Shown here in pieces: positions 1 through 64,000 of a stretch of DNA of 64,000 nucleotides. Under the pieces are notes generated by a model, which made no database searches, had not been told where the DNA came from, and was given only the letters and a program-made list of their open reading frames with translations. Where the stretch lies: positions 5,332,001 to 5,396,000 of the forward strand of contig OZ020486.1 in the NCBI GenBank assembly GCA_963971405.1, written 5' to 3'. Both the position numbers and the translations under genes were made by a program. The stretch is from Psococerastis gibbosa (Eukaryota > Arthropoda > Insecta > Psocodea > Psocidae). Each line of letters starts with the position of its first letter. The stretch's first letter is position 1.

Positions 1-366
1 CACTTCTAGTGCAATATGTAGCAAGCTGAAAGACGTAGTAAAATGGTGTGAAATGGAGCAATGAAGATAGCAATAAAATAAATAATGGTTTTGAAACACC
101 CCAAGATAGGTTGGTTTATATTTTGTATTTAAGTTGTAAAGATTTGGCTGACTCAATCGGTTGTGGACTATTTCATACACCGTATTATAAGGTATTACAT
201 ATCTACAGTGTATTACTAGTCACTGCCATGATAATCGCCAATCTTCAATAGAAGAGGCATTAGAAGAAGAAGTTTGGTTGAATTGGTACTCTTACTGAGG
301 TGAGACCTTCCTGAAGAGTGTAACACACATTGCCCAACAGAAGTTTCCTCGCTGTACAGTATTAGT
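1..366. repeat. HELQ intron with dispersed-repeat fragment
   Basis: No coding exon recognised. Positions about 200-290 match, on the minus strand, a dispersed family with core ATCGAAGATTGGCGATCATC that recurs near 14440, 19230, 22940 and 62345. The rest is unassigned. Confidence 0.55.
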
Positions 367-381
367 CTAATTACTACTTAC

Positions 382-16558
<16,177 letters not shown>

Positions 16559-17100
16559 TTAAAATTGTTAATCACTTAAACCCTACCGCTCTTTTAGCAC
16601 CAAAAAAATACCTTCAAAATAGCAACTATTTTACAGTTTTGAGAAATTAAAATAAACTATGAACCCCGAAATTGGCGCCTCTTTCTATTTATCTAATCAG
16701 TCACTCACGAACTACGAAGTCACGTAACTCACGTTGGTTTGCTTTTTGCTTTTGCTTGGCGCTTGCGCCTTGCTAGTTGCTTACATTTTTTTTCTGACCG
16801 CCATTGCTTTGCCAAAGGAATTTGCTAGTTTGCTGTCTAAAGCCACGAAAAGCATGATGGCAGTCAGACAGTGATGTTTTGAATGTATATTTTCCATATC
16901 AAAATCTCTGTAAATAATTTAATTAAAGAACTCTTGCTATCCTTATTAGGATATTCTAAGACTATATACAAAAAGTGCGGCTGTTATGTTAGATTGTTAG
17001 CTGAATGTTTTGACTAACTGTGGAAGAACTGTTTTCATTTCACCCTAGAAGTCAAGGCAAAGAAGTGTCAAATTTTGCAGGTTAGTGGTTTTTTTTTACT
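16559..17100. promoter_or_regulatory. Divergent 5' region between HELQ and PCM1
   Basis: HELQ starts at 16558 leftward. The next 500 bp hold no recognised transposon and include a GC-richer patch (CTTGGCGCTTGCGCCTTGCT at about 16755). No TATA box or start site can be fixed by eye. A shared bidirectional promoter is an inference from the head-to-head order. Confidence 0.35.
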
Positions 17101-18104
17101 TATTACTTACTTACCTTCGTGTGACTACTTTTTTATTAGTCACACTGTTAACGCTTGATGTGCCGCATAAATTTAAAGTGTGTATACTTTTTGATGACGC
17201 ATAGGGAGTAACAGAATGATGCATTTCAATTTAGGAACCGAAGATGTAGCCTTATGCCTAACTATATTAGGAATATCTTTTGACCCTTGAGACTACTGCT
17301 CATGAGAAAGTGTACTTATAAGAAGCTAAAGCACACATTGTTTAACGTAAACAGTACGTTGGTTGTTGTGCAGTTTAATTGAAACGGTAACCGTTAAATA
17401 TATATTTTTTTTATTTCTTCATCTATTTGAGCTGAACGCCCCATTTGGCGTGCATAGTATTAACAATTTAGAAAATTGAAGATAAATATTATAACTTCCA
17501 TATAAACAACTAAATGTATACATTTATGATGCCTGATAAATATGTAATCTTATGTAGTTATAAATTAAATAATGATTGATTACAAAGTACAAAGAATAAA
17601 ACAGGCTGGCGTGAAAAGTCAAAGTGCAGTGAGTCGCAGGGCGGGCTCCTTGCGGACATTTGCGCCGTAACAGCTTTGTCTACCAATGCCTCAAGTCAAA
17701 ACATCTGCAGTCTTGTTTTGCCTTTTTGCTTAATTTTGGCAAACCATCACGAGTCACAGAAATAATCCAGTCGATAGAGGACTATAACACTTGAAGTAAA
17801 ATGAGAAATGTTCTTTCTTGCCTGGGTCCTCGTGGTTATGGTTTATTTTACCAAATAGGAAGCAGTGCACAGTAAATGGACATAAGTTAATATACAGTAT
17901 ATAATAAATATGAATATACACTTACCCTAAATACATTCTATAGCCACTTTCTCTCTCTTCTCTATCTTCTCTTTGAGAATCGTTTCGGACTTGCCTGAAA
18001 GCTGCCCTCCAAGTCGCCGCCACAAGTATTTTATCACATCAGAGAGCCTACCCACCAGTAGTCTAAAAGACAACTAGCGCTCTGATTGGCTAATAATGAA
18101 GCAC

Positions 18105-18359
18105 AATTGAGGAGCTTGGTTACAAACGTGGCCAACTCCATTTTTTTACAAAATGGGGTTTTGATCCGACCTTGCAGAAAATTGTAATGTCCACCTGCAC
18201 GTTGTAAAATAAAGAGACAAATGCAGCCAGATTGCGCACAGAAGCGCTGAGAAGTCTAGGGTTAGCTATAAACTTAATGCAATTTTCAACAGAAAATTCA
18301 CTCTCCTGAAAAATTCTACAACTTGGAGTTGGCCATGTTTGTAAACAGCCTCCTCAATT
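18105..18359. mobile_element. MITE with ~35-bp inverted ends
   Basis: Left end AATTGAGGAGCTTGGTTACA and right end the inverse of AATTGAGGAGGCTGTTTACA; both continue as AAC-TGGCCAACTCCA. About 255 bp, noncoding. Confidence 0.8.
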
Positions 18360-19207
18360 CATGACAGCAGGCTAAAGGTACACTGGTACGCCTGGTATGC
18401 ACTTGTATTACCTCTAGACCTAGATGCCCAGTGTGAATCATTATTATGCCATTGAAGGCAATTGTTAGCACAACAACCTAACCATTTTTAAAGGGGGTTG
18501 GTTAGGCTGAAAGCAGTAGTGCAGTTGTTGCGAGAGAGGATCCACTACTTGTCCTAAAGCATAGACTCTCATTTGGTTGTCTTTTGTATTATCAGAGTTG
18601 GAGAGGTTGAATGGAGGCATATTGCCGCCTCTCTGTGTCTCCCTGACTTGGGAATGCCAAGATGATCGACGGATGAGAAACGCGCAATGGACCTGTCTGT
18701 CGTCACGCAAGCCACTATCAGCCTAAGAAAAAACTACAAGCCCATAGGGAAAAGTGACAAAAACCGTAAACTGTATTTTGGAAATATATTTTGATTTGAT
18801 GAGGGTCAAAGCTTGAGTACTGGTAGAGAATTCTCTCTTGCCTGCTGATCTGATTGTGATGTAGTGGTCAGTAATATGCCCAGTAACCCCTATAAGTGAA
18901 AGCCCTATGCGGTTGGCCTAGTCCCAACGAAAATACTTAGTTTTATGTTGATTCTCTAACCTCGACCTTTCATGTCATAGTCCACTTGTCTACTAACTGG
19001 AGTATGTATTCCGGGCCATAACATTAATTTCTAGGGTGACAGGTTCTTAGATAATCTCAATTTGGATGTATTGTGCTTGGTCATTCCGGTAGCTGAACAT
19101 AGAAACATTTTGCACTTGATTCAAAGACATATACACCTCTTGACATGCTGTCTTGTTGTTGAAGAGAAAGCATTTACATATTGTTACCTACATTACTGCA
19201 TGTTGCA

Positions 19208-19400
19208 TTAGCAGTTTCTTCTTCTACTGCATCTTCTATTAATGATTGACGATCATCATGGCAATTGTAGTAACGATGATTATACTTAGGAAATGTAATG
19301 CAGTGGTTTCTCTTTGTCTTCTGCGTCCATTTGCCGTTGACTCTTCATTGCGTTTCGGGGCCAGTTTCTTAACCTCAGGACAAAAGAGTGCCCTGCACAC
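19208..19400 (+). repeat. Dispersed repeat (GATTGGCGATCATCATGG family)
   Basis: Contains GATGATTGACGATCATCATGG-like sequence, then TGTAATGCAGTGGTTTCTCT and GTTGACTCTTCATT. The same order of blocks is seen at 22905-23080 and 62310-62560, and inverted at about 12870-13040. Confidence 0.65.
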
Positions 19401-19497
19401 AAAATACTGTGTTTTTCGCTGATCCCGGCTTAAAGCCGGTCCCCTATATGATCAGTCGTCAGTACGCGCTTCCATCTTCACCACGAGGAGGTACAGA

Positions 19498-19683
19498 TTA
19501 AAAATAAAAATAAATAAATAAGGACTTTTTATTGTTTCTATTACTAAGCTCTTTCACTCAACTAGGAAGGCCCGGGACCGCCTGCTTTACATGCCCTCCG
19601 AAGCATGGCCAGAAAGTGTAGGACTCGAACCAACAACCTTTCGGGTGAAAGTCAGAGTCCGTACCACTACGCTACATGTCCTG
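19498..19683 (-). repeat. tRNA-derived SINE, family A, copy 2
   Basis: Minus-strand copy: head GACATGTAGCGTAGTGGTAC, B-box GTTGGTTCGAGTCC, tail ATTTATTTATTTTTATTT. It sits upstream of PCM1 coding exon 1. Confidence 0.85.
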
Positions 19684-19927
19684 ACTAGATTGACAGATTA
19701 GGGATTTTCGCGCTTTCGTCTCTTAGACCATAAGGCATTACCCAGAAGCTTAGCTACTTTGAAGACATTGCATTAGCATAGTAGTGTTCAATTTGAACGA
19801 AGAAACTATGCTGCTTTAAAACGCGAGAGAAAGCCAGAAGCCGCCCCTGTCCGTGGGTATTTCTGAAAATTAAAAATTGACCAAATCCATGTTTTTGTTT
19901 AGACAAACTGTTTGAACTGGCGTGAGG

Positions 19928-20026
19928 ATGGGGCGCTTGTCAGGCTGCCAATCTGGAGGGAATGGTCCTAAAAATAACCCAGAGTCGGGCAGCAGTAAGC
20001 CACTTGAAGCGTTCTTCGAACAACTG
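19928..20026 (+). CDS. PCM1: PCM1 exon 1 (start)
   Basis: 33 codons starting [20 protein letters not shown] and ending FFEQL, donor CAACTG|GTATGT, phase 0. The exon begins at about 19906 after TTTGTTTAG, with 22 noncoding bases before the ATG. There is no family match in this part; placement rests on phase and splice sites. Confidence 0.65.
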
Positions 20027-23000
20027 GTATGTAGTTTGTGCTTATTCTTATTTTCATTTTACTCGCACATGCCTATCAACATTTCCCATAATTTTTGACC
20101 ATCCGTGATAAAAATCTTCATGTTTATAGGTAAGATTCTAAATTCCTTTTCTTTGGCGGTCAGATGACTTTTTATTAATTTTACTTTCCTACCTCAAACA
20201 ATCATAATTAGCCTACATCCGCAATGTTCAGTTGCAAATAAAAAAAACTTCCATACTGTACGTGTGCATTTTATAAGTTCACAAAATTCTGATTTTTTTT
20301 AAAAACTAAAAATTGTGGTATCGTATTTATTTTGCCCTAGTTCCTTTTAAGATTGAGCACGTGGTCGATTTTGTTTTCAAACATAGCTAGGTTTGGTATT
20401 TGTTATTTATAACTTTGAAGATGGTCGAATTTTGACTTACTTTTACCCATAATTATGCAGAAACTATCAAGTTTGGCTCGGCTGCTGCTAATAGAGCTGT
20501 GGTTAAGAGAGCGGATTCTCATGCAGAAACCCACGATGGGTTTTTGGACTACGGAAATTTTTTTTCTGAAGTGTGGTTTGTTCATGGTTAGAATTGGTTT
20601 GGGGTTTGTTCATGGTGATAATTATTATGTTTTTTTTTTTAAATATTATTACTTATTTAATATTCATCATCAATAATAATCAGCTCCGATTGCCTGGGTG
20701 TGATAGATGAGCCTCCTCCCTTTCCCTCTCCACTTCTGATTATTGAAACCTTCTTCTACACATTGCTAGTCCACTCTGTGGATCATAAATGTTGCATTTA
20801 TATTTTTACACCGCCTTCCACTTGTCTTCAGTAATTGACCATTTTTGTTTTCAATGTTTTCCAATTTTGTAAGTTTCCCCGCCGTCTTTCTTTTAATTTT
20901 ATAATCTACAAGAAATTTTTTGATTTAAATTACGAAATAATTCGTTCGTTCTCAAGAAATTAATTTAAATTATTTATCATCTCCAGACGACGCCATTGTT
21001 TAATTTTAGTTTGTTATTGTTTGCAAAGCGTGATATGATCATTGATCAATTTTAACATGCGGAAATTAAAATGGACAATGGCATAGAGTAAAACGAAAAT
21101 CTCATCAATTATTGACGCACAAATGACGGGATATTGACAAGTGGAATAGCCGCCTTAGTGGGTGTTCCTGTCTAAACACACTACACAGCGTACTGTCCTC
21201 CTCAATTTCATAAACTAAAAGTATAGAATAATTGACTAATGACACGCCCTGTGATTAAGTTACACGGCAAATGCCCATGGCTATAGGAAAAAAGATTTTT
21301 TTTTTTAAACGATTGGGAAATATATTATTCTGTTACTGTTACTATTAGTACGCCATCATCAAAATCATTAGTCAGCTCCAGTTCCCCAAGCGTGATTATT
21401 AAACACTTCTGGTACCAGTTCCACTCTTCTGAGATCGTCTTCAATCTGGCTCCTGTATCTATTTCTTTTTCCCCCTCTGTTTCTTCCTCCAGCCTATTCC
21501 TCGCGCACCTACTGTCCACCACTGCAGTCTTCTTCTCGCTATCTTCTTCGCCAATGGTTCTTCTATTTAATGTTGTAGGACAGAGATCGTAGGCGGCGCG
21601 AGTGGCATTCGTCTACAGCTCCTGATCAACGTCGAAGTCCCGCTGTTGTTCGTCCGGAAACAGAGTTAGAAGCTGCTGGAGCCAGGTACAATAGGCAAGC
21701 CGCATCCCCAGCCAATTTCGTAGACAACGACAACGGAGAGGTACGTTATGAGATAATATTGAGCCGAATTAAAAAGAAAAAGAGTAAAAGGTATGAACTA
21801 AAGTGCTCTTTTTTAAAATATTTATTACAAGTTACTTTTAATTATTAACAACAGTGAGCAAATGCTCGAAAAACGTAGGTAGCATTCGTGACGCGAGGAA
21901 ATTATGAATACATCCCTCCCTACCTCTTGCTATCGAAGAAAATCTTTTTCTCCTGACTTTAATACAAACAAAAGTATATGCTCCAATTATGTGGAGTATA
22001 AGCTTATGTGTGCCTGTTTTTATTAATTCAGCTGATTAATTTGTGTTCTATTACAACATACAGTAACGGTGTTCTCATGTTTTTTACTTAATAGAATGCC
22101 CCTTACGATATGGTAAACAAGGCGAAAACAAGCCATTAGTATACAGGTAGCTTATGTAGCTTGTGGAACTATTGACTTATTCTTATATCAAACAAATCTG
22201 TGTAGCCATGAACTCATTAATAAAAATATCTTTATTTATGTCTCGTAGAACCCCGACGACTAAAATTTATGAAGATTTTAAGGTGCCTAATTTTTTTGCA
22301 TTTTTATTGTGTTAATCTGCCATTGACTTTAAACAATTCTCAAATAAATAGTGTGAGTTCCACTCATGCCCTTCATACCAGACACAGCGTAGTCAATAAC
22401 TTGAAAACAGAGCGTCCTTTCGTTGAGCACTTTAAACAATCGCCAAATTTCAGAGCCGTCAAGGTTTTTAATGCTTTGCCTAAGGAAATTAAAGTACGGT
22501 ATTATACTGACAGTTTTTTAAAATTTAGAAGAATCACAAAAAAAAATTTATAATGTGCCTTTTACTGAGCTTAAAGATATTTTGAAGCGATAATGTTAAA
22601 ATAAAATAATATAACATAAATATAAATAAATAGATAAAATATTCTAAGATGTGTGTTTTAGACCATTATTTATAATTATTTGTTATGTAATGTTTTTGTT
22701 TTGTAATAGTTATAAGGGCCACGACGCAAGTCCCCTTCTCAAGGTGCACTTAGCGTGGCCCTTGGATATTTATTAATTGTATTTTTTTTATTAATAAATA
22801 CTTACTTACTATACTTACACAAAAATTTAGAGCAACATATTTCATAAGATTTCAAGAGATATACTTGTAGTAACCTGCAATTTGAACGATGTTCAGCCGA
22901 TTTCTGCTAGGTCTTCTTCTTATTCGAGTGCCTCTTCTATCGAAGATTGGTGATCATCATGGCAATCGTAGACACGTAGATACCGTACTTTGGACTCCCC

Positions 23001-26000
23001 AAAAGGAAGTCAAGTATGTAGGATATCGAATGCACTTAGTCATGATGACTGTACAGGAAATTGTAATGCAGTGGGGCTGATTATAAATGATGGTGATGAC
23101 GCTGGTTATGTTGTAATTTCAGTTGTCTTGGGGACTAAATAACGGTGTTGGAGACCTATCAGAGACCCCATCGTCTCGAAGATCTTCTTCTCGAGGAGTT
23201 AGACCAAGATTCGCTTGGATGTCTGCAGACCCGCAGGGCTCCGGCCCAAACTCTCTCCCTGTGAGTATATCCATCATTATATTATATAGTAATTACTATG
23301 ATCCACAGTAGCCTAAATGTAATTTATAAGTCATCGGGGTTGTCATTAACGATAGCTCGTGAAAACAGTGTTTTTTATCGGTACATGACCAATCTTAATA
23401 CATTGAGTATCCAATATACGGCTAAGTGTACATAATTGAAGTCTGTAAGACTTGTCACACTTGATGGGAGTAGATAATTGTGTTCAGCGGTTATTGAGTT
23501 TCTGGTGAAAGCCGTAGTGTAGTGGATAACGATCTAGACTTTCGGAAAGGAAGGCGCGGGTCCCTTTCCGCCACTGTCCCCTCTGTCTATTTAGAAACAA
23601 TTATTTATGTGTGAGGCTGAAACCATGTGGAGGTCCCCTCGTTCATATCATGGCAAGTTCGTTCAAAGGCTTCACGCTATGTAAGTTCTTTAGTTTAACC
23701 CATGCCCAAGCAAGAAATTTTACGAACGATGGAGACGGCTATGTAAGAATTGAGAGTGCCTTGATACCCTGAGGAGGGTACTAACTCATGATGTTCTCCA
23801 AGGACATGTAGAGTAGTGGTACGGACTCTGACTTTCACCCGAAAGGTTGTTGGTTCGAGTCCTACGCTTCCTACATTTTTTGGCCATGCTTCGGAGGGCA
23901 TGTAAAGCAGGCGGTCTTTCTTAGTTGAGTGTAAGAGAGGGCTTTATAGCCCTAACTCCGCTAGGTTGGCTTAGTAATAGAACAAAAAAGTCCTTATTTA
24001 TTTATTTATTTATTTATTTAAGTTCCACGAAGTCACCAAGGAAACTCTCGCAATGGTACTAACATGGCAGATAAAAGTAGAAAAGTCAACGGGCTACGCA
24101 GCTGCTAGGTTTGCAAACAAACACGGCTTTAATTAATTGTAATTTGTTCATTACTCACGTGAGTAAAACAAAGAGATGGCCTATCACCATTATTATTCAA
24201 CCTGGTCATGGAAAAGGCGGTAAGACGCGCTATACAAACACCGGGCGGGATCGACATGGGAGTAAGGATTAAATTTCTCGGGTATGCTGACGACCTGAAC
24301 GTCATGGCAGAGACAAAAGAAGAAGCCGAGACCACAGTGAAAACCCTTGAAGAAGAAGCTCTGAAGCTAGGTCTACAAATAAGCATTGAAAAAACCAAGT
24401 ACCTATTAGTGGGAAGAGAACAAGATACCTGCACAGGCCGCTTTGAAAGAGTGCAAGATTTGAAATACCTAGGGTCCATCATCACGTCCGACAACAAGAT
24501 CAGTCAAGACGTTCATAACAGAATTAAATCAGCCAATGTAGCTTTCTTCCAAACGAGAGCACTATTCTCGACTCGGATTCTATCATGGACAACAAAGGTC
24601 AGGCTTTACAAGACGCTAATCCTGCCTGTCCTTATGTATGGTGGTGAAGCATGGGCCCTGACAAAGAAAGAATCAAGAGCACTGGCTGTTTTCGAGAACA
24701 TGATGTTACGGAGAATATTTGTAAGAGTTTTTGAAAACAACAGTTGGAGAATCCGAACGAACGAACGAAGAAATCCACCAACTCTTTGGCTCGCCAGACG
24801 TCACGCAAATACTACGAAGCAGAAGGCTCCAGTGGATGGGACACGTCGTCCGTATGCCAGCAGAAAGAACAGCACAAGCAGTATGGATGGCATATCCCAA
24901 CAGAAGAAGATCTTTGGGCAGTCCGAGACCACGCTATGGTGACCAGCTAAAGGAAGATGTGCAGGAAGTTGGCCTTCGGGCCGATGAGTGGCGTGGCCTG
25001 GCAAAGGATAGGATCCGTTGTGAATGCGGCCAAAAGTCCCCCAGGGCTGACAGCGCCAACTTAAGTCAAGTCATTACTTACTTTTATGTTTTAGGGTGGA
25101 AGTGGGAGTGGAAGGACTGTTAACCCACCGAACCGGAACCAGGTGGTAAACAAACTGACGCAAATCCGGGACTACATTCAACAGACTGAGACCATCATGT
25201 CCGCCCTATCGGCCACAGACTCGGTGAGTAAATCACAGGACCTTGCGAAAGGTTATACTGGAGACTAACTCCAAATGTAAACAATTATTTCGACAGTAGA
25301 TTCGGATAGTAAAGCCTTACATAATAAAAAAGATGTTTTTGGTCCCGCGCCGAAGCGGCATGATGTGCCATTAATGGTTCAGAACACCACCTCGGCTATA
25401 AAAGAACTGTTTGAGATTGAAGAGGTAAAGTTGGTCCGAAAATCCCTGACTTGCTCACACGTGGGCAGAAACTTCCTGACTCCTGGGTTTTTTCTCACTC
25501 AGTAAAGAATCTCGGTTACTTGAGAACTTTTAGCTTATTGTGTCTCTTATAACTGAGTATGTGCACGAATGGCATAAACCTAGTTGCCAAAGCAACGCTC
25601 CTTTGTTCATACACAACGTAACGGTCGAAAAACATACTTTTTTGTATGTTGTAACCTAGAGTGAATGTTGGATGTAGGGATTCCGAGAAAAAGCTGACGG
25701 GACTAGCTTACTAGCTACCAGCTGCCTTTCTATTTAGTAAGATGGTCAGCCTGGGGGCGAAAACACGGCTAATTGTTTTGTGGCGTAGCCCTGTGGTCAA
25801 GACCAACACGACAAACTAGAGGGAATGTTAGCAGACTTACGGAGTACTCAGAAGAAGCCGGAGTCACTGGCGGAAACCGCTGCTCATTTTTTTTATTTTG
25901 TGGTGTAGCCCGGTTGTCAAGAGCAACACGACAAACTAGAGGGAATGTTAGCAGACCTGAGGGACTCCGAGACGAAGCTGAAGGGGCTGCTCGAAGGCAT

Positions 26001-29000
26001 GGACCGGGTCGATGCCAAAATTGACCGACTTCTTGATCAACATGCACAGGTCTTGAAAATATTGCGTGTGTGTTGGCAATAAGTTAATTTCTTATGTAGA
26101 GCATTGGAAGTCGGTACGATGAAACGTTCATTGGAGATACACTGTAGTATTATAATGTATATATAACACTGACATCAAATTAACTTTGGTTGAAGAGGTA
26201 ACCTCCTCGTTATAAACGAAATTAGAGGATATGGAAAAAACTGGGCTTGGCGGGATTCGAACCCACGATCTGCGCCTAACCGGGGCGTCGTCTTAACCGC
26301 AGGACCACAAGCCCCGACAAGTCCAGTAATCGCCAAATCCTCTACTTATGCTCTAATTGACATGATTCGTGTTGCTAGCCCCGGTTAGGCGTAGATCGTG
26401 GGTTCGAATCCCACTAAGCCCAGTTTTTTCCATACCCTCTAATTTTGTTTATTGGAGAGTCTAACTGTCAATTAACTGTTACGGTAGCCAATCATTAGGA
26501 TAATCATGGTTATGGTGTATTTCACAGGGATAGAGTTTTATATAAGAGATGGGATGTTCACTCCAAAAATGTCTGGGGCAACCTGACACGGCTTTCCAAT
26601 GGTTGGTCATAGAAGACGTGGCAGGTGGCACCTGAAATTCAAAAATATATTTTTAGCGGGAAACGAATGTCCCATCTCTCCTATGTATAGAACTCTGGAC
26701 TGCATAGTTTAATTAGGCGGCTATTCTACCGACGTCGTTTTTCAATGTGAATATGCATGACATGGTAGCAGACATCATTAATAAGTATCTACCATATTAT
26801 AACTTAATTTATAATAGAGAACCGGTCCGAGTTCACTCGAACATGCTTTCCAATTTATCAAAATTATTAGATAGAGAAAATTAGTAATTTTATGGCAAAT
26901 ATTTTTCCTATGGTTAAATTTCCGATATCTCGGGGGGGGGGGGGGGGGGGCGGCGGTTGTCCACCTGACGTCACTGGAAGTGAGGTAAATTCTCGACAGG
27001 TCAAACAAACACATTAATTACCACACAGCAATAATGGCAGGGCATGCAATGCATTTGAGCGCGAATTTTCTATCATTTTTTTTCAAAAAATAATTTTTTG
27101 GGCAAAACCAAATATTTTTTTGGGAAAGCAACCTATCCGGTTTCGTTACTCAATTTAACACCTAAAACATGCTTGAAGGTAGAAATCATCGATAGAAAGG
27201 TTTCGCATTTTATAGTCATTTTTTCATTAAAATTTAGTTATTTTTATTTTTTTACCCCCAGAAGCAAACTATCAAGGGGCAAGCGACCCCCCGCATTTTG
27301 TCAACATTAATAACGACTACAATCTACGAGAATTTAAAAGAAATCGTTGGAGCCGTTTTTGAGAAATAATTTTTTTAGACGTTTTTTGGAGTTTTTTGAA
27401 AATAAAACCCCCCCAAATTGAGTTAGCCCCCCCAAAAAAAATGGTCCCGAGGTATGATTTTTGTGAACCTACATGCCAAATTTCACTCAAATCCACTGAG
27501 TAGTTTGCCCGGAAATCGACAAACAGACAGACCGACAGACCGACCGACAGACAGACATTTTGTAAAAACCACTTTTTTGGGTTCCTGGGACCTCAAAACG
27601 TGTAAATCCGTTGAAATCTCGGAATCGAAAATTTCGACCATCACAAAGCTTTCCTTATACTACGTATAAATTGGAAAGCAATAAGTTAAGTATCTACATT
27701 ATAGTGTCCTAAAAATATGGCAGAGACTTATTAATGATGTCTGCTACCACGTCATGCACATTCACATTGAAAAACGACGTCGGTGGAATAGCCGCCTTAA
27801 TAACGACAGCTGCGTTTCCACACAGTCCTGTTCTGTGCGTCCTCAGTTGAGAGCCCCAAACTTCTCATGTCTCCGGTCATCTTTCTTCCCAGTGTAACTT
27901 TCCGCCTCCCTGTTCGTTCCTTATCTGCTACAGTCCAGGTTTCACATCTGTGTAATAAAACACTCCATACGCAGGTTTTAAGAAACTACTTCCTGATGTT
28001 GTATTATTATTGTTAACCTACAAGCTACCTTAACACTGTGCCGGCCGCAGCGTCCAATGGACTCTTTTTTGATTGTATCGGTTTGGCATTTCATGACTTT
28101 TCCCAACTATGTGCATATTTTAAAGCCATGAAAATAAAATTTTCAATGGTCTCAAATGGCACAATAGATAAAATCGAGAGGAGTGACTTGTACGATCTTT
28201 GGCAGCAGAAATTGAAAATAGTCGAAGAAACGTCTCCCGTGACAATTTCTTTATTAGTCAGCCAATAGTATATTACCGCACCTGATGGTTTCCAAAAACT
28301 TGAAAATGGATTGGGAAGGAAAAGTGGGAAAAGGCGTAAGTTCTAAATCGTGGATGGATACAGGGGGGGGGGGGTTACTGCCCCTTAGATTTAGTAAATC
28401 TATTGTAAGTTAATTTAAATTACGCTCTAATTTAATAGATATTACATAATATGTTTTCCTATTTTCACGCACAACTACCCCCTCCCCCCACCAAATGAGC
28501 TGATCCGTCCCTGTTCTTAATACAGCTGGGAAAAGAACCGCTGGAACAGGATGGGGCGACCAGGACTGGGTATATTTGTGAAAAGACAATGCGAAATCCC
28601 ATTAGAGTCCAATGGACACTGCGGCCGTTAACGTATGTCAGATGCTCTGGCCGGCACAGTGTTAAGTTGCATATTTTATATTTTATTGTTACAACTGTCA
28701 AGTAATTGTCAGCATATTTAATTCCAACTGAATAGGTGGCAACAACCTTTCTTGGCTGTGATCGGCTGGCTTAATTGACAAATAGCCTACTGGGCGCTTT
28801 TCTGTACCGACTTTGAATGGCCCTTTGTGCGAGTGCCACACTATATGATAGATAACATCTTCCGTAACCAAACTAACGCAACCTACTTTTTGTTTGAATT
28901 TGTAATTTTAGTCTACGTATGTATTTAACTATAATTTGTGCTCTTTGTCTGTGTTTCTTACTCATTAAGGCACTATATGTCCGCCATTTTGATCCCTATT

Positions 29001-32000
29001 TGCCGCCTCATGGCAAGTATTATATATAACTACTGTGAAAGCAGTAAAAATAGGAAAAGTTTAAGAGTGTACGATTATTATCGTTGATTTTAGTTAGTAT
29101 TCTGGAAGAGGAATAATTTTCTATAATTCGAAGGAAACCAGTCAGATGATAAATAATTGTGTCATACTTATTGTGTATACCTACGTCTACGTATGTTAAA
29201 TGTCAGCTTAATCGGCAGAATCATTTATATTTCGAATATTCCTTTAACATTTTCTTTGATATTATCATCCTAATTAACTTAATTTACTCTTTACAGATAA
29301 ATGGGTTAAATGGTGAAGGACCAACAGAGGATGATTTACTGCGGCGGGCAGATGACAGTAGGAGGAAAGTGGAAGCATTGGAACGACAAAGACAGGTAAA
29401 TTATATTGATACTGACTTAGACTTAATTCACTAAATTCTGTAGTAGCATTTAATATTCAGATGAGTGCAGCACAGGAATGTTTTCAAATGATAACCTTTG
29501 AGAACAGATCAGAGTACCCGCACTACGCATTTTTTGTACAAAGTCGATTTTTTTTTTAAAGCGCCAGGCCCATGTGGGTAAACGCGCTTTCTGGTTTTTA
29601 GTTTGCCGGTGTTGGTTGTCTGTATTGTATGTGCCCTGTGACCGTCTGTTTGCCGATGTTTGTATTAAAAAAGGTAGATTTTAGTCGAAAATTTAAAGAA
29701 TTAGCAAAAAACATTTTTCGTTGGTTTTCGTCTGTGACTTATTTTGCTTACTTATTTCTCCTTTTAAATTCGATTTAATTTCTAAAATATGACAGTTTTA
29801 TATGCTATATTGTCCAAAGAAAAAAGAAAAAGAAAAAACAAAAAGTAAGAAATATTCTTTTTTGTATCATTAAACTATATTTTTATGTTTGTAATTTATA
29901 GTTGGTAAATCTTTGCCCACGACTCCCTCCTAAGTTGCCATAGGGACGAGAAAGGGATCCCGTTGCCAAATCGGACACCATAATCACCAAATCACACACC
30001 ATAAGCATACACTCTAAGTAACTGCCCCAGATGTTCTTCTCTCTTGAGCGATACCTTCACTAGGTGTAATAGTAGATGCTAATCCAGGACATATTAACCA
30101 AACCAGATTCTTAAATAATTATTCAGGCTTATTTTATGGGCAATGTTCAGAGATTTATAGGTCAGTTCAGTCATTTATACCTATCGTAGTAGAAAAAACA
30201 ACTAAAAATAGCTTTAAATATATAAATAAGGACTTTTTATTGTTTCTATTACTAAGTCAACCTAGCGGAGTTTGGGCTATAAAGCCCTCTCTTACACTCA
30301 ACTAGGTAGGCCCGGGAATGCCTGCTTTACATGGCCAGAAAATGTAGTCAGTGTGGGACTCGAACCAACAACCCTTCGGGTCCGTACCACTACGCTACAT
30401 GTCTTGATTTATTAGATGATTACCACAAAAAGTCTCTAAATAATAATAAATCACCGTCGTCCATGCATCAGCAGCTCTCTGCTGCACCTCAAACAGGATT
30501 AAACCCAAAATTTGTTAATTTTTCGTCGGCAGGAATTGTTGGATCTGCAGCAGCGCGCGCACCGGCAATTAGCGGAAGCTGAGGCAGAAAAGTCGCGGGT
30601 CTTGTCGCGGGCTGCAGCGTTGAACGCTGAATCCGTCCCTGGCAGATCAATGGAGCCGAACTTGCAGAGTTTGGCTGATAGACTGAGAAACGTTGAGAGA
30701 CTGTGCGCTGACCAAAATGGGGTAAGTTTTGTTTTGGATGTTCCCGATGAAGTAGAAAATAAGGCGGGGATTCCACCAACGTCAATAGTGATATTAAATG
30801 TTTTTTGACGTGGTAGCAGACAGTTTTCGACTGTCTAAAAATGTCTGCTACCACATTAAAAAACATTTAATATCACTATTGACGTTGGTGGAATCCCCGC
30901 CTAAGAAACGAACTACTACACAGGAGGGAATGGCCCAGCTCTACTATACGGCACGGCGTCAAATGGCCTACCAGCCAAGGACGGGCGTTGGCTGAAGAAG
31001 AACAAAATGAAATAGAAAACAATGTGTATCCAAGCTATAGAAAGCAGAATCGGTTCATTTGAAATGTGGGTATACAGACGAATGATGCACACATCCTAGA
31101 GAGATCGTGTCCGTAATGCTGAGGTCCTGAGTTGAATGGATACGGAAACTGAGTTGCTGCTGACGGTTAAAAAACGGAAAATATCATACTTCGGCCATGT
31201 GATGATGAGTGAAAAGTATCGCCTTCTGCATGTAATAATCCAAGTGGAGATAGAAGGACAGAGGGCTCCTAGCAGAAGAACATACCGTCTTAAGTTATGC
31301 CAGTGGCCACTGTAAGGTGTAAACTTGGTTTCGAATTCCGTTGTCGTTCAACTGTTCATATCTTCCTTCCTGTAACTAAGTTTACCTTGCAAGCACCTGC
31401 CTGCAATTTCGAGTGTCCCTACTTTCTTTGTGTATATTTTCAAGCTAATACCAGCTGAACAGCCTGACGATGGCCAGGGTGAAGGGGAGCTGTCCGACAC
31501 AGAGACTGACTACCAGCTTGTGCGGGATAAAGTCGCGGAACTCAACGCGATGAAGGTAAGCTTAGTACAGTATTATTTCTTTTATTTAACTTCTTGTTGA
31601 AGCAACCTGGGGGAAAAACGTTATAGTTTTACATAATCCTAATTTCACAGAAAATATTGTCCATGTTTGGGATTTTAAAATTGTTCTCAGCTACCTACAG
31701 GTATTTTACACATATTATACGGGGTATAAAATACTGATATTAAATTAACTTTTGGTTGAAGAGGCAACCACCAATTTATATACGAAATTTTAGAGGATAA
31801 GTAAAAACTGGGCTTGGCGGGACTCAAACCCACGATCTACGCCTAACCGGGGCGTCGTCTTAAGCGCTCGACCTACAGGTACGATAAAAAACTTCTAGTA
31901 GACTGACGTTATAAAAGATGGCGGATATATTCAAACTTCGTAAATTCGAATATTCGGATCATTATCATAATATGAGTATGAGTATTTATTAATTAAAAAA

Positions 32001-35000
32001 CAATCATTTATTACCAATCACTTAATATCAGAAGAGCCACACTAAGTGCACCCTGTCATTGAATATATAACACTATTATACTATAGTGTTATATATTAAA
32101 ATGATCCTGTGAAGGGGACTTGCGTTGTGGCCCTTATTCCTGGCTAATTTAGTGTAAAAATTTACTTCGTATAGTCTTACAATAAAATTAAATTAAAAAC
32201 ACAACCGGTTTCGGCTCACGCCATCGTCAAGTGCGATTGAAAAAAGGTAAACAAAAGGTATGCAAGCTAAAACAAAATAAAATGAAACTCATTGTCAGGA
32301 TAATACACAGCATCGCATAAAGTAAATAATTAAAATTGAACAATTAAACACTAACCAATGGAAGCGCTAACAAGGGGGAACTACTTAAAAAGGTTATGTC
32401 ATTAAGTAATGGTAAACTAGGGTACAATATATTCAGAAAACCTACTCATACAGACAATATCATTCCAGAGGATTCGTTTCACCCACCACAACACAAACAT
32501 GCAGCCATACACTCCATTATACATAGACTCTTACATGTACCGTTGACGGTTGTACATTTTAACAAAGAACTTTCAACAATTATGGAAATTGCTAATAATA
32601 ATGGATATCCTGTGAGTCTAGTGAAAAATATTTTAAGGAAACACAGGAATAAGTTAACCCTATCTTTAGTCTATGGAGCAAGCCAGACTTCTGAACCAGA
32701 TAAAGGGTACGTTAAGTTACCATATCTTGGTAGGATTAGTTTGGAGTTGGCCTCTTGGATTGGAGATAGGGTCGTTAAGAATGTGTCATTTTATTCTGTG
32801 GACTCGTTGGGTAAGCAATTGATTAATTGTAAACCTAAATTGGAGAAAGGGAGGAAGTCAGGGGTTTATCAACTAGACTCTAATGATTGTGGTAGTTTAT
32901 ATATTGGACAAACTGGGAGAGGGTTTAAAGAAAGAATAGCGGAGCATAGACGGGGGGTAGGAAAACCCGACACTCAGTCCGCCTTAGCCCAACATATAAA
33001 CACCCACAACCATGCCTGTGATTTCGATAATTTTAAGATCTTACATGTAGCCAACAAGGGGAAACTTCTTGATAATTTAGAAACCATTGAGATTAGGGAA
33101 GCTATGGTTAAAAACAAAACGTTACTTAATGACATAACCTTTTTAAGTAGTTCCCCCTTGTTGGCGCTTCCATTGGTTAATGTTTAATTGTTCAATTTTA
33201 ATTATTTACTTTATGCGATGCTGTGTATTATCCTGACAATGAGTTTCATTTTATTTTGTTTTAGCTTGCATACCTTTTGTTTACCTTTTTTCAATCGCAC
33301 TTGACGATGGCGTGAGCCGAAACCGGTTGTGTTTTTAATTTAATTTTATTGTAAGACTAGACGAAGTAAATTTTAACAATGAGTGACAGCAAGTTTTACA
33401 AAGTTACTAAGGAGACTATTATGTTTTTTACTAATTTAGTGTATTTATTACTGGCAATCTTATTGCGGAATACACTGTATTTGTTTACAGGCCCAGCTAG
33501 CGCAGTTGCAGGCGATGATGGCGTCCGTGCAAGGGGACCAGGAAGCTTCTGAAGATGCTGGACGAAGATCCCAGTCCAGGGAGACGTCTGAACCGTGAGT
33601 TGTTATTTCGAAATGCTTGTTATTGTCAAAATATTCCGAAATCTATGGAAAAAGGTTAATGGCAACGGTGAAAACAAATTATTTAACAAAGGATTAGTTG
33701 GATTTACATTGACTGCTGAGAGGCATCGGTCTCAGAGTCCTCGAACAAGTAGGGCGGAGCCCATTGTCAGGGGAAGGAAATAAATTTGTTAAATTTTTAA
33801 TAAATATTCTTTAATAAAGTACTCCGATTCAAATTCACCTCGAATATGTTGTGGTTCGAGCCTACAGTGGCTAAATTTTTTACCATGTATTGGAACGTAC
33901 AGTATACTAATAAGTAAATGGCCTTTAACAACCCTAATTAAATGGTTATCATACAAGCTACTTCTTAATACAGATACGCTACGTTTAGCAATCTAAGATA
34001 ATGCTAGTTTCAACTTAAATACTACTATTTATGTTCAACGTTAAGTTATACCGTATTATAATTTAAGAGAGGAAATGTTCTGCAATGTAATAGTGGATAG
34101 CAAGTAACGTATCGTAATTGTAAAGGAATCGTTAGGACATGTATCTGTGATTATTGAATAAACGCTATTTATTAATTAATTATTTTATTTATAATGCTGT
34201 TGTCTTATCCTGAAATGTATGTAATATATTTTATAAATATGAGTTATAAATAGTTTGGCTTATGCCCTGTAGTTCAAAACTGCGACAGACGCATGGCATG
34301 ACATTTATGTGTCATGATTTGAAGGAGTCTGATGGAGAGTCAAAATACTTGTTATTTTCAATAATATTGGTAGATTTCTTTTGATGATGAATTAATTAAG
34401 TTTTATTTTTGCAGGGTCAGGTGGGTCTTTTTTTTAAATATTTCTCCGTGGTTACCACCTACAAGTATACATGCGCAATAGGTATTAAGAAAAACGCCTC
34501 GTTTGACTCGTGTTTAATCAGTAGTCAGCTCCAGTTGCCCGGGTGTGATACGCGAGCCTCTTCCATTCCTCCTGCCTCCCTTCTGAACTTCTGATTATTC
34601 AACACTTCCTCTGGTACTAGGTACTATTCCCAACCTCCTGAGATCAATCTAGTTTCTGTATCCGGTCCTTCTTCGTGCTCCTCTATTATTTTCTTCCTCC
34701 AACTGTTATCTATTCGAATCGTTGCGTTTACCAATAGATGATAAAATTAGCTTTATAGTTTTAACGGCAAAAATTTAGTGCGACCAACAATTGAAGTTCG
34801 CAATGGCGTTTTCGTAGGCCAAAATGGCTTTGCCTCTCTTTGTTTTGGCATATATTTTAACTATTGTATAATACTTTATATATACTGGGCGCGTAAGCCG
34901 TATCTGTACTTGGTTAAGTCATTTCACCTGTTTACCGGTAAGCTTGTCATAGCTATTGCCCATTATCGCTTGTACATCGACATCGAGGACCAATACCAGT

Positions 35001-38000
35001 TTGTCAGTGGCCCAAAATTCTTACGGAAACAATATAAATAATGTCCAAAATCCATGGGTTCGTTGATATTGGACAAGAGACCACTATAAGTTTTTTTTAA
35101 TACGATTATTTACATGCAAACAAATCAATGAATGTATCCGAATAACCTCTTCAGTCGCCTCTGTAGGTAATACCTGTGTTGAGTTACGACAGGTCACCGA
35201 TCGCATGTTGTGTAGAGACTCGTACAAGTACCAACAAGCTACCACTACTACCACTATGCCATCGAAGTCCATAAAGTAGGCCTAGGTTCATAAAAATGTC
35301 CTTCAGGGCGTATCCTGCTGACAATTTCTTACTTTTACTTGTACCCGTACCTGGCCCTCATTTACAGCCGACTAGAGGGGATGAGAGCTAAGCTGAACGA
35401 AGTCAACCGATTGGTGGAAATGGTGCGTGCTTCGGAACGTCCCGAAGATGATGATAGTCGCTCCACTACGAGTTCAACACGTCCTCGTAATAGGTAAGTA
35501 AAATACAGCATAACCTGATGTATTAGCCCAATGAATACATGAGAAAAGAAAGCACTGTGCTGTATTTATAATGCAGGCTAAAATAGTGTGACTAATTTAG
35601 TCCTATGTTCTTTCTTTGTTGTAAAGTATTTTATTGTATCTTTTTATCTAAGGCCCGGTACACACGAACAATGTGAACGCCGGTGATTCGCTAAGAAATT
35701 TTTCATGGGAGCTAACGGGTTGGTGCAAAACTTCAGCAGATTTCAGTCGCTGACGCAAATGCAAGGTTCTCCCATCGACTCTCCGCCAAACCAGAAATCT
35801 TCTGAAGTGCGTTCAGAAACAGACTTTTTGTTGCACAAACCCAATGGCAAGTTCCTATGTGAATCACCATTGTCCGTGTGTACCGGGCCTAAATAGTATT
35901 TGTTGGGCGAAATACCTCTGGTTCAACTGAAAACTGCCTATTTAACTGGACATGTTGTTTTAAATGGACTTGTATAATAGCTGGTTTGCTGTATGCTTAT
36001 ACATTTTTTTATTGTCATGATATGTTAGTCGCTACTAACCCCCTTGGAGCTCTTGATTAAGAACCTTTTTTTATTTTATTGCTAATTCAAACCCTCCCTT
36101 ACAGAAATGGCGGCTCTATTTATATCTGTTTTTTGCGCAAAGTCAAATTTCTCTTAAAATATCGATCGTAGAGCCATAAATGAGGTGTCAAAATATAGAA
36201 AAATATTCCTCTACGCTTTGATGTACATTATATTGCAGTTACTAACACCGAACGGCTACAGTTATGGAAATTAAAAAATAACTGTCCTTGAGTTGATAGT
36301 GGGAGTTCAAAAACTGTGGTCAACTGCTGTAAGTCACGGCCACATACTATGTATCGAAGTAAAGAGGAACATTTCTTGTACTTGATGACAACTCATTTAT
36401 GATTCTACCATTTATATTTGATGAGAAATTTGAGTTGTGCAAAAAACAAAAACGGAAATATTGGAGGTTCATTTGTTCTTAACTGGATGAAATAACTAAG
36501 ATCCTGTTGGACCTCACTATCTGTTTCCCTGAGGGGAAGAAATCTGCCCCTGGGGTGCCTCAAGTTAAGAAACAGACTCACTCCCTCCGCCAGGCTGGCA
36601 GGGTTGCTTAAAAGCAGAAATGCTAAAAGCAGGCGTTGGAAAACAAACGATCAATATTTCCTGGGATATTTGTTATGCTAAAAAAAAGTTAGTGGGCTTT
36701 TAATAAGAGTTCCATGGAAGTAGAACGCCTAGATAATTAGTTAGCAGACGCTTACCGACTCGTGATTACCCGCAGCGAGGAGCTATCGGTGGAGGGGATG
36801 CAGCGGATGACGCGCGAGCTTGAGGCCCACACGGCCGAGATGAAGAAGGAGCGAGACCGTCTTATAGCGGCGCGGAATGAACTGAGGAAGTATGCAACGC
36901 TGCTGCCGGCGAGACGAGACACTTCGTCGGCCGAGGACTCTGAGCCTGAGCATTCGACGTCTTTGACTGCTAATGTGGCGGCTACGCCAAGGTGCGTGCG
37001 CACCTCCCCATGTTTTTGTTTGCTCCTCGAGTCCTCTATGAGAGAGATTTGACATGTTTAAAAAAAAAAAAATTCCCATTCATTTTGAATTCTGATGGAC
37101 GCTCGCTTGTCTAGGTCTACTGTTTTTTGGTCATGATGAAGGAGTAGAATCCGCGTTGATAGGCCATGGTCGATCTGAAATTGCGTTGCTACGGAGCCTC
37201 CGATATACAATCATGGTCTCTTTCGCGCACAAGAAACAGTCTGCTATATAAGGCAATATCAGCCTTCAACATATACTCTAAGCACACCTATAACAAACCA
37301 GAATACGATGTCAAAAGCAGTCATAAGTCAAAAATAAACCTATGCATAACTAACAAATTGAAAACACTCACTTAAGACTGAACACTCACTTGCAAAACAA
37401 TTAACACAAAACACTAAATTGATATCTTTATATTGTCTATGTAACTATGTTTAAGTAATTTTAAGCTTGTAAGACTGTAGCCTACCACTTATTAGATTGG
37501 GCGGCTATTACACTGAGGATTGTCAGTGTAATAGCCGCCCAAGATAATGCGTGACCCTCACACGCCTCACGGTACGAGGGAGCGCAACCATTATTAATAA
37601 AAAACTGTATAAACATTAGATCGAGGTAAATACACGTTTATTTATTATTATATTATTATTAGAAGTCTACGCAGTGCCACTGAGGATGTCGACCGCAGAT
37701 GTTGGCGAAGTGCTAGGAAGTACGCTTTTTTACCGATGACGCCCTATCATCCCGGATTTTACTGCTTCATCATGTAACTCAGGCCGTGAAAGTTTTCGTA
37801 TATATTCATATATTATATATATACATATATTACACTTTTTTGGTCAAGTTTTAAGAGCGCGTTTGCGCTTTAAACTCCTGGGAAGGGAAGTGAAGAGTCG
37901 TGATATTAATAACGCTACATTGGGTACTGGGGTCGTATTTCGTGACTTGCTCTCTCTTCCGTTGGGCTTCTTAGAGTTATAACTTGTAAAAAGACGTTCC

Positions 38001-41000
38001 GAAGTGGTAGCGCGTAATGTAACGTTTACTGTGCTATACCTCATCTAATGATAGGATCCTCTGCATGACCATCAGTGGGCTTTAGTGTCACGTTGTTTTT
38101 TCTATGCCCCCGCCGCCCAAAAAAAATAAAAACCGCGACTTTGTAGTTGTGTCATGCATGATGTTTTGGCTCGAGACCAAACAACAACAAAAAATTGAGT
38201 TTCACATGAAGTATCGATCGTAGAGCTATCAATTAGGTAACATCCTTCAGAAGAAATGTTCCTCTACATTGCGATGTAGAGTGTGTGTGTCCAGTATGGC
38301 TGTCACTAACTATATTGGAATTCGCTCCACCAGACAGTCGCAACATCCGTTTTTTTTTTTTTTTTTAAACAAATTAAACTCAATATATGAGACTTATCGT
38401 TGTTAGTGACGACATACTATATACCAAAATATAAAATGTCTTCATTTCTTCCAAAGTATGTGTCCCAATCGATATTTCTTGTAAAACTTGGATTTTTAAA
38501 ACTTCAAGGTCTGGTTTTCTCTAAATTACTGTGCTGATTTGTTTTAGGAACGTTGAGAATGACGAAGTCAGCACTCGATCCGGTGGTAGAGCAGCTGCTA
38601 ATGGCGCTGCAAGTGGTGGAGCATTCTTGGGAAGAATTCCTCCGTCGCGTACTAGACAGAGGAACGCGTGGAATCAGTCGTTGCCGACGTTGTTAAATCA
38701 AGAAACCCGTAAGTGCCAGAACCAGCATCGTAATAATTAGTGTAGCTGCTTAGGCGCCCATTCCACCGACCGGCTAGGGCTATTTACAAAAACAGTGACG
38801 TGGTAGCAGACATTCAAGACTTAGGCGGGGTTTCTACCGACCTCGCATTGCAGAATTGACGGAAATGTTTATTTTCCTCTATGCCATAGTTAAAAGTGAT
38901 CAATGATCATACAGTAAAATCACAAACAAACAAACTAAAATTAAAAAATGGCGTCATGGGATATGTTAAGTACAAACATTTTAATTGATTTCTATAAAAA
39001 GAAAAATTCTAATTTCCGTCAATGTCATTTGCATTCTGCAATGCGAGGTCGGTGGAAACGTCACCTAAGTCTTGAATGTCTGCTACCACGTCACCGTTTT
39101 TGTAAATAGCCCTAGCCGGTCGGTGGAATGGGCGCCTTAACAACTTAATAACAGCCCCACTTGCTCCTGCCAACCCCAAGTATAATTGTTTGCATGTTGT
39201 GACAGGCTCTTAGTAATCGTTGTTCGAATTTAGGGGCTGATCATAGGAAAATGGTGCTCATGTTCTCTTGGCACTGTTAAAGGACTTTTTCTGGCCGCAG
39301 GCTTACCTTGCCAGTTTTCGGACAGTATTGGTATTGTTTCCAAATGAATGTTTAGTCTTTGTCAAACTGATTCACGTCCTCGATGTCAAACCGAACTATA
39401 TGTGCCAGTGGGCAAGCTCGGGCATGCTTACCATTGGCATTGACGGAACCAAGGTTACATAGTCAGGACATGTAGAGTAGTGGTACAGACTCCGACTGGT
39501 CGTTGGTTCGAGTCCCACACTGGCGACATTTTCTGGTCATACTTCGGAGGGCATATACAGCATGTCCCGGGCTTTCCTAGTTGAGTGTAAGAGAGGGCTT
39601 TACAGCCCTAACTCCGCTAGGATGGCTTAGTAATAGAACAAAAAAGGCAATATTTATTTATTTATAAACACTGCACGAACAATCAAACAGTTGAGAGGTC
39701 CGAGACGACGTTGAATTCTACCAACCAAACAGCTTACCGCTCGCTGTTGATCTGAACATCTAATAGATGTAGCAAATAATGTATTATAACAACTCACATT
39801 AGTTAACTTCGTCTTCCATTTTCCCCATTTTGGGGCCGGGCCTATGCCCCCTACTCACCCCTTTTTTACGCCCCTAGTGAATTGCCTTTCTTTGACGTTT
39901 AGGTTCAGAAGATATTGCAACATTCATGCTGGACAAGCTATTTTTTTCAGCCCCTGATAGGCGAAGGAAAGAGTTGAGGTCGTCGCAGTCTTCCCTGAGG
40001 AACAGCGAGAACGGCCGCGCCCACCCTGAGACCATTGACTGGCACTCTGATCTCCCTGCCTCCAATGCAATGTACCAGGTTCGTACCTATAATAAATGTA
40101 TTATTATTATTTTGTTACATTATACTATCAAGTAATCAACAAGAAAGTATAAGGTAACAAGTACAAAATATCGCACAATTTTTTTAATCTGGCATACGAA
40201 TGTAACTTTGCCATGTGGAGAATGGTAGGCAAGTCCCAACTTGTCCATTGTCGCTTGTATACGGTGTGGGTTGACATCGAGGTCATTTGCCAGTTTCCCA
40301 AATTTCCAAAAATTGAAAAGGGTCGTTGGCATAAGGCAAAGTTTAATGTATCGCCAAGTCTACTGCTGTGTATAAACTGCCCTGTGCATAATCTGCCCTG
40401 TCATGTGGAAGTATTGGAATAAAAGAAGTACTTACTAGCCAACGCCCACCCTTGGCATTTCTGCCATCTGGCGCCGCGCTGACCAGTATAGATGTGCCGT
40501 ATGCCGGTAAGTCGATCGTTTCTTTCATCATCTAGCATCGGGCAGTCCATGAGGTGGCTGGCGACCATAGGGGTACTCCCGCACAGGACGCAGTCGGGGG
40601 ACCTCAATATTCCAATTCGGTGGAGGTGGGATGCCAAATGATCGTGCCCGCTTGTTGTTCTGAAGACTGCTACTGAAGTGGCCCGTTGTAGGTTCTTCTT
40701 TACGGGTTTGTTTAACAGTGTGCTCCATTGTTTTCCACTTGAAGCTAGTCGCAGTCTATCCTGGTTTGTCCTCCGTACTGATATGTCTATGAGGTTTCTC
40801 TCAGCCGTGAGGGGTGTTGCTTTGCTAGGCTAAGGTAGTTTTGTGCCCACCTTTGCCAAGAAGTCCGCCTTTTCATTTCCAAGAATGTCGACGTGACTCG
40901 GAATCCACTGCATCACCAACTCCCGACCTTGCTCTATGAGTTGGTTCAGTAGCTGCCTGCATAAAAGAAGTGTTTTGGGTATATTCAATCCCTGGTGGAA

Positions 41001-44000
41001 CTGCACAGTGCCCACCATAAAACGCCCTTCAAAACACTACAATACAATAACAATAAATGTTTATTTCCATTAAAAGTTAACTTACAATTATCATAATATG
41101 CTGCAGGGCTCACTCAGACCGTGTGTAGCTGAAATTTGAAAAAAAAAAATGCTTAATCTAACGTTCAATAAGTAAGTTGTTTAGTCTTCGTTTGTCGGTG
41201 TTAACTCGTAGAGATATGTTTTTAGATATTTTCGAAATACGTTTAATTGTTTAATAGTTATTACGTATGTTGGGGTCTGTTGTAGTGCGTTAGTCCTACG
41301 TACTTGGCCTGGATTTGTATATATGTCAGTCCCATGAGGGATACTTGTAGTGGCTGTTTCCATATATCTAGTGACACTTGGTTGCATCCGCCAGTTTTTC
41401 TTGCTGTATATTTTATTACCAGTTGGGCTTCGATCTATTTCGCCTTTTCCCCCAATTTTATACTTTTCTAAAGTGTTGTTTTAGACGTTTACCCGAACTT
41501 GTTTAAGTCACGCTCGTGCTTGTTACAATGTGCCAACGGTAAGCATGTCTCAGCTTGTTATCGCTTGTAGCCGGGGTCCATTGAGGACGTATACCAATTC
41601 ATACGAAAACAAAAAAAAAAATATGAAAAAACGACTTTATTGAAAATAAACAAAACACTATAAAGTCTTGTTTTCATGCTAACCCTAAAAGAAAAAAAGA
41701 ACATTTTATTATTGATGAATGGTTAAAATTAAATAGAGAAGGAAAAAAAAGAGAGAGAAAAAAGGATAAAATATATACGGGGGGGGGGGGGGGGAACAAT
41801 ACTAATAATGGCCAAAAAAATCCATGAAGTCCTTAGCAGGGCTAGTTTCAATGAGTCACTAGTTACTACAGGGAGACCTGCGTCCTTAATTAAAAGACCT
41901 TAAAAAACTTTTTTTTTTAATGTTGTTTATTATTTTCTTCAGACTCAAAGTCAACTAGAGGAGTCTGCCAATTTGTGCGAGCAGATGCTGCAAGACTCAA
42001 TGGGGCGCAGTGAGGGCAGTGCTGACGAAATGACTGGAATACTGTACTCGCAACAGCAAATGTTGACTAGAACAGTCTCGCAGTGTTGCAAACTCATCTG
42101 GCTGCAGCAGCGGCAAATAAATGAGCTGAGAAATGCTATGGTGGGTATTTATTTAACAGCCGGGTTCAGAGTTATGAATTGTTCTTGTTGTTTCTAACGC
42201 CTGCTTTCAGCATTTCTGCTTTAAGCAACCCTGTCAGCCTGGTGGAGGGAGTGAGTCTGTTTGCTAACTTGAGGCACCCTAAGGGCAGACTCTTTCACCT
42301 CGGGGAAAGGGGAGTTGACTGACAGGGTGAACCTCCTGATTATAGTGGATTCCGAACCACTTGGGGAACATGGTAAAGTCACACAATTAAATCGGAGGTG
42401 ACACTTACTTATACTGCCTAAGCGCGTTATCATGTCCCACCATGTTCCCCTGCCTTTTTAGGATTAAGTCAACAGTGGTAGTGGACCGGTATGGTGAAGT
42501 TAGTAGAGATCTTGACTGTGCACCGGAAAGTCGAGGATGTAAAAAGGGAAAATTTTCCGCTGGACCCTACTTTCACCGGGAGGGGACAAAAAAATAGAGC
42601 AGTGGTCCTGGCCAAGAGAGAAGATCTGTTCTAAACTGTTCCTAAAATTAAAACCTTTGCAGATTCTTCAGCAGTCAGCATCCCTGCAACCACAGCAGTC
42701 CCGTGATAATACAAGTCAGCAGCAGCAACAGCAGCAGCCGGCCAACGTCCCCGGTGATTTTCCAGTCAACAGCCCCACGCTGCAGACCCCGCGCTTCCTC
42801 CCGAACCCCGCCGAGCTCGCCGCCCAAGTTCCCTTCCTGGGCTACCCCGAGGAAGCCGCCTATCCCACCACCAACCAACCTAATGTCCCGTCCCGGTTCC
42901 GGCCCCGTCTGTTCAACCCCCGTAATCCCGAACTGTTTGTCAATGGTGGCGCCAACACCTTGGGGGGGCAGTTGCCCCCCGGGATGTTTGGCCCCGACGA
43001 TTTGGGCCCGTCCGGTGCCCTGAACAATCAAGTCCCGCCCGGTAACCGGGCCAACAATTATTGGGACAATTTCCGAAGGTAAATCTCCCCTATTTGCCCG
43101 AATAATTTATTTATTTTATCTGCTAGTCGTAAATTTTTATTTTCTTACTGCCTATTCCACCAATGAGGTCTTGGTTGAACTTGGTTTGCCAATATGGCAT
43201 AATAATAATAATATTATAAAACCGCTGCAATGGTCTTTGACCAATAAGCGTCTGTTTTAAGAACCAGACTTGATTCTCCCGCCACTTAACATGTCGTGGA
43301 TTTCGTTGGATATTTCAGCTGTGGTCATATCCACTATTCCTACTATTCGTATTTGATTGTTTGGACTAATTCACCCGTTTGTACATTGTTGCACTATTTT
43401 AATAATTGAGCAATTAATGACAACAACAACATGATAAAAGGCTACAAACTAAGCACGGTTGCAAGTATGGGAGCAGATTTCTCACAATGAACAACACCAG
43501 TCGATAAATGACACTATCAAAAAACCTATGCGGAACCATGCAGCGAAAAAATCCTAGTAAAGAATGATAATAATTAATAAAAACTGAATTTTCCAAAAAT
43601 AACTTGTTTTTCTACCATTTCCTAATGACTTATTGAACTTACCTCGCATTGTAAGCCATGTTGTCGCCCTCTGGTCACACCTGTCCTTTGATCAAGTAGT
43701 TATGTTAACCTCTGGGTTCCTATTTTTACCTTGTCCTAATCTGGGTAACACTGGTCCCCTTATGGCAACACATAATTTTACAATCACCCATCAGACCAGT
43801 CAGTGCTAGCGTGTTCTGACAGGTTTTGCCAATCTCTATGGTTGTTATGGCCAATGATCACAGCCATAAGTTGGACACCATTCAGATTTCTCATTCGATA
43901 TGTTGCTTCTCTTTATGTCAAGAGTATCATACAAGAAGCTCTGTATTTTTACAAGCTTTATCTAACTTTATCTCACTTTATCTTCAGGTTCATCTAGCTT

Positions 44001-47000
44001 AAGCTTTCGATGTGCTTCAATACCATGGCAATCAAGCATTAAGTCGTCTTTGGTGGGATCGGTTGTTATTATTTACATTTTAGTTTATTTTCTTCTGCTC
44101 TGTACTGTTATAATCTGCATTTCCTTTTTTAGTTTTCCTTACATCCTTTTCCCCTTTACATAAATTAGCACAAATACTTCTCTACGGGGCCGACGGTTGG
44201 GGTGTGGTAAGAATTATGTTTGAAGCGTGTGGTTTTTTATTATTTATATATTTTTTTCTGTAGGTTGTATTTGTGCTCATTTACTTACGATTAACATGTT
44301 TATTATAGTTATTGACTGCAGTGGTTTATCTTCTAATAACAATTTATTTTATTAATTAACGGATTTTCGCGTTTATTAAACCGTTGATAGGACCGGTTAT
44401 GTTCTTATTGCAAATGAATTTCTTGTGGAATTGAAGTTTGTAGGGCTTGTGTATCCATGGTAAGTGAGCCTCACATTATCCTGGTAGATTAAAATGGGGC
44501 GGGGTTTCCACATACATCAATGGTCAATGATAAATATGGGTAGCAGACATTTTTAATATGTCTTTAATGTCTACGAAAACGTCAATACCACATTTCCATT
44601 GACCATTGACGTATGTGGAAACCCCGCCTAAAGGATATGTGTTATTGTGCCAATGACCAACAGAGCATATCGGACTACCCCCACTACGCGTTTTTGGCAC
44701 AGTCGATTTTTACAGGAAATATCGGTCGTAGAGCCGTCAAAAATACCCATTAATTAAGAAATGCTCCTCTATATTTCGATATGGGCCATCTGGGCTTCGT
44801 TAACACCAATTCACAGTTCATTAAGTTTTTTCAACAAATCGTATTAAAAAATCTGCTAATCTGTGTTCGAAAGTAGTAGGCCTACATATCATGCATCAAA
44901 ATGCTCAGAATTTTTTTTCCATTTTGACCTGATATTTTTGGCAACTTTGATAATTCATGAGATCATATTTGATTTTTACACTTATAAGGCTTTCCCCCCT
45001 CTGTCTCTCTGTCTGATAATGCAGAAACAATGCCAATAGTGTCAAACAATTCAATTGCGTTATTGGCAAAGGGGAAGGTTCAATATTCCAGTAGGTCTAT
45101 GTCCATAAAAGCTTGCTGCAGGTTTTATTAACTTAAGCAGTTTAATACACGTATGCCTTCATTTTTCAGCTATTCCCGACAAAATCTGCTGTCCACATCG
45201 AAATCCAATGAAGACTCAGACCCAATGCGTCGTGCTGGGTCGTCCAGACCTTCCGGCAACCAAGAACGAACTCCCCTAAGTACGGCCATCGTCTTCCCCA
45301 ACAACCAATCCAATAATCCAGTGATTGAAGTGCAGCCGTTGCGTCAGGCCAATCCAGTGTCTCCGCGCCCTGGTGCTAGGTCAGCCATTTTTTTTTTCAT
45401 GAGATATCGTTTTCAATAATACTAGTAGTATGTGTATTACAAAACTATCGGCAGTAGCTTTCGCTGCATTGCTGCCAGTTACTACACACAACTAAATAGG
45501 TTTAAACACAATAGATAATTTTCCAGTAGTAACAAATACAGTAAAAAAAATATATATAAATGCGAGTTCGGTAGAAACCCCGCCTAAGTCATGAATGTCT
45601 GCTACCACGTCACTGTTTTTGTAAATAGCCCTAGCCGGTTGGTGGAATGGGCGCCTAAGCAGCTACACTAATTATTACGATGCTGGTTCTGGCACTTACG
45701 GGTTTCTTGATTTAACAACGTCGGCAACGACTGATTCCACGCGTTCCTCTGTCTAGTACGCGACGGAGGAATTCTTCCCAAGAATGCTCCACCACTTGCA
45801 GCGCCATTAGCAGCTGCTCTACCACCAAAAAATACAGAAAAAATAAAAGAGAAATGAATTATTTATTTTTCGTTTTTTAACTTCATCAACATCAACTGAC
45901 TCCAGCTATTCGAATAGTCTTAGGATCAGGGGCGCCCGCTGAAAATTTTCCAGTGGGGGACCACAAAAATGTGTGGTGGAAACAGAGGCATGTATTAATT
46001 ATGCAAAGAATTTCTATGCGCAGAAACGAACTGCCCGATGTTTCCACCACGTCAAACTATGCACTCGCACAGCCTCATTTTATCTATTTTACTTTAAGTT
46101 GTTTGTGGCTCATACTTTACCCTCTCGTTGCAGCTCCTCTAACCACGGAACAGTCTCCCGATCCCGTTCAGCAGAGCCGCAGGCGTTACATAACTTGATG
46201 GGGCCCAAAAACAACAGTGAAGGTGTGACAGCGCGACGTGAGGAACCCGATGAGAGCGTGACTCGGGTCAGGAACAATGTGGGTACTGGTGTCAGGAACA
46301 GATCGCCTAGGGAGCAACAGCCCGATGTGGGCCCCAGTGCGGAGAGGCCGAATAATAAGCGGGCTCGTCCTGGTAATTTGAATAACCGCAGTGATATTAA
46401 CAAGTAAGTGTTTGACTGTTTTGCTTAGGGTTTTATATAGGAGATATTCACTTCCCGCCAAAAAATTTTATTTTTAATTTCTGGGGCAGCCCGACACGGC
46501 TCCTAATTTACTAGGTATTGAAAAGATTTAGCAGGTGGCCCCAAGATTCAATAAATATGTATAGTTGGTGGGCTCGAATGTCCTGTCTCTTCCAAATACT
46601 TACATATGTTTACTAAGCGAGCATAGATAGACATGAGGAGCATGTGTGCAAAAGATGATTTGTCAATTGAAACTGAAAATACTAGGAGAGACAAAAAACT
46701 TCTAAAATCTAAATGCTTCTCCATTAGGCGCATATTCCACCTACGTCAATAGTCAATAGTTAATGTGGTATTGACGTGTGAGCAGACATTTTTAGACTGT
46801 CTTTAATGTCTGCTAAAACATCAATACCATATTTACTATTGACTATTGACGTAGGTGGAAAAAGCGTCTTATGGGAGTTGCCTGAGATACTCCTCTAAAT
46901 TAACCGGCATCGTAGCAGCATGCGTGTACTCGTGCGAGGCCCTACACACTAAGCGTTCGGAGACGTGTCGTAGTCGTAACTCAACACAAGTACTATTAAG

Positions 47001-50000
47001 TTAATAAGTGAGGTGACAGAAGAGGTTAATTCATTTACTTGTTTGTATGCGATTGATATCTTAATACAAAAATAAAAAATAAAATAAAATCGTTTATAAG
47101 TGACATTGGTCGCAGGATATTTAAAATTATTATAACGTACGAAACTTTAAATCTTGTATTGATTTAATTCCAGTGGTCTGTTCACCCTGCTTCGCGACAG
47201 CGTATTCCAAGAAGTCACTAACTTTATCCGCGCCAACGAGACCAGACCTAACTTCCTCATCCAGCTTTTCCGCGATCTCCAACAAGTTACGTCCGACCCA
47301 CAACGACAACGCGCCCTCGTCTCCCTCCAAGAAGTCGTCGGTGGCAACAACAACTCCCTGGAAGTCCGTAACAATATCCGCGTCAACGAGAACCGATCCA
47401 ACCTCAATCGTAGCGCCAACGCCGATGAACGAATCGAGCAAATTTTTGATCAGCTGCGTGAAAATCAAAATACAATCCGGCAAAACATTAGTAGTACGCC
47501 GATGGAGGTCAACGGGGGTAGCAACTTGGAGAATCCGAATATCTCGAACATCCGCGATTTGGCGAGTTACCCGAAAAATAATCTAGATCAGGATAGGATT
47601 CGGGATATGTTGTCGCTGCTTGAAGGGAACAATGCGGCACCTACAGCGAAAAATCGGAATGTTAGCAATGCGAGGGAGAATCTGGCGGATGGTACTCTGT
47701 CTGAGTATGAAAGGATGAACCCGAAGAATGTTTATTTGAGTCTTTATGATAGATTAGTTGAGGATTTGTTGAGACGGCATTCGGAGGAAGATTTTTTCGA
47801 GGGAGACGACGCGACTCCGGCGAATTTCGGGGAGAGTTTGTATATGGAGAGAGAGATGTTTGAGGGGAGGGATGAAGAAGGGGCTGTGTTTCGGACGGCG
47901 CAGCGGGGCCGCGAGTTTTTGATGAACCGTGAGACTTCTGAAGAGACTGGTGGTGCTAGGCGAAGAGGGTTTCATTTTGCTGATGCTAATGCAGGTGAGT
48001 GTGTTATTGCTTGATATTGTGAAACTTCTACTGTAATAACTTAGACTCACAGAGAGTGAGCCACTGGCATGTCATCCCAGAAGAGTGACCTTACTTGGCA
48101 GGGAATTGATATTATTATTTATTTCTTGACACACTTTACGCCCAAGAACTTAAACTCTTTTACATTTGCAGAAAGTGTAAAGTTAAGTGTAAATGTTTTT
48201 TCTTATACCGGGCTCTCAAAAATATCAGAAATATTATAATAATAATAATTCGTGTATTTTCTTACGTCAGTGCACCCTCATGCCAGCGGCGTGCGAGGGT
48301 AGCACTTAATGCCTAACTAACACTTAAAATTACTTCCTACCAACTACGAACTATGAACTTATTTGTACTAGCCTAATTATACCTAAAAATGATTTAAAAT
48401 ATGCATGTAAAATATAAAACTGTTTGGCAAAGTTTCGCTTGTGTGGTCACACACCCATTTTTTTTTTTAATAATATTACTTTCTTTATTACAGTTAGCCG
48501 TGAAGAATCAAAAGGTCTCGTTTCTCGCCTATGGGAACCAAATCCTGCCGATACCAATTACCCAGCATTTGTCCGACCAGAACCGTACCCCCACCACGCG
48601 TTCCTCGACATCTTCCCGTGTAACAACGCCGATCTTGCCGAAGCGGACCAATCACGGAACGGCGAAACTTCGGGCGCGGAATCTGAAAACGAGTACATGA
48701 ACCCGCCCCCCACTGCAGAGCCTGAAATTGAACATTCGTTTCTGGGGACCTTCCATCAAAACGACACACGCCCGGAAGGTGATTACTTTTCTTTTTTCTT
48801 AATTAGGGTACGTTTAGGCGCCGGAGAGTCACGAATAAATTTATCATTACAGCAAATGGTCGGTTGCTTGGTTTTGAGTGCATTATACTTATGGTGAGTG
48901 CCACCTCTTACACGAGGAAATTACCGCGGAATGTTTGAGTAACTGCCCTTGAAATGCCCATCCAGCCCGCCTGAAAAAACCCAATCAGAGTGCCACTTTC
49001 TTTAACTGCGACAGTATGTAGCGTATTGTATACACTTGATCCTTATTGTTCTATTGTGCCCCCTACAGAGTATTTCTACTACACTTATTATTATTATTTT
49101 TCCTCAGAGGGAATTAGTCCCTTTTCTTCTTTATTTGGTTGCACTTTTCTTAGTTCTTATTCTTATTTTCTATAGTTATATATAGTTCTTATTTTTGTTT
49201 CGCTACGGTTCGGGTATTCCTACCATGGTGGAGCAACTCAAAAACTGCCTGACACAATTACAAAATCCCATCAGACCAGCAAGTGTTGCAAGTCTTACAG
49301 GTTACTGGCAATATCCACCATATATACGTTTATTGGGACCATCAAACATTGGTGTGTATTGGGTGTGCACAGTGCAGTGTTCAGATTGGTTGGGCTGCAA
49401 GTTGCTGCAAGTCCAAATTATGAATGAATGCAACGTGTATTGAATATTTTAAAAAAAAAATAATTAATACGCAATAATTGTAAGGCCACAATAGTAGACC
49501 GATAACTAAATTATTGATAAGAAGCACTGTAGCTACGCATATTCTTGCAGTTATTTCTGGCGTGCGCTGTAACTTGATTATCTTGGGTCATTAGGTGATT
49601 ACACAAACAATCAGCAAGTAGTAGCGGAAAGCGAGACAACTGCGGATATGGAAAGAAATGAGAATTTTGCGGGGGCAGAAGGGGCGTGGTCCAAGGAGCC
49701 GGTGAAAATGGGGCTAAAGACCCGGGAGAAGACGGAAGTGAAGGCTGCGTCACCCAAAGTGGTCGATGCCAAGTTCAGGGAAGTGCTGCAGCATGATGGC
49801 ACCACTGTTGGTGTTGGTGTGGAAGAGGCGGCGGAGGGCAATAGGCCAATGATGGACATTGCTGGCGCTTTGGAGCATTTAAATTTCCGGCAGGTGAGTT
49901 ATAAGAAAGATATATATACAGTATATATTAGACACCCCCCCCCCCCTGCGCGTTTTTTATAATTTTATAATATTGTAAATACAAGGCAAGGGTAGGTCCA

Positions 50001-52024
50001 CTCCTTCAAAAACTGTTTCAAACGGTGTTAGCGTCGGCTAAATACTTTGTACCAAATCTAGAAGAGCATTTCTTCTAGACCTCTCATTTATGGCTGTATA
50101 ATCTATATTTTATGTGAAATTTGATTTGAACAAAAAAGGCTTAGTGGGAGTTTCTGATTTTCTACCAAATGTGAAATTTGATTTTATATAATGTAAGATA
50201 TGGATAGTTTTTTTTTTTTTTTTTTTTTTTACGTGAAAACGTCTAATAAATCGATGAACACTGGGTGCATGCAAGAAAAAGTGTTACGCCGATGCGTTAC
50301 GCTCATTGCCCGCTATGCCGCATCTTAGTTAATGTGGTTTTCATTGCTTATTTTTATTTTTATTTTATTTTTATAATTTATTTATTATTTTATTTTATAT
50401 TTTATTTTAATTACCCAATGGCTGATAAACCTGACGAGCCTATGGATCAGATTTCGTTTCACTCCTTCTTACAGAATAATGATAATTCAATAAAAATGAT
50501 TCAATTTTATTATTCATCAATGTTTTGTTATGACGTTGTCACGTTAAACTATCGTCCGTAAACCGAATTTACAGACAACCAATTTTTTTTTTTGTAATTC
50601 TTAATCCAAATTATACATTGTGTACATGCATTGTTATTTCAGGAAGAAGAACCCGCTGACTCGCACCGCTCAGAAAATTTCGCAGAGGTCGAGGCTGACT
50701 GGGAAGCCGAAAATGGCTTGGATCAAGTTCCTACGAGATTAGAAAAACGTGAAGGTTAGTAATTGAGTTCTATGTAGGGGAGAACAGCAGAAGGAAAAAC
50801 CCCTTTGAGGATATAGACCTGGGGACTAGACACTAGTAGACGTTGAGGCAGACTGTAAAAAAAAACACGAATGGGTTGGGAACCGGTACGAATGATAGTG
50901 AACCCGTACATGCTTTCCTAGTTTTCAATATTAGTATAGGTACTGTAATAGATAATTATTGGGAGAAAATTGTCCAAGGGTTACATTTTGGTTGCCTCGA
51001 CTTTCCCTATCCCAAAGCAACGAATTGATCGATGGGGCGATTACAATTTGGTCTAGGACAGGGGTTGCCAAACTGTGGTCCACAGACATGTTACAGGTGG
51101 TCCGCGGGCCAAAGTATGGCGGCTATTCCACCTACTAATTTGCTTCACTAATCGTGGTGCCGACGTGGTAGCAGACATCATTAATAAGTCTCTGCCATAT
51201 TTTAAGGAGACTATTATGTAGATACTTAACTTATCTATTATAAATTAAGTTATAATATGGTAGAGACTTATTAATGATGTCTGCTACCACGTTGGCACCA
51301 CGATTAGTGAAGCAAATTGGCCGGTGGAATAGCCACCTTAGAAATAAGATAATAGAACAGCTGAGTTATTGGAAATTTGAAATAAAATACAGTAAGTCTT
51401 GGCACTGAACTACAAAATCCACCCGATACCAGTTCTAAATATTTCATCAAATGTTAGCACGTAATTGTAGGCACAAGCTACTTGATCTTGGTCTCAGAAT
51501 TTAACGATTTTCCTATCACAGTCATGGGGGTCCACGGAAAAACATAAAATAATCTAGTGGTCCACGGACTAAAATGTTTGGGAACCCTTGGTCTAGAACG
51601 GGCAGACCAATATACGGTATATAATAAAAAATATTTTTATAAATATTCGATGTCGAGTTTCGAGCTTTGTCCTTTCGGTTCATAACAGGCCATATCTCTA
51701 TTATAAAACTACGTTGAGTTGAGCCATACGTCACAGCAGAAAAAAGAAAAATCATGGCAAGTTGACTGAGGCATATTGTGCAAATGTTAAGCTATCAACA
51801 GTCATCTTATATTTGTTACATGAAAGCTCGTCTCGATATATCATTTTAAGATGACGGTTGTTCGTGTAGCACATGCTTAGTATACCTCAGTCTACTTACC
51901 GTGATTTGTCTATTGTGACGTAAGGCTGTACTGACCGTAGTTTACATATACGAACTGGACTATGCTGGCGATGGTATTGACAAGACGTCATTTTGTTTCA
52001 GATGCTGCTGGAGACCCAACTTGA
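19928..52024 (+). CDS. PCM1: PCM1-like centriolar satellite protein (23 coding exons)
   Basis: Orthologue of pericentriolar material 1, the scaffold of centriolar satellites that guides proteins to centrosomes and cilia. Twenty-three exons join without a phase break into 1504 codons including the stop (1503 residues; human PCM1 is about 2020). Exons 1-3 are disordered and Ser/Arg-rich. Exons 4-15 are coiled-coil (for example [28 protein letters not shown]). Exon 16 is a Pro/Asn/Gln-rich linker. Exon 19 holds the PCM1 C-terminal domain ([40 protein letters not shown]), which clinches the assignment. The start ATG (GTGAGGATGG) follows a splice acceptor, so a noncoding exon lies upstream. Divergent from HELQ. 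Exons 5, 6 and 23 are the least certain. Further small exons may have been missed. Confidence 0.9.
20027..21578. other. PCM1 intron 1
   Basis: No exon. About 20985-21165 is a decayed copy of the inner MITE found at 8424 (GATCATTGATCAATTTTAAC, then GGCATAGAGTAAAACGAAAA). The rest is unassigned. Confidence 0.5.
21579..21740 (+). CDS. PCM1: PCM1 exon 2
   Basis: 54 codons, acceptor TTGTAG|GAC, donor GAGAG|GTACGT. It reads [12 protein letters not shown]...[12 protein letters not shown], an Arg-rich, disordered segment. Confidence 0.8.
22250..22800 (+). mobile_element. Non-LTR retrotransposon 3' end
   Basis: A reading frame (22269-22553) ends in [20 protein letters not shown], the typical C-terminal pattern (tyrosine/Phe-rich, K-FN-LP--I) of jockey/CR1-like ORF2. 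It is followed by a 3' UTR with AAGTCCCCTTCTCAAGGTGC and TAGCGTGGCCC. A UTR relative lies inverted at about 31985-32140. 5'-truncated; in PCM1 intron 2. Confidence 0.65.
22905..23080 (+). repeat. Dispersed repeat (GATTGGCGATCATCATGG family)
   Basis: TCTTCTATCGAAGATTGGTG, ATCATCATGGCAAT, then TTGGACTCCCCAAAAGGAAG and GAAATTGTAATGCAGTGG. Near-identical in layout to 62330-62500. Confidence 0.7.
23123..23260 (+). CDS. PCM1: PCM1 exon 3
   Basis: 46 codons: [20 protein letters not shown] ... [12 protein letters not shown]. Acceptor ATTTCAG, donor CTCCCT|GTGAGT. Low-complexity Ser/Arg segment. Confidence 0.82.
23801..24019 (+). repeat. tRNA-derived SINE, family A, copy 3
   Basis: Complete unit: GGACATGTAGAGTAGTGGTA, CTGACTTTCACCCGAAAGGT, B-box GTTGGTTCGAGTCC and a (TTTA) tail at the 3' end. 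A different tRNA-like fragment (GTAGTGTAGTGGATAACG) lies just upstream at about 23510-23575. Confidence 0.88.
24150..25085 (+). mobile_element. 5'-truncated non-LTR retrotransposon (RT C-terminal half)
   Basis: The frame starts inside reverse transcriptase ([20 protein letters not shown]) and contains the catalytic [13 protein letters not shown] box, [33 protein letters not shown] and the C-terminal [19 protein letters not shown] and [20 protein letters not shown]. An extra GAAC unit in the (GAAC)n stretch at 24754-24769 shifts the frame between [10 protein letters not shown] and [11 protein letters not shown]. No endonuclease or 5' half. Clade (RTE- or jockey-like) left open. It ends just before PCM1 exon 4. 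Confidence 0.88.
25095..25223 (+). CDS. PCM1: PCM1 exon 4 (coiled-coil start)
   Basis: 43 codons: [20 protein letters not shown] then [18 protein letters not shown], which resembles the KL--IR-YI-Q region of vertebrate PCM1. The acceptor TTTTATGTTTTAG lies within about 10 bases of the 3' end of a LINE insertion. Confidence 0.88.
25383..25424 (+). CDS. PCM1: PCM1 exon 5 (42-nt microexon)
   Basis: 14 codons ([14 protein letters not shown]) between GGTTCAG and GTAAAG, phase 0 on both sides, helical in character. Its size and weak polypyrimidine tract make it the least certain internal exon. Skipping it would not shift the frame. Confidence 0.5.
25637..25870 (+). pseudogene. Two decayed tandem copies of PCM1 exon 6
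   Basis: Copy 1 (about 25655-25715) keeps CTAGAGTGAATGTTGG and TTCCGAGAAAAAGCTGACGG with a small internal deletion. Copy 2 (about 25780-25870) keeps CAACACGACAAACTAGAGGG and its upstream flank but then diverges and runs into a stop without a GT donor. The period is about 125-135 bp, and the intact exon follows at 25924. Confidence 0.85.
25924..26049 (+). CDS. PCM1: PCM1 exon 6 (coiled coil)
   Basis: 42 codons: [20 protein letters not shown] ... [15 protein letters not shown], a clear coiled coil in phase 0. The acceptor is CAAGAG|CAA behind a poor pyrimidine tract and the donor CACAG|GTCTTG is weak, so the edges may shift by a few codons. Two decayed tandem copies precede it. Confidence 0.75.
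26226..26320 (-). repeat. tRNA-derived SINE, family B
   Basis: Minus strand: GGGGCTTGTGGTCCTGCGGT (A-box-like), GGTTAGGCGCAGATCGTGGG and the B-box GGGTTCGAATCC, then CCAAGCCCAGTTTTTTCC. Other copies: 26370-26437 (+, partial), 31795-31880 (-), 56738-56840 (-), 57437-57535 (+). Confidence 0.8.
26370..26437 (+). repeat. tRNA-derived SINE, family B, partial, inverted to the copy at 26226
   Basis: GCCCCGGTTAGGCGTAGATC through CCCAGTTTTTTCCATACC. Together with the previous copy it forms a hairpin with about 65-bp arms and a loop of about 90 bp. Confidence 0.8.
26540..26700. repeat. Short inverted-repeat element (GGGACATT family), copy 2
   Basis: Flanks AGAGATGGGATGTTCACTCC and AATGTCCCATCTCTCC; interior GGGGCAACCTGACACGGC and GTGGCAGGTGGCACC. 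Same layout as at 1847 and 46432. Confidence 0.65.
26714..27799. mobile_element. MITE interrupted by another repeat
   Basis: Ends TAGGCGGCTATTCTACCGAC and the inverse of TAAGGCGGCTATTCCACCGA, with GACRTGGTAGCAGACATCAT and TTAATAAG inside both arms. A second repeat, about 26930-27660, lies between the arms. It starts in a G run and CCACCTGACGTCAC and contains an (ACAGACCG)-type tract near 27520. Its copy at 7128 is shorter. Confidence 0.8.
27835..27995 (-). mobile_element. Non-LTR retrotransposon fragment
   Basis: Minus strand reads approximately [19 protein letters not shown], similar to the YG-E-WTL-K stretch near the C-terminus of non-LTR RTs. Short and weak. Confidence 0.35.
28000..29290. 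other. PCM1 intron 6, mostly unassigned
   Basis: Contains near-inverse sequences around CACTGTGCCGGCC (28035) and GGCCGGCACAGTG (28650). These probably mark the ends of an inserted element of about 630 bp, with CGTTAACG-type interior, a G run at 28364 and a C-rich tract at 28480. About 28970-29070 is a dispersed repeat shared with 2815. Confidence 0.45.
29297..29395 (+). CDS. PCM1: PCM1 exon 7
   Basis: 33 codons: [20 protein letters not shown] ... [10 protein letters not shown]. Acceptor TTTACAG, donor GACAG|GTAAAT. Confidence 0.88.
30216..30408 (-). repeat. tRNA-derived SINE, family A, copy 4
   Basis: Minus-strand copy with AAGGACTTTTTATTGTTTCT, GCCTGCTTTACATG and the GACTCGAACCAACAACC B-box. 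It is slightly shortened in the middle. Ends about 125 bp before PCM1 exon 8. Confidence 0.82.
30533..30721 (+). CDS. PCM1: PCM1 exon 8 (coiled coil)
   Basis: 63 codons: [20 protein letters not shown] ... [17 protein letters not shown]. Acceptor GTCGGCAG, donor TGGG|GTAAGT. A 144-bp palindromic MITE begins 39 bp after the donor. Confidence 0.9.
30760..30903. mobile_element. Near-perfect palindromic MITE (144 bp)
   Basis: Arms of about 65 bp: TAAGGCGGGGATTCCACCAA, CGTCAATAGTGATATTAAAT, then GTGGTAGCAGACA around a short loop. Flanked by TA. It lies 39 bp after the exon 8 donor, so it folds in the pre-mRNA. Confidence 0.88.
31010..31300 (+). mobile_element. Non-LTR retrotransposon remnant (RT C-terminus)
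   Basis: Frame fragments read [34 protein letters not shown] and [20 protein letters not shown], matching the C-terminal end of arthropod endonuclease-RT proteins (EMW-YRRM-, LGH-MR--KY-LL). Interrupted by stops. In PCM1 intron 8. Confidence 0.75.
31445..31555 (+). CDS. PCM1: PCM1 exon 9
   Basis: 37 codons: [20 protein letters not shown] ... [12 protein letters not shown]. Acceptor TTTTCAAG, donor ATGAAG|GTAAGC. Confidence 0.88.
31795..31880 (-). repeat. tRNA-derived SINE, family B
   Basis: ACTGGGCTTGGCGGGACTCA, CCCACGATCTACGCCTAACC and GGGGCGTCGTCTTAAGCG, minus strand. Confidence 0.75.
31985..32140 (-). repeat. LINE 3' UTR fragment with a palindromic insert
   Basis: The inverse of the 3' UTR seen at 22700-22800 (GCCACACTAAGTGCACCCTG ... 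AAGGGGACTTGCGTTGTGGC). It is interrupted at about 32060-32108 by an AT-rich palindrome (ATATATAACACTATTATACT and its inverse). Confidence 0.6.
32396..33187 (+). pseudogene. Penelope-like ORF: RT end plus GIY-YIG endonuclease
   Basis: 263 codons, uninterrupted. The GIY-YIG motif pair is GVYQL and LYIGQT, with Arg and Glu-His following ([10 protein letters not shown]). The catalytic RT part is absent because the element is 5'-truncated exactly where the inverted arm begins. Confidence 0.85.
33300..33326 (+). ncRNA. Hammerhead-like core in the Penelope-like element terminus
   Basis: TTGACGA, stem II GGC/GCC with loop GTGA, then GAAAC and CCGGT. The order fits the hammerhead core CUGANGA-stem II-GAAAC, but C3 is T here, which should weaken or abolish cleavage. 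The inverse lies at 32204-32230. Confidence 0.4.
33491..33594 (+). CDS. PCM1: PCM1 exon 10
   Basis: 34 codons plus two bases: [20 protein letters not shown]... Acceptor TTTACAG, donor GAACC|GTGAGT. The split codon is completed by C in exon 11. Confidence 0.88.
33650..33780 (+). repeat. Dispersed repeat shared with 9270-9560
   Basis: TTAGTTGGATTTACATTGAC and CCCATTGTCAGGGG recur from the 9.3-kb region. Immediately follows PCM1 exon 10. Confidence 0.55.
33800..35367. other. PCM1 intron 10
   Basis: No exon seen between 33595 and 35367. About 34880-35100 is the AAGCTTGTC repeat family described at 8790. The rest is unassigned AT-rich DNA. Confidence 0.5.
35368..35493 (+). CDS. PCM1: PCM1 exon 11 (coiled coil)
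   Basis: About 42 codons: [20 protein letters not shown], then an acidic/Ser tail. Acceptor TTTACAG, donor AATAG|GTAAGT. Confidence 0.9.
35651..35891. mobile_element. MITE with AGGCCCGGTACACAC ends
   Basis: Ends AGGCCCGGTACACACGAACA and the inverse of AGGCCCGGTACACACGGACA, followed on both sides by ATG/CAT-type bases. About 240 bp, noncoding. In PCM1 intron 11. Confidence 0.85.
36110..36460. repeat. Dispersed repeat (ATCGATCGTAGAGC family)
   Basis: Blocks such as TTAAAATATCGATCGTAGAGC, TCCTCTACGCTTTGATGTAC and GTCAACTGCTGTAA recur at about 38200-38300, 44700-44800 and, more weakly, 50040-50170. Noncoding and unclassified. Confidence 0.55.
36534..36655. repeat. Dispersed repeat (AAAGCAGAAATGC family), fragment
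   Basis: CTGCCCCTGGGGTGCCTCAA, GACTCACTCCC, GCAGGGTTGCTTAAAAGCAG. Fuller copies at 42200-42475, 52255-52670 and 55890-56165. Confidence 0.65.
36776..36991 (+). CDS. PCM1: PCM1 exon 12 (coiled coil)
   Basis: 72 codons: [40 protein letters not shown], then an acidic Ser-rich tail. Acceptor CCCGCAG, donor CCAAG|GTGCGT. GC-richer than its introns. Confidence 0.92.
37497..37542. repeat. Perfect 46-nt hairpin
   Basis: Two 20-bp arms (TTGGGCGGCTATTACACTGA and its exact inverse) around a 6-base loop. The GGCGGCTATT tip matches the ends of the larger MITEs at 26714 and 51116, so it is probably a minimal derivative. Confidence 0.8.
37655..37770 (+). repeat. Repeat with hammerhead-like core, copy 2
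   Basis: CCACTGAGGATGTCGACCGC ... GTTGGCGAAGTGCTAGG. Similar in layout to 9855-9905 but with GAAAC changed to GAAGT. Confidence 0.45.
38548..38708 (+). CDS. PCM1: PCM1 exon 13
   Basis: About 54 codons: [20 protein letters not shown] ... [16 protein letters not shown]. Acceptor TTTTAG, donor ACCC|GTAAGT. Its last 127 bp, donor and the following MITE start are duplicated in inverted orientation at 45561-45826. Confidence 0.9.
38751..39139. mobile_element. Nested MITE pair, composite copy 1
   Basis: Outer element ends TAGGCGCCCATTCCACCGAC and the inverse, with GTGACGTGGTAGCAGACATT near its centre. The inner element (38822-39067; TAGGCGGGGTTTCTACCGAC, CTCGCATTGCAGAATTGACG) is inserted between the arms. 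About 95% identical by eye to 56991-57377. Begins 42 bp after exon 13. Confidence 0.88.
39471..39662 (+). repeat. tRNA-derived SINE, family A, copy 5
   Basis: GGACATGTAGAGTAGTGGTA, shortened middle, B-box GTTGGTTCGAGTCC, ATTTATTTAT tail. Confidence 0.85.
39903..40078 (+). CDS. PCM1: PCM1 exon 14
   Basis: 59 codons: [20 protein letters not shown] ... [14 protein letters not shown]. Acceptor GTTTAG, donor TACCAG|GTTCGT. Confidence 0.9.
40200..41600. other. PCM1 intron 14 with repeat fragments
   Basis: No exon recognised. Two fragments of the AAGCTTGTC family (about 40200-40340 and 41485-41600) flank the LINE remnant at 40400-41035. Confidence 0.5.
40400..41035 (-). mobile_element. Non-LTR retrotransposon remnant with RNase H end
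   Basis: On the minus strand 41018-40830 reads [20 protein letters not shown], the RNase H C-terminus of jockey/I-like elements. The zinc-knuckle-like [20 protein letters not shown] and SHLMDCPML follow at 40637-40401. The frames are broken between the parts. Common 3' end of Jockey/R1/I-type ORF2. Confidence 0.82.
41943..42140 (+). CDS. PCM1: PCM1 exon 15
   Basis: 66 codons: [20 protein letters not shown] ... [16 protein letters not shown]. It resembles the Q-rich W-Q-Q--ELR stretch of vertebrate PCM1. Acceptor TCTTCAG, donor CTATG|GTGGGT. Confidence 0.92.
42200..42475 (-). repeat. Dispersed repeat (AAAGCAGAAATGC family)
   Basis: GCCTGCTTTCAGCATTTCTG, CCTGATTATAGTGGATTCCG and ACATGGTAAAGTCACAC in one unit, also seen at 52255-52670 and 55890-56165. 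Starts 60 bp after exon 15. Confidence 0.7.
42663..43078 (+). CDS. PCM1: PCM1 exon 16 (GC-rich Pro/Asn/Gln linker)
   Basis: 138 codons plus two bases. It opens [20 protein letters not shown] with a poly-Gln run and becomes Pro/Asn/Gly-rich ([35 protein letters not shown]). It is much richer in GC than any neighbour. Acceptor TTTGCAG, donor CGAAG|GTAAAT. Likely a disordered linker. Confidence 0.92.
43079..44490. other. PCM1 intron 16, unassigned
   Basis: No exon or known element. CATCAGACCAGTCAGTGC at 43790 has a weak counterpart at 49270 (CATCAGACCAGCAAGTGT), so part is repetitive. Confidence 0.45.
44498..44630. mobile_element. Palindromic MITE
   Basis: GGGGCGGGGTTTCCACATAC, TCAATGGTCAATG and GGGTAGCAGACATTTTTAA on the left, the inverse on the right (CATTGACCATTGACGTATGT, GGAAACCCCGCCTA). 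Confidence 0.82.
45170..45379 (+). CDS. PCM1: PCM1 exon 17
   Basis: 70 codons: [20 protein letters not shown] ... [12 protein letters not shown]. Acceptor TTTTTCAG, donor GCTAG|GTCAGC. Disordered composition. Confidence 0.9.
45561..45826 (-). pseudogene. Inverted copy of PCM1 exon 13 3' part and adjoining MITE
   Basis: This stretch is the inverse of 38582-38847: the last 127 bp of exon 13, its splice donor, 42 bp of intron, the left half of the host MITE and the first about 25 bp of the nested MITE. I count only a handful of mismatches over 266 bp, and none in the exon part. It lies antisense in intron 17. Confidence 0.92.
46134..46403 (+). CDS. PCM1: PCM1 exon 18
   Basis: 90 codons, beginning with [20 protein letters not shown] and continuing Arg/Asn/Gly-rich ([20 protein letters not shown]). 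Acceptor GTTGCAG, donor ACAA|GTAAGT. Confidence 0.9.
46432..46605. repeat. Short inverted-repeat element (GGGACATT family), copy 3
   Basis: TATAGGAGATATTCACTTCC ... GGGGCAGCCCGACACGGCTC ... GCAGGTGGCCCC ... GAATGTCCTGTCTCTTCC. In PCM1 intron 18. Confidence 0.65.
46725..46871. mobile_element. Palindromic MITE
   Basis: TAGGCGCATATTCCACCTAC, GTCAATAGTCAATAGTTAAT and GAGCAGACATTTTTAGACTG, inverse on the right. 147 bp, flanked by TA. Confidence 0.85.
47174..47994 (+). CDS. PCM1: PCM1 exon 19 (conserved C-terminal domain)
   Basis: 274 codons, the largest exon. It opens [20 protein letters not shown], then [17 protein letters not shown] and [15 protein letters not shown]. These are the hallmarks of the PCM1 C-terminal domain (Pfam PCM1_C). 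Later parts are Asn- and Glu-rich ([20 protein letters not shown]). Acceptor TTCCAG, donor GCAG|GTGAGT. Confidence 0.96.
48494..48778 (+). CDS. PCM1: PCM1 exon 20
   Basis: 95 codons: [20 protein letters not shown] ... [12 protein letters not shown] ... [15 protein letters not shown]. Acceptor ATTACAG, donor GGAAG|GTGATT. Confidence 0.92.
49595..49893 (+). CDS. PCM1: PCM1 exon 21
   Basis: 100 codons: [20 protein letters not shown] ... [14 protein letters not shown]. Acceptor CATTAG, donor CGGCAG|GTGAGT. Acidic and Lys-rich. Confidence 0.9.
50200..50642. other. PCM1 intron 21, T-run and AT-rich stretch
   Basis: A T homopolymer of about 24 at 50208-50231 and a (TTTTA)-rich stretch at 50350-50415. 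No exon seen. Confidence 0.5.
50643..50754 (+). CDS. PCM1: PCM1 exon 22
   Basis: 37 codons: [20 protein letters not shown] ... [14 protein letters not shown]1 proteins have a similar D--PTRL motif near the C-terminus. Acceptor ATTTCAG, donor TGAAG|GTTAGT. Confidence 0.88.
51116..51340. mobile_element. Long palindromic MITE (225 bp)
   Basis: Arms of about 90 bp: GGCGGCTATTCCACCTAC, ATTTGCTTCACTAATCGTGG, GACGTGGTAGCAGACATCAT and TAATAAGTCTCTGCCATATT, with the inverse after a short loop. Flanked by TA; in PCM1 intron 22. Confidence 0.88.
52002..52024 (+). CDS. PCM1: PCM1 exon 23 (stop)
   Basis: Seven codons and TGA (DAAGDPT-stop) after TTTGTTTCAG. Short, but in phase, with a good acceptor and no competing acceptor I could see. 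A variant poly(A) signal ATTAAA lies at 52159-52164. Confidence 0.65.
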
Positions 52025-52200
52025 TGGCCTTGGAGATGGGCTTGTTCGTGGCTGTAGCTAATTTTGGGACTATTTCTATTGCTCCCATATTTCGTCGTGG
52101 AAGCAGAAGTCATTGGTTTGCTGGTTTCGCTTTAATTTGCTAATTATAATTTTACTGCATTAAAAAATGCATTGTCATTTTGTGCAAAAGACTATCCGAC
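52025..52200 (+). terminator. PCM1 3' UTR and candidate poly(A) signal
   Basis: The stop TGA at 52022-52024 is followed by about 135 bp to an ATTAAA variant signal at 52159-52164. There is no AATAAA before it. The TGTG-rich stretch after it (TTGTGC at about 52179) fits a downstream element only loosely. Confidence 0.4.
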
Positions 52201-52254
52201 ACCTCCACTATCCGTTTTCTGTACAAAATTAAAGAGGAAGCTTACCGTTGACTT

Positions 52255-52670
52255 TGGCCACCTTTGGGCCACCCCAAAATACTATAGGTTGGTTTACACT
52301 TTTAATTTAGCCAACGGCCTTACCAAGTTGAATCCACCAGAACAGAGCATGTTCGAAACTGCAGCAAACTTGGGAGTGTACACAGCGTTGGCGGGGGAAC
52401 ATGGAACTACCAGTCAGTCTGTATGTACGTACCTGGTCACCTCCGAATCAACCGTGTGCCTGTGACTTTACTATGTTCTCCAAGTGGTTCAGAATCCGCT
52501 ATAATCAGGAGGTCCACCCTGTCAGTCAACGCCCATTCTGCCTGAGGCGGAGGAGTCTGCCCCTAGGGTGCCTCACGTTAACAGAAATAGACTCACTCCC
52601 CCCGCCCGACTGACAGGGTTACCTACTCAAAAGCAGAAATGCTGAAAGCAGGCATTTGAAAACAAACAAC
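52255..52670 (+). repeat. Dispersed repeat (AAAGCAGAAATGC family)
   Basis: Longest copy: TTGAATCCACCAGAACAGAG, GAACATGGAACTACC, CAGAATCCGCTATAATCAGG and AAAAGCAGAAATGCTGAAAG. Noncoding. Confidence 0.7.
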
Positions 52671-53177
52671 ATATATTTTTAATTTAACACTTAATTATAA
52701 AGATACTGTATGGTCCATTCAATGAGTATAGGACTATTTCATGCACCATATTATAAAGAATGTTTTGTTTTTTTCAATCTTATACTTTTTCCATGAATTT
52801 GATAATTCGGTGAATTTCTGTCACTTAAGCTTATGCGTATGTTAAAAATATCAGGACAAACAGAAGGAGTTTTTCTTAGCATTTTGATCTATGACAATAT
52901 GTACTTACTGTATGTAGCTAATGTAGCCTGCCCCTTTCTAACACTGATTGGCCACAATTAATTATTGAATTTGATTTGTACAAAAACACTATTGGTGTGA
53001 GTGAAGGAATAACTGTAGTCAATGGGCTGTAACTTGGTGAAGGCCAGATGTGATTTATCGAAATGTAGAGGAGAAATTCTGCTAATTTACCGGTAACGAA
53101 TAATTCCGATAGACATAATTCATGTGAAGTCCTGGGGGTACTCCTATAATTGCTCTTAATTTAAAGCATTAAAAATG

Positions 53178-54491
53178 GAGACACCACGGGAAAAACAATC
53201 AGGGTCCACCAAAGTTAGTTTCGAGAAAATGAGTTTTAAGATTTGAAGACTCAGTGCTACCAAAATATAACTCAGCGATTTCATAAAATCAAGCGAATAC
53301 TTATGGACTTATGGTCTCTTAATATTGAATATCATATAATTTTTAGGTAGGTACTATACAATAGTTTAAGAGAAAAAAATTGTTTCCCAAAGGTATGTAT
53401 TACCAAAACGCAAGAACGATCATGGTACCATACAAAAACTGAATAAAATGTTCACAAAAAAGGAGAAAAACGATCAATGTCACTCAGCCTCTTCATACGT
53501 AGACTAAGCCCATCATAAAACTCGTGGGTTTCAACTGAACAGAACTGTTTTAGATGCTGTAAGTCATCGAATTTTGGTTTCTTTATGGGTAATGGGGCAC
53601 TGTAGCTGTAATCAGGTAGACTGAAGTAGCCAGATGGTTGAGAAAGTCTTTCTCCTTTTGGCTTGCGCACAACAACCTTGGTGAAGCTTCCATTGAATGT
53701 TGTGCGATACTGCATCATTCGAGGGTGGTTTTCTTCTATGAGCAACTCTCTTACTGGTCTGGATAAAAAGGGGAACTTCTTGTAATAGTGGTCGTCAAAG
53801 AACTCAGTCCATTTCCGGAAAATGCGTTGATCTTTGCAATCAATGGCATGAAAAGGAGATGGAGCCGAGCGGGCATTTTCCACAATCGTGTTCCATTGAC
53901 CTGATAGTTCTACGCGAGATTTTTGGTTTATTAAAGCCATATTGTTGTCACACTCCAAGACTAAGTGTAGGAATGCCATTTTCAGCTTTTTCAGGCACTT
54001 AATGCCATGCACCATGAAATGCATAAATCTGAATAGTGTCCAATTTTTATTCTGGCCTCCACATGAGTCGCAGAAAACAGTCATTCTTTTACACTACTGT
54101 CTAAATTGTCAAATATTAAATCGAAAAGCATTGAAGCAACATCATCTGCTCCCTTTTTTCCGTAAATCTCGGCATAAGTATAAAAGTAGGCGTCACGGTT
54201 GGCTAGAACATGAATATTAAACATGTAGAATGACATCAGCCTGCGATAATACACGTCGTTTGTAGCAATATTTGGGATCGGTAGGCCAATACTAAAATAA
54301 TGGACCCTGATCGTTTTTCCGTGTATAGCCAAATTTAAAACCACTAAAACTGGGTAGGTAGCCTACTCTGACCGTTTATGGCCAATAATCCGACTGCACC
54401 GGCAGATTCCTCATGAAAAAGCGCATCGAATGGCAGTATCAGTAGCGAAAGTAGGAATTTTGGACCCTGATCGTTTTTCCCGTGGAGTCTT
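53178..54491 (-). mobile_element. DUF7869-like element fragment with repeated 25-mers
   Basis: CCACGGGAAAAACAATCAGG (53184) and its inverse (54461-54485, with GATCGTTTTTCCCGTGG) bracket a minus-strand coding remnant. A third copy of the same sequence, in the inverse sense, lies at 54301-54321 inside the reading frame. The protein pieces (54344-54081 and 54084-53452) overlap in different frames, so one frameshift separates them. They look like the insect proteins with a DSCGGQNKN motif, which are often multicopy. I cannot say whether this is a complete transposon or a fragment. Confidence 0.6.
53452..54344 (-). pseudogene. DUF7869-like protein remnant
   Basis: The upstream piece reads IATNDVYYRRLMSFYMFNIH and YAEIYGKKGADDVASMLFDL. 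The downstream piece starts MTVFCDSCGGQNKNWTLFRF and holds ECDNNMALINQKSR and KFPFLSRPVRELL. This matches my recollection of the 'VFSDSCGGQN' domain proteins found in many insects (DUF7869). About 295 codons remain in two frames. The N-terminal half is missing. It follows PCM1 on the opposite strand, and the function of the family is unknown. Confidence 0.6.
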
Positions 54492-55120
54492 CAAATGTCT
54501 AGTTTTTGCTACCTATACATAGTTGCATAACCTTACTTCAGCAGTTATTTTAATCCACTTTCAGTTACATAATCATTTATTTGAAAAAACCGAGAGGAGT
54601 TTCTTAAATAAAGTACTTTTGCTTAAAACAAAAAATGGGAGAGAATACTACACCATTCTGGGTGACCCAGAAAAAAAAACTACTGTAGGCTAGATAGGCT
54701 ACCATTCATAAGATGAGTACCCTACCACCGGAAAAATGTGCATTTACATTGAACCTCGTACCTCGATCTTCTGGTTTATAGCTCCTTCCTCTAACAGATG
54801 TATAGACTACGCCTGTGTTTTCATTTGAAGTAAAGAAATCTTTTCACTTTTTCATTTTCCACAGAAATTGCATAACCATATTTCTGCAGGCGTTTTAATC
54901 AAATTTCACACCAAACCTTCCGATTGAATTCACAAAAGGGCAGTGTCAACAGTGGGGGTGGGCGAGGGGGTTGTGTCTATACCTAGTTGCCAGGTTGGCC
55001 GCTAGGGGCGCGCATGTGCGACCCAGTTACCAGCGCTGCTGCCTGCTGTGGTCAGTCGATTTTCAACCGTCAATTGCTTAAGCTGTCAATTCGAGATCTT
55101 CCCAACAGCCTAACTCTAAG

Positions 55121-55146
55121 ATGGATTATCCCGGGCTTCGACAAAG
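55121..55146 (+). CDS. Possible first coding exon of a downstream gene
   Basis: TCTAAGATGGATTATCCCGG gives MDYPGLRQ plus two bases, then a consensus donor AAAG|GTAAGAC. Upstream (about 54990-55120) is the only locally GC-rich stretch here (AGGGGCGCGCATGTGCGACC, CAGCGCTGCTGCC), which suits a promoter and 5' UTR. No second exon is identified and the product is unknown. Intron-rich genes of this genome make a long first intron plausible. Confidence 0.35.
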
Positions 55147-55619
55147 GTAAGACAGAACCGTCTTCTTGCGATGTCAGCAATAATCAATTCATTCACATTT
55201 ACGCTGCCACTTTGTTGTTTTGCTGCTGTACTGAGATTTCTAAGATATTTGGGCACGCGTCCTTGCAACTGATACTTTATCATTTTCTGTATTGTCTGAT
55301 TTCGGCGGCTTTCTTCTATTCTGGATAGAAATAGCTAGGTATTGATGTTATCCAGTTGTCTCTTCCTCAGATAAGCGACTTGCTAGTGTAATTTAGGCAA
55401 TTAGAGTTAATTTATGCTCATTGTGTTTCGGCTATTGTTGTTATTGACAAAAGCTGATTGCTGACCTTCGCTGAGTTCGTGGGAACAATCAGCTAGGCCT
55501 GACAATACATATAGCTAGGCTACATGTGTATTGAAGTTTAACCATTGATATGTATGTAGCCTATGTTGCTTTTAGTCCTTAGTAATATGTACCCTATAGC
55601 TGAGTAGCTTAGCCCTTAG

Positions 55620-56460
55620 CGTCGATGAACTAGGTATACAGTATATAGGTAGGTATATACTATATATATATATATATACTGTATCATGTGCTGTTTATAC
55701 CTTATATAGCCTATGAGGTTCCTTAATAAGTAGCCTATAGATGGGTAGCTGAGCGTTGATGAGAATATTTTATGAACTAGGTATAGGTATATACTGTATA
55801 TGCAGTTTGTACCTAAAATAGCCTATGCTGCTCCTTAATAAGTAGCCTATAGATGATTAGCTGAGCGTTGATGAGAATATTTTATGAACTAGTAGTAGTA
55901 GTGTTCGTTGGGTTGATAACGACTTAGGCCTCATATTTGGGCCCATAGAGCGACTCCAACTTGACTGTCCTATGCCAGCCCATAGGACAGGACCTCCTGA
56001 TTATAGTGGATTCCGAACCACTTGGGAAACACAGTGAAGTCACACGATTAGTTCGGAGGTGACCAGGACAAGTCCTACCATGTTTCCCTACCGGCACTAT
56101 GCACACGACCAAGTTATCTGCAGCTTTGAACCTGCTCTGGTCCGCTGGATTCAACTTGGTATGGCTTTTATGAACTAGGTATAAGTATGTACTGTATATG
56201 CAGTTTGTACCTTAAATAGCCTATGCTGCTCCTTAATAAGTAGCCTATATAGATGAGTAGCTTAGCCCTTATAACGTCGATAAACTAGGTATAGGTATAT
56301 ACAGTATAAATACTGTATCATATGCAGTTTGTACCTTAAATAGCCTATGATGCTCCTTAATAAGTAGCCTATAGATGATTAGCTGAGCGTCGATGAGAAT
56401 ATTTTATGAACTAGGTATAGGTAAATACTGTTATATATGCTGTAGGTATCTACAGTAGGC
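55620..56460. repeat. Tandem repeat, ~110-120-bp unit, interrupted by an insertion
   Basis: Units share GAACTAGGTATAGGTATATA, CTGTATATGCAGTTTGTACC, AATAGCCTATGCTGCTCCTT and AATAAGTAGCCTATAGATGA. About five to six copies. Between 55890 and 56165 the array is broken by a copy of the dispersed repeat seen at 42200. TTTTATGAACTAG flanks both sides of it. Confidence 0.85.
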
Positions 56461-56737
56461 TGGCCTACGCCTACCTAGATAGGCTACATAAATGTCCCAC
56501 TGGATTGTGTCCACGCCACATCTCTCTAGACTCTAGACAAATTTCGCAGGAAACAATGTTTTTGACGTTGGTATCAGTTGAGCTTGCATGCGACGGGTAT
56601 ATCTAGAAGCAATGTTTCTCTACAATCTATATTATGAACATGTAAATAAGCTGGTATGGGGCTGTCATTAACGACGATTGGACACATGTCGTCCGTATAA
56701 GGAAAGTTACCTAGTTGGGTGGCTCCATGCAATATGA

Positions 56738-56840
56738 GAGGATATAGAAAAAACGGGACTTGGCGGGATAAGAAGTATTAGAACCCACGATTTACACCTA
56801 TATCTGGCTGGACGTCGTCTTAACCGCTGGACCAAAAGTC
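56738..56840 (-). repeat. tRNA-derived SINE, family B
   Basis: ACGGGACTTGGCGGGATAAG, GAACCCACGATTTACACC and GACGTCGTCTTAACCGCTGG, minus strand, with an insertion of about 12 bp in the B-box region. Confidence 0.7.
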
Positions 56841-56990
56841 TGAAAAGTGCAGTTGCCTCTAAATCCTCTACTTTTATTTATACTTTAAAATTATACTTAA
56901 CTTATACTACTCTAATATTATATTGAATAAAGCATTGCCTTAATGCAATAAAGTAAGTTCACAGACCTGTTCGATTATAGATAGTTGTGC

Positions 56991-57377
56991 TAAGGTGCCC
57001 ATTCCATTGACCGGCTAGGGCTATTTCCAAAACGGTGACGTGGTAGCAGACACTCAAGACTTAGGTGGCGTTTCCACCGACCTCGCATTGCAGAATTGAC
57101 GGAAATGTTTATTTTCCTCTATGCCATAGTTAAAATTGATCAATGATCATACAATAAAATCACAAACAAACAAACTAAAATTAAAAAATGGCTGCATGGG
57201 ATATGTTAATTACAAACATCTTAATAGATTTCTATAAAAATAAAAATTCTAATTTCCGTCAATGTCACTTGCAATCTGCAAGGCGAGGTCGGTGGAGACG
57301 CTACCTAAGTCTTGAGTGTCTGCTACCACGTCACCGTTTTGGAAATAGCCCTAGCCGGTCAATGGAATGGGCGCCTA
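56991..57377. mobile_element. Nested MITE pair, composite copy 2
   Basis: Same composite as 38751-39139: outer TAAGGTGCCCATTCCATTGA, inner element at 57062-57307 with CTCGCATTGCAGAATTGACG and GATCAATGATCATAC. Flanked by TA. Confidence 0.88.
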
Positions 57378-57436
57378 ACCTGTCAATGAGAGACAAGAGC
57401 ATAATATAAGTATAGGATTTCGAGTGCAAAGCACTT

Positions 57437-57535
57437 GTCGAGCTTGTGCTCCAGCGGTTAAAACGACGCCCCGGATAGGCGTAGATCGACGGTTCAAATC
57501 CCGTCCAGTTTTTCTACCTCCTCTAACGAGGTTGC
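57437..57535 (+). repeat. tRNA-derived SINE, family B
   Basis: CGAGCTTGTGCTCCAGCGGT, GACGCCCCGGATAGGCGTAG, B-box GGTTCAAATCCCG, then CAGTTTTTCTACCTCCTC. Confidence 0.75.
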
Positions 57536-58700
57536 ATCTTCAGGCAATGTTAGTTTAATGTACATAATACTGCAATATGTTGGCTAACTCCCACGATAAC
57601 TTGAAAAGCCTCGGCAAGTAATGGCATCACCTACACGCATTCGAACATTGAAGTGCCGTCCAATACTCCTTGTACCAAGACTTTTCAAGCGGTCTCGAGA
57701 GCTGCAGCCTTTTATATAGAGGTGGATAATATTTTTCATTGTGTCGAGAGGTAGGCCTACACTGGGAAATTATTTTCTAAGGTTTGTAGATTTTTTTTTG
57801 AGAAAAAATTCATCCTCTGTAAATTGCGGCAGAATTGGCATTATATACCCTTTCACATGACATCAACAAATTCAGAAATTATGAGGTCCTAATTAACATT
57901 AGTGTTCCAATGATATTAAGACTGCCCTAAATTTCTCCTATATACAGGATAAAGAACGGCTAAATTCTGTCTTCTGTCATGCGTAAAATGCCACCGAAAA
58001 TTAAGTTTTGGATGGTGCTGCCATAAAGGAAGAATCATTAAATATGTTATAATTGGTGTAGCCTGTACAGTAATTAATTTGTCTTTGGCATGTTTATTTT
58101 AAGAAAAAATTCCAAACTCGCCATCCCTTGAAAAGTCTCATAAAACATAATGTTGAGACGGTGTTTTTATAATTTATTGAAGGATGGCATCCAGGCACTT
58201 TTGGGCTGTACCATTTTTTGCGTTTTTCATTTTTGCGTTTTTGCGTCATGCTGAGAAAATCCAACACTGCAAGGCTCTGCCTGCTGCTGCTGGATGAGTA
58301 CCTATATTACAGCACAGCAATAACTTCAAAAATACGGGCAATCCTATGCGAATGCCATAAAAAGGGTATATATGGACATAGAAAGACTGCTGACTGCTCC
58401 ATAATAATAGTAACGATGTATATAGCTGCACTGTACACTATATGTTGCAATATTATTGCAGTGTATGCTAGGTACTCACTCCAACGTTTTACGATGTAGA
58501 TTCAAGCGATCGTAAAAAACACTAAGTTTCTTCAATTTACTTAGCTGTAAGTTCCCTTAGCTTTTATAGCTCCATGAACAGCATATCTTACGCATACGCG
58601 GACGGGTAGGCTACAAGTATATGGTGAGTTAGGAGCAGAACGGTATAAGTCACTTTTGACAGTCGAATTTCAATGATAATAGCGATCGTGGCCCACATAG
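57536..58700. other. Intergenic or intronic, nothing recognised
   Basis: No conserved coding stretch, tRNA or terminal repeats seen. If 55121 is a real first exon, this is part of its intron. Confidence 0.45.
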
Positions 58701-59635
58701 CAAGGCCGTAGCCGGGGGGGGGGGGGCTCAGCCCCCCCCCAAACGTTCTGTCGCGCCCCCCAAGAAGGATTAAAGTAAAGGACACTTAACACTATTCGGC
58801 TTCGAAATGGAAACGGTGAAAATTTTAGACCTCGAAGAGTTTTGTAGAAATTTCAGCAAAACCAAAACTCGGCGGTTACAATTGTACTGATTTTCAGACA
58901 AATAAAACTTGTATTTATTAAATTTGTTGTTTTGAGAAATGAAAATTTGTGTTGAAACTCAAAACCATGCATAGGTACATACATCGGCGTAAATAAGGGG
59001 TCCTGGGGGGGGGGGGGGGCTACGGGCTTAGCCCCCCTGCCCCAGGATTTCCGTTGACAAAGACGTTATGGAGGCGAAAGGCATTGCATCCACAATAACG
59101 AAAGGGAAATTACTTCTTGGCATGCTTATTTTACATTGAAAAAAATCAACACATTGAATTACTTTCACAAAAATATATATACGGTACTCAAAATTCATAA
59201 ACCCCCAATAATATTTCAGACCTATTTATCAATTTTTTTCTCCAGGGGAGACCCACGGGCCCCCCTTTCTCCATGTTATAGTATGCGTAAAACCTCACTA
59301 ATTAGGGCCCATTTATCATTTTTTTCTCCAGGGGAGACCCCGGAGATAAAATGCGTAAAACCTCACTAATTTGGGCCTATTTATCAATTTTTTTTCTCCG
59401 GGGGATGAAAGACTTGGGGTCCAAAAGCCCCCCCCCCCCCAGAAATTTCGGGAATTTACGCCAATGGGTAAATATAGTTAGATATTAATGGTGAGACCTA
59501 TCTCAGGTTTACCATAACATTAATGGCTTGGATTCACGGAAAATAGCTTAGATGTGATTATGACAACCCAAAAAACCTAGCCCCCCCAAAAGGTTACCCA
59601 GCCCCCCTAATGCTTTTCTCAGCGCTACGGCCCTG
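58701..59635. mobile_element. hAT-type nonautonomous element with perfect 8-bp TSD
   Basis: Ends CAAGGCCGTAGC and the inverse of CAGGGCCGTAGC, flanked on both sides by CCACATAG. 935 bp, no transposase. Inside: G and C runs of 9 to 13 just behind the end, and three tandem units around TTTATCAATTTTTTTCTCC and AGGGGAGACCC at about 59215-59405. Confidence 0.88.
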
Positions 59636-59714
59636 CCACATAGCCAGCGAATATATTGATGTCTATCAGATACCTATCTAGACTTAGACATGAATATCAA
59701 CATATTATATAGTC

Positions 59715-59870
59715 ATGGCCCGGACACCCCCCCCCCCCCCGAAATACATTTTTGTTTGTAAACCTGTATGATTTGAAGAATATATCAATTAATTCATTAA
59801 TAAATTGCGTTAAAAAATTGTTTTGGACCCCCCCCCCCCCCCGAAATCAAAAGTTGGGCGCGGCCTTGTA
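59715..59870. repeat. Element-like block with two long C runs
   Basis: CATGGCCCGGACA plus a C run of about 14, and a second C run of about 15 followed by GAAATCAAAAGTTGGGCGCG and GCCTTG. The ends GGCCCGG / GCGCGGCC are loosely inverse. Possibly a MITE; weak. Confidence 0.35.
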
Positions 59871-60117
59871 TATAGTTATCACGTAGACGTTTTGTAGATG
59901 TCAGGATGTCTACGCGGGTTGACTTGAGCTATCTGTAAGATAAGTATATTATTTAGAAGACATGAATAACTTCATTTATATATCTGTTAGATATTCAAAT
60001 CTACACTAAGACGTCTATAATACATGTTCAAGATGGTATTTGGAAAAACGGAAAACGGTGGGATTCTAACCTAATAGTTGATGGCAGCGGTGGGATTCTA
60101 ACCTAATAGTTGGTGGC

Positions 60118-60205
60118 AACTATTTTGTGGGGGCCCCTATTTTGTGGGGCCCCTATTTTGTAGGGGTCCTTATTTTGTGGGGGCCCCTATTTTGTGGGTG
60201 CCCTG
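60118..60205. repeat. Minisatellite, ~17-18 bp x 5
   Basis: Units of the form GGGGGCCCCTATTTTGTG, slightly varied. Confidence 0.85.
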
Positions 60206-61790
60206 GCCCCATACCCCAACCCGGCCCTTTTGCAGGTGAGAGGAAAAATGTAGTAATGCCTCTGGCTTTCTGTTGTGTAAAAGATTGTTTTTTTTTTTTT
60301 TTATGTTCAGCTAATAAGACGTAGATGACATAAAAAAATTAGCAAATGTATAACCTCGATTTAGAAAAAAATATCACTTAAGCGGTTTTGCATAGTCAGC
60401 GACGATATACAATTAATTAAAATATAATTATGTGTTGACTTTATAATACGGCACCAAAAAATATGCTTTTTAGAAAGTCATTAAATTACTTGGGAAAAAG
60501 CCTAATGGGTTAGAAAACTTTTTATTTGCTTAGTCAGCAGAAATTTGCATGCCTCCAGTCAATTTTAAACTTTTGCAGGTTTAACTATAAACAGTTTTAT
60601 ATCTTCCGGCATTGGATACAATTTTATTGCGTTGTAATTTCCAAGACTTTTCTTATTTTTCAATTACAGTTTGTTGATAGACTAAGCTGTTTTTAAATGG
60701 CTTGGCAACTCTTTACTAACGGTACTACCTCTTTATATCAAAATGAATTAAAAACTTTATGGCCGACTTAAACTAAGAACAGCCCGCAGGTTTCTTTAAC
60801 AAGAAACCTTACTAAAAGCTACAATAGTAGGCGTATACTGTAAATTAAAGTAAATAAGTATACTATTCTGTTAACTTACACAATTAAGTACCGGTACCTA
60901 ATCAACAAGAAAGTGTAATGTAAAATCATCAAAATATCGTCAAAATCAGGAAGTTCTGTCATTGTCATTGTGCTATTGCCTCAATGAAAGTGTAGAAATC
61001 TCTAAGAGATGGTCTCTAAGCACTTTAGGGAAGTTAGAAGCATTTCTCGCCGCTCTCAGTTCTCTTTGGGGTTTTCTAAGGTAGGCGAAACCTTGTAGTA
61101 TAGGATCCAGTCGCTCACACTTGGCTGTGCGTGGGGCCGGCCTTACAAGGTCTCCCCTTTGCCTCGTGTTGTAGGTATGGGTGTCCCCTTAAAATATGTC
61201 AAATGCTCATCACTCGTAACGGTTCTTTTATTTATTTAAAGGCTAAAACGGGTTGCTATGTTGTCCGTTCCAATGATTAATTATTATCAATAAGCAGTCG
61301 CGCGATCACCTGCAATTTTAACTGAACGTAACATTGCTTAGTATTTACATAAAAGACATGCCCAGCCTTTAAGCTCTATACTCTCCTTATAGAAACTTCC
61401 CAAGTTTGAAGTCACAAACATGTTCTCGAAAATCAGATTATGCCTCAATACCGCACGGTAATTGCCCCTGATAGGCTCCTTTTTGGTTGGTCTGGGAGAG
61501 AGGAGGGGGGGGGGGGTAACTACACGTTATGGCCCCCAGTCTACTTATAAACTTTCAAGACGGTTGGGGTACAATATAATAAGGAGTCTATAACAAGTTT
61601 GGGGAGATACCCCTTAGGCAGGCCACCATTACATAGGAACACAAATTAACGACTTCAAAATATACCCGCGTACCTAATAGGTGTGTTAACGTGAGTTTGT
61701 AAATTCTTTGGAAGTTACTTCCGTACGGTACGCTATATTATCTCCATATTGCTACTGATTTAAGGGTTTTTGGAATTGGGGTGGGAGAAA
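60206..61790. other. Intergenic or intronic, nothing recognised
   Basis: AT-rich, no gene, tRNA or terminal repeats seen. One G run at about 61507. Confidence 0.45.
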
Positions 61791-61909
61791 TTTCATATTC
61801 TTCTTCTTCTTCGTCTTTAAATACCTGTTCTATCGAAGAGGGGAAGTTGTGCTCTTGCTAAACCATTGCCTCAGGTTTTTCAACCAAGATGTTCTTCTTC
61901 TGCCTGGAG

Positions 61910-62230
61910 CAGTGGCGTAGCCAGAATTTTTTTTGGGGGTCCAGTTTTCATAACGTTTGCCCGCTTACGATAGGTTTTTGAATGGGGTGGTGTTTCATTT
62001 GGCACTACCCCCCCCCTCCCGGGGATTTTTTTCAAAAGTAGGGCCTGAAATAGTTTGTCGGCAAAAAATTTTGATTTTGCAGACGATAACTTTATTAACA
62101 AAATGGGAAAAAGGGGGACCGGGGTCTCCCCGGCGATTTGTTTTAGATAAATATCTCAAAAAAATTGCTATTTTGCTAAATTTTGGGGGTCCGGACCCCG
62201 CTGACCCCCCCCCCCCTGGCTACGCCACTG
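61910..62230. mobile_element. hAT-type MITE (321 bp)
   Basis: Ends CAGTGGCGTAGCCAG and its exact inverse CTGGCTACGCCACTG. Flanks GCCTGGAG and GCCAGGAG form an 8-bp TSD with one mismatch. A long C run (about 12) lies just inside the right end. Confidence 0.9.
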
Positions 62231-62309
62231 GCCAGGAGCCCTCTCTCTTTCTATCTTCTCTTAGATTATTACATATGAACGGCAATACTTTTCGTTCTTC
62301 ATCACATGG

Positions 62310-62560
62310 CCGAAGTATCTTCTTCTTTTTCTTCGAATGCCTCTTCTATCGATGATTGGCGATCACCATAGCAATTGTAAACACATACAGATACTGTACT
62401 TCGGACTCCCCAAAATGAATGCAAGTATGTAGAGTATCGAATGTACATAGCCATGATGACGGCTGTACCAGGACATTGTAATGCAGTGGTTTCCCGTTGC
62501 CTTCTGCATCCTTATACCATTGATCTTTCATTCAGTTCCTCCGCCTTTTTTGGCAGTTTC
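62310..62560 (+). repeat. Dispersed repeat (GATTGGCGATCATCATGG family)
   Basis: TCTTCTATCGATGATTGGCG, CTTCGGACTCCCCAAAATGA, CATTGTAATGCAGTGGTTTC, CGTTGCCTTCTGCATCC, then TGATCTTTCATTCAGTTCCT. Longest copy in the window. Confidence 0.7.
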
Positions 62561-64000
62561 TTTTTGGAGTTTTTGAAGGGTAAAATCCCCCAAAATTGAG
62601 TTCATAATCATACTTTCTGTATCAGAGCTAAGAATGATATTTTTAGTTGCATTCAGCTAGTGTATAGAGTTCGTTAGGAAGCATTAGTTACGGTAGGTAA
62701 TTGTTGTGACTAAAGGTATGATTTTTTTAAAGCTGCTGATTTTTCAATGCAATGTCACAGCGACAGAGGAGGGCCGGATTGTGCGGCTGGGTTTTGGTTA
62801 AAGTTGAGCTGCGAGCCTCACAGAATAAGCTTAAATAGTACAATACAAATCGAAGCAAAATCAAATTTATCAAAGCTTACCCCATTTACATGGGCCCGAC
62901 AGACATCAATTAGCAAATGGAAGCAATGGTTCTCCCATTTATCTCTGATTATATTCCCGTTACCCCTAACTCCCCCTTCCCCCCAAATTGTACCCCCTGG
63001 GGTCCCGTCTTGCCCTCCCCATCTCAGTCGGCTAGCTGTTGTTCCGCGCCTTGCTTCTCAGCATCAGCATAGTTTGCAGGCAGGGGGGGTGGCTAGGTTC
63101 ACAAAAAAGGCACCCCCGCCCCTAGAGCTTGGTTGGGGGGATCGATATTCGCTTTGGGGCTGTTCATTTGAATTGCGAAGCAGCCCCTGTTTGGGGGGTC
63201 GGGGGGCAAGTGTTGAGGGGGTGATTGATTGATTAGGGTTTATGGAATCTTTGCATTGTTGTCTGCAGAGCTCTAGTGTGCTTGAATTTAGAAATGTTGC
63301 TGAATTTTCAATAGAGTGGTTAGTGGAAATTCTGACCTACAGTATACGTATACTATAGAAAAGGTCCAGCGATCTAGGCTATGCGTGAATTGTTAAGCAA
63401 GTACAATTATATACCGTAGGAATATTTTGACGTGAGCGGCATAAAATATTTTTCTGTTCCATGCGAAACGTAATGTTGTTCTCTCCATGAGCCAGAGAGG
63501 TACTCAGTGGACACGCCCCCCCCCCCCTCCTAATGATTTTACGAGTTAGCACTAGAAAGAATTGGGTTTTCTTTGTGAATTTACACAATATAAAAAAGTG
63601 TGGTGAATTTAAATTAGATGTAGGCTAATAAATCAGATTTTAATATTAATATTCAAAAACATTATAGACCTATATATCATATCATTATTTCACCGCCATA
63701 TTCTCTAACAGACTCATTAGGTAACAGCACCTACTCTTACGCAACCTACAGCTTATCCATTACCTAAAAAGTTAATTACCAGCATCAAATTACATAAAAT
63801 CGAACACCGTTATTTGTATAATTTCAATAAATTACATTTATACGATAGACAAGATGAGATTTTGTATTACTAAGGGAGGGGGGGGGGGGTAGTGGGGAGC
63901 CCTACAGGGATATGCAACTTTGGCTCTATGGTTTATGGTCAGCCCGAGGGGGGGGGGAGTTGGGGGGGGGGAAATAGTTTATGTTGTCAGAATGCTCGCG
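62561..64000. other. Right edge, no gene recognised
   Basis: Several G or C runs (about 63519, 63881, 63950 and 63962). The 161-codon frame at 62747-63232 has no family look and is Pro/Gly-rich because of G/C runs. The region may be intronic. Confidence 0.4.

Follow-up and report, generated by a model that had tools for sequence, protein, structure and literature searches.

The window analyzed here, a stretch of 64,000 nucleotides of Psococerastis gibbosa DNA, contains a run of seven exons of the centrosome gene PCM1 on the + strand (38548-38708, 39951-40078, 41943-42140, 42663-43078, 45170-45379, 46134-46403 and 47174-47994), which join in one frame without a stop and have AG and GT borders each. 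The last of these exons (47174-47994) opens the PCM1_C domain (Pfam PF15717, E 4.3e-13) and has a single match genome-wide. Our gene model covers these seven exons, the 5' exons lying outside it; the exon numbers 13 to 18 are those of the original prediction. Exon 13 (38548-38708, + strand, 161 nt), with its AG acceptor and its donor GTAAGT at 38709, is followed by an intron in which we see one MITE, at 38753-39136 on the + strand, with a length of 384 bp, arms of ~105 bp and TTA at both 38750-38752 and 39137-39139. Farther downstream, exon 17 (45170-45379) and the exon after it (46134-46403), both on the + strand and both supported by in-frame splicing and by a protein match, border the intron 45380-46133 (intron 17), which carries an inverted copy of a piece of exon 13 and the sequence that follows it.

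Window self-BLAST aligns 38582-38849 (+) with 45826-45559 (-) over 268 bp at 98.9% identity, with 3 mismatches and no gaps, and the E value of 2e-135 rules out a chance repeat. The two arms of this inverted pair are 6,709 bp apart on the same contig. In the source segment, an exonic part of 127 nt is followed by the donor site, by intron sequence (44 nt, in which the 3-bp target duplication is counted) and by a MITE part of 97 bp; in the copy, the corresponding antisense pieces lie on the - strand at 45700-45826 (exon), 45656-45699 (donor and intron) and 45559-45655 (outer left arm of the MITE). The exonic and intronic pieces are each 100% identical to the source, and source and copy do not differ over the first 186 bp of the tract, counted from 38582. 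The mismatches, given in gene sense from source to copy, are 38768 G>A (at a CpG), 38817 A>T and 38841 C>A; all 3 fall inside the 97-bp MITE part (chance P 0.046), which we regard as a small oddity. The overall divergence is 1.1% (3/268; 95% interval 0.2-3.3%). The original prediction had named the gene as PCM1 and described a recent inverted copy of exon 13 in intron 17, and in this it holds up: the PCM1_C match bears out the identity of the gene, the 266 bp that it gave as 38582-38847 and 45561-45826 recur as described, with self-BLAST extending them by 2 bp to a start at 45559, and the lengths agree with the 127 bp of exon, the donor, the intron and the MITE part that it listed. At the level of sequence comparison, the inverted copy is confirmed as real and recent, with a known source.

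We searched the genome assembly (409 Mb in 68 contigs, the window's contig having 50.3 Mb) with several queries. With the 268-bp segment, 40 of 583 candidates were scored, and only source and copy span the whole query; the other 38 scored matches start at query position 150 at the earliest, the MITE itself starting at 172. Searched with the 734-residue protein that the seven exons encode, the genome gives 8 matches, all in the window: the seven exons (+) and the inverted copy (-). Since these account for all protein matches, this assembly contains a single PCM1 locus, without a second haplotype. The copy-bearing intron, for which 752 bases served as query, is found whole at one place (49 matches; 40 of 1229 candidates scored), and apart from this place the query matches the source as well as MITE arms, which start at the border of the copy or 2 bases inside it. 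The rest of this intron has no further copies among the scored matches of a search that skips simple repeats, and copies of the exon elsewhere were found neither among the scored genome matches (40 candidates, simple repeats skipped) nor in the protein search. We considered and rejected a mobile element carrying the exon, as outside the MITE neither the exon nor the target intron has any other copy among the scored matches; with no further copies of the target intron among them, nothing points to delivery by a mobile element.

These searches also bear on the idea that the copy is an artefact of assembly or library preparation. An assembly that holds no second haplotype of the locus leaves some room for this idea, but we consider it most improbable: the copy lies in a 50.3-Mb contig and has three private substitutions, both of its junctions are sharp, with surroundings that recur nowhere else among the scored matches, and the intron around it is whole at one place. 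From the sequence, an assembly error is unlikely. For a base rate, we scanned 63 MITE-centered loci (197,418 bases) at distances below ~3 kb, from which 7 loci in the region of the window and repeated entries for one place had been removed and in which transposon pairs would count as well; a single pair was near-identical and contained 60 or more non-MITE bases. This is an inverted pair of 146 bp, 95% identical and without a MITE match, at 2622-2767 and 2888-3033 of locus L066.

Relatives of the MITE are abundant, with 913 candidates for an arm query and 267 for an interior query, of which 40 each were scored; two more family members lie in the window, near 56988-57379 and 8352-8749. Counting full-length elements only and dropping repeats of one place, we find that the 3-bp flanks are equal for 27 of the 34 arm-chosen elements (source included; 7 unequal), 21 of the 27 being TTA or TAA, and for 14 of the 29 interior-chosen elements (15 unequal), where all 14 are TTA or TAA. 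When both samples are pooled, TTA or TAA makes up 35 of 41 equal flanks, and the source element itself has a 3-bp TWA target duplication (TTA/TTA). Since the 3-bp target duplications are mostly TTA or TAA, they fit with PIF/Harbinger-type elements, and from its own target duplication we take the source MITE to be of this type (Tourist-like). Long terminal inverted repeats and many close copies are further features that it has in common with PIF/Harbinger-type MITEs. A 22-mer of the MITE has no match in viral contigs, among which records of the insect's own genome may be excluded.

The window holds several other repetitive elements. Inverted repeats of 257 bp at 32153-32409 and 33122-33378, 98.4% identical, enclose an open frame whose match to GIY-YIG is weak (E 2.5e-4; 21.7 bits, a little short of the Pfam cut-off of 22.6), and we presume that 32153-33378 is a young Penelope-like element. 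A frame with RT_RNaseH_2 and RT_RNaseH matches (6108-7163) is preceded by a frame without a Pfam match (5170-6060); 5170-7166 consists of LTR-retroelement pieces, presumably Gypsy-like. The reverse transcriptase frame at 24163-24936 (Pfam RVT_1, E 3.5e-14) probably belongs to a non-LTR element. The segments 26148-26309 and 31713-31877, which are 84% similar and overlap Rfam tRNA matches (26242-26314 and 31809-31882, respectively), are probably tRNA-derived SINEs. A further inverted pair found by self-BLAST, 12153-12377 and 12633-12848 (92% identical), is probably another MITE or foldback element.

The MITE part of the copy carries a mark of its origin. The source arm has a T at 38835 where most relatives have C, and the copy has the T as well. 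Among oriented near-full elements, this T occurs in 0 of 31 interior-chosen ones (30 C, 1 gap) and in 1 of 34 arm-chosen ones; among arm segments, it occurs in 3 of 77. Because the copy shares this rare base with the source, this locus most likely supplied all of it, exon, intron and MITE, in a single copying event. The derivation of the copy's MITE part from the MITE of this very intron is thus well supported and the most likely reading of the sequences, and the segment was most likely copied as one piece. As for the order of events, the MITE entered the source intron first, and the copying came later.

It has also to be considered that a MITE arm already present in the later intron primed ectopic repair off the MITE beside the exon, which then extended into the exon. 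Such a course of events would suit the confinement of all three mismatches to the MITE part (3/3, P 0.046), and each of the copy's private bases is seen in some relatives, namely in 16 of 75, 10 of 78 and 6 of 77 arm segments, a set in which 30 of 38 loci had been chosen as best matches to the copy itself. However, no two of the three private bases occur together in any of 79 arm segments, and the later intron has no other MITE part beyond the copied tract. The private bases are also rare in the interior-chosen sample (2, 0 and 1 of 53 with both palindrome orientations mixed; 1, 0 and 0 of 31 in the correct orientation, the arm-chosen sample having 13, 8 and 3 of 34). Moreover, a landing pad of this kind requires a MITE part of other origin, which is contradicted by the shared T at 38835, a strong argument if not an absolute one, as 3 of the 77 arm segments have the T too. 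We have therefore rejected a pre-existing landing pad as highly improbable. Since the private bases are rare in the interior-chosen sample, the copy's three differences are best read as later mutations, one of them a CpG transition. When the genome is searched for a 33-base pattern that includes the bases of the copy at 38817 and 38841, the copy is the 1 exact match, and 1 more place matches with one mismatch.

We next turn to the borders of the copy. The left flank (45529-45558) and the right flank (45827-45856), read on the + strand, share the 8-mer AAATACAG and A-runs, a possible imperfect target duplication. Alignment of these 30-base flanks gives a score of 14.5, which is reached by 81 of 5000 dinucleotide shuffles and 104 of 5000 plain shuffles, by 7 of 1030 A+T-rich pairs at the same distance and by 29 of 1768 adjacent A+T-rich pairs; we take the likeness as a hint of a short target duplication and no more. 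Junction microhomology, judged by eye, amounts to 2 bases on the left (AA, compared with the A-run after the copy on the assumption that the flanks were once adjacent) and 0 on the right. The 3 bases bordering the copy are unequal, ATA on one side and AAA on the other. An A-run follows the copy on the + strand; a tail on the antisense 3' side would be a few A's long at most.

The main rival explanation, which draws on these borders, is an insertion by way of RNA: LINE-type machinery would have picked up part of an unspliced PCM1 transcript, or of an antisense one, and reverse-transcribed it into an A-rich site, with target duplications as the result. The common AAATACAG and A-runs of the flanks are in its favor, the A-run after the copy on the + strand would suit a very short tail, and a reverse transcriptase frame is present elsewhere in the window. 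A tail at that place, however, requires an antisense transcript, sense RNA having none; an indel separates the flank repeats despite the youth of the insertion; and the likeness of the flanks is matched by the shuffles (81/5000) and control pairs (7/1030) mentioned above. We consider such an RNA-mediated insertion rather unlikely. A further alternative is an aberrant transposition of the MITE that took flanking sequence along by transduction via a misread end, which we hold to be very unlikely. The tract does contain one whole MITE end and ends 7 bp before the inner end of the arm, but its other border has no MITE-like end, the bordering triplets (ATA and AAA) are unequal, and no dispersed copies of the exon are found among the scored matches.

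We propose that the copy is a locally templated inverted insertion, made during break repair or by replication template switching, and this is the origin that we consider probable. A break or a stalled fork would have arisen where the later PCM1 intron is rich in A; the repair polymerase would have jumped to the opposite strand 6.7 kb off, into the exon and its MITE-bearing intron, copied one continuous 268-bp tract and gone back near its departure point, at a time after the arrival of the MITE in the source intron. The copy has what is expected of a templated insertion: the template is nearby, the insertion is inverted and contiguous, 268 bp long without gaps and sharp at its ends, and the source is kept, with two full-length places among the 40 scored and one protein-level copy. 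After the insertion, the intact source exon would be spliced normally and the copy would leave with its own intron; in the resulting pre-mRNA, an inverted repeat would span the greater part of the exon together with its 5' splice site. We infer that the insertion was made by a repair route, and our best guess is that it is neutral, with at most a weak effect on RNA.

The inverted repeat has possible consequences for RNA. Source and copy are computed to form a duplex of -557 kcal/mol over 268 bp; the exonic 127 bp alone give -270 kcal/mol, the 141 bp within the two introns give -280 kcal/mol, and the perfect duplex of exon and intron up to the MITE, 171 bp long, gives -356.6 kcal/mol. The copy is long enough for the pairing of exon 13 with the antisense piece over more than 120 bp that the original prediction envisaged, 127 bp being identical. 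For the MITE of the source intron, a hairpin of -233.5 kcal/mol is computed. Since the MITE is complete within 400 nt and the copy follows 6.7 kb further on, the hairpin should form first and take the MITE part: it would pre-empt the MITE arm, 97 of the 268 bp, through the partner arm in the same intron, and the exon and 44 nt of intron would be left for pairing with the copy. This pairing would mask the 5' splice site of intron 13 only if the site were still unspliced after 6.7 kb more of transcription; later, exon 13 could still pair with intron 17 until the removal of that intron. Effects through a masked donor, circRNA, editing or siRNA are physically possible according to these computed structures. 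If the later intron lingered, exon 13 might be sequestered in a duplex of at most 171 bp and the output of PCM1 lowered or diversified in carriers of the insertion (by skipping, editing, a circle of exons 14-17 or siRNAs), a scenario that we find doubtful.

A stronger claim would be that the antisense piece is a selected device that, by pairing with exon and donor, regulates splicing, circularization, editing or small RNAs directed at PCM1. The perfect 171-bp duplex of exon and intron (-356.6 kcal/mol) would speak for such a role, and two precedents are described: in GluA2, an intronic sequence complementary to an exon serves the editing of that exon (PMC7045468), and complementary introns on either side can promote circular RNA (PMC4647462). 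On the other hand, the MITE hairpin is a competitor, the distance of 6.7 kb favors earlier splicing of the exon by general kinetics, and in rice just 72 of 2354 circRNAs have MITEs on both flanks, as stated in PMC4647462. We give a selected device very little chance of being the right explanation.

The locus offers a recent, well-sourced antisense exon within its own gene, probably acquired via break repair or template switching, and with it a possible one-step route to an intron-exon RNA structure. Should the duplex be active, a comparison of individuals with and without the insertion would amount to a natural experiment on exon sequestration; at present, the locus is a genome-repair curiosity rather than a mechanism. 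Among the papers listed by a literature search, none has a title or opening of the abstract that tells of an exon copied in inverted orientation into an intron of the same gene, which does not imply absence from print; the nearest case among them was an exon inversion caused by LINE-1 (PMC7005217).

Among known systems, the editing complement of GluA2 resembles the present case in that an intron sequence is complementary to an exon of the same pre-mRNA. Unlike the one described in PMC7045468, the complement here is a recent, near-perfect copy 6.7 kb away with four exons in between. Repeats that support back-splicing, such as Alu pairs and the MITEs examined in rice (PMC4647462), are likewise complementary segments in introns, and those of PCM1 flank exons 14-17; here, however, the complementarity extends over an exon and its donor, and a strong rival hairpin is present. 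Closer in origin are templated inverted insertions made by template switching (MMBIR) or alternative end joining, with which the copy shares its inversion, near template, sharp ends, contiguity and intact source. Template switching is established as a source of inverted insertions with nearby templates, and alternative end joining as one of small templated insertions (PMC8421209 and PMC7407515, respectively). In PMC8421209, templates were sought within 100 bp and flanking microhomology is part of the signature, whereas our copy is longer (268 bp), lies farther from its template (6.7 kb) and has slight microhomology. In contrast to known templated inverted insertions, it also includes part of an exon, a splice donor and part of a transposon. 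Human templated sequence insertion polymorphisms, one class of which has target duplications, are similar in that a distant segment is copied in and the source is not lost, but in PCM1 the segment comes from the same gene, is inverted and has no clear tail or clean duplication. Compared with these systems, the copy in PCM1 is a known kind of mutation in an unusual placement.
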